Position numbers and translations under genes: made by a program. Source: Qipengyuania algicida (GTDB taxonomy: Bacteria; Pseudomonadota; Alphaproteobacteria; Sphingomonadales; Sphingomonadaceae). Taken from it: a DNA stretch of 64,000 bases. The notes under the pieces were generated by a model. It saw nothing but the letters and a program-made list of their open reading frames with translations. It searched no databases and was not told where the DNA came from. Location: positions 62,001 to 126,000 of the forward strand of contig NZ_WTYA01000001.1 in assembly GCF_009828025.1 (NCBI RefSeq), written 5' to 3'. This document shows, in pieces, positions 1-64,000 of this stretch (within the stretch, counting starts at the first letter, position 1; each line of letters opens with the position of its first letter).

Positions 1-1059
1 TCGGCTATCGGTCGATGTGTAGCTGGAATCGAGCGTCGTGGTGAACTGATATCCACCAAGATTCTTGTTGAAGGTGCTGCCAAGCGAATATGTATCGGTC
101 AGCGTTTGCCGGGTCAGCGGTTTCGCATCGATCGCCCGCCTCGCGCTGCTACTATCAGGTGACGTCAGGGTCACGAGGTCGAGTCCCGACAGGTTCAGTG
201 TATCCTCGTGGATCACCTGCGTGTTGATCGTGAACTGCCCGTCCGCACCATCCTTGCCGAGCCCGTTGGTGCTGGTGAAATCGACTTCCAGCGTGGAGTC
301 CTTCGCAGCCAGTGAGCGGAAATCGGCTGGGTTGGGATCGCTGGCGAGGGTCGGGACGCTGCCCGGTGTCTGAACGACATCGCGCTCGGCCTCGGTGATC
401 GGGCTGGTGTGCTTATAGTCGATGCTGGCATTCAGTCGCGACTTGCCATTGATCGCGAGTTGCGACGCCTGCAACTCGCTCTTGGCCCCTCCACCCTGCG
501 TGGCGCGACCATAATCAACCTCGGCAGACAAGCTGCGGAAATTATCCTTCAGGATGAAATTGATGACCCGCTGGTCCGGCGGGAAGCCGTATTTCAGCGC
601 CACTTCCTCCGGCAGGATCTCCAGTCGTTTGATCGCTTCGGGAGGATAGCGAAAAATCTCGCGGAAATTGGAAATCCGCTGACCGTTGACGAGGAACACG
701 GGACGCCCGCCCCGCCCACGGCCCGATCCGATTTCCGGCGCAAGCTGGCTGATGAGATCCTGGATCGAACTTGCGCCGTAGGACTGAACCTGCTGCTCAT
801 CGAGCTCGACAACCGGAGCGCTGGATGTTTGAACCGCGCCCTGAATTGCCCTCGGCGCGGTGACGATAATTTCGGACCCAACCGTATCGTTGCCAGTCGG
901 TGTCGGAGCGGGAGCGGCCTGCGCAGCCGCTCCGGCTGGCTCAGCGGTCTGGGCCAGCGATGGCGAGGCGATGATCAGAGCGATCAGGGACACGGCGGGG
1001 GCAAAACGCAAAACGGCAACTCCAGATGATTTCAGGCCCCACCACCCGGTGTTCGGCAT
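1..1059 (-). CDS. TonB-dependent outer-membrane receptor, N-terminal part (cut by window edge)
   Basis: The reverse strand reads open from an ATG at 1059 to the window edge, giving about 353 residues without a stop. It begins with a signal peptide (hydrophobic core SLIALIIASPSLAQ). After a low-complexity Ala/Pro stretch come a TonB-box-like segment (EIIVTAP) and a plug domain with the typical 'SIQDLISQLAPEIGSGRG' and 'GRPVFLVNGQRI' signatures, followed by the first strands of a barrel. These features indicate an energy-coupled importer or a sphingomonad-type TonB-linked protein; the substrate cannot be told. The C-terminal barrel lies outside the window. It is divergent from infA, sharing the 1060-1237 intergenic region. 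Confidence 0.85.
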   Translation of the reverse strand, partial: MPNTGWWGLKSSGVAVLRFAPAVSLIALIIASPSLAQTAEPAGAAAQAAPAPTPTGNDTVGSEIIVTAPRAIQGAVQTSSAPVVELDEQQVQSYGASSIQDLISQLAPEIGSGRGRGGRPVFLVNGQRISNFREIFRYPPEAIKRLEILPEEVALKYGFPPDQRVINFILKDNFRSLSAEVDYGRATQGGGAKSELQASQLAINGKSRLNASIDYKHTSPITEAERDVVQTPGSVPTLASDPNPADFRSLAAKDSTLEVDFTSTNGLGKDGADGQFTINTQVIHEDTLNLSGLDLVTLTSPDSSSARRAIDAKPLTRQTLTDTYSLGSTFNKNLGGYQFTTTLDSSYTSTDSR

Positions 1060-1237
1060 CCATTGCGCAATGTAACGCATAAGAACAAGGTTTGGTCGTG
1101 TAACAAAATGTCGCTGGTCGACTGGCGTGGCTGCTTGATCGGAATTCGCGCGTTGCGGGCGCGCAGGCTTCCCTTTTGCCCTCACTGCCGCTATGCGCCG
1201 CGCCTGAGATTCACGGTTGCAAGCAAAAAAGGATTAT

Positions 1238-1483
1238 ATGGCCAAGGAAGAGCTCCTCGAAATGCGTGGGCGCGTGGTCGAATTGCTGCCGAACGCTATG
1301 TTCCGGGTCGAGCTGGAAAATGGCCATGAGGTGCTGGGCCACACGGCGGGCAAAATGCGCAAGAATCGCATTCGCGTGCTGGTGGGGGACGAGGTTCTCT
1401 GCGAGCTGACGCCTTACGATCTGACCAAGGCGCGCATCACCTATCGCTTCATGCCCGGGCGCGGCGGCCCCGGCCCGCAATAA
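1238..1483 (+). CDS. infA: Translation initiation factor IF-1
   Basis: An 81-residue protein with a single S1/OB fold. It binds the 30S A site and helps IF-2 and IF-3 select the initiator tRNA. The sequence shows the family hallmarks '[11 protein letters not shown]', '[12 protein letters not shown]' and 'ITYRFMPGR'. The C-terminus is a few residues longer than the usual 72, ending in a Gly/Pro-rich tail. The ATG at 1238 is chosen because the family begins MAKE; an in-frame ATG at 1217 would add seven residues never seen in IF-1. It is followed by maf 12 nt downstream, suggesting one transcript. Confidence 0.97.
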
Positions 1484-1495
1484 GGTGGCGCGCGG

Positions 1496-2068
1496 ATGGA
1501 CGCGCCCGCTCTGATCCTCGCTTCGGCCAGCCCGCGCAGGCGCGATCTTCTTGTGCGACTCGGGATCGAACCGAAAGCGATCGTCCCGGCAGAGATCGAC
1601 GAGACCCCCCAAAAGGACGAACTACCGCGCGCGTATGCCCGGCGGATGGCGCACGAGAAGGCCTGCGCGGTCGACGAAACCGGCTATGTGCTGGCCGGTG
1701 ACACGGTGGTCGCCGTTGGCCGCCGGATTATGCCCAAGGGCGAAGACGAAGCCACAGCACGCAAATGCCTCACGCTGCTTTCAGGGCGCCGGCACCGCGT
1801 CTTGTCAGCCATCGCCCTGCGCGCGCCGGACGGCACGCTCCGCGAGCGTCTGAGCGAAAGTGTCGTGCGCTTCAAACGGCTCAGCACCGAAGAGATCGAG
1901 CATTACATTGCCAGCGGCGAGTGGCATGGCAAGGCCGGTGGTTATGCCATCCAGGGCCTGGCCGAGAGCTTGATCGAATGGATGCAGGGAAGCCATTCGG
2001 GCGTCGTCGGCCTTCCGCTCTACGATACCCGCATTCTGTTGCAATCGTCAGGCTTCCGGCTTGGCTGA
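1496..2068 (+). CDS. maf: Maf family nucleoside triphosphate pyrophosphatase
   Basis: 190 residues, the normal Maf length. Maf proteins hydrolyse non-canonical or modified nucleoside triphosphates to the monophosphate and have been linked to septum inhibition. The substrate loop S-A-S-P-R-R is at residues 10-15, the EIDET motif at 33-37, and the GDTVV segment with the catalytic Asp at about 68-72. Near the C-terminus is the 'GYAIQG' segment typical of the family. It lies between infA and the RNase E/G-like gene; the stop overlaps the next start by 8 nt, implying translational coupling. Which nucleotide is cleaved (dTTP/UTP or 7-methyl-GTP type) is not clear from sequence alone. Confidence 0.93.
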   Translation: MDAPALILASASPRRRDLLVRLGIEPKAIVPAEIDETPQKDELPRAYARRMAHEKACAVDETGYVLAGDTVVAVGRRIMPKGEDEATARKCLTLLSGRRHRVLSAIALRAPDGTLRERLSESVVRFKRLSTEEIEHYIASGEWHGKAGGYAIQGLAESLIEWMQGSHSGVVGLPLYDTRILLQSSGFRLG

Positions 2069-3035
2069 GTGGCTGGTCGAGCAGGGGATCGGCGAACACC
2101 GCGCGATCCGGCTGGCTGGCGAGCGGATTACCCATGCGCGTATCCATCTGCTTGGCACGCTGAGTGCAGGCACGGTGATAGATGCCAAGCTGATATCACG
2201 CACCGCGGGGGGACCGCGCGGTTTGGCACAAACCTCAACCGGGGAAGAGATCCTTGTGGACCGCCTGCCAAAAGCCGCCTCCGAAGGTGCGCAATTGCGA
2301 ATTGTCATCCACCGCGCACCGATTGCCGAACGCGGGCGGCTGAAACTGGCGCAGGGTCGCCCAACGGACGCCGAACCTTACCAGCCCTCGCTGGCTGACA
2401 CGCTGGCATCCGGGGGCAATCATGTCAGGATCGTGCGGCGCTTTCCTGCTTGCGATTGGGATGAATTGATCGGTGAGGCACTTGACCTGAGAACCGAATT
2501 TGCAGGCGGCTGCTTGCTGTTCGCCCCTACCCCTGCGCTCACCGCAATTGATATCGACGGAGCGCTGTCACCTCGAATGATGACGCCAGTCGGCATCCCG
2601 GCTCTCGCCGATGCCCTTCATCGGTTCGACGTCGGCGGGTCCATCGCGGTAGATTTCCCCACTTTGGCGGACAAGGCGGATCGCAAGGCGCTCGACGAGG
2701 CTCTCGATCAAGTACTGGTGGGCTGGCCGCACGAGCGGACTGCGATCAATGGTTTCGGACTCGTCCAGATCGTTGCCCGGCTCGAGCGCCCATCCCTGCT
2801 CCAGCTTGCATCTTGGCAACGTGGGCGAATGGTGTGGCACAGGCTGCTGCGTCGTGCCGAGGGATTGAACGGTGCGGGAATTATCGAGCTGGCAATTGCG
2901 CCTGCGCTGAAGTCTTTCGCGAGACCTGACGACATCGAGGCACTGGCACGGCGCAGCGGCCTTCGAATCCGACTGCGCGAGGACACCGGGCTTGCATTCA
3001 CCGCACCCCATGCCCAGCTCGTTGTCGATGGCTGA
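2061..3035 (+). CDS. Short RNase E/G-family protein
   Basis: 324 residues, much shorter than RNase G (about 490) or RNase E. The C-terminal half retains the DNase I-like catalytic region: 'TAIDID' at 161-166 and 'GGSIAVDF' at 193-199 align with the two metal-binding Asp motifs of RNase E. No CPxCxG zinc-link is present, and the N-terminal S1 region is reduced. The start is a TTG at 2061 overlapping the end of maf; I see no better start. The 3' end overlaps yacG by 8 nt. The infA-maf-RNase-yacG order is recurrent in sphingomonads as I recall it. Activity on RNA is inferred, and the protein may not tetramerise as RNase E does. Confidence 0.75.
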   Translation: MAEWLVEQGIGEHRAIRLAGERITHARIHLLGTLSAGTVIDAKLISRTAGGPRGLAQTSTGEEILVDRLPKAASEGAQLRIVIHRAPIAERGRLKLAQGRPTDAEPYQPSLADTLASGGNHVRIVRRFPACDWDELIGEALDLRTEFAGGCLLFAPTPALTAIDIDGALSPRMMTPVGIPALADALHRFDVGGSIAVDFPTLADKADRKALDEALDQVLVGWPHERTAINGFGLVQIVARLERPSLLQLASWQRGRMVWHRLLRRAEGLNGAGIIELAIAPALKSFARPDDIEALARRSGLRIRLREDTGLAFTAPHAQLVVDG

Positions 3036-3216
3036 CACCTCCAAACCCTGCCCGATCTGCAAGCGCTCGCGCTCGGACGAATTCGCCCCCTTCTGCTCGT
3101 CGCGCTGCCGCGACCGCGATCTCTCGCGCTGGTTCGGCGATGGCTATGCAGTGCCGGGACGGCCCGCAAATCCAGAGGAGATTGCTCGCGAAGTGATCGA
3201 TCGCGGGGAAGACTGA
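3028..3216 (+). CDS. yacG: DNA gyrase inhibitor / zinc-binding protein YacG
   Basis: 62 residues with the four zinc-binding cysteines of the family: C8-x2-C11 and C23-x3-C27, followed by the conserved 'RDRDLSRWFGDGYAVPG' segment. In E. coli YacG binds GyrB and blocks DNA binding by gyrase. The ATG at 3028 is chosen because it overlaps the stop of the upstream RNase-like gene and places the CPIC motif near the N-terminus as usual. An in-frame ATG at 2992 would lie inside the upstream gene. The gene closes the infA-maf-RNase-yacG cluster; tRNA-Phe follows 98 nt downstream. Confidence 0.93.
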   Translation: MADTSKPCPICKRSRSDEFAPFCSSRCRDRDLSRWFGDGYAVPGRPANPEEIAREVIDRGED

Positions 3217-3314
3217 CACTCGGGCCGAATTGGCCCTTGCCAAAGGCCGGAGCCTTCGCCATAGGGCGGCCCTCCCGTCGCTCGCCGGCCTTCGGTCGCC
3301 GCCAGAGTGCAAGG

Positions 3315-3390
3315 GCCCAGGTAGCTCAGTTGGTAGAGCATGCGACTGAAAATCGCAGTGTCGGTGGTTCGATCCCGCCCCTGGGCACCA
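3315..3390 (+). tRNA. tRNA-Phe (anticodon GAA)
   Basis: A 76-nt cloverleaf. The acceptor stem GCCCAGG (3315-3321) pairs with CCTGGGC (3380-3386). The D arm starts GTAGCTCAGTTGG, the anticodon loop reads CTGAAAA with GAA, and the T arm contains GGTTCGATCC. Discriminator A and an encoded CCA end the gene at 3390. A run of six T follows directly at 3391-3396 and may end the transcript. Confidence 0.97.
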
Positions 3391-3454
3391 TTTTTTCACA
3401 GTGTTGGAATGGTGCAAAGTCTGGTCGCGATGCTAGCGCGCAGTTCTCACAAAC

Positions 3455-4285
3455 TCAGCCGTAACGACCGGTGATGTAGTCCTGCGTGCGCGCAACCGAC
3501 GGATTGGTGAATATCCGCGAGGTATCGTCGAATTCGATCAGTTCGCCCATGTGGAAGAACGCGGTCTTGTCGGAGACGCGCGCTGCCTGCTGCATGTTGT
3601 GCGTCACGATGACGATGGTGAACTGGCCGCGCAGCTCATGCAGCAATTCCTCGATCCTCGCAGTCGAGATCGGGTCGAGCGCGGAGGTCGGTTCGTCGAA
3701 CAGCACCACTTCTGGCCGTACCGCAATGGTGCGCGCGATGCACAGTCGCTGCTGCTGGCCACCAGAGAGCGACAGGGCGCTCTGGTTGAGCTTGTCCTTC
3801 ACCTCGTCCCACAAGGCCGCCTGACGCAGCGCTTGCTCGATCCGTTCGTCCTGCTCCCACTTGGCGAGCTTTTCGTAATAGGACAGCGCGAAGGCCACGT
3901 TGGCACGGATGGAACTGGCGAAGGGCGTGGGCTTCTGGAATACCATCCCTACCCGGCGGCGAAGATCGGCAAGGTCCGCCTTGCGCAGGATATTCTTGCC
4001 GTCGATCAGGATCTCGCCCTCGGCCCGCTGTTCGGGATAGAGCGAATAGATGCGGTTGATCGTACGCAGCAGCGTCGACTTGCCGCACCCCGACGGCCCG
4101 ATAATCGCTGTCACCGCGTAATCGGGGATCGGCAGCGTGACCGAATGCAGTGCCTGGCTCTTGCCATAGTAGAAGTTCAGATCGCGAATATCGATCTTCA
4201 CGCTTTTCCCGGCCGGCACCTTGGACTCAGACGGTTCAGGTGTGCTGATAAGAGAATTTTTGATCGGCGTGTCCTGGGGTTTCAT
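3455..4285 (-). CDS. pstB: Phosphate ABC transporter, ATP-binding subunit PstB
   Basis: 276 residues. PstB energises high-affinity inorganic phosphate uptake at the cytoplasmic face of the PstCA channel. Walker A (GPSGCGKST) is at 63-71, the signature LSGGQ at 173-177 and Walker B (VVLFDEP) at 193-199. The '[14 protein letters not shown]' region typical of PstB is present. Residues 1-25 form an unconserved Ser/Pro-rich leader. The gene overlaps pstA by 4 nt (ATGA). No phoU follows: downstream are only 64 nt and then tRNA-Phe on the other strand. Confidence 0.96.
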
Positions 4286-5124
4286 TTGAATACCCTGCGA
4301 TTGGCAAACAGACGGACCACCAGATTGAGCACGAGCACGAATGTGGTGAGGATGAGAGCACCCGCCCAGGCGAGCGATTGCCAGGTGTCATAGGGGCTCA
4401 TGGCGTATTGGAAGATAACGACAGGCAAGTTCGCGAGCGGTCCGTTGAGGTCCGAACTCCAGAATTGATTGTTGAGCGCCGTGAACAGCAGCGGCGCAGT
4501 TTCTCCGCTGATGCGTGCTACGCCCAGCAGGGCACCTGTGACAATACCGCTCATGGCCGCTTTGAACAGAACTTGCATACTGACTTTCCAGCGGGGCAGG
4601 CCCAAAGCGAAGGCGGCTTCACGCATCCGGTCCGGCACCAGTCGCAAGGACTCGTCGCTAGTCCGCACGACCACCGGGATAAGAATGAGGCCCAGCGCCA
4701 GACCGCCGGAAAGGCCTGAAAAATGCTTCATCGGAACGACTACCAACTCGTAGACGAACAGGCCGAGCACGATCGAGGGCGCGCTGAGCAGGATGTCGTT
4801 GACGAACCGCACCGCGCTCGCCAGTCGCGTATGGCGGCCATGCTCGGCCAGATAAACGCCCGCGCACAGGCCAATCGGCGTGCCTACCACTATCGCTATC
4901 AGAATCATCACGCCACTACCGAACAGGGCATTCAGCAGCCCTCCCTCCGCGCCCGGAGGTGGCGTCATCTCGGTAAACAGCTTGGGGCTAATTGCAGATA
5001 CGCCATTCGAAATGGTGGTCCACAAAATCCAGAACAGGAACACGAGGCCCAACAGCGTCGCCAGCGCGGCGCAAACATAGGCGGTGCGGTCGATAAACTG
5101 GCGGCGAAAATAGATCCAGTTCAT
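4282..5124 (-). CDS. pstA: Phosphate ABC transporter permease PstA
   Basis: 280 residues with about six membrane segments and the BPD-type permease loop ('[22 protein letters not shown]', an EAA motif contacting PstB). It forms the phosphate channel with PstC. The short N-terminal region and the '[15 protein letters not shown]' segment are typical of PstA. It begins one nucleotide after the pstC stop and overlaps pstB by 4 nt, so the genes are almost certainly co-translated. Confidence 0.95.
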
Positions 5125-5125
5125 G

Positions 5126-6166
5126 TTAGTGAGTCCGCCCCATGTTACGCTCCACCCGGGCCAGCATCAGCTTCGCGATGCTGAGCACGATGAAGGTCAC
5201 CACGAACAGCATGAATGCCAGCGCGATGAGCGAGCTGCGATAAAGCGCAGTGTCGGCCTCTGTGAATTCGTTCGCGATTGCAGCGGCGATCGAATTGCTC
5301 GGCATCAGCAGGGATACAGATAGATCATGCGCATTGCCGAGCACGAATGTCACCGCCATCGTTTCGCCCAGTGCTCGACCCAGCCCAAGGAAGATCGCAC
5401 CAACGATGGCCGAGCGCGTATGCGGGAGAGTTACGTGGCACAGACGCTCCCAACGCGTTGCTCCGAGCGCAACCGCCGATTCGCGTAGCGATGCAGGAAC
5501 CGCGTTGAACACATCTCGCGCAACCGAAGCGATAAACGGGATGACCATGATCCCAAGCACGATCCCTGCGGTCAGCATCCCGATACCAATCGGGGGACCG
5601 GTGAACAGCGGGCCGATAATCGGTACGCTGCCCAGATGATCGTTCAGCCATGGCTCGATATGCGTCGCCATGAACGGCGCGAACATGAACAGGCCCCACA
5701 TGCCGTATATGATGCTGGGCACGGCGGCGAGCAGCTCGATCGCCATCGCGATTGGCTGGCGGGTCCATGCCGGAGCGATCTCAGTGAGAAACAAGGCGAT
5801 ACCGATGCTGATCGGAACCGCGATGATCAGCGCGATCGCCGAGGTGACCAGTGTTCCGTAGATCGGCACCAGCGCACCGAACTGGCCATTGACCACGTCC
5901 CATTTGTCGCTGGTCACGAATGCGAAGCCGAATGTCTTGAAGGCCAGCCACCCACCCGACGCCATGGAGTAGGTGACCGCCAACAGGATCAACAGAACGA
6001 ACCACGCTGCACCGCCCGTGAAGGCGTGGAACAGGCGCTCGGGCCAAACGCCCCGCGTTCTCATGGTCGTGCCTGCGATTCCCAATTCGGTGTCGGCGCG
6101 CCGATCCGTCACATCGGGATCCCCGCTCGGCCCGGCTTGCGGCTTCGAGGGATCGGTCGTGTCCAT
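5126..6166 (-). CDS. pstC: Phosphate ABC transporter permease PstC
   Basis: 346 residues with about six membrane segments after a polar N-terminus of some 40 residues. The permease EAA loop ('[19 protein letters not shown]') and the conserved '[13 protein letters not shown]' segment identify PstC, partner of PstA in the phosphate channel. The start codon shares one base with the pstS stop (TAATG), showing translational coupling within pstSCAB. Confidence 0.95.
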
Positions 6167-7215
6167 TACTTGATATTGGCCTTGGTGTAGTCCTCGATCT
6201 GCTTCACCAGCGCATCGGGCAGCGGAACGTAATCGAGCTTGGCCGCCTGCGGCTTCCCATTCTCCAGCGCCCAGTCGAAGAATTTCAGCGCAGCGTCGCT
6301 AGCCGCCTTGTTCGACGGATTCTTCGGCATCAGGATGAAAGTGGAGGCGGTGATAGGGAATGCCTGCGCGCCCGGCGCATTGGTCATCACCAGGTCGAAT
6401 TCCTTTGCGTTTGTCCAATCGGCACTCGCCGCGGCAGCCTGAAAACTCGCTGCGCTGGGGGCAACGAAATTACCCGCTGCGTTCCGAAGGTAAGCCCAGG
6501 CCATATTGTTCTGAACCACATAGGCGTATTCGACATAACCGATCGAATTGGGAATCTGGTCCACGTAAGCCGCAACGCCCTCGTTGCCCTTCCCGCCGAC
6601 GCCACCCGTCCAGTTGACCGAAGTACCTTCCGAAGGGCCGGCCTTCCATGCAGGACTGACCTGGCTGAGGTAATGGGTGAAATTGAAGGTCGTGCCCGAT
6701 CCATCGGAGCGATGGACCGCAGTGATCGCTGCATCGGGTAGCTTTACGCCCGGATTGAGCGCCACGATCGCCGGGTCATTCCACTTCAAAAGCTTGCCGA
6801 GATAAATATCCGCGAGCAACGATCCGGTCAGCTTGAGCTGCCCCTTGCTGATGCCCTGAATATGTACCACGGGCACCACCCCGCCAATGATGATCGGAAA
6901 CTGCGCGAGTCCCGCGCTGGCAAGTTCATCTGGCGAAAGCGGCTTATCGCTCGCCCCGAAGTTGACCGTCCCGGCCTTTACCTGGCTGATGCCGCCCCCG
7001 GAGCCGATTGACTGATAGTTGACCTTGACCCCATTGGCCTTGAGATAATCGGCGGACCACGCCGACAGCACCGGATAAACGAAGGTCGAGCCTGCACCCG
7101 TGATCGCACTCGACGAGCCATTGGCTCCCGAAACCGCGCCATTATCGGTCGTCTTCGCTCCGCAACCCGCCAGCAGGAACGCGCCCATCAAGGCGCCCAT
7201 CATCAACTTGTTCAC
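6166..7215 (-). CDS. pstS: Phosphate-binding lipoprotein PstS
   Basis: 349 residues from a GTG at 7215. This start is preferred because AGGGAGA lies about 6 nt upstream of it; a TTG at 7239 in the same frame has its purine-rich run only 3 nt away. The N-terminus is a lipoprotein signal with LAGC at 15-18, so the mature protein would be lipidated at Cys18. 'GAGSTFVYPVLSAW' and 'SGGGISQVKAG' form the phosphate-binding loops, and 'HRSDGSGTTFNFTHYL' is the family signature. It captures phosphate in the periplasm and hands it to PstCA. First gene of pstSCAB, behind a candidate Pho box. Confidence 0.94.
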   Translation of the reverse strand: MNKLMMGALMGAFLLAGCGAKTTDNGAVSGANGSSSAITGAGSTFVYPVLSAWSADYLKANGVKVNYQSIGSGGGISQVKAGTVNFGASDKPLSPDELASAGLAQFPIIIGGVVPVVHIQGISKGQLKLTGSLLADIYLGKLLKWNDPAIVALNPGVKLPDAAITAVHRSDGSGTTFNFTHYLSQVSPAWKAGPSEGTSVNWTGGVGGKGNEGVAAYVDQIPNSIGYVEYAYVVQNNMAWAYLRNAAGNFVAPSAASFQAAAASADWTNAKEFDLVMTNAPGAQAFPITASTFILMPKNPSNKAASDAALKFFDWALENGKPQAAKLDYVPLPDALVKQIEDYTKANIK

Positions 7216-7283
7216 ACGTGTTCTCCCTGGAACGACCAAGCGCTCCTTAGACCCGGGGTAGCCCCCGGCTCAACAGGTGTTCC

Positions 7284-7301
7284 GTGACTCTTTTATGACG
7301 C
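7284..7301 (-). promoter_or_regulatory. Candidate Pho box upstream of pstS
   Basis: On the minus strand the sequence is GCGTCAT-AAAA-GAGTCAC, two 7-bp direct repeats separated by 4 bp. This is the spacing of PhoB sites (consensus CTGTCAT-N4-CTGTCAT); the core GTCA is kept in both halves. It lies 68 nt upstream of the pstS GTG. PhoB control under phosphate limitation is inferred from this match and from the genes served. Confidence 0.6.
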
Positions 7302-7361
7302 TAGCCGAAAGCAACGACGACTCCTGCCGAAAAACAGGAAAGTTGTACCAAAATAGCGACG

Positions 7362-9554
7362 TCAAACCTGTGGAAGTTGGTCAATCATCTTGTCGAGCGT
7401 GATCGGATATTCGCGCACACGAATCCCCGTGGCATTGTACACCGCGTTGGCGATGGCTGCCGTGGGGCCGCAAATTCCCAACTCGCCCACGCCCTTTGCC
7501 TGCAAAGGCGTGCTGTAAGGGTCGGGCGTATCGAGGAATACAACCTCCTGGTGCGGGATGTCGGCATGAACCGGCACTTCGTAACTGGCCAGATCGTGAT
7601 TGACGAAGTAACCGAAACGCTTGTCGACAGCGAGCTCCTCCATCAGTGTTGCACCTGCCGCCATCGTCATCGCGCCGATAACCTGACTGCGCGCCGACAG
7701 TGGATTGAGAATCCGGCCTGCATCGCACACCGCCAACATCCGACGAATGCGAATCTCGCCAGTATAGCGATCCACTCCGACCTCGCAGAAGTGGCCGGCA
7801 TACGTGCCGATGTCATAACCCTTCTTGTAATCGCCAAAGTCGATCTCGCCCGTCGCGGCAAGCTGGCCGAGATCGGACAGGGGTACAGTCTTACCTGCAC
7901 CGATTACACGACCATCCTCGAAACGGATGGTCTGCGGGTCGATGCCGAGTTTTTGCGCTATGGAACGGTGCAGTTCGATGCAGGCCGCATAGACCCCTGC
8001 TGTAGAACTTGCCGCGCCCCATTGGCCGCCGGAGCCGGATGATACGGGAAATGCGGAATCGCCCAGCACCACCGAAACTTTCTCGAGCGGCAATCCAAGA
8101 CATTCGGCGGCTGTCTGAGCAATGATCGTGTAACTGCCTGTGCCGATATCGGTCATGTCGGTCGTGACTTTTGCCCCGCCATTCCCGTCAAGCGCCACGC
8201 GTGCGGCAGATTTGGTTGTCGGTGCCCCGCGAAAGCCTGCCGAAACGCCCATCCCAACCAGCCATCGCCCATCGGATACGCTGGCCGGTTTTGCCTGTCG
8301 CTTGGACCAGCCGAACCGTTCCCCGCCTTCGCGCAGACAGCGCACGAGATGACGTTCGGAGAACTTACGATCTGGATGCGCGGGCATTGTCTTGGGTTCG
8401 TTGAGGATACGGAATTCAATCGGGTCCATCCCGAGCTTTTCCGCCATTTCGTCGATCGCCACTTCGAGACCCATGTGACCCGGTGCCTCGCCTGGTGCCC
8501 GCATTGCATTGCCTTCGGGAAGGTCGAGCTGCGTGACGTAGGATGCCGTCATCCGATCGTCACCGGCATACATATGGTTGGTCTGTGCAGTGGCGTTCTC
8601 ACCGTCCTGCCCGGTGATATTTCCAGACCAGCATTCATGCGCAATGGCCTGAATGCGGCCTTGTTTGTCGGTGCCGATGCGGACCCGCTGGATCGTCGCC
8701 GGACGGTGTGTCGTATTGTTGAAGATCAACGGACGCTGCAGCATGACCTTCACTGGGCGTTTAGCGGCCTTCGCCGCAAGTGCAGCCATCACCGCGTCGG
8801 CCCGAACGAACAGTTTTCCGCCAAAACCGCCCCCGATGTAGGGCGAATCGACGCGTATTTTATCCTCGGGAATCGACAGAATGCTGGCCAGCGATTCCTT
8901 GCCCCAGTTGATCATCTGGTTCGAAGTCCAGACCGTCAGCCTGTCACCATCCCAAGCAGCAATGGTCGCCATAGGCTCCATCATCGCGTGGCTCTCGTCA
9001 GGCGTGGTATAATGCTGGTCCAGTTTTTCCGCTGCAGCACCGAAAGTGGCTTCGAAGTCGCCGCGATCGCTCCGCGCATCACCCCAACCGCCCTTTTCCA
9101 GCTCGGCACTGGGCGCGACCTTGGCCAGATCGTAGGTGCCATCTTCCGGCTCGTAGCTGGTCCGGATCATGGCCGCTGCAGCCCTTGCCTCTTCGAAGGT
9201 CTCCGCCACGACGCAAGCAATCGCCTGATGATAATGCGCTATCTTCCGCCCACCAAACAATGGCGCATGGTTGAAATCGCTGGAGCCAACCGGCTCGTGC
9301 TCGGTCGCCGCAACGATCGCGATCACGCCCGGTGCCTTACGCGCGTCCTCAAGGTTCATCGCCGTGATCCGTCCCTTGGCGATGCCCGCACCCAAGACAT
9401 AGCCGTAGGCCTGGTTCGGGACGACATCATGCCGCTCGTAAGCGTAAGGCGCGGTTCCGGTCGTCTTGAGCGGTCCATCGATCCGGCGGGTCGATTTGCC
9501 GATCACTTTCGGATCAGTGAGAATTGCGTCCTGAGAAGGTCCGTTGAATTCCAT
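7362..9554 (-). CDS. Molybdopterin-binding subunit of periplasmic aldehyde oxidoreductase (PaoC-like)
   Basis: 730 residues, xanthine dehydrogenase family large subunit. It should bind molybdenum cofactor and oxidise aldehydes to carboxylic acids. Domain order: aldehyde oxidase/xanthine dehydrogenase a/b hammerhead (about 20-130), then two molybdopterin-binding domains. 'PYIGGGFGGKLF' and 'SSGSGGQWGAASS' are cofactor loops. The catalytic Glu in GVGE is residue 691, nearly the position known for E. coli PaoC. No signal peptide is present; export would ride on the Tat signal of the small subunit. Last gene of the three-gene unit, 3 nt after the FAD subunit. A weak hairpin (CCTG/CAGG with a T-rich loop) lies downstream at about 7320-7340. 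Confidence 0.9.
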   Translation of the reverse strand: MEFNGPSQDAILTDPKVIGKSTRRIDGPLKTTGTAPYAYERHDVVPNQAYGYVLGAGIAKGRITAMNLEDARKAPGVIAIVAATEHEPVGSSDFNHAPLFGGRKIAHYHQAIACVVAETFEEARAAAAMIRTSYEPEDGTYDLAKVAPSAELEKGGWGDARSDRGDFEATFGAAAEKLDQHYTTPDESHAMMEPMATIAAWDGDRLTVWTSNQMINWGKESLASILSIPEDKIRVDSPYIGGGFGGKLFVRADAVMAALAAKAAKRPVKVMLQRPLIFNNTTHRPATIQRVRIGTDKQGRIQAIAHECWSGNITGQDGENATAQTNHMYAGDDRMTASYVTQLDLPEGNAMRAPGEAPGHMGLEVAIDEMAEKLGMDPIEFRILNEPKTMPAHPDRKFSERHLVRCLREGGERFGWSKRQAKPASVSDGRWLVGMGVSAGFRGAPTTKSAARVALDGNGGAKVTTDMTDIGTGSYTIIAQTAAECLGLPLEKVSVVLGDSAFPVSSGSGGQWGAASSTAGVYAACIELHRSIAQKLGIDPQTIRFEDGRVIGAGKTVPLSDLGQLAATGEIDFGDYKKGYDIGTYAGHFCEVGVDRYTGEIRIRRMLAVCDAGRILNPLSARSQVIGAMTMAAGATLMEELAVDKRFGYFVNHDLASYEVPVHADIPHQEVVFLDTPDPYSTPLQAKGVGELGICGPTAAIANAVYNATGIRVREYPITLDKMIDQLPQV

Positions 9555-9557
9555 CGC

Positions 9558-10508
9558 TCAGCTCCTTGCCTCGGCCAGAATTCCCGCAAGCGTGCGCTCG
9601 GCCAAGGCCAGCTTGAAACGATTGTCGGAACGCGGCTTCGCATTGGCGAAGGCGCGCTTTACCACGGCAGATGCGCCTTGCGGCAACAGAGCCTCGGCCT
9701 CCTCAACACGCCACGGTTTTGGCGCCATGCCGCCAAAAGCCACCCTTCCGGTGCCATCGGGCTGGATCACCGCAGCGACCGAAACCAGCGCAAAGGCATA
9801 AGACGCGCGGTCGCGCACCTTGTGATAGACGTGCTTTCCGCCGAGCGGCTTGGGCAGCACGACATGGGTGATCATCTCGCCCGGTTCGAGCGCTGTTTCG
9901 CGCTCGGGATGGTCGCCCCAAAGCCGATGGAAATCGGCAATCGGGATACTCCGCGCAGTGCCGTCGCCCTTGACCGTCTCGACCACCGCATCGAGCAATC
10001 GCAACGCGACCGCCATATCGCCGGGATAGGTCGCGATGCAGGACTCCGATGTGCCAATAACGCCAAGCTGGCGCGAATAGCCTTTCATCGCCGCGCAGCC
10101 ATCGCCGGGCTTGCGCTTATTACATGGCATGTTGGGATCGTAGAAATAGGGGCAACGCGTGCGCTGGAGCAGATTGCCCCCGGTCGTCGCCTTGTTGCGC
10201 AATTGCCCGCTGGCACCTGCCTGAATTGCACGGGTCAGCACCGCATAATCGCGCCTGACGCGCTGATCTGCGGAAAGCGCGGTGTTGGACACAAGCGTGC
10301 CGATGCGCAGACCGCCCTCCGGCGTGTCTTCGATTCGGTCGAGGCCGGTGTCCTGCACATCGACAAGATGCGTAGGCGTCTCGATTTCAAGCTTCATCAG
10401 GTCGAGCAAATTCGTGCCGCCCGCGATGAATTTTGCGCCCGGGGTCGCCGCCACGGCTGCCGCGGCTTGCGAGGCACTTTCGGCGCGTTGGTATGTGAAA
10501 CTGCGCAT
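9558..10508 (-). CDS. FAD-binding subunit of aldehyde oxidoreductase (PaoB-like)
   Basis: 316 residues. The FAD-binding loop '[13 protein letters not shown]' is at 28-40 and the second FAD signature 'TTGGNLLQ' near 108-115. A cysteine-rich insert (C119, C129, C138, with C157 further on) matches the extra [4Fe-4S] cluster described for PaoB and 4-hydroxybenzoyl-CoA reductase, absent from plain xanthine dehydrogenases. It relays electrons from the molybdenum centre via FAD. Only 4 nt separate it from the 2Fe-2S subunit gene upstream and 3 nt from the molybdenum subunit gene downstream. Confidence 0.9.
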
Positions 10509-10512
10509 GTCC

Positions 10513-11139
10513 TCAGCCCTCCGCCACTTGCGCCATCGCCTCGGCGATGTTCGAATAGGCGCCGCAGCGACAGATATTGCCGCTCATCCGCTCGCGCATT
10601 TCGATATTCGTGGGTTGCATCGTGCCCGTGAGATCGCTCGTCACATGGCTCGGAACGCCTTTACGAATTTCGTCCAGCACGGCCACCGCCGAACATATCT
10701 GCCCGGGCGTGCAATAGCCGCATTGATAGGCATCATGCTCGACAAACGCGTGCTGCATCGGATGCAGTTTGTCCGGCGTTCCCAAGCCCTCGACCGTCGT
10801 CACCTCGTCGCCCTGATGCATCACTGCCAGGCTGAGGCATGAATTGATGCGCTGACCATTCACAAGGACGGTGCAGGCACCGCACTGACCATGATCGCAA
10901 CCCTTCTTGGTCCCGGTCAGCTGGAGGTGTTCGCGCAGCGTGTCCAGCAACGTTGTCCGCGTATCCAGCGTCAGATCATGGGCCTTGCCATTGACCGACA
11001 GCCTGACCGCCTGTTGCGCGGGCTTTGCCGTCGAATCCGCCGCGCCCGCTCTGGAAAGGGGAACCTGACTCACTGCGACCGATGCCGCGCCAGCTGCAAG
11101 AACACCTCTTCGCGATACTGCGAGATCCCGATCATCCAT
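10513..11139 (-). CDS. 2Fe-2S subunit of aldehyde oxidoreductase with Tat signal (PaoA-like)
   Basis: 208 residues. The N-terminus carries a twin-arginine signal (S-R-R at 9-11, then a hydrophobic Ala-rich core), so the assembled complex should be exported folded to the periplasm. The plant-ferredoxin-type cluster ligands are C81, C86, C89 and C101; the second cluster uses C140, C143, C190 and C192. It is first in a 2Fe-2S, FAD, molybdenum subunit order identical to paoABC. No gene resembling the PaoD/XdhC insertion chaperone is adjacent. In E. coli this enzyme detoxifies aromatic aldehydes; the substrate here is unknown. Confidence 0.92.
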
Positions 11140-11355
11140 GATTTCTGCCTTCCCACCTCAAGCCTTTCGGTTGCGGATCAAATATCGACTCCGCAACGCG
11201 CAGCCATTATACGACGATTAACGGTTGAGCGCGCAAGGTTTCCCAAAAAAACTGATCGGACGCGTCCGACCGGGCCAAGTGTCCGGCGAATTGGCCTTGG
11301 CAAAGGGGCGTTTAGCTATTCCCCTGCTACAACGGACATGCGATGGCCTTGTGCC

Positions 11356-12660
11356 ATGCACGCCGCATCCGCCTCTCCCTATGCCCTATCGCCATTCGAT
11401 CTGGCTGCGCTGCTGGTCGTTGCCTCCGCTCTGCTGGGCACCATCAACCACAAGCTGTTTCGCCTGCCGCATGTCATCGGCCTGACGGTCATGGGCGCCG
11501 CGTTGGCGATCGGGCTGGTTCTTGCCGATAAGCTCATTCCCGGCGTGTCTCTGGGCTATTGGGTCGCCGGGCTGCTCGAGCGGTTGAACTTCACCGACAC
11601 CCTGTTGCAAGGCATGCTTAGCTTCCTGCTGTTTGCAGGCGCACTCCATGTCGATCTGGTCCCGCTCAAGCGCAATTGGCTTCCGGTGCTCCTGCTGTCG
11701 ACTGCCGGGGTGATCATCTCTACGCTGATAGTCGGCTTCATCATCTGGGGCGGCGCGGTACTGATCGGAATCACTTTACCTCCGGTATGGTATTTCGTGT
11801 TCGGCGCACTGATCTCCCCAACCGATCCGGTGTCGGTTCTTGGTGTGCTGAAGCAGGAAAAAGTACCCGAAGGCCTCCAGGCTGCAGTCGCTGGCGAAAG
11901 CCTGTTCAATGACGGGGTCGGGATCGTCGTTTTCGTTATCCTGCTCGACGCGGCGGTGACGGGCACGGACTTTTCTCTCGCATCAGGAGCAAGGCTGTTT
12001 GCGTTCGAGGCGGGCGGAGGATTACTGCTGGGCGCCGCGATCGGCTGGACCGGCTATTATGCGCTCAAAAGCATGGACGAATATGCACTGGAAGTGCTGA
12101 TCACGCTGGCGGTGGTCATGGGCGGTTACGCGCTGGCTGCACAGCTGCATTTCTCCGGTCCGCTGGCGATGGCGGTGGCCGGGCTCATCGTCGGCAACCA
12201 GGGCGTCGCCCATGCGATGAGCGACTTGACCCGCGACTATGTCATCAAGTTCTGGGAGCTGGTCGACGAGTTACTCAATTCGGTGCTGTTCCTTCTGATC
12301 GGCCTAGAACTGATCGCGTTGACACCCGGCGCGCCGCAAGTGCTGATCGGCCTCCTCGCCATTCCAGCCACGCTGGTCGCGCGGGGAATTTCCGTCACTA
12401 TCACGACCAAGCTTGTACCACACACGCGCCTGTCGGATCAGGGCAGCGGTCGAATCCTGTGGTGGGGCGGTTTGCGCGGCGGCATTTCGATCGCGCTGGC
12501 ACTGTCGTTGCCGGTTGGCGATACGCGCAACCTGCTGCTCGCTGCGACCTTCGCTGCCGTTATGTTTTCAGTATTGATCCAGCGTGCAACCATCGGACGG
12601 CTGATCGCAAGGTTGAAAAGCAGCGATGCCGAATGCGTTGCCCCTTCTACCCCTTCCTGA
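11356..12660 (+). CDS. CPA1-family cation/proton antiporter
   Basis: 434 residues with about twelve membrane segments. 'ISPTDPVSVLGVLK' and 'GESLFNDGVGIVVF' are the ion-binding and transport motifs of the Na+/H+ exchanger family, including the essential ND pair. It should exchange sodium or potassium for protons across the inner membrane for pH and salt control. The start is uncertain: ATG 11356 and ATG 11338 are in frame and neither has a clear ribosome binding site; longer in-frame extensions would run into the paoA antisense region. It stands alone between the divergent aldehyde oxidoreductase genes and purC. Confidence 0.88.
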   Translation: MHAASASPYALSPFDLAALLVVASALLGTINHKLFRLPHVIGLTVMGAALAIGLVLADKLIPGVSLGYWVAGLLERLNFTDTLLQGMLSFLLFAGALHVDLVPLKRNWLPVLLLSTAGVIISTLIVGFIIWGGAVLIGITLPPVWYFVFGALISPTDPVSVLGVLKQEKVPEGLQAAVAGESLFNDGVGIVVFVILLDAAVTGTDFSLASGARLFAFEAGGGLLLGAAIGWTGYYALKSMDEYALEVLITLAVVMGGYALAAQLHFSGPLAMAVAGLIVGNQGVAHAMSDLTRDYVIKFWELVDELLNSVLFLLIGLELIALTPGAPQVLIGLLAIPATLVARGISVTITTKLVPHTRLSDQGSGRILWWGGLRGGISIALALSLPVGDTRNLLLAATFAAVMFSVLIQRATIGRLIARLKSSDAECVAPSTPS

Positions 12661-12788
12661 CCAGCCATTCCGGATTCGTTGCCTTGCCCGCCGGATCGAG
12701 CTAAAGGCGCCACCTTCGCAGACGTCTGCGAGCAAACTCTCAAACGCCTGCGCCCGCGCAGCCGAATTCGATCCGAGGAAAGCCGCCA

Positions 12789-13592
12789 ATGTCGCGTCGC
12801 CGCCAGATATACGAAGGCAAGGCCAAGATCCTTTACGAAGGCCCCGAACCGGGCACGCTGATCCAGTATTTCAAGGACGATGCCACAGCCTTCAACGCGC
12901 AGAAGCGCGGCACGATTAACGGCAAGGGCGTGATCAACAACCGGATCAGCGAATTCGTCTTCACGCGCCTTTCGCACATCGGCGTTCCGACACATTTCAT
13001 CCGCCGCCTGAACATGCGCGAGCAGCTCATCCGGCAGGTCGAGATCGTGCCGCTGGAAGTGATCGTGCGCAATGTCGCCGCCGGTTCGCTCACAAAGCGG
13101 CTTGGAATCGACGAAGGCGAGACGCTCCCGCATACGCTGCTTGAATATTGCTACAAGGACGATGGTCTCGGCGATCCGCTCGTGTCGGAAGAGGAAATCG
13201 CCTGCTTCAACTGGGCCAGCCACGAGGAAATGCAGGACATTTCTTCCATGGCGATCCGCATCAATGATTTCCTGTGCGGGATGTTTTCGGCGATCAATAT
13301 CCGCCTTGTCGATTTCAAGCTCGAATTCGGGCGGCTGTGGGATGGCGATTATTCGCGCCTGATCCTGGCCGACGAAATCAGCCCAGACGGCTGCCGTCTG
13401 TGGGACATGACCACTGGCGAAAAGCTCGACAAGGATCGCTTCCGCCGCGACCTCGGCGGAGAGGAAGATGCCTATCGCGAAGTCGCACGCCGCCTCGGCT
13501 TGCTGAGCGAAAACGACAGCGGTCCCGGCGAAGTGCTCGACTTGGCGCATCATCGCGGACGTCTGCGCGGCACCAAACCGAAAAAGAGCTGA
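12789..13592 (+). CDS. purC: Phosphoribosylaminoimidazole-succinocarboxamide synthase (SAICAR synthetase)
   Basis: 267 residues. PurC joins CAIR and aspartate with ATP in de novo purine synthesis. The sequence has '[15 protein letters not shown]' at the N-terminus, '[18 protein letters not shown]'-type strand and loop, and the late '[14 protein letters not shown]' motif that binds substrate. Length is typical for the compact bacterial form. An M16 peptidase gene separates it from purS-purQ, which are often adjacent in alphaproteobacteria. Confidence 0.97.
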
Positions 13593-13636
13593 TCGCCGAC
13601 CCGTTTCCGACATTGTAGGGTTGTGCTGGTGCGGTG

Positions 13637-13658
13637 GGCGATGCATGGTACCATCGCC
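13637..13658. repeat. Inverted repeat upstream of the M16 peptidase
   Basis: GGCGATG (13637-13643) and CATCGCC (13652-13658) form a perfect 7-bp stem with an 8-nt loop, 34 nt before the peptidase ATG. There is no T-run, so it is not an obvious terminator for purC. It could be an operator or a leader hairpin. Confidence 0.4.
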
Positions 13659-13692
13659 TTGCAATTCTTCCCACAACATCAATAGGTCGGAC

Positions 13693-16617
13693 ATGAACGC
13701 CAGACACTCATATCGCCTCTTTGGCGCAGCCTCCCTTTTTGCTCTTGGACTGACGGCAGCAACTGCCCATGCAGACGCGCCCGCAACGCCCACGCAAGCG
13801 ACATCGGATGACCAAAGTCGTGTTGCCCAGCCCACCGGCAAGACTGGCTGGGGGTTTCCGGTCTACGATATCCCCGCCGAAGCGAATGTTCGCTATGGCG
13901 TCCTGCCTGACGGGATGAAATACGCGATCATGCACAACGCCACCCCGAAGGGGACGGTGGCGGTGCGGATGGGCTTTGATGTCGGGTTCATCGACGAAAC
14001 TCCGGCGCAAGCGGGACTCGCGCATTTCCTTGAACACATGGCGTTCAACGGCTCGGCGCATATTCCGGAAGGCGAGCTGGTCAAATTGCTCGAGCGCGAC
14101 GGGCTGGCTTTCGGTGCTGACACGAATGCCTCGACCGGTTTCGAGCAGACCATTTACCAGCTCGACCTGCCGCGCAACGATGCCAAGCTGCTTGGTACCG
14201 CGCTGATGATCATGCGCGAAACCGCCTCCGAACTGACGCTCGCACCCGATGCGATCAATCGCGAACGCGGGGTTATCCAGTCCGAAAACCGCACCCGCAA
14301 CACTTTTGCGCGGCGGCGGATCAAGGATTACTTCGACTTCATCGTCCCGCATTCCAACTATTCGCAAAAACTGCTCGCGCCCAACACCGACGAAAACATC
14401 GACACCTTCAAGCCCGATGTCATCAAGAAGCTTTATCGCGAATATTACCGCCCCGATAACGCGACGCTGGTGATCGTCGGCGATATCGACCCGGCCACGG
14501 TCGAAGCGAAGATCAAGGAACAGTTTGCAAGCTGGAAAGAGCCTGCTGCTGCGCTGGTCAAGCCCGATAAGGGCAGCATCGATTTCAGTCGTGGGCCGGC
14601 AGCCCGCAATTTTGTCGATCCCGGCGTGCCAGTGATTGTGAGCATCGATCGATTCCAGCCCTATGTGAAGGAGCCTGCGACGATCGCCCAGTTCCAGCAC
14701 GACCTGTTGCTCCAACTCGGGACTGCGATCTTCAACCGTCGCATCCAGAGGATCGCCAATGCACCCGGTTCGGCAATCATCGGCGGCGGCGCCAGCGCAA
14801 GCGACTTCTTCGACGTCGCCAAGCAGGCCTCGATCAAGATTCAGGCCAAGGATGGCGCGGATAGCTGGAAGGATGCGTTGAAAACCGGTGCCGAAGAGAT
14901 GCACCGAATGCTGCAATATGGCGTGACCAAGGGCGAGCTGAAGGAACAGCTGGCCAATTTCGCGACCAAGTTTCGCAACGGAGCGGAACAGCAGGACACC
15001 CGACGCAATCAGGCTCTCGCTGACGGCATTCTCGATACCGTGCAGGATCAGGATATCTTCGTCGCGCCGAAGACCGAATATGAGTTGTTTCAAAAGCTGC
15101 TGCCAACAATCACCCCGGATGCAGTCGATGCAGCGATGCGCAAGCAATTCGCCGGATCCGGCCCGCTGGTGCATGTTTCCACCAAGACCCCGGTCGAAGG
15201 CGGCGATGCAGCAATTCTGGCGACCTATGAGGCCGACGCGCAAGCCCCGGTCAGTGCTCCGAAGGAGGCGGTCGAAACCAGCTTCGGCTACACCAATTTC
15301 GGCACGCCCGGAAAGATTGTGAGCGACAAGCAGGTCGCCGATCTCGGTTTTCGCGAAATCCGCTTTGCCAACAATGTCCGGCTCAATCTCAAGAAGACCG
15401 ATTTCGAGCAGGGCAAGGTGCGTTACCTGATCCGGCTGGGTTCCGGGCAACTGACCATTCCCAAGGACAAGAGCGCAGTCGCGATCTTTACCGGGGCGAT
15501 GTCCGCTGCCGAAGGAACCGGAAAGCACAGCTACGACGATCTCCAGCAGATCCTCGCCGGGCGGCAGATCAAATATGGCATCGGCGTTGGTGACGACGCG
15601 TTCCAGATCGCCGGCACCACCACGATGACCGATCTGCCGTTGCAGCTCGACGTCAGCACCGCTTACGTTACCGATCCCGGCTATCGTCCCGAAGCGCTCA
15701 GCCGCTGGCAGGCGCTGGTTCCACCGTTCCTCGCGCAGGTTCGCGCCACGCCGCAGGGGGTCGCCCAGTTCGAAGTGCCGAAGATCGTTGCCAATGGCGA
15801 TCCGCGTTTCGGGATGCCGGACAAGGCTGCGCTCGAGGCGGTGACCATTCCCGAGGTCAAGCAGGCGCTCTCCGAACAACTCGGCCATGCCCCGATCGAG
15901 ATTTCTGTCGTAGGTGCTATCGACGAGCAGCAAGTAATCGACGCCGTAGCGAAGAGCTTTGGCGCCCTGCCCGCTCGCGAAGCACAGCTCGGGACTTTCG
16001 CCGCTGCACGTCAGGCCAGCTACACCAGCGACACCGCTCCCGTGACCCTGCACCATCAAGGTGCGGCAGATCAGGCGCTGGTGCAGGTCTACTGGCCGAC
16101 GACCGACGACAGCAACCCGCAGCGCGATGCCACGCTCTCGCTGTTGGCGCAGGTCATGGAGCTGCAATTGCTCGACGAGGTACGCGAGCGTCTGGGGGCA
16201 ACCTATTCGCCCAATGCAAGCTCCAACACCTCCGACACATACAAGGGCTTCGGGACTATGGCGGCCTCGATCGTCGTGGCCCCGAAGGATGCGAAGGAGG
16301 TGTTCGCCGCGGTCGACAAGATTGCCGCGGGATTGCGCGACAAGCCCATCGACGCAGACACGCTCAACCGCGCAAGGCGGCCGTTGCTTGAGAAAATCGC
16401 GCTCAATCATCGCGAGAATGGCTGGTGGCTGCAGGTGTTGAGCCAGGCGCAGCTGCGTGCCGACAGACTGAACCGGTATCGCACGATCACGGAGCGGGTG
16501 AAGGCGGTTACGCCGGTAATGCTTCAGGCGGCCGCGAAAGAGTATCTGACCGGCAAGAAAGAGCTGAAAGTTTCAATCCTCCCAAAGCCCGGCGCAAAGG
16601 CTGATCCATCCTCCTGA
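13693..16617 (+). CDS. Periplasmic M16-family zinc peptidase (pitrilysin type)
   Basis: 974 residues from an ATG at 13693, which opens directly into a signal peptide (hydrophobic run ending in A-T-A-H-A near residue 26). The inverted zinc motif HFLEH is at 111-115 and the third zinc ligand is expected about 75 residues later in the 'APDAINRERGVIQSE' helix. Four M16 domains can be made out: the first is catalytic and the third (from about 545) is the inactive copy. Such proteins degrade peptides in the periplasm. It sits between purC and purS on the same strand but with gaps of about 100 nt each side, so it is probably its own unit. Confidence 0.93.
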   Translation: MNARHSYRLFGAASLFALGLTAATAHADAPATPTQATSDDQSRVAQPTGKTGWGFPVYDIPAEANVRYGVLPDGMKYAIMHNATPKGTVAVRMGFDVGFIDETPAQAGLAHFLEHMAFNGSAHIPEGELVKLLERDGLAFGADTNASTGFEQTIYQLDLPRNDAKLLGTALMIMRETASELTLAPDAINRERGVIQSENRTRNTFARRRIKDYFDFIVPHSNYSQKLLAPNTDENIDTFKPDVIKKLYREYYRPDNATLVIVGDIDPATVEAKIKEQFASWKEPAAALVKPDKGSIDFSRGPAARNFVDPGVPVIVSIDRFQPYVKEPATIAQFQHDLLLQLGTAIFNRRIQRIANAPGSAIIGGGASASDFFDVAKQASIKIQAKDGADSWKDALKTGAEEMHRMLQYGVTKGELKEQLANFATKFRNGAEQQDTRRNQALADGILDTVQDQDIFVAPKTEYELFQKLLPTITPDAVDAAMRKQFAGSGPLVHVSTKTPVEGGDAAILATYEADAQAPVSAPKEAVETSFGYTNFGTPGKIVSDKQVADLGFREIRFANNVRLNLKKTDFEQGKVRYLIRLGSGQLTIPKDKSAVAIFTGAMSAAEGTGKHSYDDLQQILAGRQIKYGIGVGDDAFQIAGTTTMTDLPLQLDVSTAYVTDPGYRPEALSRWQALVPPFLAQVRATPQGVAQFEVPKIVANGDPRFGMPDKAALEAVTIPEVKQALSEQLGHAPIEISVVGAIDEQQVIDAVAKSFGALPAREAQLGTFAAARQASYTSDTAPVTLHHQGAADQALVQVYWPTTDDSNPQRDATLSLLAQVMELQLLDEVRERLGATYSPNASSNTSDTYKGFGTMAASIVVAPKDAKEVFAAVDKIAAGLRDKPIDADTLNRARRPLLEKIALNHRENGWWLQVLSQAQLRADRLNRYRTITERVKAVTPVMLQAAAKEYLTGKKELKVSILPKPGAKADPSS

Positions 16618-16660
16618 GCATTCGCACGGTTGGGCTGCCGACATTATTTTGAACAGCGCC

Positions 16661-16699
16661 ATGCCGCCACCGCTTGCCCTCGGACAGCAGTGGCGGCAT
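16661..16699. repeat. Inverted repeat in the purS leader
   Basis: ATGCCGCCAC (16661-16670) and GTGGCGGCAT (16690-16699) are perfect 10-bp complements around a 19-nt loop. The element lies 43 nt after the M16 peptidase stop and 46 nt before the purS start. No T-run follows on either strand. It may be a processing or attenuation hairpin in the purSQ leader, or a weak terminator for the peptidase gene. Confidence 0.45.
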
Positions 16700-16745
16700 A
16701 GGCGCGCGCAAAGGCCCCACCCGCAAAGCGAAAGGCGCGCCCGCA

Positions 16746-16982
16746 ATGCTCGTTCGAATTCTCGTCAGTCTCAAACCCGGTGTCCTCGATCCACAGGGAC
16801 GCGCGGTGCACCACGCGCTGGAGGGTCTCGGCTATTCCGGCGTGCGCAATGTCAGGATCGGACGGATGATCGAACTCGATGTCGACGACGACACCGATGA
16901 CGATACGATCAAGCAGATGTGCGAAAGGTTGCTCGCCAATACGGTGATCGAAAGTTACCGCATCGAAAGGGTGCAATCATGA
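16746..16982 (+). CDS. purS: Phosphoribosylformylglycinamidine synthase subunit PurS
   Basis: 78 residues, the usual PurS size. PurS bridges PurL and PurQ in the three-part FGAM synthetase. '[22 protein letters not shown]' and 'RIGRMIELD' are family signatures. ATG 16746 is chosen because it opens directly into the conserved [12 protein letters not shown] strand; the longer frame from 16674 runs through the leader hairpin. The stop overlaps the purQ start by 4 nt (ATGA). Confidence 0.95.
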
Positions 16983-17656
16983 CCTTCCGCGCCGCTGTCA
17001 TCACCTTTCCCGGCTCTAATTGCGACCGCGACATGGCAGAGGCGCTACGGATCGTATCGGGTCAGGAACCGCTGCGAATCTGGCACGGTGACGCCGACCT
17101 GCCTGACGGGCTGGACTTCATCGCGCTTCCCGGCGGGTTTTCCTACGGCGACTACCTGCGCTCGGGCGCGATGGCGGCCAATAGCCCGATCATGCGCGCC
17201 ATTGTAAGCGCAGCAGACCGCGGCGTTCCGGTGTTCGGCGTGTGTAATGGCTTCCAGGTGCTGACAGAAGCGGGTCTGCTACCGGGCGCGCTGATGCGCA
17301 ACGCGCGTCAGAACTTCATTTGTCGCGATGTCGAGCTGACGGTCACGAACAACCAGTCTTTGTTCACCGCTCGTTATGATGCCGAGCAGTTGATTTCCAT
17401 TCCCGTCGCCCATCACGATGGCAATTATTTCGCCGATGACGAAACGCTGGACAAGCTCGAAGGCGAAGGGCGTGTCGCGTTCCGATATTCCGAAGATTAC
17501 AACGGTTCGCAGCGGCAGATCGCCGGAGTGCTCAATGCAGCGGGAAATGTGCTGGGGATGATGCCGCACCCCGAAAGGGCGATCGAGCAGGCACATGGCG
17601 GCACTGATGGCCGCGCGCTGTTTGAAAGCCTGATCGGCGAACTGGTCTCTGCCTGA
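16979..17656 (+). CDS. purQ: Phosphoribosylformylglycinamidine synthase, glutaminase subunit PurQ
   Basis: 225 residues, class I glutamine amidotransferase fold. It releases ammonia from glutamine for FGAM synthesis. The nucleophile is Cys89 in 'FGVCNGFQ'; the His and Glu of the triad are in '[10 protein letters not shown]'. The N-terminal '[12 protein letters not shown]' is diagnostic. It is coupled to purS. The large subunit gene purL does not follow; a convergent GGDEF/EAL gene starts its 3' end 32 nt downstream. Confidence 0.96.
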
Positions 17657-17688
17657 ACTTACTCGTCAGAACTGAATTTCATTTTTTA

Positions 17689-20046
17689 TCAGGCGCTTTT
17701 GCGCAAATCTTCACGCCGGATCAAATTGCGTGCTTCTTCGGCGGTCATCGGTCGACCGAAATAATACCCCTGGATCTTGGTGCAGCCCATGCTGCGGATC
17801 ATTTCGGCTTCCTCAATCGTTTCCACACCTTCGGCTGTAGTGGTCATCTTGAGGCTATCCGCCATGGCAACGACCGCACGGATGATCGCAAGGCTTTCCG
17901 CACTTTGCTGTGACGCGCCCTGTACGAAACTGCGATCGACCTTGATGGTGGAGAATTGCAGCTTGCGGAGATAGCCGAGCGAGGAATAGCCGGTGCCGAA
18001 ATCGTCGAGCGCCACTTGGCAGCCGAGCGCCATCACCTGCTCCAGCGCCCGGCGCGCGATACCTGCATCGCGCAGGAAAACGCTTTCGGTAACTTCGATT
18101 TCGACCCGCTCGGGCGCCAGGCCTGTCTGGGCCAGTGCACGCACGACCGAAGCAGCAAAATCGGGTTCGATCAATTGTTCGGGCGAAACGTTGATATTCA
18201 CCTTCACATGGCCCGGCCAGCGCGCCGCCTCCTCGCACGCCTCACGCAGGACCCATTGGCCAATCGGAACGATCAGACGCGTCTCTTCAGCCAACGGAAT
18301 AAACTTGCCTGGGCTGACGAATCCGTGGTCGGCGCTGTGCCATCGAGCCAGCGCCTCGAAACTGACGACCTCCTCGGTCACCGCATCGACTACTGGCTGA
18401 TAGTGGAGCAGGAATTCGTTGTTCACTAAAGCATTGCGAAGCGAAAGCTCGAGCTTGCGCCGCTCTTCCGCCGATGCGTGGAGCGTCGGTTCATACTCGC
18501 AGTACTCCCCGCCACCCGCATCCTTGGAGCGGTAGAGCGCAAGGTCGGCATTGCGCATCAGTTCCTCGACCGAATGCCCATCTCGCGGCCCGATGGCAGA
18601 CCCGACGCTGGCACCGACGTAAAGCAGATGATCGTTGATCTTGTAGGGCTCGGACAGGCGGACGATGATCGATTGCGCCAGCTTCTCGATCTGCGATTTT
18701 TCGGCGGCGTCCTTGATGACCACGCCGAATTCATCGCCGCCGAGTCGGCCGCAAAGCTGACCTTCGCCCATAAGCGCCTTCAGGCGCTTGGCCACTTCGG
18801 CCAGCATCCTGTCTCCAACCTGATGGCCGAGTGAATCATTGACCGCCTTGAAGCGATCGAGATCGATCATGAGGAAGGCGCAGCGCGAGCGCCATTTTTC
18901 CGCATAGCGGAGCGCATCGCCAAGTGCCTCGTGCAGCATAAGCCGGTTCGGAAGCTCGGTGAGCGTGTCATAACGCGCGAGATAGGCGATTTTTTCCGAC
19001 GATTCCTGTTGGGCAGTCACGTCCGAGCCCACACCGCGAAACCCTGCATAGACACCGTTTTCGTCAAGCATCGGCGTGCCCGACAATTCCCACCAGCGTC
19101 TTTCACCGCCAATCTGCACCTCGACGACGAGATTGGAAAAGCTCTCTCTATCCTTCAGCTTTTCCGCCAGAAGGTGCACGCTGCTTGAGAATTTGCCGGT
19201 TTCCCACGCTGTTCCGGAAATCAGTTTGATGAAGCTGACCCCTTCGAGCTCCGTGAGATCGCGCCGGAGAGCGAAAGCCAGCCTTGGCGAGACCGATCGC
19301 AGTCGCCGGTTCTTGTCGAGCTGGAACAGCCAGTCGGCATCGCTGTCTTCGTATTCACGGAGCAGGAGCGAGACGACTTGGCTTTTCTCGTCCATGCCCA
19401 TTTCGGCGAGGCGCGCCTGATAGGTGGCCAGCGCGCCCTCAAGCGTTCCCATAACGCAAAATAGTCCCGTCAGGACGATCACCGCTGCGAAGCTGGCATG
19501 GCCGCTGGCGACGATGCCCGCCCCCCAGCCGCAAGTAACTACGGCACAGAATATTACTGAAGCAAGCGGAGCGCTGTGACGGCTGACCGCCGCTGCAAGT
19601 GCCAGCATGGCGACATACGACCATGCCCAGGCATTTGTTGCGCTGTCAGCGTACGGAACCAATAACGCTGCCGGTGCAGCCCAGATCAGTCCCTTGACCA
19701 GCGCATTGGCGGTATGATGCACAAACTCCGTCCGAGACAGGGAACGCGCCTGCACCTCGGCCAGCTTACCGTCGATATGCATGCTATGGATCGAGATAGC
19801 CAGAACGCCAGCCGCCCATATCGCCAGAAGAGGCGTGGGGGCATGTCCATAATAGAACAGGGCGTAGAAGACGATTCCCAGCAGATGCAGCCCAAAGCGG
19901 ACGAACCTACGATCGGACAGCATCGCATATTGCAGCGAATTGAGACGCGACCAATCTGCCGCGTCGCCTGGCTTCTGCAAGCCAAGCAGCGACAGGATCG
20001 GCAGCCTCTCGTCGGCGGCGAAAAGGGAATGGCGTTTTGCGTTCAC
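17689..20046 (-). CDS. Membrane-bound GGDEF/EAL protein with PAS domain
   Basis: 785 residues. About six membrane segments occupy roughly residues 50-205, followed by a PAS-like domain (about 235-345), a GGDEF domain and an EAL domain. GGDEF (436-440) is intact, so diguanylate cyclase activity is possible. EAL (564-566) and the downstream 'DDFGTGYSSL' loop are intact, so c-di-GMP phosphodiesterase activity is also possible. No RxxD inhibitory site lies five residues before GGDEF. Net activity cannot be predicted. The signal sensed by the membrane region is unknown. It is convergent with purQ and about 105 nt downstream of glmS. Confidence 0.92.
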   Translation of the reverse strand: MNAKRHSLFAADERLPILSLLGLQKPGDAADWSRLNSLQYAMLSDRRFVRFGLHLLGIVFYALFYYGHAPTPLLAIWAAGVLAISIHSMHIDGKLAEVQARSLSRTEFVHHTANALVKGLIWAAPAALLVPYADSATNAWAWSYVAMLALAAAVSRHSAPLASVIFCAVVTCGWGAGIVASGHASFAAVIVLTGLFCVMGTLEGALATYQARLAEMGMDEKSQVVSLLLREYEDSDADWLFQLDKNRRLRSVSPRLAFALRRDLTELEGVSFIKLISGTAWETGKFSSSVHLLAEKLKDRESFSNLVVEVQIGGERRWWELSGTPMLDENGVYAGFRGVGSDVTAQQESSEKIAYLARYDTLTELPNRLMLHEALGDALRYAEKWRSRCAFLMIDLDRFKAVNDSLGHQVGDRMLAEVAKRLKALMGEGQLCGRLGGDEFGVVIKDAAEKSQIEKLAQSIIVRLSEPYKINDHLLYVGASVGSAIGPRDGHSVEELMRNADLALYRSKDAGGGEYCEYEPTLHASAEERRKLELSLRNALVNNEFLLHYQPVVDAVTEEVVSFEALARWHSADHGFVSPGKFIPLAEETRLIVPIGQWVLREACEEAARWPGHVKVNINVSPEQLIEPDFAASVVRALAQTGLAPERVEIEVTESVFLRDAGIARRALEQVMALGCQVALDDFGTGYSSLGYLRKLQFSTIKVDRSFVQGASQQSAESLAIIRAVVAMADSLKMTTTAEGVETIEEAEMIRSMGCTKIQGYYFGRPMTAEEARNLIRREDLRKSA

Positions 20047-20151
20047 ACGCAGGCTATAGGCAACAAAGGTTATTTGCCGGTAAAGCTTTCGCGCGACCGT
20101 GACATTCCTTTCACCGTCTTGTCGGTATAGTTTTCGCTTCCCTTCAGCCGG

Positions 20152-21975
20152 TTATTCGACCGTCACCGATTTGGCGAGATTGCGGGGCTGATCGACATCA
20201 GTACCCTTGGCGCAGGCGACATGATAGGCCAGCAACTGCACTGGAATTGCATAGACCAGCGGCGCAATAAGCGGGTGCACCTGCGGCATCTGGATCGTTG
20301 CAAGGCAGCCCTCACCCGCCTCCGCCAGACCCTGCTCGTCCGAAATCAGCACAACTTTGCCGCCGCGAGCGCGAACTTCTTCCATGTTCGAAACGGTCTT
20401 TTCGAACAATGGTCCGGACGGGGCCAACACGATCACTGGCACGTTCTCGTCGATCAGCGCGATCGGACCATGCTTCATCTCACCCGACGCATAACCTTCG
20501 GCGTGTATATAACTGATTTCCTTAAGCTTGAGCGCGCCTTCCAGCGCCAGCGGAAAGTCCGGCCCGCGCCCAAGATAAAGCACGTCGCGCGCCGGCGCGA
20601 TTAGCGGCGCCATTGCAGCAATATCATCGTCATGGTCGAGCGCGGCATTGAGCGAGGCCGGGGCCTGCAACAAATGGCGCACGATCTCGGCTTCCTCTTC
20701 GCGAGTCAGCCGCCCCTTCTTGACCGCGAGATGGGCGGCGAAAGCGGCCAGCACCGCCAGCTGACAGGTGAAAGCCTTGGTGCTGGCGACACCGATCTCC
20801 GGCCCGGCATGGGTCGGCAGCAGCAGGTCCGCCTCGCGCGCCATCGAACTGGTCGGGACATTGACCACCACCGCGATGGTCTGGCCATGCTCCTTGCAGT
20901 GGCGCAGCGCCGCTAGCGTATCGGCGGTTTCGCCGCTCTGGCTGATGAACAGCGCGAGCCCGCCCTCTTCCAGCACCGGCTCGCGATAGCGGAACTCGCT
21001 CGCGACATCGATGTCGACGGGAACACGCGCGAACTGTTCGAACCAGTATTTGGCGACCATGCCGGCGTAATAGGACGTGCCGCAGGCGACGATCGTCACC
21101 CGCCGCACGCTGGAAATATCGAAATCGAACTGCGGCAGCGCGACGGTGTTGTCCACCTGGTGGACATAGGAGCGCAGCGTCTGCGCGACGACGGTCGGCT
21201 GCTCGAAGATCTCCTTTTGCATGAAGTGGCGGTAATTGCCTTTCTCCACCGCAGCCGCCGATGCGCCCGAAGTCGTAACCACGCGCTCGACAATAGCGCC
21301 ATCGAGATCGTGAATCTCGGCTGCATCGCGAGTCAGAACGACCCAATCGCCCTCTTCCAGATAGCTGATCTTCTGCGTCAGCGGAGCCAGCGCAAGTGCG
21401 TCGGAACCGAGGTACATCTCGCCCTCGCCATAGCCAACGACCAGCGGTGACCCGAGTCGTGCCCCGATCAGCAGATCAGGATGTGAGCGGAATGCTATTG
21501 CCAAAGCGAACGCGCCACGCAGGCGTGGCAACACAGCGGCCACGGCTGCTTGCGGCGATGCGCCGTTTTCGACCTCACGGCTGATCAGATGCGCCACCAC
21601 TTCGCTGTCTGTCTCGCTTTCGAGCTTGCGTCCCTCAGCCAGCAATTCCTCCCGCAACGGCTTGTAATTCTCGATGATGCCGTTGTGAACGAGAGCCACT
21701 TCTTCCGTGGCATGTGGATGCGCGTTGGCAGCGGTTGGCGCGCCATGCGTCGCCCACCTGGTATGGGCAATGCCGATTGATCCCGGCGCAGGACGCTCCG
21801 CCAGTTCGGCAACGAGATTGTTGAGCTTGCCGGACGCACGACGCCGGATCAACTTCCCTTCGTGTATGGTACATACGCCGGCGCTGTCATAGCCGCGATA
21901 CTCCATGCGGCGCAGCCCGTCGACCAACCGCTCGGCGACAGGTTGCTCGCCGACGATACCGATGATTCCACACAT
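20152..21975 (-). CDS. glmS: Glutamine--fructose-6-phosphate aminotransferase (isomerising)
   Basis: 607 residues. GlmS makes glucosamine-6-phosphate, the entry step to peptidoglycan amino sugars. Cys2 of 'MCGIIGIVG' is the glutaminase nucleophile. The N-terminal glutaminase domain runs to about 240 and two SIS sugar isomerase domains follow ('FISQSGETADTL', 'YLGRGPDFPLALEGALKLKEISYIHAE'-type region). The C-terminus ends in the family motif 'NLAKSVTVE'. No glmU lies next to it in this window. Confidence 0.97.
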   Translation of the reverse strand: MCGIIGIVGEQPVAERLVDGLRRMEYRGYDSAGVCTIHEGKLIRRRASGKLNNLVAELAERPAPGSIGIAHTRWATHGAPTAANAHPHATEEVALVHNGIIENYKPLREELLAEGRKLESETDSEVVAHLISREVENGASPQAAVAAVLPRLRGAFALAIAFRSHPDLLIGARLGSPLVVGYGEGEMYLGSDALALAPLTQKISYLEEGDWVVLTRDAAEIHDLDGAIVERVVTTSGASAAAVEKGNYRHFMQKEIFEQPTVVAQTLRSYVHQVDNTVALPQFDFDISSVRRVTIVACGTSYYAGMVAKYWFEQFARVPVDIDVASEFRYREPVLEEGGLALFISQSGETADTLAALRHCKEHGQTIAVVVNVPTSSMAREADLLLPTHAGPEIGVASTKAFTCQLAVLAAFAAHLAVKKGRLTREEEAEIVRHLLQAPASLNAALDHDDDIAAMAPLIAPARDVLYLGRGPDFPLALEGALKLKEISYIHAEGYASGEMKHGPIALIDENVPVIVLAPSGPLFEKTVSNMEEVRARGGKVVLISDEQGLAEAGEGCLATIQMPQVHPLIAPLVYAIPVQLLAYHVACAKGTDVDQPRNLAKSVTVE

Positions 21976-22208
21976 TCAATCTGATCCTGATGTTCGAATT
22001 GGCCGCCGTTTAGCAGAAAAATCGAGCAGGTCACGATGGTAGCATAGGCCAGCGCCCACGCCCGCGCCGATCGATCCGGGACGCCGACGCCTTCGGGCTT
22101 AGGAAAAAATCAAGGTTTCGATTTTATTCACCACGTCACAGACCGAGCAACTGCCGTAGTTTACGGGTGGTTGCCGAACATGATCTTACTTGCGGGGGTT
22201 CAACTGGC

Positions 22209-23729
22209 ATGAGCGCATTCGGACGAAAGAACGGGCCTGCCGGCATGGCGCCCGGTGCGCGTCCGCAGTTCGGCGTCGCGCGTCCAATGCAAGGCGGCAC
22301 TGCGAAGCGATCTCCTCAAACCGAGGGCGACGATGGCGGGGAACAGTTCCCGCCACTGCCCGATGACAATCAGGGATCCGTCGGGGCAGGTCGTCACGAA
22401 GACGCGATGTCGCGACTCACCGACCGCATGAATGCGGTCCACGCGACCAATTCCGAAGTTGGTGGATTCGAAGCGAGCGTACACAAGATCAAGGAACAGG
22501 TGCTTCCGCGCCTGCTCGAGCGCGTCGATCCCGAAGCCGCTGCTACGTTGACCAAGGATGAATTGTCCGAAGAATTTCGCCCGATCATCCTCGAAGTGTT
22601 GGCCGAGCTCAAGGTAACGCTCAACCGGCGCGAGCAGTTCGCGCTCGAGAAAGTGCTTGTCGACGAATTGCTTGGCTTCGGTCCGCTTGAGGAATTGCTG
22701 AGCGACCCTGACGTGTCCGACATCATGGTCAACGGCCCGGACCAGACCTACATCGAAAAGAAGGGCAAGCTGACGATTGCCCCGATCCGCTTCCGCGACG
22801 AACAGCACCTGTTCCAGATCGCCCAGCGCATCGTCAATCAGGTCGGTCGCCGCGTCGACCAGACCACGCCGCTTGCAGACGCGCGCCTCAAGGACGGCAG
22901 CCGCGTCAACGTGATCGTACCGCCGCTATCCTTGCGCGGTACCGCGATCTCGATTCGTAAATTCTCAGAGAAACCGATCACCATCGACATGCTCAAGGAA
23001 TTCGGTTCCATGAGCGAAAAGATGGCGACCGCGCTCAAGATCGCCGGTGCCTGCCGGATGAACATCGTCATCTCGGGCGGTACGGGTTCGGGTAAGACGA
23101 CTATGCTAAACGCCCTGTCGAAGATGATCGACCCAGGCGAACGCGTGTTGACGATCGAGGACGCGGCCGAACTTCGTTTGCAACAGCCGCACTGGCTGCC
23201 GCTCGAAACCCGCCCACCGAACCTCGAAGGTCAGGGTGCGATCACCATCGGCGACCTTGTGAAGAACGCCCTGCGTATGCGCCCCGACCGTATCATCCTG
23301 GGCGAAATTCGCGGCGCGGAGTGTTTCGACCTGCTCGCCGCGATGAACACCGGCCACGACGGGTCGATGTGCACGCTGCACGCCAACTCCCCTCGCGAAT
23401 GTCTCGGTCGTATGGAAAACATGATCCTGATGGGCGACATCAAGATCCCCAAGGAAGCCATCAGCCGCCAGATCGCGGAATCGGTCGACTTGATCGTTCA
23501 GGTCAAGCGCCTGCGCGATGGTTCGCGCCGCACCACCAACGTTACCGAGGTGATCGGGATGGAAGGCGACGTGATCGTCACCCAGGAGCTGTTCAAGTTC
23601 GAATATCTCGACGAGAGCGAGGACGGCAAGATCTTGGGCGAGTTCCGCAGCTCCGGCCTGCGCCCATACACGCTGGAAAAAGCGCGCCAGTTCGGTTTTG
23701 ATCAGGCCTACCTCGAAGCCTGTCTCTGA
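22209..23729 (+). CDS. cpaF: CpaF/TadA-family secretion ATPase
   Basis: 506 residues. Residues 1-70 are Gly/Pro/Gln-rich and probably disordered. The CpaF N-terminal helical domain follows, then the RecA-like core with Walker A (GGTGSGKTT) at about 290-298, the Asp and His boxes, and 'EIRGAECFDLLAAMNTGHDGS'. These are hallmarks of hexameric ATPases that power Tad pilus assembly. ATG 22209 is chosen for the GGGGG run about 9 nt upstream. No other tad/cpa genes (pilin, CpaB, CpaC, TadB, TadC) lie within the window, so it is isolated here. Confidence 0.92.
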   Translation: MSAFGRKNGPAGMAPGARPQFGVARPMQGGTAKRSPQTEGDDGGEQFPPLPDDNQGSVGAGRHEDAMSRLTDRMNAVHATNSEVGGFEASVHKIKEQVLPRLLERVDPEAAATLTKDELSEEFRPIILEVLAELKVTLNRREQFALEKVLVDELLGFGPLEELLSDPDVSDIMVNGPDQTYIEKKGKLTIAPIRFRDEQHLFQIAQRIVNQVGRRVDQTTPLADARLKDGSRVNVIVPPLSLRGTAISIRKFSEKPITIDMLKEFGSMSEKMATALKIAGACRMNIVISGGTGSGKTTMLNALSKMIDPGERVLTIEDAAELRLQQPHWLPLETRPPNLEGQGAITIGDLVKNALRMRPDRIILGEIRGAECFDLLAAMNTGHDGSMCTLHANSPRECLGRMENMILMGDIKIPKEAISRQIAESVDLIVQVKRLRDGSRRTTNVTEVIGMEGDVIVTQELFKFEYLDESEDGKILGEFRSSGLRPYTLEKARQFGFDQAYLEACL

Positions 23730-23732
23730 ACC

Positions 23733-23978
23733 CTAGTGCCCAAGTAATTTAGGCAAGGTGACGGCTAGCATGCCGCCGCCGACAATTGCGCAGGACAGGA
23801 ACATGCCGGTCCACGGCACCCAGCCGACATTGTCCGGTCGCCGGACCCGGTTGCGGCGATGCCTGCGGCGCTCCATCAGCAGCGCCAGCAATGCGAGCAA
23901 GATAAACCCTGCACCCCACAGCGCGAGCCATTCGGTGTCGCTTGCGAAACGCAATCCGGCGGGCAGGTAATCGCTCAT
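23733..23978 (-). CDS. Small two-pass membrane protein
   Basis: 81 residues from an ATG at 23978. Two hydrophobic segments (about 18-34 and 56-76) flank an Arg-rich loop ('MERRRHRRNRVRR'), which by the positive-inside rule should face the cytoplasm. I do not recognise a named family. It converges on cpaF with only 3 nt between stops and diverges from the DMT transporter gene with 74 nt between starts. A longer in-frame start at 24116 would overlap that gene and is less likely. Confidence 0.6.
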   Translation of the reverse strand: MSDYLPAGLRFASDTEWLALWGAGFILLALLALLMERRRHRRNRVRRPDNVGWVPWTGMFLSCAIVGGGMLAVTLPKLLGH

Positions 23979-24052
23979 CGCGGGCCATATGGTGCGCTTG
24001 TGGCAAGCGACAATGCTTGCGCGCGAGGTACGGCGATTTAAGGCGCAGGGTA

Positions 24053-24979
24053 ATGGATGGATCGATCGCCCAACCGCGCCCTTTCCTGGCGCTCGGCCTG
24101 AGGCTGGCGACCGCATTGGCTCTGTCGACCATGGCGATGATGGTCAAGCTCGCTTCGTTGCATGGCGTACAGTTGATAGAATTGCTGTTCTGGCGGCAGG
24201 CACTGACGTTTCCGATCGTCATCGGCGTGCTGGCCACGCTCGGGCGCATTCATCGGATGCGCACCAATCGGGTGGCGGCACATGTCAGGCGTGCAGTGGT
24301 CGGCATCGTGAGCATGGGTTTCGTCTATGGCGCGCTTACCCTCCTGCCTCTGGCCGAGGCGACGACACTGAGCTTTACGACGCCTCTGTTTGCAGTGCTG
24401 CTGTCCGTGCTCATGTTTCGCGAAAAGGTGGGCGTCTATCGCTGGAGCGCGGTAGCGCTGGGGTTCCTAGGCGTCGTGGTAGTGCTCCAACCGACGGGCA
24501 ACATCGGCCATGTCGACCCGTTTGGCGTCGCTGTCGGCCTGATCGCCGCCCTGCTGGTGGCAGTGGTCAGCTTCCAGATTCAGGATCTCAATCGCACCGA
24601 GCATCCCTTTGCCATCGTGAGCTGGTTCACAGGGCTTACAGCTCCGCTGCTTGCGTTGGCGCTACCGTTCGTGGCTTCGCAACATGACCAGACGACCTGG
24701 CTCATCATCGTGGGAATGGCTGTTTCCGGAGCAACTGCACAGATGCTGATTACAAGTTCGCTGCGGTTTGGCTCCGCGGCGACGATCATCGTGATGGATT
24801 ACACCGCGCTGATATGGGCGACGATTTATGGCTGGCTGGTGTTCGATCAACTGCCTCCCGCCATGCTTGCACTGGGAGCGCCGTTGATCATCGCTGCGGG
24901 TTTGGTGATTACCTGGCGCGAACATGTGCTACACAAGACCAAGGCGCTGGCGGGAACCCTCCCGCCGGAGTCGAGTTAA
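24053..24979 (+). CDS. DMT-superfamily (EamA) transporter
   Basis: 308 residues with ten predicted membrane segments in two EamA repeats (about 10-145 and 155-300). 'LTLLPLAEATTLSFTTPLFAVLLS' is the conserved end of the first repeat, and the second repeat ends with a matching 'ATIIVMDYTALIWATIYGWLVF'. Members export amino acids or metabolites; the substrate is unknown. ATG 24053 is chosen because the longer frame from 23942 would run through the divergent small-protein gene. The 3' end holds an EcfG-type promoter motif for the next gene. Confidence 0.88.
   Translation: MDGSIAQPRPFLALGLRLATALALSTMAMMVKLASLHGVQLIELLFWRQALTFPIVIGVLATLGRIHRMRTNRVAAHVRRAVVGIVSMGFVYGALTLLPLAEATTLSFTTPLFAVLLSVLMFREKVGVYRWSAVALGFLGVVVVLQPTGNIGHVDPFGVAVGLIAALLVAVVSFQIQDLNRTEHPFAIVSWFTGLTAPLLALALPFVASQHDQTTWLIIVGMAVSGATAQMLITSSLRFGSAATIIVMDYTALIWATIYGWLVFDQLPPAMLALGAPLIIAAGLVITWREHVLHKTKALAGTLPPESS
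24953..24977 (+). promoter_or_regulatory. Candidate EcfG (general stress sigma factor) promoter
   Basis: GGAAC (24953-24957), 17-nt spacer, GTT (24975-24977). GGAAC-N16/17-GTT is the known motif for EcfG, the alphaproteobacterial general stress sigma factor. It ends 50 nt before the entericidin ATG and lies inside the last codons of the DMT transporter gene. One such match per strand and spacing is expected about every 65 kb by chance, so the match alone is not proof; entericidin genes are common EcfG targets. Confidence 0.5.
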
Positions 24980-25027
24980 TCTGCGTGATTGCACATTTTC
25001 GTGTGCCTAAGAGGAAGGGATATAGTC

Positions 25028-25156
25028 ATGCGTCGACTTCTCGTAGCGCTGAGTTTGGCTGCCATAACGCTGACCACCACCGCCTGCGCCACCGTCAAAG
25101 GGGCGGGTAAAGATATCCAATCCGTCGGACAGGCCGGCGAAGACGCCATCAACTGA
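25028..25156 (+). CDS. Entericidin A/B-like small lipoprotein
   Basis: 42 residues. The N-terminus is a lipoprotein signal ending in T-T-A-C, with Cys18 the likely lipidated residue. It is followed by the entericidin pattern 'TVKGAGKDIQSVGQAGEDA'. GGAAGGG lies about 9 nt before the ATG. Entericidins are tiny envelope lipoproteins induced in stationary phase or stress, named after a toxin/antidote pair in E. coli; only one copy is present here. A terminator hairpin follows 24 nt after the stop. Confidence 0.88.
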   Translation: MRRLLVALSLAAITLTTTACATVKGAGKDIQSVGQAGEDAIN

Positions 25157-25179
25157 TCCGACTTAACGGTGTTGTACGA

Positions 25180-25206
25180 CGGCCTCGCCCCACTGGGACG
25201 AGGCCG
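25180..25206. terminator. Terminator between entericidin and acyl-CoA ligase genes
   Basis: CGGCCTCG (25180-25187) and CGAGGCCG (25199-25206) form a perfect 8-bp stem with an 11-nt loop; TTT follows on the plus strand. The flanking genes converge, so it may serve both, though the T-run favours the plus-strand transcript. Confidence 0.75.
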
Positions 25207-25219
25207 TTTGGGTATGTAA

Positions 25220-26773
25220 TCAATTGACCTGCCGCTCGTGCCCTTCCCAATAGGGTGCACGCAGTTCGCGGCGCAGGATTTTACCCGATGGATTGCGGGG
25301 CATCGCCGGGATGATGTCAATCGTCTTGGGCACTTTGAACGCCGCCAACCGCTCTCGCGCCCAGGCGATGATCTCCTCTGCATCAATGTCATGCCCTTCG
25401 CGCGGGACCACGCAAGCCTTGACCGCTTCACCCCATGTATCGTCCGGCACACCGATCACAGCCACTTCCGCAATCGCGGGATGCCCGTAGATCACGCTTT
25501 CGACCTGCGCGGGATAGACGTTTTCGCCACCGGAGATGATCATGTCCTTGATGCGGTCCTGGATGAAAACATACCCGTCCTCATCCATGTAAGCCGCATC
25601 GCCGGTGCGCATCCATCCGTCGTTGAGGGATGCTGCGGTTGCCTCGGGAAGGTTCCAGTATTCGATCATATTAGAGGGAGAACGCACGATCACCTCGCCC
25701 ACCTCGCCCCGCGGAACTTCCCTGCCTTCCTCGTCGACGATCTTTATCGTGGCTCCAGGCACTGCCCTTCCCGCCGAACGCATCCGGTCGTTTCCAGCAA
25801 GGTCGTGATCCTCGGGCGGTAGCACGGCGATGGTGCCGGTGGTTTCGGTCATGCCATAGCATTGCAGGAAACCGGCGTTTGGAATCGTCTCGACAGCTTC
25901 GCGCAACAGGTCGGGCGGGATCGGTGCTGCACCGTAGAGAACGTATTTGACGTGCGAGAAATCGGTGTTCTTCGCCCGCGGATGCTGCACCACCATCTGC
26001 AAGGCGGCTGGAACGATAAACATCCGTGTGACCCCTTGCTCGAAAGCTTCGAGGACACCGACAGGCGTGAACTCCTCCTGCACAATGGCGCGCACGCCGC
26101 CTCCCAATGCCATGATACCAAGGCCGGTCCCACCGATATGCGCGCAGGGCATGGCGATCAGGATTGCCTCGCCTTCATCCCAATGCGACCATGGCTGGCC
26201 CGCATCTTCGGCCGGGACACGCAGCGAGAACAGGTTTCGGTTGGACAGGACGGCCCCCTTGGGGTGGCCGGTCGTCCCGCTGGTATAAAGTTGCAGGACC
26301 GCGTCATCCGGACCCGCGGGATCGAAATCGGCAGGCTGTGCCTGTGCGATGTGCTGTGCTGCCTGAGCGGAAGTGATGACCGCGGGCTGAGTGGCCAGCC
26401 CCGCACAGGCTTTGCCGGCCACGTCCTCGAATCCCTCGCCCAAAAGCAGGATTTTCGCCCCGGTATCGCCGAGGATATGGGCGATTTCCGGCGCTGCCAG
26501 CCGCCAGCCGATCGGAGCCATGACAACGCCAAGCCGCGCAGCTCCATAGAACAGTTCAAAATAGAGCTTCGAGTTCTTGCCCAGCCACGCGATCCGGTCG
26601 CCCCTGCGTAAGCCTCGCGACTGCAGAAATGTGACGATTGCTGCCGTTCGTCCCTCAAGATCGGCAAAACTGCTTCGGTCGTCGCCCTGTTCGAGCGCGG
26701 GCTCGTCGGGCTTCTCTTTCGCCCAGTGACGAATGAACGCATCGAAACTCAACATGGGTTGCTCGTTGGACAT
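25220..26773 (-). CDS. AMP-dependent fatty-acid/carboxylate--CoA ligase
   Basis: 517 residues, ANL superfamily. The enzyme activates an acid with ATP to acyl-AMP and transfers it to CoA. The AMP-binding P-loop 'YTSGTTGHPKG' is at 163-173, 'GMTETTG' forms the adenine site, 'DGWMRTGDAAY' is the hinge-side motif, and the catalytic Lys is in 'PRNPSGKILRREL' near the C-terminus. Length and pattern fit medium- or long-chain acyl-CoA synthetases; the chain length preference cannot be read. No beta-oxidation genes are adjacent. It is 73 nt downstream of the TIP30-like gene on the same strand. Confidence 0.88.
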   Translation of the reverse strand: MSNEQPMLSFDAFIRHWAKEKPDEPALEQGDDRSSFADLEGRTAAIVTFLQSRGLRRGDRIAWLGKNSKLYFELFYGAARLGVVMAPIGWRLAAPEIAHILGDTGAKILLLGEGFEDVAGKACAGLATQPAVITSAQAAQHIAQAQPADFDPAGPDDAVLQLYTSGTTGHPKGAVLSNRNLFSLRVPAEDAGQPWSHWDEGEAILIAMPCAHIGGTGLGIMALGGGVRAIVQEEFTPVGVLEAFEQGVTRMFIVPAALQMVVQHPRAKNTDFSHVKYVLYGAAPIPPDLLREAVETIPNAGFLQCYGMTETTGTIAVLPPEDHDLAGNDRMRSAGRAVPGATIKIVDEEGREVPRGEVGEVIVRSPSNMIEYWNLPEATAASLNDGWMRTGDAAYMDEDGYVFIQDRIKDMIISGGENVYPAQVESVIYGHPAIAEVAVIGVPDDTWGEAVKACVVPREGHDIDAEEIIAWARERLAAFKVPKTIDIIPAMPRNPSGKILRRELRAPYWEGHERQVN

Positions 26774-26851
26774 TGCTCTCTCCGCCGTTGCGCTCGTTTA
26801 CCGGCGCAATCGCCTGATCCATCATGGCGCGAGTGCTGTGCATGTCCAGCG

Positions 26852-27553
26852 CTAGTTCGGAATCGCAACCGGTTCCGGCAGGTGACGTGCAGCCCGAAGG
26901 ATTTCTGCGTTTTCATGGACAAAACGTCCGCGTACGGGACGCATGGCGAGATAAAGAGCCGCCCGCGCCACGGTTTGGGAATCGATCGCGCGATAACGTC
27001 GCAGACGCCCACCCAGAAACGGATTGATGAGCGGGCTGAGCACTATTCCGGCTCGCTCCGCGAATCGACGATCTCCATCCCTTCTGCCACGCAGCAAACC
27101 CGGTCGAAGGATGTCGAGCCGTTCAAAGCCGAGTTTTGCGAGATCTCTTTCGGTCTCGCCCTTCACTCTCAAATAGAAGCCTTTCGAGTGCGCGTCGGCC
27201 CCAACCGAACTCACCGCAACAAACCGCCTGACACCCAGCTTGCGGCAGGCACCGGCAAAATCAAGCACGAGGTCATGATCGACGCTGCGGAAAGCACCCT
27301 CGTCGCGACCTGCTTTCGCCCAGGTGGTGCCAATTGCGCAGATCACCGCCTGCGGTTTCAGCGATTCAACCACTTCGCCCCATCGCGCCGGGTCTGCGAC
27401 GAACATCTCCATGCGTGCACCGCGTGGCAATGCCATCTCCCGCCGGGCGATCGCGCCGAGACGCAAGTCCTCTCGTCCGACACATTCGTTGACGATGCTT
27501 CTGCCGACGAGGCCCGTCGCGCCGACGAGCGCGACTCTCATCGGCTCAGACAT
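26852..27553 (-). CDS. NAD(P)-binding Rossmann protein, TIP30/HTATIP2-like
   Basis: 233 residues from an ATG at 27553 that overlaps the dgt stop; an ATG at 27541 is also possible. 'VALVGATGLVGRSIV' is the dinucleotide-binding Gly-rich loop and 'FVAVSSVGAD' with 'YLRVKGETERDLAKLGF' supplies the Ser and the YxxxK-like region of atypical short-chain dehydrogenases. This pattern matches the TIP30/NmrA-like group, whose bacterial role is unclear. Translational coupling to dgt suggests a co-expressed housekeeping or nucleotide-linked function, which is an inference only. Confidence 0.78.
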   Translation of the reverse strand: MSEPMRVALVGATGLVGRSIVNECVGREDLRLGAIARREMALPRGARMEMFVADPARWGEVVESLKPQAVICAIGTTWAKAGRDEGAFRSVDHDLVLDFAGACRKLGVRRFVAVSSVGADAHSKGFYLRVKGETERDLAKLGFERLDILRPGLLRGRRDGDRRFAERAGIVLSPLINPFLGGRLRRYRAIDSQTVARAALYLAMRPVRGRFVHENAEILRAARHLPEPVAIPN

Positions 27554-28706
27554 TGCTGAGGCCATCCGGCACCCGGCCATAGATCCGCGCGCATTGGTCG
27601 ATTGCGTAGCGGTCGGTCATCCCGGCAATGAAATCGCAGATATGGCGGCTTCGCTCAGGATCGCCGGACGGCAGAGTTGCCAGCCATTCGTCGGGCAGAG
27701 TCGTCGGATCCTGCCGATAGGCGACGAACAGCCTTGCGACTACATCGCGTGCACGCTCCGCCGTGGCGATCTGCTCGGAATGATAATAGAGCCTGTCGTA
27801 CATGAATGCTTTCAGAGCGCGCTCCGCCTGTCCCATGTCAGGCGAAAAGGCAGCAAGTGCCTTGCCGGCGTCGCGCACCTCCTCCACGCTCGAATAGCCT
27901 TCCACCGCTTGGGCGGTCTGCGCGATCACATCATTGACCATTACACCGATCTGGTCACGCACGAGTTCGCGCAACTGGCGATCGCGCGGCGCATGCGGAT
28001 GACGCCGCTCTACCGCACGCCAGAGGTCCGCCACCATGTCCAGGGACAGCAGCTCGTCCAGATCGAGAAATCCCGCGCGCAGGCCATCGTCGATGTCGTG
28101 ATTGTCGTAGGCAATGTCGTCAGCGAGATTGGCGACCTGCGCCTCCAACGAGGGCCACTGGCCAAGCGACAAGGGGAAAGCCCGGTCAACATCGGCCAGC
28201 GCCCAATTGGCCGCCGCCACCGGGCCGTTGTGCTTCGCCATCCCTTCAAGCATTTCCCAGCTCAGATTGAGGCCCTCGTGATCGCAATAAGGGCTCTCCA
28301 GACGAGCAACGACCCGAACCGCATGGGCATTGTGATCGTAACCACCAGCATGAACCATGGCATCGCTCAAAGCTTTTTCACCGGCATGGCCGAAAGGTGG
28401 ATGGCCGATGTCGTGAACAAGGCACAGCGCCTCGGTCAGATCCTCGTCGAGTCCCAGCGCACGCGCGATCACCCGCCCAATCTGCGCTACCTCGAGACTA
28501 TGCGTCAGTCGCGTACGATAGTGATCTCCGTCGGGCGCGATAAACACCTGTGTCTTGGATTTCAGCCGACGGAAGGCGATCGAATGGAGCACCCGGTCGC
28601 GATCGCGTTGAAATGCGCTGCGGGGTCCGCGGCTCTGCGCCCCAGCTTCAGCGAATTCGCGCCCGCGGGTGGCGGCGGCAATGGAGGCGTAGCGAGCGAG
28701 CGTCAT
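27546..28706 (-). CDS. dgt: Deoxyguanosinetriphosphate triphosphohydrolase-like protein
   Basis: 386 residues, the size of the short Dgt-like group. HD-domain enzymes of this family release triphosphate from dNTPs and help balance the pool. The metal-binding pattern is visible: His in 'RTRLTHSLEVAQIGR', the HD pair in 'CLVHDIGHPPFGHAGE', and a later Asp in 'LADDIAYDNHDIDDGL'. The N-terminal 'SAFQRDRDRVLHSIAFRRLKSKTQVF' is diagnostic. The stop overlaps the downstream TIP30-like start. Confidence 0.93.
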   Translation of the reverse strand: MTLARYASIAAATRGREFAEAGAQSRGPRSAFQRDRDRVLHSIAFRRLKSKTQVFIAPDGDHYRTRLTHSLEVAQIGRVIARALGLDEDLTEALCLVHDIGHPPFGHAGEKALSDAMVHAGGYDHNAHAVRVVARLESPYCDHEGLNLSWEMLEGMAKHNGPVAAANWALADVDRAFPLSLGQWPSLEAQVANLADDIAYDNHDIDDGLRAGFLDLDELLSLDMVADLWRAVERRHPHAPRDRQLRELVRDQIGVMVNDVIAQTAQAVEGYSSVEEVRDAGKALAAFSPDMGQAERALKAFMYDRLYYHSEQIATAERARDVVARLFVAYRQDPTTLPDEWLATLPSGDPERSRHICDFIAGMTDRYAIDQCARIYGRVPDGLSNV

Positions 28707-28885
28707 TGCCGCACCGGCTAACGAAAAACCCCTGTTCGCGCTAGGGTCTGTGGGGATTCAGTTCAGGCGGAGCGGAGAATGGTGGGCTTACGCGACCCGG
28801 AGCGCAGCATACTTTTGGTGTGTGAGCACCGGAAGCGCGAAAGACTGCCGTTCGCAGGCCTGCATGGGCTGACTCCGCACATATC

Positions 28886-29587
28886 CTAAACGGCGTCGGC
28901 GCAAATCCATTCGACTGCCGCCCGACAGTGACTCGCTGTGGTGTCGAACACCGGCATGACATTGGCGTTGGTGGTCACGACCTGATCGAGCTCGGCACAG
29001 GCGAGAACGACCGAATGTGCGCCTTGCTGTTCCTTGCGAGTGATGATCGTCTTGAGCGCCCTTTCGGCGCCACGGGTCACCTTGCCCAGCATCAGTTCCT
29101 TGTAGATGATCGAATCGACCATCTCCGCATCGTCCGGGTCCGGTGCCAGCAAGTCGATTCCCTTCGCGACGATGCGTTGACGAAAGAAACCTTCGGTCAT
29201 GACAGCACGCGTGCCGAGCAATACCACGCCATCGGTCTGTCCGGCGCGTACAAGATCCTCTCCAACGGCGTCGGCGATGTGGAGAATGGGGATGCCGACG
29301 GCGTCGCTCACTTGGTCAAAGACGCGATGCATCGAATTGGCCGCAATAATCAACGCGCCGACGCCAGCCTGCTCGAGGCGCTGGGCGCTCTCGATCAAGA
29401 GTGCGGCGGCGCGATCCCAGCCTTCTTCGTCCTTGAGGGCGTAAAGCTGCGAATACTCGAGACTTTCGATGAACAGCGGGGCGCTCGCCGTTGGGCCTGA
29501 CCGCTTCTGGATCCCGCGATTGATCAACTCGTAATAAGCACGGGTGGCGATCCAGCTCAAACCCCCGATGATTCCCAATTTGCGCAA
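28886..29587 (-). CDS. Aspartate/glutamate racemase-family protein with altered active site
   Basis: 233 residues. 'LGIIGGLSWIATRAYYELIN' is the N-terminal signature of this family. The second catalytic thiol is present as Cys197 in 'VVLACAELDQ'. The first active-site position, just before the conserved Asn84 in 'IAANSMH', is Ala83, where family members have Cys or, in E. coli YgeA, Thr. A two-base racemase would therefore lack one acid/base. It may be a one-base epimerase, a lyase-like relative or an inactive regulator. Neighbours (dgt, pgsA) give no hint of substrate. Confidence 0.82.
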   Translation of the reverse strand: MRKLGIIGGLSWIATRAYYELINRGIQKRSGPTASAPLFIESLEYSQLYALKDEEGWDRAAALLIESAQRLEQAGVGALIIAANSMHRVFDQVSDAVGIPILHIADAVGEDLVRAGQTDGVVLLGTRAVMTEGFFRQRIVAKGIDLLAPDPDDAEMVDSIIYKELMLGKVTRGAERALKTIITRKEQQGAHSVVLACAELDQVVTTNANVMPVFDTTASHCRAAVEWICADAV

Positions 29588-29728
29588 GACCAGCGCCCTT
29601 CCTGTTCGTCCAATTGCGGCAACGCCCCTGTGGCGCCCCTTCGCCAGTGCAGCATGAACAAATGCTGGCTTCGTCGGTTCCGAATGCGTCTAACGGGGGC
29701 TAGGATTGGACGAGCGGAGTCCGCCGCT

Positions 29729-30337
29729 TCAATCCATGTGCTTCAGGCCGACACGCAGATAATCCCACCCGGTAATGCAGGTCAGGACCGCGGCTGCCCA
29801 AAGGCTTGTGAGTCCGACGAGATGGATCCACTGATCGCCTAAGGTGCCGCAATATTCCAGCGCCGAATGGCACGGGACACCTTCTACGGCGCCGCCAAGG
29901 ATGAGCGCCCCCAAGCTCATAAGCTGAAACGTCGTCTTCCACTTGGCGAGCTTCGAAACCGGCACCGACACCTGAAGGCCACCGAGAAACTCGCGCAGGC
30001 CCGAAACCGCCATTTCGCGAATCAGAATGATGAGCCCGGCGATGACATGGGCGTCGCCGACATAAGGCCCGCGCAGATAGCCCTGAGCGGTGAGGATCAG
30101 GATCACCGCGGCGACCATGATCTTGTCGGCAATAGGGTCGAGGAACTGGCCCAGCTTGGACACCGTCCCCTGTGCTCGCGCGAGATATCCGTCGAGGTAA
30201 TCGGTGAAGCCGATGATACAATAGAGCACGAAAGCGATGCCATAGCCGAGGTGCCATTCCGGCCACCACAGGAAGAAGCCCAGGATCGGCACCGCGAAAA
30301 TTCGCGAAAGCGTGAGAATATTCGGTAGAGTCAACAT
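29729..30337 (-). CDS. pgsA: CDP-diacylglycerol--glycerol-3-phosphate 3-phosphatidyltransferase
   Basis: 202 residues with several membrane segments. PgsA makes phosphatidylglycerol phosphate. The CDP-alcohol phosphotransferase motif is complete: D46, D49-G50, A53-R54, G63, D67, D71. ATG 30337 is chosen because AGGG lies 4 nt upstream and 'MLTLPNILTLSRI' is the standard N-terminus. It is divergent from the LplT-like carrier gene, another membrane-lipid function. Confidence 0.95.
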   Translation of the reverse strand: MLTLPNILTLSRIFAVPILGFFLWWPEWHLGYGIAFVLYCIIGFTDYLDGYLARAQGTVSKLGQFLDPIADKIMVAAVILILTAQGYLRGPYVGDAHVIAGLIILIREMAVSGLREFLGGLQVSVPVSKLAKWKTTFQLMSLGALILGGAVEGVPCHSALEYCGTLGDQWIHLVGLTSLWAAAVLTCITGWDYLRVGLKHMD

Positions 30338-30455
30338 CAACCCTTCCCTAGCGCCCGCATCGCCAGAGCAAAAGTCCAAGCTATGCTCTTGTTCGTGGCG
30401 GGCACGGTGCTAGGGCAAATCTCATGCCGCTAAGCGACACACGGGTTGCCAGCTG

Positions 30456-31904
30456 ATGACGACCGCTACCAGCCTGCTCGCCCGACGGCGGTTCCTGCCG
30501 CTGTTCGTGACGCAGCTGCTCAATGCTTTCAACGACAACCTTTACAAGACCGCAATGGTCCTGTTCGTGGTGTATTCGGTCTATAATTCCGAAGCGAGCG
30601 AGGCGCAGTTCAGTGCAATCGCGTCGGGCATCTTCATCCTGCCCTTCTTCCTGCTTTCCGCCATCGCCGGACAATTGGCCGATCTGCGCGACAAAGCGAA
30701 GATCATCCGCATCATCAAGGCTTGCGAGATCGCCATCATGAGCGTGGGTGCGGCGGGGTTGCTGATTTCTTGGCAGTCGGTGCAATGCGCTCGCGGCTTA
30801 CCGCAGTGCTATGTCGCCCCGCATCCGTTGCTGGCGGATATGGCGATTCCCTTGCTGCTCACCGCTTTGTTCGCGATGGGGGTGCATTCGACCTTCTTTG
30901 GTCCGATCAAATACGCCATCCTGCCGCAGCATCTGGAAAAGAAAGAGGTTCTTTCGGGCACCGGACTGGTCGAAGCAGGCACCTACATGGCGATACTGGT
31001 CGGCACGATTCTGGCAGGCTGGATTCCGGTAGAAGTCGCGGCGCTGGGCATACTGGGCACGTCGGTGATCGGTTATCTTGTTTCGCGACAGGTGCCTTCT
31101 GCTCCGCCGCAGGGTGATGAGGAAATGCACCTGCCGCTGCTCGAACCATTCTTCAAAAAGCACCGCAACTGGCTGATAAGGATCGTTGCTTTCATTCCGG
31201 TTGGCTTGGTCGATCAGATGATCGTCTCCGTTCGGCTGATCCGGGCGACCATGCACAACAAGGAAGTCTATTACGCCATCCTTGCCATCAGCTTCTTCTG
31301 GACCATCGGTGCGGTGCTGTTCATCCAGTTCCCCCCGCTCGCCAAAAACACGCTGATGGCGAGCAAGGAAGTCGCCAGCCTGTTTCTTGTGATCTTCTCA
31401 GTCGGGGTCGCGATCGGATCGGTGGCCGTCAACGCGCTGCTCAAAGGCGTAGTCTCCGCACGTTATTCGCCTCTGGCAGTCATCATAATGGGAGTGTTCG
31501 TTGTCGGGTTTTATTTCGTGGCCCGCAGTTGGCAGCACTATCCGGGCGAAGGACTGCTCGATGTGAGTGCCTTCATCACCCACCCGCACGCACCATTGCT
31601 AATGCTAATGCTGCTGGGCATTTCCGTATCGGGCGGAATGTTCGTGGTGCCGCTCTACGCCTTTCTCACCACCAAAGTCGCCTCCGACACCGCCGCCCGC
31701 ACCATCGCGGCCAACAATATCGTCAATTCGGGTGCGATGGTGGGAGGATCACTGCTCGCCGTAGGGCTCACCGCAGCGGGCGTGCCGATCACGGAACATC
31801 TCCTGCTCAGCGCAGCGATGTGCCTCGTTTCGGCCTGGCTCGCCTTGCGGCTCTACCGTGTCGAACAGGCCGAAGACGAAGCCAAAAGCGCAATCAGGCA
31901 ATAA
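30456..31904 (+). CDS. MFS transporter, LplT-like lysophospholipid carrier
   Basis: 482 residues with about twelve membrane segments. The N-terminal 'FLPLFVTQLLNAFNDNLYKTA' and 'HSTFFGPIKYAILPQHL' segments match the LplT/Aas MFS domain that flips lysophospholipids inward. In many bacteria this domain is fused or adjacent to an acyltransferase-ligase (Aas), which is not found here. Divergent from pgsA, which fits a membrane-lipid role. Its last 11 nt overlap the convergent small gene downstream. Confidence 0.85.
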   Translation: MTTATSLLARRRFLPLFVTQLLNAFNDNLYKTAMVLFVVYSVYNSEASEAQFSAIASGIFILPFFLLSAIAGQLADLRDKAKIIRIIKACEIAIMSVGAAGLLISWQSVQCARGLPQCYVAPHPLLADMAIPLLLTALFAMGVHSTFFGPIKYAILPQHLEKKEVLSGTGLVEAGTYMAILVGTILAGWIPVEVAALGILGTSVIGYLVSRQVPSAPPQGDEEMHLPLLEPFFKKHRNWLIRIVAFIPVGLVDQMIVSVRLIRATMHNKEVYYAILAISFFWTIGAVLFIQFPPLAKNTLMASKEVASLFLVIFSVGVAIGSVAVNALLKGVVSARYSPLAVIIMGVFVVGFYFVARSWQHYPGEGLLDVSAFITHPHAPLLMLMLLGISVSGGMFVVPLYAFLTTKVASDTAARTIAANNIVNSGAMVGGSLLAVGLTAAGVPITEHLLLSAAMCLVSAWLALRLYRVEQAEDEAKSAIRQ

Positions 31905-32088
31905 ACGCGAGAACTGCGGCGAAAGTCGCGAAATACGCGGTTGCAAACCCGCGCACATCACCAGCTGTCAGGCGCCAATTGCTTGGCATTGCGATACTGA
32001 CGAGCGGTCCGGTGCGCACGTGCTGCGGCAATCGCGCACGGAAAGGATGCCGCGCCGCCTCGTCAGTTAGAACCAGTGATCGTCTCAT
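31894..32088 (-). CDS. Small protein with C-terminal membrane segment
   Basis: 64 residues from ATG 32088. GGAGG is 8 nt upstream, a strong ribosome binding site that supports a real gene. The N-terminal 40 residues are basic and His/Arg-rich; residues about 48-64 ('GFATAYFATFAAVLAFIA') form one hydrophobic segment reaching the very C-terminus. No family recognised. The end overlaps the LplT-like gene by 11 nt in antiparallel orientation. Confidence 0.6.
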   Translation of the reverse strand: MRRSLVLTDEAARHPFRARLPQHVRTGPLVSIAMPSNWRLTAGDVRGFATAYFATFAAVLAFIA

Positions 32089-32124
32089 GTTTGCGCCCTC
32101 CAATTATTATCGGTCAATGGCGCG

Positions 32125-32139
32125 TTAACCCGCTGGTAA
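32125..32139. promoter_or_regulatory. Near-match to a CtrA box
   Basis: TTAA-N7-GTAA, seven of eight bases of the alphaproteobacterial CtrA site TTAA-N7-TTAA. It lies between the divergent small membrane protein gene (start 32088) and the TPP-enzyme gene (start 32234). The sequence is AT-rich enough for chance matches, so confidence is low. Confidence 0.25.
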
Positions 32140-32233
32140 CCAATCCGCTCCGGCCAATTTCGGAGCTGCCCCACGGCGGGACAGTAATCGCCTTGGTCCG
32201 CCTATAACCTCCATAGCATTGGTGGTGATTGTC

Positions 32234-33946
32234 ATGTCGCAAAGCGCCCGCTACTTGCCCGCGATGAGCGAAATCCGATCTCCCCGCCCTACGCCCGGTG
32301 CCGCGCGCCTGCTGGTCGACTGCCTGATCGAACAGGGATGCGACCGTATCTTCACAGTTCCGGGCGAAAGCTTCCTGCCCGTGCTCGACGCATTGCACGG
32401 GGAAGATCGGATCGACGTGGTCACATGCCGTCAGGAAGGCGGCGCGGCGTTCATGGCCTGTGCGGACGGGACGATGACCGGACGGCCGGGCGTGTGCTTC
32501 GTCACCCGCGGTCCGGGGGCGACCAACGCCAGCATCGGTGTGCACGTCGCGTTCCAGGATTCGCAGCCGATGATCCTGTTCGTCGGAGACGTCGATTCCT
32601 CGATGCGCGATCGTGAAGGGTTTCAGGAGCTGGACTTCGCAGCATTCTTCGGCCCGACCTCCAAATGGGCGGCTCGGATCGACAGTGCTGAGCGGATCCC
32701 CGAATATATCGCACGAGCCTATGCCACGGCCATTTCCGGTCGTCCCGGCCCGGTCGTGCTGGCTCTGCCGGAAGATATGCTCGGAGAGGCAGACGTTCCC
32801 GGAACTCCTCGCCCTTTCGTAACCCGCCCCGCTCAGGCACCATGTCCCGACGCGATGCAGGCCATGATGGCGCTGATCGGCGATGCAGCATCGCCGGTTG
32901 CGATCATCGGCGGTGCAGGTTGGAATCCCAAGGCGCGTGAGTATTTCCAGCTGTTCGCAGAACGGATAGGCATTCCGGTTGCGACCGCATTCCGAAGGCA
33001 GGACGCAATTTCGCCCTCGGCTCGGGTCTACGCAGGCAATCTTGGGTACGGGCCCAATCCGCAGTTGGTCGAGCGGGTGAAATCGGCCGATCTGATCCTC
33101 GCGGTCGGCGCGCGGCTCGGGGAAGCGACGACCGATGGGTATGCCATTCCGCCGATCCTCGGTTCGGATCGCAAGCTGATCCATGTTCATCCGGATCCGG
33201 ACGAGCTGAATCGTGTCTACCCCGCCGATCTGGCGATCTGTGCGGGCATGGACGAGTTTGCAGAAAGCGCCGCACTTTGGGACGAAAACGATGTCATCTC
33301 GTTCGACGCCGGCGCGCAAGCCCACACCGAATGGTTGGAATGGACGACGCCCAAGCCCAACGATCATGCGCTCGATCTTGGCATGTGCGTCCAGGCGATG
33401 CGCGATACGCTTCCTGCCGATACGGTCATTTGCAACGGAGCGGGTAACTTCTCCGGTTGGTGGCACCGCTTCTGGAAGTACGAGGGATTTCCGAGCCAGC
33501 TCGCACCAACTGCCGGTGCAATGGGCTATGGAGTGCCCGCTGCTGTAGCTGCGGCGCGCAGATTACCCGACCGTACCGTCGTGGCGTTGGCGGGCGACGG
33601 CGATTTCCTGATGAACGGGCAGGAGCTGGCGACCGCAGTCCAGCATGATTGCGACATGATTGTCGTGATCATCGACAATGGCGCCTATGGCACCATCCGA
33701 ATGCATCAGGAACGCGAATTCCCCACGCGTATTTCCGCAACCCAGCTCAAGAACCCGGATTTCACCGCTTTGGCCGCGGCCTACGGTGCATGGTCGCGAA
33801 AGATCCGGACGACAGCCGAATTCACGGACGCTCTGGTCGAGGCAAAGGGCCGCACAGGCCTGCGCGTGCTTCACTGCCTGATCGACGTAGAACAGCTTGC
33901 GGCCAGCGGAGCGAGCATCAGCGGCCTGCGACAGGTGAAACCGTAA
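32234..33946 (+). CDS. Thiamine diphosphate-dependent enzyme, acetolactate synthase-like large subunit
   Basis: 570 residues with the three-domain layout of the TPP decarboxylase/IlvB family: N-terminal pyrimidine domain with the cofactor-activating Glu in 'VTCRQEGGAAFMA', central Rossmann-like domain, and C-terminal PP domain with the TPP motif 'GDGDFLMN' ending at 'IIDNGAYG'. Candidates are acetolactate synthase or a glyoxylate carboligase/oxalyl-CoA decarboxylase-like enzyme. No small regulatory subunit gene (ilvH) follows, arguing against the main branched-chain enzyme. The start at 32234 has GGTGGTGA upstream; ATG 32264 is an alternative. Confidence 0.85.
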   Translation: MSQSARYLPAMSEIRSPRPTPGAARLLVDCLIEQGCDRIFTVPGESFLPVLDALHGEDRIDVVTCRQEGGAAFMACADGTMTGRPGVCFVTRGPGATNASIGVHVAFQDSQPMILFVGDVDSSMRDREGFQELDFAAFFGPTSKWAARIDSAERIPEYIARAYATAISGRPGPVVLALPEDMLGEADVPGTPRPFVTRPAQAPCPDAMQAMMALIGDAASPVAIIGGAGWNPKAREYFQLFAERIGIPVATAFRRQDAISPSARVYAGNLGYGPNPQLVERVKSADLILAVGARLGEATTDGYAIPPILGSDRKLIHVHPDPDELNRVYPADLAICAGMDEFAESAALWDENDVISFDAGAQAHTEWLEWTTPKPNDHALDLGMCVQAMRDTLPADTVICNGAGNFSGWWHRFWKYEGFPSQLAPTAGAMGYGVPAAVAAARRLPDRTVVALAGDGDFLMNGQELATAVQHDCDMIVVIIDNGAYGTIRMHQEREFPTRISATQLKNPDFTALAAAYGAWSRKIRTTAEFTDALVEAKGRTGLRVLHCLIDVEQLAASGASISGLRQVKP

Positions 33947-33956
33947 GCTCCATACG

Positions 33957-33990
33957 AAAGGGGCCGCCCACTTGGACGGCCCCCTTTGTT
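33957..33990. terminator. Terminator between the TPP-enzyme and CsbD genes
   Basis: GGGGCCG and CGGCCCC form a 7-bp GC stem around a 10-nt loop, flanked by AAA and TTT, between two convergent genes. It probably ends both transcripts. Confidence 0.75.
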
Positions 33991-34006
33991 GTTCGGTTGC
34001 TACGGC

Positions 34007-34177
34007 TCAGATATCGTCGCCAAGAGCGCCTTTTACCTTGCCCTTGAGCTGTTGACCCTTGCCTTTTGCTTCCTGAGCCTGCCCTTCCGCGCGGGTTTCA
34101 GGATTGTTGGACTGTTGCTTGATCTTTCCGGCGGCTTCGTTGGCGTTGCCTTTGATCTTGTCTACAAGTTCACCCAT
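34007..34177 (-). CDS. CsbD-family stress protein
   Basis: 56 residues, hydrophilic, with the CsbD pattern 'MGELVDKIKGNANEAAGKIKQ' followed by Lys/Gln/Ala-rich repeats. CsbD-like proteins accumulate under general stress; their molecular role is unknown. ATG 34177 is chosen because GGAGA lies about 7 nt upstream and the family begins at this point. I searched the upstream region by eye for an EcfG motif and did not find one. Confidence 0.9.
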   Translation of the reverse strand: MGELVDKIKGNANEAAGKIKQQSNNPETRAEGQAQEAKGKGQQLKGKVKGALGDDI

Positions 34178-34307
34178 TGCAATTCTCCAATAGCCTTTCA
34201 CAATGTCAGGCCTTTGGAAGAACAACGGAAACAACCCTCGATCGATCCCAAATATTGTCACTAAGCCGACAAAATGTGCTCCGTTTGAGCCATTCCGCGC
34301 TGCGGCA

Positions 34308-34718
34308 TCAACCTTTTGACATCTCTAATATGACCTCCCATTCCGCAGGCGTGATTTCCGCAACTGACAGGCGCGATTGACGAACCAGTTCACAATCGGC
34401 CAAACGCGGTTCCGCCTTGATTTGCTTGAGCGTCACCGGATGCCGCAATTTCTGCTTTGGCTTGACTTTCACCGCCGCCCATTTGCCTGTGGGATCGGTC
34501 GGATCGGTCAGCCCTCCCTCGCTGATCTCTACCACGCCGACAATCTCGAGGCCGATATTGGAATGGTAGAAGAATGCAGTATCGCCCTCTTGCATCGCTG
34601 CAAGATTGTTCTTCGCACGGTGGTTGCGCACCCCATCCCAGATGCCCTCGCCCTGCTCCACCAGATCATCCCAGCTGTAAGCGTCAGGTTCGGATTTCAT
34701 CAGCCAGTGTCGTGACAT
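34308..34718 (-). CDS. EVE-domain protein
   Basis: 136 residues, almost entirely one EVE domain: 'HWLMKSEPDAYSWDDL' start, 'WDGVRNHRAKNNLAAMQEGDTAFFYHS' core and a C-terminal 'SVAEITPAEWEVIL'. EVE domains belong to the PUA-like fold and are thought to recognise modified bases in DNA or RNA (thymocyte nuclear protein 1 group). Stand-alone gene; no restriction or modification genes nearby. Confidence 0.9.
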   Translation of the reverse strand: MSRHWLMKSEPDAYSWDDLVEQGEGIWDGVRNHRAKNNLAAMQEGDTAFFYHSNIGLEIVGVVEISEGGLTDPTDPTGKWAAVKVKPKQKLRHPVTLKQIKAEPRLADCELVRQSRLSVAEITPAEWEVILEMSKG

Positions 34719-34806
34719 AACTCTTTGCTCGTTTCCTTGGTTTCGTGGGCGCGACGGGGCGAAGCCGCGTTTCCGTATCCTTGTGCAAGCTAAATCGTAC
34801 CCCGGA

Positions 34807-34821
34807 TTAACGCCTTCTTAG
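34807..34821 (+). promoter_or_regulatory. Near-match to a CtrA box
   Basis: TTAA-N7-TTAG, seven of eight bases of the CtrA consensus, 47 nt before the start of a GGDEF/EAL gene. CtrA is known to control c-di-GMP enzymes and motility in several alphaproteobacteria. Position and target fit, but one mismatch and the short motif keep confidence low. Confidence 0.3.
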
Positions 34822-34868
34822 CCAACATGGTCGTAGCAAGGATGCTCTGACAAGCCTTGGGGGGACTA

Positions 34869-36551
34869 TTGTCCGCAAATCGGAAATCTGTGCTGGAAAG
34901 ATTTCGCGGCCACTTTCTTGCGGTCCGCGATCCTAAGAATGACGTTATCGTTCTGGGTATCGCGATCACGTCTCTGTTGCTGTTCGTAGCGGCTGCAGGA
35001 ACGATTTTCCCTCAGATCATCAAGGCTTGGCATGGCGGGGCGACCAAGCCAGACCTGGTCCTCGCCAACGCTTTGCTTCTCAATATCGCGCTGATCCTGC
35101 TTGGCTGGAGCCGCTACAAGGCTCTGATGCTCGAGCTGGCCGAGCGCTGCGCTTCGGAAGAAGAAGCCAAGCGCCAAGCGAACACCGATCCTTTGACCGG
35201 CTGCCTTAACCGGCGCAGCTTCATTCCGGCGACCAGTGCCTTGCTCGAACAGGCGCGTGATTCCGCAAGAGTGCTGGCGTTGTTCCAGATCGATCTCGAC
35301 AATTTCAAACAGATCAACGACCTGCATGGGCACAAACTGGGCGACACTGTTCTGCTCACCGCCAGTCAGCGGCTGGCTGACGAACTTCCGCGCGATGCCG
35401 TTCTCGCACGTCTGGGCGGAGACGAATTTGCCTGCGTGATCACTTATGGCCGTCACGAACAATTGCGGATCGATCAACTTGCGGAAAGGCTGGTCGAGGT
35501 CGTCAGTCAACCGATCGAGATTCTGGGCGGCGCGATCGAAATGACACTTTCAATGGGGATCGCCAGTTCTGCACGACTGGAGCTGTCGGACGATCCAGCG
35601 ATCGCCTGTGACGAACTGATGCACAAGGCTGACATCGCCATGTATCAGGCCAAGAAACAGGGGAAAAACCGTCTGTTCTGGTTCGAACCTTCCATGGAAT
35701 TTGAACTGAAATTTCGCGGAGAGTTGGAAGCCGGCATCCGTCGCGGTCTCAAGAACGGTGAGTTCATTCCCTATTACGAACAGCAGATCGACCTCGATAC
35801 GGGGGAACTGGTCGGCTTTGAAATGCTCGCTCGCTGGCAATCGCCCGAGTTGGGTCTTGTCGGACCGGATATCTTCATCCCGATTTCTGAAGAGATCGGC
35901 GCGATCGAGGAACTGTCCCGCAAGCTGATGATTCAGGCGCTCGAACACGCCAAGATGTGGCATCCTCGGATCACGCTTTCAGTCAATGTCTCGCCGATCC
36001 AGCTACGCGACCCGTGGTTCGCGCAAAAGCTGCTGAAACTGCTGGTCGAGCACAACTTTCCCGCCTCGCGGTTGGAAATCGAAATTACCGAAAGTTCTCT
36101 GCACGAAAACATCGGCATGGTTCGCAGCACGATCACAAGCCTGCGCAATCAGGGCATCCGCGTCAGCCTCGACGATTTTGGCACCGGCTATTCGAGCCTC
36201 GCACAGCTACGTTCGCTGCCGTTCGACCGGCTCAAGATCGACCGCAGCTTCGTCCGCGAGCTCAAGCATTCCGGTGCAGGCGGCAAGCTGGTGAGCGCGA
36301 TCATCTCGATGGGTGCGGACCTTGAATTGCCGGTCACCGCAGAAGGTATTGAGAACGACTTTATCCTCGCTTCATTGCGCAAGCTGGGCAGGCTCAAGGG
36401 CCAGGGTTATCATTACGGTAGGCCCGAGCCAGCGGAGCAGGTGACGAAACGGCTGGCGGATCTCAACATGTTGGCCGACCATCGCGACGATCAGGACGAC
36501 GCTGATTTCGGTCCGGGCAAGGTCACAGACAGCTCGCAAAAAGCCGGATAG
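34869..36551 (+). CDS. GGDEF/EAL protein with two N-terminal membrane segments
   Basis: 560 residues. Two hydrophobic segments (about 27-50 and 65-80) anchor the protein, followed directly by GGDEF and EAL domains with no sensor domain. GGDEF is intact at 183-187. The phosphodiesterase motif reads E-M-L (318-320) instead of EAL, keeping the metal-binding Glu; 'DDFGTGYSSL' is intact. No RxxD inhibitory site is present. The start is a TTG at 34869, preferred over TTG 34857 because of the G-rich run just upstream. It ends 50 nt before dapF but is probably a separate unit. Confidence 0.9.
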   Translation: MSANRKSVLERFRGHFLAVRDPKNDVIVLGIAITSLLLFVAAAGTIFPQIIKAWHGGATKPDLVLANALLLNIALILLGWSRYKALMLELAERCASEEEAKRQANTDPLTGCLNRRSFIPATSALLEQARDSARVLALFQIDLDNFKQINDLHGHKLGDTVLLTASQRLADELPRDAVLARLGGDEFACVITYGRHEQLRIDQLAERLVEVVSQPIEILGGAIEMTLSMGIASSARLELSDDPAIACDELMHKADIAMYQAKKQGKNRLFWFEPSMEFELKFRGELEAGIRRGLKNGEFIPYYEQQIDLDTGELVGFEMLARWQSPELGLVGPDIFIPISEEIGAIEELSRKLMIQALEHAKMWHPRITLSVNVSPIQLRDPWFAQKLLKLLVEHNFPASRLEIEITESSLHENIGMVRSTITSLRNQGIRVSLDDFGTGYSSLAQLRSLPFDRLKIDRSFVRELKHSGAGGKLVSAIISMGADLELPVTAEGIENDFILASLRKLGRLKGQGYHYGRPEPAEQVTKRLADLNMLADHRDDQDDADFGPGKVTDSSQKAG

Positions 36552-36601
36552 GTTTGACGAGGCTGGACGCGGCAAGCCCGCACGCATAGAGCCGCGCCGC
36601 T

Positions 36602-37417
36602 ATGCGCGTTCCGTTCATCAAGATGCAGGGCCTAGGGAACGACTTCGTCGTGCTGGATGCGCGCGAGTGTGAAATCCCGGCGCTCACCGCTGACGTTGCG
36701 CGTCATCTGGCCGATCGCAGGCTGGGAATAGGCTGCGATCAGGTGATCCGCCTCGACCCTTCAGAAGACGACGCAGCCGATACACGGATGAGCATCTGGA
36801 ATGCCGATGGCAGCGGGGCAAGCGCCTGCGGTAACGCCAGCCGTGCTATCGCGATGCTGATTGGAGAACCCGCTGCCGTCCAGACAGATGGCGGCTTGAT
36901 CAGGGTGACGCCCGGCGATGGCGTGGCCAGCGTCGATATGGGCGCACCGCGTTTCGAATGGCAGGACGTGCCGCTCGCCTATGCCATGGACACGCTCTCC
37001 ATGCCCGTGGCCTGGGAAGAACTGGAAAACCCCGGTGCGGTGAATGTCGGCAATCCGCATGTCGTGTTCGCGGTGTCAGACTGCGACGCGGTTCAACTCG
37101 ACCGTCTGGGTCCGTTGATCGAGAACGATCCGCTTTTTCCCGAGCGGGTGAACGTCAATGTTGCCGCCGTGGAAAGCCGTGAGCGCATCCGCCTGCGCGT
37201 GTGGGAGCGCGGTACGGGCCTAACGCAGGCTTGCGGCACGGGAGCTTGCGCAACCGCTGTGGCACTCATGCGGTGCGGGCTTGTCGACCGCTCCGTCACC
37301 GTCGCCCTGCCCGGTGGTGAGCTGGAAATCGCATGGCATGACGGCGGCCCGATCGTCATGACGGGTGCCGCCGCCGAAAGCTTTCGCGGGTCATTCGAGT
37401 GGGATGAGTATTCGTGA
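36602..37417 (+). CDS. dapF: Diaminopimelate epimerase
   Basis: 271 residues. DapF converts LL- to meso-diaminopimelate for peptidoglycan and lysine. The two catalytic cysteines are Cys76 ('SACGNASR') and Cys211 ('QACGTGACA'). 'FIKMQGLGNDFVVLD' is the N-terminal signature. It heads a tightly packed run dapF-mtaB-ftsY-ispZ in which successive genes overlap by one to four nucleotides; dapF overlaps the next GTG start by 4 nt. Confidence 0.97.
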   Translation: MRVPFIKMQGLGNDFVVLDARECEIPALTADVARHLADRRLGIGCDQVIRLDPSEDDAADTRMSIWNADGSGASACGNASRAIAMLIGEPAAVQTDGGLIRVTPGDGVASVDMGAPRFEWQDVPLAYAMDTLSMPVAWEELENPGAVNVGNPHVVFAVSDCDAVQLDRLGPLIENDPLFPERVNVNVAAVESRERIRLRVWERGTGLTQACGTGACATAVALMRCGLVDRSVTVALPGGELEIAWHDGGPIVMTGAAAESFRGSFEWDEYS

Positions 37418-38586
37418 CGGCGACTGAAATCGTCACGCTGGGCTGTCGCCTCAACCTTTCCGAAAGCGAACGAATGCGCCAGATCCTCGCTTCGGAGAGC
37501 GATCTGATCGTCATCAACAGTTGCGCGGTGACGAGCGAAGCTATGCGCCAGACCCGGCAGGCAATCCGGCGCGCGCGACGGGCGCGGCCCGATGCGCGGC
37601 TAATCGTCACGGGGTGTGCAGCGGAAATCGAGCGCGACCAGCTGGCTGCCATGCCGGAAGTGGACGGGCTGGTGCCCAACACAGCCAAACTCGATCCCCG
37701 CGCATGGAATGCAGCAGAGGCTCAGGAGCCGGCTCCCCAGCGCCGCACACGCGCCTTCGTAGCGGTGCAGAACGGCTGCGATCATGCCTGTGCCTTCTGC
37801 GTGATCCCGCAAGGCCGAGGAACGAGTCGATCCCTGACCATCGCCCAAGCCTTGCGCGCTATCGAAGGTCATCTTGAGATCGGCACAGCCGAAATCGTCC
37901 TCACCGGCGTCGATCTGACCAGCTGGGGACATGACCTGCCGGGCCAGCCCGGGCTCGGCGCGCTCGTCGCGGCGATCCTCGAGCGTTTTCCAGAGTTACC
38001 GCGACTGCGCCTTTCATCGGTCGACGGGATCGAGATCGATCCGCTACTGTTCGATCTGCTCGCGACCGAAGGACGCATCATGCCCCACCTGCACCTGTCG
38101 CTACAGCATGGTGCGGACCTGATCCTGAAACGCATGAAGCGGCGCCACCTGCGCCGCGATGCAATCGATCTGGTGGCGAGGCTGAAACAACACCGGCCCG
38201 AATTCGCCATCGGTGCCGATCTTATTGCCGGTTTCCCGACCGAAAGTGACGACCACCATCGCCAGAACATTTCGATTATTGAAGAGCTCAAGATCGTCCA
38301 CGGGCACATTTTCCCTTATTCGCCGCGTCCCGGCACTGCTGCAGCGCGAATGCCGCAGCATGACAGGCGCCTCATTCGCCAGCGTGCAGCGCAACTGCGC
38401 GAGACCGTGGCGAAGTTGCGCGCAGACTGGATGGCGTCGCTCGTCGAAAAGCCCTGCACCGTGCTCGCCGAAAGGGACGGCACCGGCTATGCCGAAAACT
38501 TCGCCAGGGTCGCGACGCCGGGGATAGCCCCGGGAACCATCATGACCCTCACCCCAACTCGTATCGAGGATGATCTGCTGACATGA
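37414..38586 (+). CDS. mtaB: tRNA t6A37 methylthiotransferase MtaB
   Basis: 390 residues, radical-SAM methylthiotransferase. It converts t6A37 to ms2t6A in tRNAs reading ANN codons. N-terminal UPF0004 cluster ligands are C11, C37 and C68; the radical-SAM cluster is C122-x3-C126-x2-C129. The C-terminal TRAM domain appears short ('KPCTVLAERDGTGYAENFARV'). Start is a GTG overlapping the dapF stop (GTGA). The stop overlaps ftsY (ATGA). Confidence 0.93.
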   Translation: MTATEIVTLGCRLNLSESERMRQILASESDLIVINSCAVTSEAMRQTRQAIRRARRARPDARLIVTGCAAEIERDQLAAMPEVDGLVPNTAKLDPRAWNAAEAQEPAPQRRTRAFVAVQNGCDHACAFCVIPQGRGTSRSLTIAQALRAIEGHLEIGTAEIVLTGVDLTSWGHDLPGQPGLGALVAAILERFPELPRLRLSSVDGIEIDPLLFDLLATEGRIMPHLHLSLQHGADLILKRMKRRHLRRDAIDLVARLKQHRPEFAIGADLIAGFPTESDDHHRQNISIIEELKIVHGHIFPYSPRPGTAAARMPQHDRRLIRQRAAQLRETVAKLRADWMASLVEKPCTVLAERDGTGYAENFARVATPGIAPGTIMTLTPTRIEDDLLT

Positions 38587-39506
38587 GCGAACCCAGCTGG
38601 TCCGAACGCGTGTTTGGCGGCTTTCGCAAGACGTCGGAACGCCTCGCCACCAACCTTACCGGGGTCGTCGGCACCGCCAAGCTCGACGATGCGACGCTCG
38701 ACGATGTCGAGGATGCGCTCATCATGTCCGACCTCGGGCCGTCCGCTGCCGCGCGCATTCGTGCGAAGCTGGCCGAGAAGCGGTTTGGCCTGCAAATCAG
38801 CGCGAACGAGCTCAAGGAAGCGGTGGCCGAGGAAATCGCCACGATCCTGCGCCCGGTCGCCAAGCCGCTCGAGATTACCGCCTTCCCGCGTCCGCAGGTG
38901 ATCCTCGTGATCGGCGTCAATGGCAGCGGTAAGACCACGACCATCGCCAAGCTGGCGCATCTGTTCCAGGAAGACGATTACTCGGTTATGCTGGCCGCCG
39001 GCGATACTTTCCGCGCCGCAGCCATCGGACAGCTCGCCACCTGGGCCGACCGTATCTCCGTTCCCATCGTGCGCGGCCCGGAAGGCGGCGATCCGGCCAG
39101 TATCGTGTTCGACGCGGTCAAAGCCGCGACCGACCGCGGAACTGATGCACTCATCGTGGATACAGCTGGGCGATTGCAGAACAAGCGCGAGCTGATGGAC
39201 GAGCTGGCGAAGATCCGCCGCGTCCTGGGCCGCCTCAATCCCGAAGCCCCGCACGATGTCGTGCTGGTGCTCGATGCCACGAACGGACAGAACGCCTTGA
39301 GCCAGATTGACGTATTCAAAGAGGTCGCGGGAGTGACCGGCCTTGTCATGACCAAGCTCGACGGAACCGCGCGCGGCGGCGTGCTGGTGGCCGCGGCCGA
39401 GCAATACGGACTGCCGATCCATGCCATCGGGGTCGGCGAAAAAATCGACGATCTGCGGCCCTTCGATCCCGATCTCGTCGCGCGCGTTATTGCAGGGGTT
39501 GCCTGA
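38583..39506 (+). CDS. ftsY: Signal recognition particle receptor FtsY
   Basis: 307 residues. FtsY docks SRP-ribosome complexes at the membrane for co-translational insertion. The N domain starts near residue 15 and the GTPase G domain follows, with G1 'GVNGSGKTT' at 111-119, 'DTFRAAAIGQL', 'DTAGRLQNK' and 'TKLDGTARGG'. The long acidic A domain of E. coli FtsY is missing, as in most alphaproteobacteria. It shares one nucleotide with the next start. Confidence 0.97.
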   Translation: MSEPSWSERVFGGFRKTSERLATNLTGVVGTAKLDDATLDDVEDALIMSDLGPSAAARIRAKLAEKRFGLQISANELKEAVAEEIATILRPVAKPLEITAFPRPQVILVIGVNGSGKTTTIAKLAHLFQEDDYSVMLAAGDTFRAAAIGQLATWADRISVPIVRGPEGGDPASIVFDAVKAATDRGTDALIVDTAGRLQNKRELMDELAKIRRVLGRLNPEAPHDVVLVLDATNGQNALSQIDVFKEVAGVTGLVMTKLDGTARGGVLVAAAEQYGLPIHAIGVGEKIDDLRPFDPDLVARVIAGVA

Positions 39507-40168
39507 TGTCCGAAGCATCGAACGAAACGACGAGCACGAAACCCAAGACCGGCTGGCTCAATATCGCGGTCGATTATGGACCGCTGATCGTCTTTCTGGC
39601 GGTCTACAAGTTTTCTTCGCCCTCAGCACATGCCCCGCTCGAACAGATCGCCGCCGTCATCAAGGGCACGATTGCGTTCATGGTTGCAGCCGTTGCAGCG
39701 CTGGCCTTTTCCAAGTGGAAGTTCGGCAAGGTTTCGCCAATGCTGCTGCTCTCGACGGCGCTGATCGTCGGCTTCGGCGCGTTGACCATCTGGCTGCGTG
39801 ACGAACGCTTCATCCAGTTCAAGCCGACCGCGATCTATCTGCTGTTCGGCGTGTTGCTCGTCGGCGGATGGCTGCGCGGGAAAGCCTTGCTGCAAACCTT
39901 GCTCGAAGCCGCCTTCGAAGGCGTCGATCAGGCCGGCTGGCTCAAGCTGTCGCGCAATTGGGGGTTCTTCTTCTTCTTCCTTGCTGCACTCAACGAAGTC
40001 CTGCGCGCTCAGCTCAGTTTCGAGGACTGGCTATGGGCGAAGCTGTGGGTGTTCATGCCGCTGAGCTTCCTGTTCACTTTCACCCAGCTGCCGATGCTGC
40101 TGCGCCATGGCCTTGCCATCGAGGACAAGGACGAGGTGATGAAGGACCAGCCGCCAACCGGCGAATGA
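39506..40168 (+). CDS. ispZ: Inner-membrane septation protein A (YciB/IspZ family)
   Basis: 220 residues with about five to six membrane segments. 'VDYGPLIVFLAVYKF' and 'WLKLSRNWGFFFFFLAALNEVLR' are family signatures. YciB-type proteins affect septation and envelope integrity; the exact role is unsettled. Last gene of the dapF-mtaB-ftsY-ispZ run; the start overlaps the ftsY stop by one base. It converges on kup, with a single base between the two stop codons. Confidence 0.93.
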   Translation: MSEASNETTSTKPKTGWLNIAVDYGPLIVFLAVYKFSSPSAHAPLEQIAAVIKGTIAFMVAAVAALAFSKWKFGKVSPMLLLSTALIVGFGALTIWLRDERFIQFKPTAIYLLFGVLLVGGWLRGKALLQTLLEAAFEGVDQAGWLKLSRNWGFFFFFLAALNEVLRAQLSFEDWLWAKLWVFMPLSFLFTFTQLPMLLRHGLAIEDKDEVMKDQPPTGE

Positions 40169-40169
40169 G

Positions 40170-42134
40170 CTAGATTTCGAGCTGGCTTCCGAGTTCGACC
40201 ACGCGATTGGTCGGCAGGCGGAAGAATTCCATCGCGGTCGCCGCATTGCGCAGCATCCATGCGAACAGCTTCTCGCGCCAGATCGGCATACCAGGGTGCT
40301 CCGCCGGGATCAGCGTCTGTCGCGACAGGAAGAAGCTGGTGTTCATCATGTCGAACTCGCCGCCGCACTGTTCCATCAGCTTGAGGCCTTCAGGCACATC
40401 GGTTTCTTCCATGAAGCCATAGTGCAGTACGGTGCGATAGAACCCATCACCCAGCTCCTGCACCTCGCAGCGATTTTGCGAGTTGATGTAAGGCACATCC
40501 TCGATCAGCACGGTCAGGATCACCACACGCTCGTGCAGCACCTTGTTGTGCTTGATATTGTGCAGCAAAGCCGACGGAACGCCGCCCGTTTGGCTGGCCA
40601 TGAAGATCGCCGTTCCGGGAACGCGCGTGGCGCTGTTCTTGGCGGACTTGGCAAAAATGCCGATTGGCAGTGCAACCTCGCTCATGCGTTCGCGCATCAG
40701 GCGGCGGCCCTTCGCCCATGTGGTCAACAAGGTGAAGGCAATGGCGCCGATCAGCAGCGGGAACCAGCCGCCATCTGGAACCTTGGGCAGGTTTGCAAAG
40801 AAGTAAGCCCCGTCGACGAAGAAGAACACCAGGAACACCGGTATGGCGACATACCATTTCCACTTCCACACAGCCATCAGCAGCACGCCCATCAGGAAGG
40901 TGTCGATGAACATCGCGCCAGTCACCGCGATACCATAGGCCGACGCGAGCGCGGTCGAGCTGCCGAACATCAGCACGAGGATGATGACCGCGATCATCAG
41001 CGCGTTGTTGACGAAGGGAATATAGATCTGGCCGCGCTCCGCCGCACTTGTGTGCTCGGTCGAGAGGCGGGGAATGAAGCCGAGCTGGATTGCCTGATGG
41101 GTGATCGAGAACGCGCCCGAGATTACCGCCTGGCTGGCGATGAAGGTCGCACAGGTGGCGAGAATCACCAGCGGCAAGCGCAAGCTGTCGGGTGCCATGG
41201 TGAAGAAGGGGCTTTCCATCGCGGTTGCGGTCTGCGCCGGGTCCATCGCTGCAATCATCGCGCCCTGCCCGAAATAATTGAGCAGGAGGCACGGCATGAC
41301 AAAGCCGAACCACGACATGCGCAGCGGGCCTTTTCCGAAATGGCCCATGTCGGCATAGAGCGCCTCTGCGCCAGTCACGGCGAGCACGACCGAGCCGAGT
41401 GCGAGGAAGGCGATATACCCGTCAGACAGGAAGAACTGCACCGCATACCACGGGTTCAATGCCTGCAGGATATAGGGGTTGTGGTAGATCTGGATGACAC
41501 CCAGCACCGCAATCGTGGCGAAATAAAAGATCATGACCGGCGAAAACAGCCTGCCGACCGTCGCTGTGCCGCGCCGTTGGATCAGGAACAGGAAGATCAG
41601 CAGGACAAGCGCGATGGGAATAACCAGCGGTTCCAATCCATCGTTCACGACGGTTAAGCCTTCGACCGCCGAAAGCACTGAAATTGCGGGCGTAATCATG
41701 CTGTCGCCGTAGAACAGCGCGGTCGCGAAAACGCCCAAGATCACGACCAGATAGCCGTATTTCGGCGATTTGATGTGACGCGACAGGAACGCGATCAGCG
41801 CGAGCGTCCCGCCCTGCCCCTTGTTATCCGCGCGCATCAATATGGTGACATATTGCAGCGACACGATGATCAGGATCGACCAGAAGATCAGGCTAACGAC
41901 GCCATAGATATGCAGCTTGTCGATCGCCAGCGAGTGCGAACCGAGAAAGGTCTCGCGGAAAGCATAGAGCGGGCTGGTGCCGATATCGCCAAAGACGACA
42001 CCGACCGCTGCAACAGTGAGCGCGGCCTGCGAGCTGCCACCATGGTCAGAGCCATGATCGGATTGCTCGGGAGTGCCGGAAACAGCCACGGGGTCACCGG
42101 GCAGTTCGCCTTGAGACGCAGGCAAATCCGTCAT
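40170..42134 (-). CDS. kup: Low-affinity potassium transporter Kup
   Basis: 654 residues with twelve membrane segments in the first two-thirds and a cytosolic C-terminal domain. '[18 protein letters not shown]' is the diagnostic N-terminal motif; '[11 protein letters not shown]' and '[18 protein letters not shown]' are also conserved. It imports potassium with protons. The N-terminal ~40 residues are hydrophilic. ATG 42134 is chosen to give the normal N-terminal length; ATG 42185 and longer in-frame starts exist, and none has a clear ribosome binding site. Confidence 0.94.
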
Positions 42135-42274
42135 TATGCGCGCAAACCCTGTTTCATTGGCTTTCCCTGTCGCTTGCGATGCCATGTTCGCTGCGAGGCG
42201 CGCGGATAGCAGCCCCTCCACCATGCCGCAATGCCCGGATCTTGTTGACGGTTCCGCGCGGATGCTCGCAATGA

Positions 42275-42907
42275 TTATGAACCGGGCTGTTGTTTGAGCA
42301 TGATTTGGAGTTGCACGATCCGCGCCGCAAGCTCCTCGCGCCATAACGCATCCTTGGGCGCGGCCGCCAAAGCTTCCGTCCACAACTTGCGCGTTTCCTC
42401 AGGCTGACCGGCGCGTAACATGGTAAGGCCCAGGAAATAGTGGGCAGCACCATTACCGGGCATCAGAGTCTGCGCCCTGCCATAGGCATACAGGGCAGCT
42501 GGAGTGAGATGGCCTTCAGCATGTTCGGTCAACGCATTACCCAACGCGACCCAGCCTTCCGCATCCCCCGGATTTTCCGAGACCGCGATCTCGGCGAAAT
42601 TGGCTGCATCCTGAAAATCGCCTTTGCGAGCGAAGGCATCGGCGGTCACGATATAGGGCGACGGCAGCGACTGAGGATCGAAAAAGCGCCGACGCGCGTC
42701 GACGAACAAACCACCGGTCGATGCATCGCGCTCTTGCGCGACGCGGGGCGAGGATGGCTCGCTTGGGCTTCCCTGAAGCGCGTAGCCGGACAATCCGAAC
42801 AGCAACGCCGCGCCGAACAGCGGATATCCCGAACGCGGCAACCGAAACACCAACGCCGCGATCAGGAATGCCGCTGCGACCAGCAACAGGAACGGCCACC
42901 AGATCAT
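42275..42907 (-). CDS. ccmI: Cytochrome c maturation TPR protein CcmI (CycH-like)
   Basis: 210 residues. Two N-terminal membrane segments (about 3-20 and 27-45) are followed by a periplasmic region with tetratricopeptide repeats ('[18 protein letters not shown]', '[29 protein letters not shown]'). CcmI holds apocytochrome c for CcmH/CcmF. It is shorter than rhizobial CycH. It overlaps ccmH by 4 nt as last gene of the ccm operon. Confidence 0.9.
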
Positions 42908-43314
42908 GAAGGCCTCCCCACTCTACGCCAGACGATTGCGACAGCCAGCAGGATCAGGACCAAGGGCACCGCGAACAGCGGCCATGTCGTGCGGCTGATT
43001 TCGGGCTTGTAGCTGACGTAATCGCCATAGCGCTCCATCAGCCAGCGGCGGATGACCTCGGGATCTTCGCCTGCCGCAATGCGCAGCCGCACCTCGCTGC
43101 GCATGTCGCCGGCAATCGGTGCATCGCTGTCGGCAATCGACTGGCTCTGGCACTGCAGGCAGCGCAGCGTTCCCATCAACGCCTCAGCTTTCGCTTCCAG
43201 CTTCGGATCGGATAGCTGGCGATAGGCATAGGGCGCAGGGGGTAACTGGTCCTGCGCCATGAGTGGCGAAGACGTCATCGCCGCGCCGAACAGCAAGAAG
43301 CCTGCGAACTTCAC
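42904..43314 (-). CDS. ccmH: Cytochrome c maturation thiol protein CcmH (CycL)
   Basis: 136 residues. A signal peptide precedes the thiol motif L-R-C-L-Q-C-Q (Cys52, Cys55), which handles apocytochrome CxxCH thiols. A membrane anchor follows near 108-128. Both the length and the 'CQSQSIADSDAPIA' segment match CcmH. It overlaps ccmG and ccmI by 4 nt each. Confidence 0.95.
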   Translation of the reverse strand: MKFAGFLLFGAAMTSSPLMAQDQLPPAPYAYRQLSDPKLEAKAEALMGTLRCLQCQSQSIADSDAPIAGDMRSEVRLRIAAGEDPEVIRRWLMERYGDYVSYKPEISRTTWPLFAVPLVLILLAVAIVWRRVGRPS

Positions 43315-43841
43315 GCTCCCGCCTCGCGCAACTTGGCAAGCAGCATCGGCACATCGTCCGCGCGAATATCGCCGATGTGCTGGTAAGTGATGACGCCGTG
43401 ACCATCGATCACGAAGGTTTCCGGCACACCGGACGAGCCGAGCAGGAACTGGACCCGCGAGACATCGTCTGCCCCGATCGCCTGATAGGGATCGCCATTT
43501 TGCGCAAGGAACCGGGTGAGGTCTTCAGATCGGTCGCGTATATCGACCCCGACAATTGTCGCGCCTGCCTGTCGCAATTGCTGGAGCTGCGGAGCTTCGG
43601 CGGCGCAGGGCACACACCAGCTGGCAAAGATGTTCAGCAGCCGCGGCTTGCCATCGGCAAAGATCGCACTGGTAACAGTCGGCTTGTCCGGCAAGGCTTG
43701 AGGAAGCTGGAAGAACGGCATGGCTTTGCCGATCATCCTGCTGTGGACGAAATCGTCCTTCGGCTGCGGCAGGAGATAGGCCGCCAGCCCGATAAAACCT
43801 GCAAACAGCAGCAGCGGGATCCAGAGCCGCCAGCGCGTCAT
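43311..43841 (-). CDS. ccmG: Thiol:disulfide oxidoreductase CcmG/DsbE
   Basis: 176 residues. An N-terminal membrane anchor (about 7-24) is followed by a thioredoxin fold with W-C-V-P-C (Cys76, Cys79) and the cis-Pro loop 'GVPETFVID'. It reduces apocytochrome or CcmH in the periplasm. ATG 43841 is chosen since it overlaps the ccmF stop (ATGA) and starts directly before the anchor. Confidence 0.95.
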   Translation of the reverse strand: MTRWRLWIPLLLFAGFIGLAAYLLPQPKDDFVHSRMIGKAMPFFQLPQALPDKPTVTSAIFADGKPRLLNIFASWCVPCAAEAPQLQQLRQAGATIVGVDIRDRSEDLTRFLAQNGDPYQAIGADDVSRVQFLLGSSGVPETFVIDGHGVITYQHIGDIRADDVPMLLAKLREAGA

Positions 43842-45808
43842 GCTGCGGCCTCCCCGGCGCGCAGGGCACGGTTGCGCTTGGCCATCCGCAGGCGCAAATC
43901 TGCCATCATGCGTCCGATCAAGGATAGCAAACCGCCCAGCGCGACCAGACCGCCGCCCAGCCAGATGTAGATCACGAAGGGCTTCCACCACAGCCGCAAC
44001 TGCCAACGTCCCTGTGCCGATTGCTCTCCGATGACCGCATAAAGCTGGCCGTTCCAGCGCGTTGACAGCGCACTTTCTTTGGTCTGCTGCGGCGGTGCCC
44101 AGAAGCTGCGCGATTGCGGGGTCAGCGTGATGGGCTGCTCTCCACGATAGCTCGCCGTTAGATTGCCCTGCATCGCCGTCCAGTTGGGCCCGGCGACCGG
44201 CTCCACGCCATCAAGCTTGACCGACCATGGCCCGACCATCGCGGTTTCGCCGACGCCGACGGCAGTCAGCTTTTCCTTCGTAAACGCGCTGTCCGAGGCC
44301 ATACCAAACAGTGCCATTGCGATCCCGAAATGCGCGAGCACCATCCCCCAGGTGAACAGGGGCACGCGGCGCAGCTTGCGACCCTTGAGTGGCGACAGGC
44401 TGGCAACAGCCAGAGCCAATGCCAGAACCAGGCCAAGAAACGGCAGGACATGGACCCCGCCAATCAGCACGACCACAATTATGCCCACCGCCAACGCAGC
44501 GAGAATCGCCAGGAGTTGGCCCTTGATCCGCGAAGCCGAATCCTGCCGCCAACGCAGCAGCGGCCCAACCATCATCACCAGCAACATCGGGATGACGAAG
44601 ATCGCAGACACCGGATCGAAATAGGGTGGTCCGACCGAGACGCGCACGCCAAATGCTTCGGTGACCAGCGGATAAAGCGTCCCCAGCAGGACGATCGCGA
44701 GAATTGCGCTCAACATGACGTTGTTGAACACCAGCGCACCTTCACGACTGGCCACGGCAAAGCGTTTGCCCTCGACGATCGAGCCTGCGCGCAGCGCGAA
44801 CAGCAGCAGCGCCCCGCCGATATACAGCGCCAGCAATATAAGGATGAAAGTGCCGCGTTGGGGATCGACCGCAAAGGCATGGACGCTGGTCAAAATACCC
44901 GATCTAACGAGGAACGTCCCCAGCATACTCATCGAAAAGGCAACCACGCCAAGCATGATCGTCCAGGTGCGCAAGGCATCGCGTGCAGCCAGCACCGAAA
45001 CCGAATGCAATAGGGCAGTCGCCGCGAGCCACGGCATCAGCGAGGCGTTTTCGACCGGATCCCAGAACCACCAGCCGCCCCAGCCCAGTTCGTAATAGGC
45101 CCAGTACGACCCGGCAGTAATCCCCAGCGTCAGGAAAATCCACGCAGCCAGGATCCAGGGCCGCATCGCACGTGCGAACGCCGGGGTAACCTCGCGCGTC
45201 AAAAGGGCACCCACCGCAAAGCTGAACGCAATCGAAAGCCCGACGTACCCAACGTAAAGCGTCGGCGGATGGAAGGCGAGCCCGAGGTCTTGCAGTAGCG
45301 GATTGAGCCCTGCCCCTTCAAGCGCCGGAAACGTCAGTCGGTCGAAGGGATTGGAACTCAGCAGCAGGAAGGCGTAGAAACCTAGCGCAACCAGCCCTTG
45401 CGCGGCAATGGTAGCCTGCATCGTGCGTTCGGGAAGACGGCGCTCGACCAGCGCGATCAGCGCCCCGGCCAACGACATGATCGTCACCCACAGCAGCATC
45501 GAGCCTTCGTGATTGCCCCAGGCTGCGGCAATCTTGAACACCAGCGGCTTCATCGAATGGGAATTCTCCGCCACCAGCCGGACCGAGAGATCGGTGATCG
45601 CAAAGACCCACAGCAGCATGGCGAATGAGAAGATCGTCAGCAGCCCCTGCATCACCGCAGAGGGTCGCGTCAGCCGGGCGATCTCGGGCAGCACGCTATC
45701 ATCTGATCCGCCCCGTCCGGCATAAACGGTGAGCAGTCCGGTGACCACTTGCAGAATGGCAAGCGCGGCTGCCATCCACAATGCAGCAAGCCCTAGTTCG
45801 GCGATCAT
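43838..45808 (-). CDS. ccmF: Cytochrome c heme lyase subunit CcmF
   Basis: 656 residues with many membrane segments. The tryptophan-rich heme-handling motif 'WGGWWFWDPVENASLMPW' and the surrounding conserved His residues identify CcmF, which with CcmH and CcmI attaches heme to apocytochrome. A periplasmic loop precedes the last membrane helix. It overlaps ccmE and ccmG by 4 nt each. Confidence 0.96.
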   Translation of the reverse strand: MIAELGLAALWMAAALAILQVVTGLLTVYAGRGGSDDSVLPEIARLTRPSAVMQGLLTIFSFAMLLWVFAITDLSVRLVAENSHSMKPLVFKIAAAWGNHEGSMLLWVTIMSLAGALIALVERRLPERTMQATIAAQGLVALGFYAFLLLSSNPFDRLTFPALEGAGLNPLLQDLGLAFHPPTLYVGYVGLSIAFSFAVGALLTREVTPAFARAMRPWILAAWIFLTLGITAGSYWAYYELGWGGWWFWDPVENASLMPWLAATALLHSVSVLAARDALRTWTIMLGVVAFSMSMLGTFLVRSGILTSVHAFAVDPQRGTFILILLALYIGGALLLFALRAGSIVEGKRFAVASREGALVFNNVMLSAILAIVLLGTLYPLVTEAFGVRVSVGPPYFDPVSAIFVIPMLLVMMVGPLLRWRQDSASRIKGQLLAILAALAVGIIVVVLIGGVHVLPFLGLVLALALAVASLSPLKGRKLRRVPLFTWGMVLAHFGIAMALFGMASDSAFTKEKLTAVGVGETAMVGPWSVKLDGVEPVAGPNWTAMQGNLTASYRGEQPITLTPQSRSFWAPPQQTKESALSTRWNGQLYAVIGEQSAQGRWQLRLWWKPFVIYIWLGGGLVALGGLLSLIGRMMADLRLRMAKRNRALRAGEAAA

Positions 45809-46275
45809 TGCAGGCCGACCGTGGTCTTTTCAGCCATCTTCGCAGCCTTCGTGTCGGTCATGCCCTGCATCTCGCGCGGGACATAGTTCTCGTCATGCTT
45901 GGCAAGGATGGTGCTGGCGATGAACACGCCATCGGGCGCGAGATGACCCTCCGCGACCACACCCGATCCTTCTTCGAACAGGTCCGGCACGATCCCGGTA
46001 AAGCGCACCGGAATTTGCGCATTGCCGCGCCCGGTGACGGTGAAGTCGATGGTGACGCCATCTGGCAAGGTCTTGAGCGAACCTTTCTCCACCATTCCGC
46101 CAAGCCGCACCGCTTGCCCTACGGCTGGGGGGTTCGCTTTCATCTGATCGGGCAGGTAGAAATAGCTCGCCTGATTGCGCAGCGCCCATGCGGCCAGAAG
46201 CCCCGCAGCCAGCAGAGCCACCAAGGCAAACCCGAGCAGCACGAGCCGCTGGTGCTTTGGCTTGAGCGCGCTCAT
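45805..46275 (-). CDS. ccmE: Heme chaperone CcmE
   Basis: 156 residues. One N-terminal membrane helix (about 11-31) precedes an OB-fold. The covalent heme-binding His is residue 127 in 'LAKHDENYVP', with Tyr131 as likely axial ligand. CcmE takes heme from CcmC and delivers it to CcmF. It overlaps ccmD and ccmF by 4 nt each. Confidence 0.96.
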   Translation of the reverse strand: MSALKPKHQRLVLLGFALVALLAAGLLAAWALRNQASYFYLPDQMKANPPAVGQAVRLGGMVEKGSLKTLPDGVTIDFTVTGRGNAQIPVRFTGIVPDLFEEGSGVVAEGHLAPDGVFIASTILAKHDENYVPREMQGMTDTKAAKMAEKTTVGLQ

Positions 46276-46412
46276 TTGCGACGTATCCGGTCACGCCGCG
46301 CTTCGGCCCTGATCATGGACAGCCAGCTCCACCCCACCATGGCAAGCGTACCGATAATGCCAACGGCGTAGGCGGCCGCCACGAAATGCCACTGGTCCAT
46401 CAGCTCGCGCAT
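46272..46412 (-). CDS. ccmD: Heme exporter accessory protein CcmD
   Basis: 46 residues: one membrane helix (about 10-32) and a basic tail ('RAEARRDRIRRK'), the normal CcmD pattern. CcmD stabilises the CcmC-CcmE complex. Its ATG shares one base with the ccmC stop (TGATG) and its end overlaps ccmE by 4 nt. Small size makes position in the operon the strongest evidence. Confidence 0.88.
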   Translation of the reverse strand: MRELMDQWHFVAAAYAVGIIGTLAMVGWSWLSMIRAEARRDRIRRK

Positions 46413-47134
46413 CAAGCCGCCTCCATCGCCTTGCGCCGCAAACGCGCTTCGGCCTGAGTATGGGCCAGCAAGGCCCGCATTCGGGCCAGCACGACACCGG
46501 CAAAGATCAGCGTGAAACCAAGGGTCGAAATCAGCAATGGCACCAGAAAAACCGGATCGATCGCGCTTTTGCCCATGGTGATGCTGGGCGGCTGGTGCAG
46601 CGAATTCCACCACACCACCGAGCGGTTGATGATCGGCAGATTGACCGCACCCACCAGTCCGAAAATGGCGGGTATGCGCGGCGAAACTCCTTCACGCTCC
46701 GCCGCACCGGCCAAGGCGATATAGGCGCAAAAAAGGAAGAACAGCACCAGCATGCTGGTCAGGCGTCCGTCCCACACCCACCACGTACCCCAGGTCGGTC
46801 GGCCCCATATCGAACCGGTGATGAGGCACAGCGCAGTGAACACGGCTCCAGGTGCGGCTGCTGCCCGTGCTCCCAATGCTGCGAGAGGATGACGCCAGAC
46901 AAGAAAAATCATACTGCACAGCGCGAGTGTGCTCCATCCCGCCATGCCCAGCCAGGCAAAGGGTACGTGCAGGAACAGTATCCGCACCGTCTGGCCCATC
47001 AGTTGGTCTGGCGGAACTTCGAACAGGCCCCAACCCAATGCACCGGCGCAAATCAACAGGCCACTCGCCAGACACAAGGGTGTCAGCCAGCGCGCGAGTG
47101 CGAGAAACCGCTTGGGATTGGCAAAACCGTGCAT
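46412..47134 (-). CDS. ccmC: Heme handling protein CcmC
   Basis: 240 residues with six membrane segments. 'WGRPTWGTWWVWDGRLTS' is the WWD heme-binding motif, with conserved His in 'FLHVPFAW' and 'NSLHQPPS'. CcmC loads heme onto CcmE. This is the first ccm gene here; ccmA and ccmB, which normally precede it, are not in the window. The ATG at 47134 starts MHGFANP, just before the first hydrophobic segment. Confidence 0.95.
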   Translation of the reverse strand: MHGFANPKRFLALARWLTPLCLASGLLICAGALGWGLFEVPPDQLMGQTVRILFLHVPFAWLGMAGWSTLALCSMIFLVWRHPLAALGARAAAAPGAVFTALCLITGSIWGRPTWGTWWVWDGRLTSMLVLFFLFCAYIALAGAAEREGVSPRIPAIFGLVGAVNLPIINRSVVWWNSLHQPPSITMGKSAIDPVFLVPLLISTLGFTLIFAGVVLARMRALLAHTQAEARLRRKAMEAA

Positions 47135-47155
47135 GGGACCGTCCGGCCTCGCAAT

Positions 47156-47172
47156 GGCAGGCCATGCCTGCC
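47156..47172. repeat. Hairpin upstream of ccmC
   Basis: GGCAGGC (47156-47162) and GCCTGCC (47166-47172) are perfect complements with a 3-nt loop, 22 nt before the ccmC ATG and downstream of the dehydrogenase gene. No T-run follows. It could be a leader element or a chance GC palindrome. Confidence 0.35.
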
Positions 47173-47233
47173 GGAGCAAGGGATTCGCGCGGCTAATCCG
47201 CCGGTTGTTGAGTAGCGCTAAAGGCGCAGTGAC

Positions 47234-48298
47234 TTAGCGCCCAATCAGGTTTTGCGCCATCCGATCGGCGACGCGGTCGGGCGATACGCCGGTAGAGGCG
47301 CTTTCCTGCCAGATTTCCTCCAGACGCCCCGGAATCTGCGCGATGCGCTTGCGCACCTCGTTGATATCGCAAGGCTGGCCCTTTTCACGGCAGAGATATT
47401 CGAGCGTCACCGAAATAATGCCACCGGCGTTGATGACGTAATCGGGCGCATACAGAATGCCGCGTTCGAAGAGCTTGTCGCCATGCCCCTGACGGGCCAG
47501 CTGGTTGTTCGCCGCACCCGCCACGATCTGGCAATCGAGCCGGGCGATCCCGGCATCGTCAAGGATCGCGCCCAGCGCATTGGGGCTGAACACGTCGCAA
47601 TGCACACTCATGATCGCATCGGGCGACGCCACATCGGCGTCGAGTTCGCTGGCTAGAGCGGCATTTCGTTCCTCGTTGATGTCAGACATAGTGAGCCGCG
47701 CGCCGTCTTTGGCCAGCAACCGCGCGACGCCACCGCCAACGCTCCCGGTCCCCTGGATCGCAATGTGCACGCCGTCGAGATCCTCACGACCGAGCTTGTG
47801 GCGAACTGCGGCCTTGATCCCGTGATAGATGCCCATCGCCGTAAACGGCCCCGGATCGCCGCCGGCGGCATGCTCGCCCTTTACCGGAAGGCCAGAGACG
47901 AACTGGGTCCGCTCGGCAACCTTCGCCATATCGGCTTCGCTGATGCCGACGTCTTCGGCCGTTACGTAACGGCCACCCAGAGCCTGGACCGCATCGGCAA
48001 ACGCAGCAAGCAGTTCCGGTGTCTTGGTACGAGCCTTGTCAGCGAGGATTACCGCCTTGCCCCCACCCATCGGCAAGCCAGCCATGGCATTCTTGTAGCT
48101 CATGCCACGCGACAGCCGCAGAGCATCGCGCATCGCGTCCTTGGGGTCGGCATAATGCCAGAACCGCGTTCCACCCGCGCCAGGGCCGAGATGGGTCGAA
48201 TGCAGAGCAATAATCGCGGTCAACCCGGAACGCGGATCGCGCACCAGCTCCACCATTTCGTGATCGTCGAAATCGGGTTCGGTCCAGAAGGCCGTCAT
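47234..48298 (-). CDS. Leucine/glutamate-type amino-acid dehydrogenase
   Basis: 354 residues, Glu/Leu/Phe/Val dehydrogenase family. 'GMSYKNAMAGLPMGGGKAVI' carries the substrate-binding and catalytic Lys residues, 'AEDVGIS' the catalytic Asp region, and 'GTGSVGGGVARLL' the NAD-binding loop. The length and the short N-terminus fit leucine dehydrogenase more than glutamate dehydrogenase. It deaminates branched-chain amino acids, or runs in reverse. The ATG at 48298 is preferred; the frame stays open upstream through tRNA-His, which cannot be coding. Confidence 0.9.
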   Translation of the reverse strand: MTAFWTEPDFDDHEMVELVRDPRSGLTAIIALHSTHLGPGAGGTRFWHYADPKDAMRDALRLSRGMSYKNAMAGLPMGGGKAVILADKARTKTPELLAAFADAVQALGGRYVTAEDVGISEADMAKVAERTQFVSGLPVKGEHAAGGDPGPFTAMGIYHGIKAAVRHKLGREDLDGVHIAIQGTGSVGGGVARLLAKDGARLTMSDINEERNAALASELDADVASPDAIMSVHCDVFSPNALGAILDDAGIARLDCQIVAGAANNQLARQGHGDKLFERGILYAPDYVINAGGIISVTLEYLCREKGQPCDINEVRKRIAQIPGRLEEIWQESASTGVSPDRVADRMAQNLIGR

Positions 48299-48356
48299 TT
48301 GGTGCTCCAGCACTGCGCGGCCCACGCAAGGCCAGCGTAAATTTTCCCGGAGAAAG

Positions 48357-48434
48357 TGGGGCGATCGACGGGATCCGAACCCGCGACCTCCGGTACCACA
48401 AACCGGCGCTCTAACCAACTGAGCTACGATCGCC
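48357..48434 (-). tRNA. tRNA-His (anticodon GTG)
   Basis: The acceptor stem GCGATCG (48427-48433) pairs with CGATCGC (48361-48367). The extra G at -1 (complement of 48434) is encoded and faces C73 (complement of 48360), the identity element of tRNA-His. CCA is encoded at 48357-48359. The D arm reads GTAGCTCAGTTGG, the anticodon loop TTTGTGG with GTG, and the T arm GGTTCGGATCC. Confidence 0.97.
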
Positions 48435-48633
48435 ACATGCCCCGGCACGGCTGACGCCGCGACGTGTGAGGGGCTGATAATGCCCGCTTGCGCGCCGTCA
48501 AGCGCCACATCGAGCGGGGCGAGCCTGTTACACAACAGCGCTCACAAGGAAAGTGAAAACTCGCATAACGCGGTCTTTGCGCAAGATTCTTTCCACGCTT
48601 GTCCAGCGCGCCGGTGTGCCTATCTTTTGCACG

Positions 48634-49266
48634 ATGCTGGAACCGGGCGAATCTTCTGCTGACCGATTGCTCTCCCACGGCGGGGTGCAACGCGTCCCAA
48701 GCGATAGGCTGGAGCTTTTTCAACTACGGAACTTCCTCGATGACGATTTGTGCGCTTCGCTGATCCAGAAGATCGAGGCGGAGCGACGCCCCTCGACACT
48801 CGCGGACGCGAATGGGGATGAATATTTCCGGACGAGCGAAACTTGCGATCTTTCGCCCGACTTGCCCGAAGTTCGCGAACTCGAACATCGCCTGGAAAAT
48901 CTTTCGGGAATCGATCCTGCCTATGGCGAGCCGGTTCAAGGGCAACGCTATATCGTGGGGCAGGAATTCAAGCCGCACTGCGACTATTTCACTCCCGGCG
49001 GCAATGACTGGGACCGCTATTGCTCGGTTGCCGGGCAGCGTAGCTGGACCTTCATGATTTATCTAAATGCAGTCGAGGCCGGAGGCGCGACACGCTTCAA
49101 ATGCATCGGCAAGACTTTCCAGCCCGAGGCCGGAAAACTGCTGTGCTGGAACAACCGCAGACCCGACCGCAGCATCAACCCCAACACGCTCCATCACGGC
49201 ATGAAAGTGCGCAAGGGCGTGAAATACGTGATCACCAAATGGTATCGCGAAAAGCCTTGGGGCTAA
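48634..49266 (+). CDS. 2-oxoglutarate/Fe(II) oxygenase, prolyl-4-hydroxylase-like
   Basis: 210 residues from ATG 48634; a GTG at 48553 would add 27 residues of basic sequence without a well-spaced ribosome binding site. The jelly-roll motifs are complete: H115-x-D117 in 'KPHCDYF', distal His187 and the 2-oxoglutarate-binding Lys197 in 'GVKYVITKW'. The segment 'WTFMIYLNAVEAGGATRF' is typical of the P4H alpha-subunit domain. Substrate unknown. A shared terminator separates it from convergent rpmE. Confidence 0.87.
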   Translation: MLEPGESSADRLLSHGGVQRVPSDRLELFQLRNFLDDDLCASLIQKIEAERRPSTLADANGDEYFRTSETCDLSPDLPEVRELEHRLENLSGIDPAYGEPVQGQRYIVGQEFKPHCDYFTPGGNDWDRYCSVAGQRSWTFMIYLNAVEAGGATRFKCIGKTFQPEAGKLLCWNNRRPDRSINPNTLHHGMKVRKGVKYVITKWYREKPWG

Positions 49267-49272
49267 CAGCAA

Positions 49273-49297
49273 AAGGGCGGCCCGATGGACCGCCCTT
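49273..49297. terminator. Bidirectional terminator between the oxygenase gene and rpmE
   Basis: AAGGGCGG (49273-49280) and CCGCCCTT (49290-49297) form an 8-bp stem with a 9-nt loop. On the minus strand TTTT follows, serving rpmE; the plus-strand side serves the oxygenase gene, with a poorer T-run. Confidence 0.8.
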
Positions 49298-49323
49298 CGT
49301 GAATTTCGTGAAGAAAGCGGCGC

Positions 49324-49554
49324 TTACTTCTTTTTGAGTGAGAGCCCGCCGAAACGCTTGTTGAACGCGGCCACGCGGCCACCTTCGTTGAGCAGACGCT
49401 GGTTACCGCCGGTCCACGCCGGATGGCTGGTGGGGTCGATGTCGAGCGTCAGCGTGTCGCCTTCGCTGCCCCAGGTCGAACGGGTCTGAAATTCGGTGCC
49501 ATCGGTCATCTTGACCGTGATGGTGTGATAATCGGGATGTCCGTCAGCCTTCAT
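49324..49554 (-). CDS. rpmE: Ribosomal protein L31
   Basis: 76 residues. '[22 protein letters not shown]' and '[14 protein letters not shown]' match alphaproteobacterial L31. There is no cysteine, so this is the zinc-independent type. It should have its own transcript: a terminator lies at its 3' end, and fabZ ends 111 nt upstream of its start on the same strand. Confidence 0.96.
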
Positions 49555-49665
49555 GGCTCAAGTCTCCTAAGCTCGGAACGGTTCCGACCGGTCCAGCTGT
49601 GTGTGGGAAGGCGCGCCGCTTAGCGCCCGTAAATCCGAATTGCAAGCGTAACGAGAAAATCCGCG

Positions 49666-50127
49666 CTATTGGTCAGGCGCGTCGGCGATCATCGCGGTGA
49701 ACTGCACTTCGCACGTCACCTTGCCTTCAACGCTGGCCTTGCCCGCAAATTTGCACACGCGCGCACGCTTCTGGACGAATTCGACTTCCAGATCGAGCAG
49801 GCACCCCGGCGTCACGGGCGCGCGGAACTTGGCGTTCTCTATGGCCATGAAATAGACCAGCTTGCCAGACCCGGCCAGTTCCAGCGTCTCGACCGCCAGG
49901 ACACCGGCGGCCTGTGCCAGCGCCTCCACCTGGAGTACTCCGGGCATGATCGGTGAGCCGGGGAAATGACCCTGGAAGAACTGCTCGTTAAAGCTGACCG
50001 CCTTGATCGCATGGATACGCTCATCGCGCTCCAGCTTCACCACGCGGTCGACCAGCAGCAAGGGATAGCGATGCGGCAACGCTTCCAGCACGCGCCGAAC
50101 GTCGAAACCGCTTTCGCTATCGCTCAT
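49666..50127 (-). CDS. fabZ: 3-hydroxyacyl-ACP dehydratase FabZ
   Basis: 153 residues, hot-dog fold. It dehydrates 3-hydroxyacyl-ACP in fatty-acid elongation. Catalytic His54 is in '[13 protein letters not shown]' and Glu68 in 'VEALAQA'. It begins 14 nt after ompH. In many Gram-negatives the order is bamA-ompH-lpxD-fabZ-lpxA; here both lpx genes are missing and rpmE comes next. Confidence 0.96.
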
Positions 50128-50141
50128 TGCCTGTTCCTCGC

Positions 50142-50828
50142 TCAGCGACCGGTCGGCTTGGCCGAAGTCGAACCCGTCGTGGGCGTCGCCGCCTGCTGCG
50201 CGGCCTGCTGCTGCGCCGCAGCGATCAGCAGGTTCTGGACCGAATCGCGAAGCTGTGCGGCCTGACGCGACGGACGCCAGTTGGCCGGTGGGGTGGTGGT
50301 CACGGACGGCACGCGCTGGTTAAGCGCTGCGACGATGTCATCGGTCACGTCGATGGTCGGCGGGCCATATTCGACCGCATCGGGGTTGAGCATGATCTGG
50401 ATGTTCTTCTGGCTGATGACCTGCTGGCGCGCCGCCGCATATTGCTGGATGATCTGCTCGAGGGCATAGGTCTGCGCCATGGCGATCGGCTGCGACAGGG
50501 TCTGGGCCTGCTGTTCCGTCGTCTGGAGCTGCTGGACTATCGAGGGCTTGGCTTTCGCCTCTTCGTTCGAGATCTGCCCGTCGTTGTTCGTGTCGAGGGC
50601 CTTCTGATCCTGCGCCATCTTCTGGCGAAGCTGGCCGATCTGCTTGATCTGCGCGTCGTAGGTCTTGCCGATCTGCTCGTAAGCAGTCGTCCGTGCTTGC
50701 GACTTGGCGATTGCAACTTCGGGGCTGCTGGTGGCGATGCCGTTGACCTGCGCAGTTGCAGGCATCGCGATTGCGGCAGCTGCGACTGCGACGGTGGCGA
50801 GCGCGGTGGTTTTTGGGAGAAGTTTCAT
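50142..50828 (-). CDS. OmpH/Skp-like periplasmic chaperone with an EF-hand-like loop
   Basis: 228 residues. A signal peptide ends at A-T-A-Q (about 24-27). The body is Gln/Ala-rich and helical, as expected for Skp coiled-coil arms that cradle unfolded outer-membrane proteins. Residues 79-90 read [12 protein letters not shown], a complete 12-residue EF-hand calcium loop (D1, N3, D5, G6, I8, E12), which is not part of E. coli Skp. The C-terminus is Ala/Gln/Pro/Thr-rich. The start shares one base with the bamA stop (TGATG). Confidence 0.85.
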
Positions 50829-53584
50829 CAGAATTGGGTTCCTACATTGAACGAAACAGTCTTGGTGTCGTCGCCCGGCTGGCTCCGAAGAACCTTGGCG
50901 ATATCGATCCGCAGGGGACCGAAAGGCGAATTCCAGTTGATGCCGATGCCGACAGAAATTCTCGGCGACGGACTATCGCCGAGGAACTGTTCTTGGAACG
51001 GCCCTGCGAGCGTCCTGGACAAAGCAGTGTTTTGGTTGCTCGAAAGACAGGAGGGCGGGTTCGGGTTTATAGCATTCGTGACTTGGGAGGTGGCGGACGG
51101 AACACAGGCTCCACTCGCGTCGAGGCTGGCCGCGTCAACCTGCTGATAGAGCTGATTACCATTTGTATCATAGATCGGAATGCTGGTGCCGTTTGGATAC
51201 GGACTTTGCTGCAGAATTGGCCTGGTAACATTGAAGACCGATCCCACCGCAAGGAAAAGCGAGGGACGAATCCCGAGGTTCTTCGCGCCGCTTCCCAGCG
51301 GAATCTCAAGTTCTGCCTTGCCGAGGTAATAGGCATCGCCACCCAAGGCATCGTCACCGACACTGTTTCTGTCCGTGTTCAGGATCGGATCGCCGTTGCT
51401 GTCGATCCCGGTAATCGGATAGCGCAGGACGCGAGGTCCGAGGCCGCGAATATCGAAGCCGGGGAACTGCCCTTCGCCAAGGAAGAAGCGATCGGTCAGC
51501 AGAACGTCGTCGACGCCCGGCTCGTTGCGATGCTTGAAGCTGCGAATTGCACCACCCTCGCCATGCAGCGAGAACACGAAACCGCTGCCAATCGACCAGA
51601 ACTGCGATGCACTACCGCGGATACGCAGATAGCTAACATCGCCACCCAGACCTGCGAATTGCGCCGTCAATGACGCGTTGCGACCGCGCGTCGGACGCAG
51701 GCGACTGTCCGTCGTATCCATGGCAAGGGTGAGGCCGAGGATCGAACTCAGGCGATTACCGAGCGCATCGCAGAGATAACGACCCGCAAGCAAGGGATCG
51801 CACTGTTGCAGAGGTGGGTTCTGGCGATCGGTGAAATAGGTGAACGGATCGAGCGTCACCTGATCGTAATTCAGCGTATAGCTGCCGATCAGCGAAACAT
51901 ATTCGGTCAGCGCCGTGCCCAGCCTGACCGAAGCACCGGTCGTGGTCTGCTGGAAAGTCGTATTACGACTGCTGTTGAGGAAGTTGAAGTTACTGTAATC
52001 CTTACGATAGACATCCACGCCCAGCGATATGCTACGATCGAACAGATAGGGTTCAACAAAGCTGGCTTGCGCCGATTTGCCGTATTGCGAGTAATTGACG
52101 CTGAGGCCGACAGTCTGGCCTCGACCACGGAAGTTGCGCTGCTTGATCGAAGCCTGAAGGATGAAGCTTTCCAGCGAGGAGAATCCCGCCGACAACTGCA
52201 ATTCGCCAGTGGGCTTTTCCTCGACGTTGGCTTCGAGAATGATCTTGTCGGGTGACGAACCCTGCTTCTGGCTGACCTCGAAGTTTTCCTGGAAATAACC
52301 CAGCGACTTGATGCGCGCCGTGGTACGCTTGACCTGCAAGGTGTTGAAGGCGTCACCTTCGGCCAGGCGGAATTCCCGGCGGATCACCTTGTCCTGCGTC
52401 AGCGTATTGCCGTTAACGTCAACCCGCTCGACATAGACCCTCGGCGCCTGCTTGAGGTCGAACGTGACATCCATCGTCAAGTCTTTGGGATTGCGATGGA
52501 ATTGCGGTTCGATATCGGCGAAGGCATAGCCAAAGGTTCCGGCCAGATCGGTCAGGCGATCAACCGTATCCTCAACTTCCTTGGCGTTGTACCAATCGCC
52601 GGTCTTCATCGGCAGCGTCTTGGCCAACCGTTCGCCGTCAAAATCGCGCAGCTCGCTCTTCACATTGACCTTGCCGAACTTGTAGCGCTTACCTTCTTCC
52701 ACCACATAGGTGATGATGAAGTCACGCTTGTCGGGCGTTAGTTCCGCTACGGCCGAAACCACACGGAAATCGGCATATCCCTGCGTCAGGTAGAACTGGC
52801 GCAGTTTCTGCTGGTCGAATGCGAGGCGATCCGGATCATAGCTGGTGTTCGAGCTGAAGATGGTCGTCAACCGCGCCTGCTTGGTGACCATCTCGCCGCG
52901 CAGCTTGCTGTCGGAGAAAGCGTGGTTGCCGATAATATTGATCTGGCGAACCTTGGACTTGGGACCTTCGCTGATCTCGAACACCACGTCCACGCGGTTC
53001 TGGGGGAGCTTGACCATCTGCGGCTCAACCGTGGCCGCGAAACGCCCCTGGCGCTTGTAAAGCTCGATGATGCGATCAACGTCGGCACGCACTTTCGACC
53101 GGGTGAAAATCTGCCGCGGTGAAAGCTTGATCTCCGGCATGATCTTGTCGTTCTTGATGCGTTTGTTGCCCTCAAGAATGATGCGGTTGACCACCGGGTT
53201 CTCGGTGATCGTGATCGTGACGTTGCCGTCCTTGTAAGCCACGCTGACGTTGGAGAACAACTCGGTGGCGTAAAGGTCCTTCAGGACCTGGTCACCGGCC
53301 GCTTCGGTCCAGACATCGCCCGGGCGCAGGCGAATATAGGATAGCACTGTTTGCGGCTCGAGCCGTTCGGCCCCAGCAACGGAAATCGTCTTTACCGTCT
53401 CGATCGCCGCAGGAGCCGGTGCAGGCGCAGCCTGACTGGATGCGGGCGCGGAAGCTGCTGATTGAGCCGCAGGAGTAGCGTTGTCCTGCGCCTGAGCCAG
53501 AGCGGGAGCGCCAGCCAGTACAGTCCCGGCGAGGAGTGCGCCAACAAGCCTGGCAACCGGCTTTGCCGCTGCAACAGAGGCCAT
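50828..53584 (-). CDS. bamA: Outer-membrane protein assembly factor BamA
   Basis: 918 residues from ATG 53584, which opens into a signal peptide ending A-L-A-Q (about 27-30). A 30-residue Ala/Pro/Gln-rich linker precedes five POTRA domains (about 62-400), and a 16-strand barrel fills the rest, ending in a terminal Phe ('NVGTQF') as is usual for barrel proteins. BamA inserts outer-membrane proteins. A longer frame from 53665 or 53719 is possible but would bury the signal peptide. Downstream of rseP by 185 nt. Confidence 0.95.
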   Translation of the reverse strand: MASVAAAKPVARLVGALLAGTVLAGAPALAQAQDNATPAAQSAASAPASSQAAPAPAPAAIETVKTISVAGAERLEPQTVLSYIRLRPGDVWTEAAGDQVLKDLYATELFSNVSVAYKDGNVTITITENPVVNRIILEGNKRIKNDKIMPEIKLSPRQIFTRSKVRADVDRIIELYKRQGRFAATVEPQMVKLPQNRVDVVFEISEGPKSKVRQINIIGNHAFSDSKLRGEMVTKQARLTTIFSSNTSYDPDRLAFDQQKLRQFYLTQGYADFRVVSAVAELTPDKRDFIITYVVEEGKRYKFGKVNVKSELRDFDGERLAKTLPMKTGDWYNAKEVEDTVDRLTDLAGTFGYAFADIEPQFHRNPKDLTMDVTFDLKQAPRVYVERVDVNGNTLTQDKVIRREFRLAEGDAFNTLQVKRTTARIKSLGYFQENFEVSQKQGSSPDKIILEANVEEKPTGELQLSAGFSSLESFILQASIKQRNFRGRGQTVGLSVNYSQYGKSAQASFVEPYLFDRSISLGVDVYRKDYSNFNFLNSSRNTTFQQTTTGASVRLGTALTEYVSLIGSYTLNYDQVTLDPFTYFTDRQNPPLQQCDPLLAGRYLCDALGNRLSSILGLTLAMDTTDSRLRPTRGRNASLTAQFAGLGGDVSYLRIRGSASQFWSIGSGFVFSLHGEGGAIRSFKHRNEPGVDDVLLTDRFFLGEGQFPGFDIRGLGPRVLRYPITGIDSNGDPILNTDRNSVGDDALGGDAYYLGKAELEIPLGSGAKNLGIRPSLFLAVGSVFNVTRPILQQSPYPNGTSIPIYDTNGNQLYQQVDAASLDASGACVPSATSQVTNAINPNPPSCLSSNQNTALSRTLAGPFQEQFLGDSPSPRISVGIGINWNSPFGPLRIDIAKVLRSQPGDDTKTVSFNVGTQF

Positions 53585-53769
53585 CACATTATTGGGTGTC
53601 GACAAGGAAATCCCGTCCCTCACAAATTTGATCCCGGAAGGTCGGCCACCGTCAAGCACGTTCATGGTCGGCCAGCTCAGGCGGCGAAGGCCGCCCTGTG
53701 CCCCAACCGGGCCGCGCAATCAAGCTTAGTGGCAGACCTTTCTGCGGACCCTCCGCGCCATTTCCCCGG

Positions 53770-54897
53770 TTAATTCCCGAAGACGGGCAAACTCACCAGG
53801 TCGTTTATGGTGACGAATATCATCAACATGAGCACGAGAGCCATGCCGGTGCGATACGCCATCTCCTGACCACGTGGCCCAACCGGCTTCCGACGGACTG
53901 CCTCAGCCGCGTAGAATGCCAGGTGCCCGCCGTCGAGGCCGGGAATTGGCAGGAGGTTAATGAATGCCAAGTTAATTGAGATCAGTGCGACAAAATTGAG
54001 GAAGGCCAGTGGGCCAAGACTCAGGAACTCGCCCGAGAACTTGGCGATCTTTACCGGGCCTCCCAACTCGCGGACCGAACGCTCTCCGGTGAAAATCTGA
54101 CCGATTCCGGTTACCATCATGCGCACCATATCTGCACTGTATTCGGTAGCCGATATCACGCTCTGGATCGGACCTTCCGGACGATAATCGAATTTTACGC
54201 CCTCGGGCACGACCCCGATCAGGCCGATTTTTGAAAGATTGCCGAACCGATCCTTCTGTTCGAAACTCTCGGTCGTGACATCGATTGTACGCGCCGTTCC
54301 GTCGCGCTCGACAGTGATGCCCAGCGTCCTGTCCGGGTAGAGCATCACTGCGTCCTGGACGTCGCGAAAATCGGTCATCGTCTTGCCGTCGATCGCGACG
54401 ATGCGGTCGCCTAACTTCAGCCCGGCTTTGCGCGCCGGCGATGTGTCGGTGAAGCTGGCGATAGTCAGCTGGCGCTCGGGAGAAACCGGCACCGGCCTAC
54501 CGATCAAAGTGAAAAAACCGGCAATTATCAGGATCGTGACCACCAGGTTCGTCATCGGTCCTGCCAACACGATCAGCGCCCGTTTCCACAGCGAGGCATT
54601 GTGGAACGTGCCATCGAAATCCTGCTTTTCAGGGGCACGCTCAGGCATGCTCGAAGGGTTCATGTCCCCCTTGAACTGAACGTAGCCGCCCAGCGGCAGC
54701 ACCGACAGCTTCCAGCGCGTTCCGCGGCTGTCGGTCCAGCCGAGGATTTCCTTGCCGAAACCGATCGAGAATGCCTGTGCCTGAACCCCGAACCAGCGCC
54801 CGACCAGATAATGCCCCAGTTCGTGCACCGTCACCAACGGCCCCAGCAATAGCGGGAACCCGACGATATACATCCAAAAAGGAATAGAGGCGTCCAA
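53770..54897 (-). CDS. rseP: Site-2 (RIP) zinc metalloprotease RseP
   Basis: 375 residues with about four membrane helices. The zinc site HELGH is at 25-29 in the first helix and 'LDGGH' at about 321-325 supplies the third ligand. One PDZ domain (about 125-200) is seen rather than the two of E. coli RseP. The family cleaves anti-sigma factors and signal peptides in the membrane. It starts one nucleotide after the dxr stop. Confidence 0.95.
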   Translation of the reverse strand: MDASIPFWMYIVGFPLLLGPLVTVHELGHYLVGRWFGVQAQAFSIGFGKEILGWTDSRGTRWKLSVLPLGGYVQFKGDMNPSSMPERAPEKQDFDGTFHNASLWKRALIVLAGPMTNLVVTILIIAGFFTLIGRPVPVSPERQLTIASFTDTSPARKAGLKLGDRIVAIDGKTMTDFRDVQDAVMLYPDRTLGITVERDGTARTIDVTTESFEQKDRFGNLSKIGLIGVVPEGVKFDYRPEGPIQSVISATEYSADMVRMMVTGIGQIFTGERSVRELGGPVKIAKFSGEFLSLGPLAFLNFVALISINLAFINLLPIPGLDGGHLAFYAAEAVRRKPVGPRGQEMAYRTGMALVLMLMIFVTINDLVSLPVFGN

Positions 54898-54898
54898 G

Positions 54899-56059
54899 TC
54901 AGCTCATCTCCAGAATTGCGCTTGCGCGACGGCGGCCTTCGCTGTCGATTTCCAGCACCTCTTCAACGCAACGCGGCCCGGGCGGTAAATTTCCCGCGTC
55001 CAATACCCTGGCCACAGTTAATGCCACGTTGGTGAATGTGATCTGACCTGCGAGGAATGCGGCAACAGCAACCTCATTGGCAGCATTGAGGATAGCCGGC
55101 GCAGCTCCGCCCGCTTGAATCGCCTCGCGCGCCAGCCGAGTCGCCGGGAAACGCGATTCGTCGGGTGCTTCGAATGTCAGTTGGCCGACTGCGGGCAAAT
55201 CGAGGGGCGCGCACGGCGTATCCATGCGCTCCGGCCATGAGAGGCAAGAGGCAATCGGCACTCGCATGTCCGAAGGACCGAGTTGGGCGAGCGTCGAACC
55301 ATCGCGATATTCAACCATCGAATGGATGATGCTTTGCGGGTGGACCACGATGCGCAGCCGGTCGAGACCGACCGGGAACAGGTAATGCGCTTCGATGAAC
55401 TCCAGCCCCTTGTTCATCATCGTGGCCGAATCGACCGTGATCTTGGCGCCCATGTCCCAATTGGGATGCTTGAGCGCCTGCTCGCGTGTCGCCGATGCCA
55501 GTTGGTCCGTGCTCCAGCACCGGAATGGACCGCCGCTGGCGGTAAGCGTGATCCAGCGAACGTCCGCCAGCTCATTTCCGGCAAGGCATTGGAAGATCGC
55601 GTTGTGCTCTGAATCAGTTGGCAGCAAGGTGGCGCCACTGCGTTTCACAGCCGCAGTCAGAATGTCACCCGCCGACACCAGCGATTCCTTGTTCGCCAAA
55701 GCGACGCTGCGCCCCTGCTCTATCGCAGCCATAGTGGGCGCCAATCCCGCACAGCCGACGATCGCCGCAACGGTCAGATCGACAGGGCGCGAGGCTGCCT
55801 CGATCAAGCTTGCCGGTCCGCACTGTGCCTCGATACCACTTCCGGCAAGCGCATCGCGCAGGTCCGCCAGACAGCTTTCGTCGGCGACCACGGCTACCTT
55901 TGCATCGAATTCACGGGCCAGCGCAGCCAATTCTGCCGCCTGACAATTGGCAGTCAGCGCGACGACATCCCATGCGTCGCGATTGCGGCGGATCAGGTCG
56001 AGCGTCGACTTGCCGATCGAACCGGTCGCACCCAGGATGGATAGCGAGCGCTTGCTCAT
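54899..56059 (-). CDS. dxr: 1-deoxy-D-xylulose-5-phosphate reductoisomerase
   Basis: 386 residues. Dxr makes MEP in the non-mevalonate isoprenoid pathway using NADPH and a divalent metal. 'LGATGSIGKSTLDLI' is the NADPH-binding loop, 'ANKESLVSAGD' and 'LPTDSEHNAIFQCL' are metal and substrate loops. The gene overlaps cdsA by 4 nt (ATGA). With uppS nearby, the cluster supplies the undecaprenyl carrier. Confidence 0.96.
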   Translation of the reverse strand: MSKRSLSILGATGSIGKSTLDLIRRNRDAWDVVALTANCQAAELAALAREFDAKVAVVADESCLADLRDALAGSGIEAQCGPASLIEAASRPVDLTVAAIVGCAGLAPTMAAIEQGRSVALANKESLVSAGDILTAAVKRSGATLLPTDSEHNAIFQCLAGNELADVRWITLTASGGPFRCWSTDQLASATREQALKHPNWDMGAKITVDSATMMNKGLEFIEAHYLFPVGLDRLRIVVHPQSIIHSMVEYRDGSTLAQLGPSDMRVPIASCLSWPERMDTPCAPLDLPAVGQLTFEAPDESRFPATRLAREAIQAGGAAPAILNAANEVAVAAFLAGQITFTNVALTVARVLDAGNLPPGPRCVEEVLEIDSEGRRRASAILEMS

Positions 56060-56754
56060 GCCGCCTGCGCAATCAGTGCAACCGCAATCGCAACTGGCAA
56101 AAGGCCGTCGACGCGGTCGAACACGCCGCCATGTCCCGGTATCAGGCGGGATGAATCCTTGACCCCCGCCTTGCGCTTGAGCCAGCTCTCGAAAAAATCG
56201 CCCATCTGGGCAAGTACCGCGAGCCCCGAGCCAATGATTGCCCAGATGGCGACATGCCCGTGAATGCGCGGCTCAAAGGCGATTTTCGGCAACCCGTATC
56301 CGACCAGCGCCGCCCAGCCAGCCGCACCGATCATCCCGCCGACAAGGCCAGCCCATGTCTTCGACGGGCTGATCGACGGAGCAATCTTGGGCCCGCCGAT
56401 CGTCCGGCCGGAGAAATAAGCGCAGGTGTCGGTGAAAACGACGATGCCGAGAATCGCACAAATCTCAAGCGGCGCGAAATTCATCAATCCAAGGGCCGCC
56501 AGCCCGATGTAAATTGCGCCGAAGCCAATGCCGAGCGCGCGCTCGGGTGAACTGGTTGTGGCGCGTACCACGAGGCTTACGAATTCCACAAAGCAGGCAA
56601 TCGTCACCAAGATGATAAAGGTGACAAGCGTCATTCCCCCCGCCCACAGCACGAAGGCCGCAATGGCGAGCATGACCAATGCCGACGCTGCCCGGACCGG
56701 CAGATCGCTGCGCGCAACCGATGCTGGGACAGGAACGCTCTCACCGGCCTCCAT
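56056..56754 (-). CDS. cdsA: Phosphatidate cytidylyltransferase
   Basis: 232 residues with several membrane segments. CdsA makes CDP-diacylglycerol, the precursor used by PgsA and PssA elsewhere in this window. The C-terminal signature 'SWLKRKAGVKDSSRLIPGHGGVFDRVDGLL' is complete. ATG 56754 overlaps the uppS end by 14 nt; a longer frame from 56829 would lie inside uppS. The N-terminus is somewhat short but covers the first helix. Confidence 0.94.
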   Translation of the reverse strand: MEAGESVPVPASVARSDLPVRAASALVMLAIAAFVLWAGGMTLVTFIILVTIACFVEFVSLVVRATTSSPERALGIGFGAIYIGLAALGLMNFAPLEICAILGIVVFTDTCAYFSGRTIGGPKIAPSISPSKTWAGLVGGMIGAAGWAALVGYGLPKIAFEPRIHGHVAIWAIIGSGLAVLAQMGDFFESWLKRKAGVKDSSRLIPGHGGVFDRVDGLLPVAIAVALIAQAA

Positions 56755-57424
56755 AACGGCGCTCCCTTGATGCGAATTCGTCGAGCGAAGTCTGCAGATG
56801 CTCCGGCGTGAAGTCGGGCCACAGGACATCGGTAAATATCATTTCGGCATAGGCAGCCTGCCACAAGAGGAAGTTCGACAGGCGCACCTCGCCACTGGTG
56901 CGGATCAACAGGTCGAGCGGTGGTAGATCGACCGTGTAGAGGTTCTGCTCAAGCGATTCCGGCGTGATCGAACCCTGTTGCGCGGCCAGCGTGGCAGCGC
57001 GGACGATCTCTTGCTGCGAGCCATAGTTGAGCGCAACCGCCAGCGTGCGCACACCCTGAGCGGTTTGCTCCATCGCATCCTCGATCATATCGACGATATC
57101 CGATGCGAGGCTATGATAATCGCCGATTATCTTGAGTTTGACACCGTTTTCGAGAAATTCCGGTAAGTCTGATTTGATGAACTTGCGCAGCAGGTTCATC
57201 AAATGATCGACCTCGTCCTCGGGCCGTTTCCAGTTTTCGCTCGAGAACGCATAAAGCGTCAGGCATTCCAGATCCATGCCCGCAACAGCGCGTACCAGCC
57301 GCCGCACCGCCTCGACCCCGCGCTGATGGCCGACGATGCGCGGCAAATGCCGCTTGCGCGCCCAACGGCCATTGCCATCCATGATGATGGCGACGTGACG
57401 CGCGCGGGCGACTTTACCTGACAT
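56741..57424 (-). CDS. uppS: Isoprenyl transferase (undecaprenyl diphosphate synthase)
   Basis: 227 residues. It extends farnesyl diphosphate to the C55 carrier lipid. 'IIMDGNGRWARKR' carries the catalytic Asp16, 'TLYAFSSENWKRP' and 'LLIRTSGEVRLSNFLLWQ' are conserved cis-prenyltransferase motifs, and the C-terminal 'DVLWPDFTPEHL' completes the set. It lies 17 nt after frr and overlaps cdsA. Confidence 0.97.
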   Translation of the reverse strand: MSGKVARARHVAIIMDGNGRWARKRHLPRIVGHQRGVEAVRRLVRAVAGMDLECLTLYAFSSENWKRPEDEVDHLMNLLRKFIKSDLPEFLENGVKLKIIGDYHSLASDIVDMIEDAMEQTAQGVRTLAVALNYGSQQEIVRAATLAAQQGSITPESLEQNLYTVDLPPLDLLIRTSGEVRLSNFLLWQAAYAEMIFTDVLWPDFTPEHLQTSLDEFASRERRYGGR

Positions 57425-57441
57425 AGCGGTCGATCACCCGG

Positions 57442-57999
57442 TTATTGGGTGAGGATTTCCTTTTCCTTGGCCTGCGCAGCACTCTCAGCATCGGCGACAT
57501 ACTTATCGGTCAGCTTCTGGACTTCGTCTTCCATCCGCTTGCGGTCGTCCTCGGAGATTTCCTTTTTCTTCTCGTCTTCCTTGAGCGCTTCCATACCGTC
57601 ACGCCGGACGTTGCGGATAGCGATCTTGGCCTGTTCCGAATACTGACCGGCGAGCTTGGCCAGCTCCTTGCGGCGCTCCTCGGTCAGGTCGGGCAAAGGC
57701 AGGCGAACATTCTGTCCGTCGATCATCGGATTGAGTCCAAGATTGGCCTTGGCGATGCCCTTTTCCACGGCCGTTACATTGGCCTTGTCCCACACCTGCA
57801 CGCTCAGCATCCGCGGCTCGGGCGCCGAGACGGTGGCCACCTGGTTGAGCGGCATCATCGAGCCGTAGACTTCGACCACGACGGGATCGAGCAGGCTGGT
57901 ATTGGCGCGACCGGTCCTGAGACCGGACAGATCACCCTTGAGGCTTTCGACCGCGCCCTGCATCCTGCGCTCGATATCGCTCTTGTCGTATTTCGCCAT
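57442..57999 (-). CDS. frr: Ribosome recycling factor
   Basis: 185 residues, the standard length. With EF-G it splits post-termination ribosomes. '[20 protein letters not shown]', '[15 protein letters not shown]' and '[13 protein letters not shown]'-like segments ('[18 protein letters not shown]') are present. It lies 20 nt after pyrH. Confidence 0.97.
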
Positions 58000-58019
58000 G
58001 ACCGGCTTCCTCTGCTATT

Positions 58020-58739
58020 CTAATTGCTCTGAACGATGGTCTGAACGCCCTTGCCCGCCAGCACGCGTTCCAGATTGCCTTTTTCGCGGATCGAAAAGAC
58101 CACAATCGGAATGCCGTTATCACGGCACAATGCGACGGCAGATGCGTCCATAACCTTCAAATTGTCTGCCAGAACCTTATCATAGGTTACTGTATCAAAA
58201 CGTTTTGCGTCGCTATTCTTCTTGGGGTCTGAATCATAAACCCCATCGACGCTGGTACCCTTCAGCAACGCATCGCACCGCATTTCCGCCGCTCGCAACG
58301 CAGCGCCGCTATCTGTGGTGAAATACGGCGCTCCGACACCGGCCGCAAAAATCACCACCCGGCCCTTTTCCAGATGGCGTTCGGCCCGGCGACGGATCAC
58401 CGGCTCGCATACCTGATCCATCTGCACGGCAGACTGAACCCGGGTTTGTACGCCGATCTGTTCGAGCGCATTCTGCATCGCCAGCGCGTTCATGACCGTC
58501 GCCAGCATCCCCATATAGTCTGCCTGCGCCCGGTCCATGCCCTGCGCCGCGCCTGCCATACCGCGAAAGATGTTGCCGCCGCCGATCACGAGGCAAATCT
58601 GCAGGCCGTTATCCTTGGCCGCCTTCACTTCCTTGGCCAGTTCCATGACGAAGGACGGATCGATCCCGAATTGCTGATCGCCCATCAACACCTCTCCCGA
58701 GAGCTTGAGCAGGACGCGCTTCATCGGGGGCATGGGCAT
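58020..58739 (-). CDS. pyrH: UMP kinase
   Basis: 239 residues. It phosphorylates UMP to UDP and belongs to the amino-acid kinase fold. '[13 protein letters not shown]', '[14 protein letters not shown]', '[15 protein letters not shown]' and '[11 protein letters not shown]' are diagnostic. ATG 58739 ([13 protein letters not shown]) is chosen, with GAGAAA about 7 nt upstream; ATG 58724 is an alternative. A strong terminator separates it from tsf, so it likely starts a new transcript with frr and uppS. Confidence 0.96.
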
Positions 58740-58821
58740 TGCGATTTTCTCACGGGGACTTGAATTGGATTGCGCGGCCTTAAAGCTTGTGCGCGATACT
58801 GCCAAGGGCGGCAGACACGAA

Positions 58822-58853
58822 AAACCCCGCGCCGTTCTCACGACGCGGGGTTT
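58822..58853 (-). terminator. Rho-independent terminator after tsf
   Basis: AAACCCCGCG and CGCGGGGTTT form a 10-bp stem (58822-58831 with 58844-58853) around a 12-nt loop. Read on the minus strand it ends in TTTTT, 18 nt after the tsf stop. It divides rpsB-tsf from pyrH and the genes beyond. Confidence 0.9.
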
Positions 58854-58870
58854 GAAAATTGCAGGAAGCA

Positions 58871-59797
58871 TCAGCCAGCGACTGCGGCGGCGACCTCCGC
58901 TGCGAAATCGCTCTCTTCCTTCTCGATGCCTTCACCGAGCTGGAAGCGGACGTAATCCTTCAGCACGATCGGCGAGCCGGCGTCCTTGCCAGCCTTGGTA
59001 ACAACATCGGCGATCGGGGTCTTGTTGTCGATCACGAACAGCTGGCTGAGCAACGCGTTTTCCTTGGCGAACTTCGCCACCGCACCCTCGACCATCTTTT
59101 CCTGCACGTTTTCAGGCTTGCCGCTCTCGGAAGCCTTGTCGCGCGCGATCGAACGCTCACGCTCGATCAGCTCGGCGTCGAGGCCATCGGCGTTGAGCGC
59201 CAGCGGGAATGCGGCGGCGATGTGCATCGCAAGCTGCTTGCCCAGTGCTTCGAGAACGTCGGCGCTCGCTGCGCTTTCGAGCGCGACGAGGACGCCGATC
59301 TTGCCGAGGTTGGCCGCCGCGGCGTTGTGCGCGTAAGCGACCACAACGCCCTGATCGACAGCAACGTTCTTGATCCGGCGGATCTGCTGGTTCTCACCAA
59401 TCGTGGCGATCGAATCGGTCAGCTTTTCCGCGACAGTGCCGCCACCCGGATAGGTAGCCGCCTTGAGCGCTTCGACATCGTCCGTACCGGTTTTCAGTGC
59501 AGTTTCCGTCACGTTACGGACGAAATCCTGGAACTGGTCGTTCTTAGCAACGAAGTCAGTTTCCGAGTTGACCTCGACAGCAACGCCCTTGGTGCCTTCG
59601 ACAGCCAGGCCGACGAGGCCCTCAGCAGCGGTGCGGCTGGACTTCTTCTGCGCCGTAGCGAGGCCCTTTGCACGCAGAGCGTCGACCGCAGCTTCGATAT
59701 CGCCATCGGCCTCAGTGAGTGCCTTCTTGGCATCCATCATGCCTGCGCCGGTCCGGTCGCGCAGAGCCTTGATGTCGGCGGTGGTAAAATTCGCCAT
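58871..59797 (-). CDS. tsf: Elongation factor Ts
   Basis: 308 residues. EF-Ts exchanges GDP for GTP on EF-Tu. '[23 protein letters not shown]' is the N-terminal UBA-like signature and '[13 protein letters not shown]' the TDFV motif that contacts EF-Tu. It lies 105 nt after rpsB and ends before a strong terminator. Confidence 0.97.
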
Positions 59798-59902
59798 GAT
59801 TGATTTCCTTCAAATTCTGATCGGTTGCGACGCCGGGCGGCGAAAAGCTGCCCGGCGCGTAGATAGCTGGCATTACAAGCGCATGACGCGCCCGGAATGC
59901 GA

Positions 59903-60655
59903 TCAGGCAGCGGCTTCCTCGACCGGCGGCTGCTCCATCGCACCGACGTCACGCCCCGAATCCTGCACACCTTCGCCTCGGCCCGAACGGGCTGCCTGGC
60001 TGATGGCGTCGCAATAAAGGCGCACTGCGCGCGCTGCGTCATCGTTGCCGGGGATCGGGAAAGCGATACCGTTCGGATCGACATTGGTATCGAGCACCGC
60101 AACAACGGGAATGCCGAGCACGCCGGCTTCCTTGATCGCGAGATCTTCCTTGTTGGCGTCGATCACGAACATGACGTCGGGAATGCCGCCCATGTCGCGG
60201 ATACCGCCGAGCGACAATTCGAGCTTGTCGCGCTCGCGGGTGAGCTGGAGCACTTCCTTCTTGGTCAGACCCGAGGTGTCGCCCGAAAGTTGCTCTTCAA
60301 GCGTCTTGAGGCGCTTGATCGACTGGCTGATCGTCTTCCAGTTGGTGAGCATTCCGCCCAACCAGCGATGGTTGACGAAGTGCTGGCCAGCAGCGCGTGC
60401 GGCCTCTGCGATCGGCTCCTGCGCCTGACGCTTGGTGCCAACGAACAGCACCTTGCCGCCCGCGCGGGCCGTGTCGGCCACGAAGTCGAGCGCGCGCGCC
60501 ATGAGTGGCACGGTCTGCGACAGGTCGATAATATGGATGCCGTTACGCGCCCCGAAGATATAGGGCTTCATGCGCGGGTTCCAGCGGTGAGTCTGGTGGC
60601 CGAAGTGAGCGCCGGCCTCGATCAATTGCTGCATCGTGACGGTAGGAGCCGCCAT
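59903..60655 (-). CDS. rpsB: Ribosomal protein S2
   Basis: 250 residues. '[29 protein letters not shown]'-type N-terminus and '[16 protein letters not shown]' are diagnostic. ATG 60655 (MAAPTV) is chosen because AAAGGAA lies 7 nt upstream; the longer frame to 60769 is leader sequence. The C-terminus adds a short acidic, Ala-rich tail. First gene of rpsB-tsf. Confidence 0.97.
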
Positions 60656-60850
60656 AGGTAAATTCCTTTCCGGTTCGACCTCTGGAAAGCAGGGAACCCG
60701 TGGCGGCTTGCGCCCAGGGCACCGGTTATGTGCGCCTTCCATGTGAATTTTGCCCGCCTCGCTTCGCATGACCGCGATAGACTCGGCGAACGGCGACGGC
60801 CCTTAATACCATCGCATCCAAATATCCATTCCTTATTTCATGCGCAAAAG
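60656..60850 (-). other. rpsB leader and upstream region
   Basis: This stretch lies upstream of rpsB on the minus strand. It is GC-rich near the gene and AT-richer from about 60805. It should hold the rpsB promoter and any autoregulatory leader, but I could not identify a convincing stem system or promoter by eye. It joins the SOS-type region at 60851-60956, giving about 300 nt without a gene. Confidence 0.4.
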
Positions 60851-60916
60851 GAACATTGCACGAACATTTGCCTTGACATCACGGAACACAAACGGAACAT
60901 GGAACATACACCGAAC
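60851..60916 (+). promoter_or_regulatory. Three LexA-type boxes (GAAC-N7-GAAC)
   Basis: Three direct repeats of GAAC-N7-GAAC occur at 60851-60865, 60884-60898 and 60902-60916. GTTC-N7-GTTC (here its complement) is the LexA site of alphaproteobacteria. A given eight-base pattern is expected about once per 65 kb per strand, so three in 66 bp is far from chance. The half-sites begin at 60851, 60862, 60884, 60895, 60902 and 60913, mostly multiples of 11 bp apart, so several lie on one DNA face. They end 40 nt before the next start codon. Confidence 0.8.
60873..60901 (+). promoter_or_regulatory. Candidate SOS promoter
   Basis: A perfect -35 element TTGACA (60873-60878) is followed after 17 nt by AACATG (60896-60901), a weak -10 candidate. 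LexA box 2 lies between and over the -10, so repressor bound there would block RNA polymerase. The exact -10 is uncertain. Confidence 0.5.
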
Positions 60917-60925
60917 GTTGGCGTT
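60901..60925 (+). promoter_or_regulatory. Possible EcfG promoter overlapping LexA box 3
   Basis: GGAAC (60901-60905), 16-nt spacer, CGTT (60922-60925) fits the general stress sigma factor motif. Transcription would start about 25 nt before the small membrane protein ATG. The GGAAC half is shared with LexA box 3, so the match may be a by-product of the repeats. Confidence 0.3.
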
Positions 60926-60956
60926 CCAATTTCTGACAGTTCAAGGGAGTAAAACC

Positions 60957-61193
60957 ATGATCGCTTTTCTGCTTCCGATGATTTTGACCGGTATTGCATT
61001 CTTCAGCGCAATCGCGCTGGCCGATTCGGGGCTGCGCTGGGTTTCGGCATATCGTCGGCTATATCCGCCGACTTCCAAGGCTTGTGAAGCAGAACAGCCG
61101 ACGTCTTGTCGCCCTCGCCCGATCCGTCAGGCTACAGTTTCCATTGCGCGCCCGATCGCTAAATCGCAGCAGCTGACGCGCGCTGCCGCCTGA
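60957..61193 (+). CDS. Small single-pass membrane protein under SOS-type control
   Basis: 78 residues from ATG 60957, with AAGGGAG about 7 nt upstream. Residues about 2-22 form one membrane helix ('FLLPMILTGIAFFSAIALA'). The rest is basic (several Arg/Lys) with two Cys, probably cytoplasmic by the positive-inside rule if the N-terminus is outside. No family recognised. The three LexA-type boxes upstream suggest induction by DNA damage. Small SOS-induced inner-membrane proteins that block division are known in Caulobacter (SidA); a similar role is inference from size, topology and control only. The last 35 nt overlap the convergent pssA end. Confidence 0.7.
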   Translation: MIAFLLPMILTGIAFFSAIALADSGLRWVSAYRRLYPPTSKACEAEQPTSCRPRPIRQATVSIARPIAKSQQLTRAAA

Positions 61194-61983
61194 CCTTTGC
61201 ATACCGGATGAAGCTGTAGGGAATAAGTGCCAGGTAACCACAGCAGATCACTGCCAGTGTCCACCAAGGCTCCTGTAAAAGCGCTGCGAACATCATTCCG
61301 ACGAAGGCAATCAGCCAAAGGCGGATGTTGCGCTTGGGCCGTAGCGATGCCCAGCTCAATGTCGCGACGTTCGAAATCATCAACAGTGCGATCATCGCGA
61401 TCCATATTCCGACCAGCAGGGGGTTACGGAACAAGTCCTCACCTGTCGCCTGCCACAGATAAAATGGCAAGAAAGCCAGACCTGCCCCGACCGGGGCAGG
61501 AATGCCGGTCAGGAAGCCGGCCGATTTGTGGGGCTGCTCGTCGACATCGATCTGCGCATTGAAACGAGCAAGACGGAGGGCGCAGCACACGGCGAAGGCA
61601 AGCGCGGCAAACCATCCGATCCGGGGGGCTTCACTCAGGCTCCACAGATAGATCACGATGGCCGGAGCAGTGCCGAAAGACAGCGAATCGGCCAGACTGT
61701 CGAGCTCGGCACCGAACCGCGATTGCGCCTTCAACAGCCGCGCGATGCGCCCATCGATGCCGTCGAGCAATCCGGCCAGAATGATGGCGAAGACTGCCTC
61801 ATGCCAGTCGCCCGAAATCGCAAATCGGATCCCGGTAAGCCCGGAACACAGCGCTGCAGCGGTAATTGCATTGGGTAGCAAACCCCGAAGCGGCAGTCCG
61901 CGTGCCTGTGGAGGACGTGAACTAGGTTCCTCATCCTCGGCGGCTTTCGGGCCGAGCCGTGCTCGATCGAACGAATCTGCCAC
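61159..61983 (-). CDS. pssA: CDP-diacylglycerol--serine O-phosphatidyltransferase
   Basis: 274 residues with about seven to eight membrane segments. It makes phosphatidylserine. The CDP-alcohol phosphotransferase motif is complete: D77-G78, A81-R82, G91, D95, D99. The N-terminal 30 residues are hydrophilic. The GTG start at 61983 shares one base with the psd stop (TAGTG), so the two enzymes of phosphatidylethanolamine synthesis are coupled. The 3' end overlaps the small SOS-type gene. Confidence 0.95.
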   Translation of the reverse strand: MADSFDRARLGPKAAEDEEPSSRPPQARGLPLRGLLPNAITAAALCSGLTGIRFAISGDWHEAVFAIILAGLLDGIDGRIARLLKAQSRFGAELDSLADSLSFGTAPAIVIYLWSLSEAPRIGWFAALAFAVCCALRLARFNAQIDVDEQPHKSAGFLTGIPAPVGAGLAFLPFYLWQATGEDLFRNPLLVGIWIAMIALLMISNVATLSWASLRPKRNIRLWLIAFVGMMFAALLQEPWWTLAVICCGYLALIPYSFIRYAKVRRQRASAAAI

Positions 61984-62741
61984 TATTGTTTGATTCCCTC
62001 GATCAGCTTCTGCGCCCCCGCCTCGGCAAGGATCGTCTCACCCGCAACGACACGCTGGCCCAGCAAGACTTTCGCATCTGTACCGGCAGGCAAATACACA
62101 TCGACCCGACTGCCGAATCGGATCAAGCCTACCCGCTGGCCCGCGCCGACCATGTCGCCCGGCTTGACGAACGGCACGATCCGCCGCGCGACCAGACCTG
62201 CGATTTGGGTAAAGCCGATCCGCAGCCCATCGGCACGCTCAACAAGAAAATGCTGACGCTCATTGTCCTCGCTCGCCTTGTCGAGATCGGCATTGAGGAA
62301 CTTGCCCGGAATATAGACCACCCGACGCACAACTCCCGCAATCGGGGACCGGTTGATGTGAACGTCGAACACACTCATGAAAATCGAGATGCGCGTCACC
62401 TGGCCTTCAGGAAGTCCGCCCATCCCGCTGCCATCGTCCACCCGCAGCTCCTCCGGCGGATCGACTTGCATGATCAGCGAAACCATGCCGTCTGCCGGCG
62501 CGACGATCAGATCATCGCCTTGTGGGACGACGCGTTCGGGATCGCGGAAAAAGGCGAATACGCCCAGCGACAGGAACAGCAGCGGCCAACCGATCGGCCC
62601 CCAGCCGAACACCAGCAGCACCAGCAGGCTGATCGCAACCGCGATCAGGCCGAATTTGCGCCCTTCAGGGTGGATAGAGGGCCAGTTCCAGTGCGCGTCG
62701 CCCCGGCCACGGTTATCGAGTAAATCACCTGCCATCGGCAT
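61983..62741 (-). CDS. psd: Phosphatidylserine decarboxylase proenzyme
   Basis: 252 residues from ATG 62741. It decarboxylates phosphatidylserine to phosphatidylethanolamine. It belongs to the short group typical of alphaproteobacteria. The self-cleavage site is the Gly-Ser of 'RFGSRVDVY', Ser about residue 211, which becomes the pyruvoyl cofactor. '[10 protein letters not shown]' is also conserved. Two hydrophobic segments near 34-65 anchor the protein. Upstream of pssA on the same transcript. Confidence 0.94.
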
Positions 62742-62784
62742 CACTTAGGGTCAGCCGCTCGAGGGAGCAAGCGCGGCACTCGCT

Positions 62785-63915
62785 TCATGCCACCTTGCGG
62801 ACGAAAACCGCACCGACCGAATAGCCCGCTCCGAAGCTGCAAATCAGTCCCGCGTCGCCTGCCAGCAGGTCGGACCGATGGAGGTGGAAGGCGATAATCG
62901 AACCCGCGCTCGAGGTATTGCCATAGGTATCGAGCACGGTCGGGCTTTCCGTCGCACTCGCCTCGTGACCCAGCACACGCTGCGCAATCAGCCGATTCAT
63001 CCCCGCATTGGCCTGATGCAGCCACAGCCGGTCGAGCGATTGCGGATCGATCAACAATTTTTCCGCTTCCTCCAAGATCATGGCCGAAACCATCGGCACC
63101 ACTTCCTTGAACACCTTTCGGCCTTCCTGGACGAAAAGCTTGTCAGGCGCGTCGCTCGTTTCAGGATGAGCGCGATTGAGAAAGCCGAAATTATTGCGGA
63201 TATTGTTCGAGAACACCGTCTTCAGCTTGGTGCCGAGGATTTCCCAATGCTCGCGCGGAGCCATGGCTGAGTCCTCGACCAGCACTGCGGTGGCGACATC
63301 GCCGAAGATGAAGTGGCTGTCTCGATCGCGCCAGTTGAGATGGCCGCTGGTGATCTCCGGGCTGACCACCAGCACACTGCGCGCATTGCCAGCGCGGATA
63401 TAATCGGCGGCGGTCTGGATACCAAAAGTGGCTGAGGAACAGGCGACATTCATATCGAAGCCGAAGCCGTCGATACCCAGCGCCTGCTGGATCTCGATCG
63501 CCATGGCGGGATAGGGCCGCTGCATATTGGACGCTGCGCACAGTACTGCATCGACATCGGCGGGATCGCGCCCAACAGCGGCGAGTGCATCGCGCGCAGC
63601 GGCGACACCGATTTCGGCCATGATCGATAATTCGTCATCGCCGCGCTCGGGCCAACGCGGCGCCATTGTCTCTGTATCAAGAACGCTCGCCTTGGAGATG
63701 ACATGGCGCGCTTTGATACCGCTCGCCTTTTCTATGAACTCGACTGAACTGGGCTGTAGCGGCTCGGCCTCGCCTTGCGAGATAGCGTCGCTATGTCGGT
63801 CGTTATAACGCTCAACATAGTTGTTGTAGCTTTCGACCAGTTCAGCGTTGGTGATCGTTTCGCGCGGCGTAAACAGGCCGGTCGCCGAGATGACGGGGTG
63901 ATTAGTGTATTCCAT
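62785..63915 (-). CDS. Beta-ketoacyl-ACP synthase III-family enzyme
   Basis: 376 residues, thiolase fold. The Cys-His-Asn triad is complete: Cys159 in 'NVACSSATFG', His300 in 'LHQANAGMN' and Asn333 in 'YGNTSSAG'. It is longer than E. coli FabH (317) because of an insert near residues 35-60. As I recall, it closely resembles Pseudomonas PA3286, which condenses octanoyl-CoA with malonyl-ACP and diverts beta-oxidation products into fatty-acid synthesis. If so, the primer would be a medium-chain acyl-CoA. It lies upstream of psd-pssA on the same strand with a 43-nt gap. Nothing is recognised in 63916-64000. Confidence 0.87.
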   Translation of the reverse strand: MEYTNHPVISATGLFTPRETITNAELVESYNNYVERYNDRHSDAISQGEAEPLQPSSVEFIEKASGIKARHVISKASVLDTETMAPRWPERGDDELSIMAEIGVAAARDALAAVGRDPADVDAVLCAASNMQRPYPAMAIEIQQALGIDGFGFDMNVACSSATFGIQTAADYIRAGNARSVLVVSPEITSGHLNWRDRDSHFIFGDVATAVLVEDSAMAPREHWEILGTKLKTVFSNNIRNNFGFLNRAHPETSDAPDKLFVQEGRKVFKEVVPMVSAMILEEAEKLLIDPQSLDRLWLHQANAGMNRLIAQRVLGHEASATESPTVLDTYGNTSSAGSIIAFHLHRSDLLAGDAGLICSFGAGYSVGAVFVRKVA

Positions 63916-64000
63916 CGAAGGTGGTTACGCCCAACCCCGATTCCGGGCAAGCGTTGGCACCGACGTGCTGCCGCAAGTTTGGGAGGGCAGGAAAATTGCA

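Follow-up and report, generated by a model that had tools for sequence, protein, structure and literature searches.

A small membrane protein with a conserved LexA-box promoter is a candidate SOS division inhibitor of the Sphingomonadaceae

Membrane proteins that stop cell division upon DNA damage have been described from several groups of bacteria. In Caulobacter crescentus, SidA is, as summarized in PMC4211646, an inner-membrane SOS inhibitor of just 29 amino acids that acts on FtsW. A second protein from Caulobacter, DidA, is a small membrane protein that is made upon damage and binds FtsN, a part of the divisome; the same account treats it as independent of the SOS response (PMC4211646). 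YneA from Bacillus and SosA from Staphylococcus are described as SOS-controlled membrane proteins that stop division, and DinQ from Escherichia coli is described as a toxic peptide with a single transmembrane segment that is also under SOS control. YneA and SosA carry extracytoplasmic domains. TisB and DinQ are controlled by antisense RNAs and are much shorter than the protein that we consider here.

Here we describe a gene from the Sphingomonadaceae, which we call X, in a window of 64,000 nucleotides from Qipengyuania algicida. Like SidA, X is a small alphaproteobacterial protein that appears to be LexA-controlled, via the box GTTC-N7-GTTC, and to reside in the inner membrane (PMC4211646, PMC12700426). 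However, X is longer (70 to 111 amino acids across 109 loci, and 78 in the window, versus 29) and it has its own neighborhood, between rpsB and pssA; we liken it to SidA by description only. With DidA it would share being a small membrane protein made upon damage, but DidA is SOS-independent whereas X has LexA operators (PMC4211646). Its likeness to YneA and SosA is that of an SOS-controlled membrane protein, as judged from the boxes, but the tail of X is predicted to be cytoplasmic and is basic, and the family libraries show no sequence relation. TisB and DinQ are also SOS-controlled, short, and hydrophobic, but X, at 78 residues, is longer and has a conserved juxtamembrane segment and a long tail. 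The frame of X, its promoter, its box, its neighborhood, and its architecture are all conserved. We are nearly certain, from comparing sequences, that LexA controls this conserved membrane protein. It also seems somewhat better than an even bet that X is a LexA-repressed SOS gene whose product puts a hold on the divisome at the membrane, with a logic like that of SidA. With LexA operators ahead of it in nearly all of the sphingomonad genomes where it could be placed, X is a strong candidate for the role of pausing division in these bacteria while DNA is repaired. Among the entries listed by searches of open-licence papers, we found no SOS division inhibitor from sphingomonads, nor any work on SOS or LexA in sphingomonads or Erythrobacter that names the X gene.

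The preliminary description of this stretch had reported three boxes, a TTGACA, a good ribosome binding site, and a 78-codon open reading frame (ORF) at 60851-61193, and all of these are present (Table 1). The array of three boxes upstream of X is a real feature. The divergent neighbor is, we presume, rpsB, on the basis of its recognizable sequence and its conserved matches.

Table 1. Coordinates of X, its putative operators and promoter, and its neighbors within the Q. algicida window
Feature	Position	Strand	Remark
LexA box 1 (GAACATTGCACGAAC)	60851..60865	+	upstream of -35; rank 18 of 85 genome sites by position weight matrix
-35 element TTGACA of X promoter	60873..60878	+	TTGAC 11 nt before box in 86/109 homologous promoters
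LexA box 2 (GAACACAAACGGAAC)	60884..60898	+	operator position conserved in the family, between -35 and -10
Weak -10-like hexamer AACATG	60896..60901	+	overlaps second half-site of box 2; 17-nt spacer from TTGACA
LexA box 3 (GAACATACACCGAAC)	60902..60916	+	over the expected (inferred) transcription start; rank 23-24 of 85 by position weight matrix
Short inverted repeat GAACG-TTGG-CGTTC	60913..60926	.	overlaps end of box 3; listed by terminator scan, - strand
Ribosome binding site AAGGGAG of X	60943..60949	+	7 nt before ATG
X, 78-aa predicted single-pass membrane protein	60957..61193	+	ATG at 60957, stop at 61191-61193
Tail-to-tail overlap of X and pssA, 35 nt	61159..61193	.	same phase in 108/109 loci
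pssA, phosphatidylserine synthase (CDP-alcohol phosphatidyltransferase)	61159..61983	-	convergent neighbor of X; PF01066, PF08009
rpsB (ribosomal protein S2)	59903..60655	-	divergent neighbor of X; start at conserved MAAPTVTMQ

Read on the opposite strand, the direct repeat GAAC-N7-GAAC is GTTC-N7-GTTC, the LexA box of alphaproteobacteria. The window contains exactly three exact copies, all of them inside 66 bp (60851-60916). Three copies per 64 kb is unremarkable (1.93 are expected, and 29 of 100 shuffles had three or more), and genome-wide (3.2 Mb in 21 contigs) there are 85 exact copies versus 86 for the reversed control pattern. Apart from the array upstream of X, exact sites do not cluster anywhere in the genome, as no other two lie less than 100 bp apart; simple arithmetic from the density of the 85 sites gives about 5e-4 triples of such closeness per genome. 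The TTGACA at 60873 was passed over by a generic promoter scan because it lacks a good -10; the scan called 60933-60961 instead, over the start codon of X.

Other genes of the same genome carry this type of box. LexA has one match in the genome; a box precedes this domain match by 72 bp, and another precedes the start of recA by 80 nt. The same type of box also lies ahead of pcrA/uvrD, radA, dinB-like/SRAP, and radical-SAM genes. We inspected the neighboring genes of twenty sites, which were picked mostly for a good 3' half, and several of these had no recognizable SOS gene beside them. We then scored the 85 sites with a matrix built from seven boxes (those of lexA, recA, pcrA/uvrD, the dinB-like gene, radA, and two radical-SAM genes). 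The boxes of X rank 18, 23, and 24, just under the box of recA (17), so they are plausible but individually middling LexA sites.

Some of the other sites deserve mention. Three identical, high-scoring LexA-like sites (GTTCCTTTTATGTTC) lie on one contig (C1:1267, C1:31925, and C1:45223 of the window's genome, G000; loci L076, L077, and L078). They may mark further SOS genes; one nearby ORF was scanned for each, without a Pfam match. At L080 (1562-1576) and L085 (1593-1607), the sequences are near-identical: a gene for a dinB-like polymerase and an SRAP gene point away from each other, with the same LexA box between them. This appears to be a duplicated SOS module, whose second copy we recognized by its identical start. 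The top-scoring boxes at L079 (1594-1608) and L086 (1560-1574) lie ahead of two radical-SAM genes, an rSAM_link_UDG gene (putatively for DNA repair) and a PA0069-type gene, respectively. Finally, a LexA-like site at L083 (1586-1600) lies ahead of a gene that matches the Tle1-like phospholipase domain (PF09994).

X is found between rpsB and pssA across the Sphingomonadaceae. When 61 genomes were searched with the single sequence of X, 26 of them yielded a total of 27 weak matches, and 22 of the 27 have the rpsB/pssA placement (the window's own and those from 21 of 36 genus mates). The five early matches without rpsB (L011, L013, L015, L019, and L027) were taken as false and dropped; four of these were the sole match in their own genomes (G002, G024, G026, and G035). 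The true matches have MFALFL...VLADSGLRWWSAF in common. A profile of X matches at least 56 of 298 genomes of the family, from 21 of 96 genera, which is a lower bound because the candidates from the first look were only partly scored. When we searched by place instead, a box together with an ORF turned up in 34 of the 36 genus mates; one of the remaining two gave no rpsB and the other was outside this search. In a search with one relative's protein, we found no X on plasmids, and none of the viral contigs yielded a relative.

A LexA box lies ahead of X in 110 of 113 loci where pssA is adjacent, or in 111 if we count one locus with an inserted gene. (We quote this frequency, with identical upstream sequences counted as one locus, because the set of 109 loci that we use below was selected for having a box.) The 113 comprise 42 loci from the genus, 32 loci with profile hits and pssA, and 39 loci from profile-negative members of the family. 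Among the genus loci, a box lies within the 700 nt searched in 41 of 42, and the 42nd box is further off, behind the inserted gene. In locus L026 (L028 is from the same genome), rpsB and X are separated by an additional ORF of about 255 amino acids, behind which the box and X stay together. All 32 of the profile-hit loci have the box. The early ones among the genus loci were picked up by means of X, as were the profile-hit loci; those located via rpsB were not. To go by place beyond the profile matches, we chose 55 genomes of the family, one per genus, that lacked a profile match, and fetched rpsB rather than X. In the 39 where pssA adjoins rpsB, 37 have the box, and 36 have both the box and a short ORF with an N-terminal membrane stretch. 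L106 and L110 have the ORF but not the exact box; in L179/L206 the box is present and the ORF has only 52 codons' worth of amino acids (52 aa). The comparison of homologues that had been proposed in the preliminary description did reveal a family of X, with the expected box upstream.

In the other 16 of the 55 genomes, pssA was not seen adjoining rpsB (in one, at a contig end), and just 1 of the 16 has a box on the rpsB side. For 15 of these 16 genomes, we found pssA elsewhere. A box lies beside it in 12 (one of them in the opposite orientation), and 9 have an X-like ORF there; the box is missing from 3, and another 3 have it without an X-like ORF. Outside of the family, 33 loci (5 from other families of the order and 28 from other orders) contained one box and no small membrane ORF. 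The loci from other orders came from 28 of the 39 genomes searched, and three of them had less than 600 nt of upstream sequence. We considered whether synteny could be a sign of orthology with SidA and rejected this, as the 33 loci give X no link to other orders. As an aside, members of the genus look alike by eye in the region ahead of rpsB (60656-60780; TTCCTTTCCGGTT...CTCTGGAA). It is perhaps a ribosomal-protein leader; it does not match any Rfam family.

The promoter has a fixed geometry. The first base of TTGAC precedes the box by exactly 11 nt in 86 of 109 promoters, and another 17 pairs of TTGAC and box are 9, 10, or 12 nt apart. Because TTGAC sits 11 nt ahead, the box fills the spacer and reaches into the -10, and this geometry points at X. 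Box 2 (60884) is the window's equivalent of the conserved operator. At the -10 position, 49 of the 86 relatives have AACATT, versus AACATG in the window. Control spacings are rare in the 109 upstream regions (5 for N6, 3 for N8, and 2 for the reversed pattern). LexA control is thus supported by the constant promoter position of the box throughout the family and by the presence of this type of box at lexA, recA, and repair genes of the window's genome.

Of the 109 promoters, 95 carry a single box, 10 carry two, and 4 carry three. By this comparison, boxes 1 and 3 of the window are extra, and the triple array is a peculiarity of the lineage that does not define the family. We rejected the idea that three boxes are generally needed. 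It had also been proposed that three boxes imply very tight repression, as for a toxic protein, but with so many single-box relatives this does not generalize and could hold for a few lineages at most. Triple operators are unusual, given that about 97% of SOS promoters in Caulobacter carry one box, as reported in PMC12700426.

The preliminary description took the absence of a conserved reading frame as grounds to give up its proposal. In fact, the frame of X is conserved, and the selection on it is frame-specific. Across 41 genus loci, with the part that overlaps pssA trimmed, the median dN/dS is 0.54 (585 pairs, which are not independent of each other). In the same loci, pN/pS is 0.50 for the part with the helix and 0.86 for the tail, versus 0.97 and 1.21 in the shifted frames. 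These ratios argue that the frame is under purifying selection, which is strongest in the helix.

As had been proposed, X is predicted to be a single-pass membrane protein with an N-terminal helix and a basic tail, and this holds across the family. The protein in the window has one strongly hydrophobic stretch near its N terminus (Kyte-Doolittle 2.29) and a tail with a net charge of +7. AlphaFold2 predicts a single helix at residues 5-35 followed by a disordered tail, with a mean pLDDT of only 65; by blocks, pLDDT is 82-91 for residues 1-30 and 72 for residues 31-40. Across five X sequences it again gave a helix at 5-35 and a tail that is mostly below 50. A conserved segment, LADSGLRW (LADSGLRWW), closes the membrane stretch. 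In none of the 109 loci did we find a second membrane stretch. Our ORF picker demanded an N-terminal hydrophobic stretch, which in part guarantees a membrane helix, but tail charge was not among its criteria. The N-terminal flank is uncharged in 105 of 109 members, and the tail is positive in 107 of 109 (median +7). By the positive-inside rule for membrane topology, the N terminus should be outside and the tail should be cytoplasmic. X diverges fast outside of the helix, and a single conserved surface for a partner is not obvious. The protein in the window has no match in Pfam or NCBIfam. Comparing 21 members to family libraries gave scattered weak matches, the best of which was to a phage holin for one member (E = 8.5e-4); others were to IcmT_TraK for two (0.063), DUF3774 for two (0.028), DUF308 for one (0.027), and a few more. 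Matches to solved structures were at chance level (E = 0.43 and up), and the family libraries gave no link from X to known division inhibitors.

The 3' end of X lies inside pssA, tail to tail and in one phase, in 108 of 109 loci, with an overlap of 17-107 nt. The last two residues of X are Ala-Ala in 101 of 109 loci, and ALAA closes the tmRNA tag in the window's genome. We considered a ClpXP-type degron, which would fit an inhibitor with fast turnover, and set this idea aside because the antisense overlap confounds it. The end of X lies nearly always opposite the basic C-terminal motif of pssA (for example, RIKRQ or KVRRQ), and the usual codons for this type of motif, read on the other strand, give Ala-Ala-stop. 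Because the overlap explains the Ala-Ala end, we do not use it as evidence for a degron. Only a handful of X ends lie off this motif, and they do not agree: RLAA (L209, no overlap) and RQAA (L217), but also LAS (L072, no overlap) and IRA (L216).

What else could X be? A TisB- or DinQ-like peptide that perturbs the energy state or the permeability of the inner membrane, so that cells become dormant and division stops as a secondary effect, would also have LexA boxes, a single short hydrophobic helix, and, in some lineages, extra operators. DinQ itself is described as SOS-controlled, toxic, and single-transmembrane, and the one weak holin match among the 21 members points the same way. But X has a tail of at least 40 residues and the conserved segment LADSGLRWW, while TisB and DinQ are much shorter, and a scan of 59800-62000 with Rfam, which covers described families only, recognized no antisense antitoxin RNA. 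We think this reading is unlikely. X might instead have a different job at the membrane in the SOS response, as an adaptor for a protease or a lipid enzyme, for example, or by tethering DNA with its basic tail; this strikes us as similarly improbable. The tail is basic in 107 of 109 members and the neighbor, pssA, makes phospholipid, but the tail is weakly constrained (pN/pS of 0.86) and we saw no conserved binding motif in it.

The overlap raises the possibility that the transcript is the point: SOS transcription across the 3' end of pssA would lower phosphatidylserine synthase and hence phosphatidylethanolamine, and the peptide would be secondary. Convergent transcription of X does run into the coding region of pssA nearly everywhere, and the pair is kept in most of the genomes where rpsB is elsewhere. 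On the other hand, physical overlap of the genes can by itself account for their lasting linkage, the length of the overlap varies, and the part of X outside pssA shows frame-specific purifying selection, so we give this idea only a small chance. Least of all do we believe that the boxes serve rpsB or pssA, or arose by chance, with X as a spurious ORF. The boxes are about 200 nt upstream of rpsB, and the exact pattern is not over-represented in the genome (85 versus 86). But the geometry is fixed relative to a promoter that is directed at X, the box persists beside X where rpsB lies elsewhere, and the frame is conserved; these results already contradict this reading, which is very improbable.

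In many relatives, the LexA box is followed, ahead of the start codon, by same-strand repeats of the form YTNTCNACAG (TTATCCACA, TTTTCCACA, CTGTCAACA, TTGTCGACA). Their core, [TGA]TCNACA, is a pattern that we settled on with the sequences in view; the + strand has 127 copies and the other strand 18, with 10 expected. The core is present in 77 of 109 loci; core-to-core distances peak at 11 nt (26 cases) and 12 nt (15 cases), and 39 of 109 loci have a pair at one of these distances. There are 17 exact copies of TTATNCACA on the + strand and 3 on the other, versus 1 in a control from the rpsB side that is nearly twice as long. Neither exact TTATNCACA nor 11/12-bp pairs occur in 72 kb of background from the genus (the first 8 kb of nine genomes), and we recognized no origin in these stretches. 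DnaA boxes set 2 bp apart resemble such arrays with a step of 11-12 bp, but the commonest repeat, CTGTCAACA (42 of 126), is a poor match to the DnaA box. A fixed 11-bp pattern gave two matches in ten genomes of the genus, neither of them at X, while the genus arrays that we inspected often step by 12 bp. These two matches, L226 and L227, are the sole exact double repeats of this kind in the ten genomes, and by eye the nearby ORFs are porin-like and sensor-kinase-like.

The copy of the promoter in the window has no DnaA-like repeat. The core is present in 73 of 95 single-box promoters, in 4 of 14 with more than one box, and in none of the four with three boxes (Fisher p = 6e-4 for one versus more boxes, uncorrected for relatedness). 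There is a precedent in uvrB from E. coli, where LexA and DnaA both act on one SOS promoter (PMC6015884). The likeness is in having LexA boxes and DnaA or DnaA-like boxes within one promoter; the difference is that DnaA was shown by experiment at uvrB, whereas the array in the relatives of X comes from sequence only and is missing from the window (PMC6015884). It is possible, but we would bet against it, that X is the effector of a checkpoint common to the sphingomonad family, whose promoter reads both damage (via LexA) and the state of replication initiation (via DnaA at the tandem repeats past the LexA box) and sets a hold on division at the membrane. Some lineages, including that of the window, would then have swapped the DnaA-like repeats for extra LexA operators.

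Returning to X as an SOS-induced hold on the divisome, we infer LexA binding, derepression, and the topology of X from what is known of these families, and division as the target by analogy with SidA, DidA, YneA, and SosA. In undamaged cells, LexA would sit on the operator over the spacer and the -10 of the X promoter and exclude RNA polymerase; in the window's copy, two additional operators would add to this repression. DNA damage would lead to cleavage of LexA, driven by RecA, and so to derepression and a burst of X. The protein would enter the inner membrane with its N terminus outside and a single helix across it; the juxtamembrane segment and the basic, disordered tail would face the cytoplasm. 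The helix and the juxtamembrane segment would most likely bind a component of the divisome that is embedded in the membrane, and X would hold septation until the damage is repaired.

Sphingomonads are widespread in the environment and in industry. In X they have one conserved gene with a located operator, across dozens of genera, from a family that is unnamed in the libraries that we searched. If X acts as we propose, it would extend a pattern in which every bacterial group has its own small membrane effector of the SOS response. And the promoter of X in many of the relatives suggests that damage control and replication control may meet there directly.
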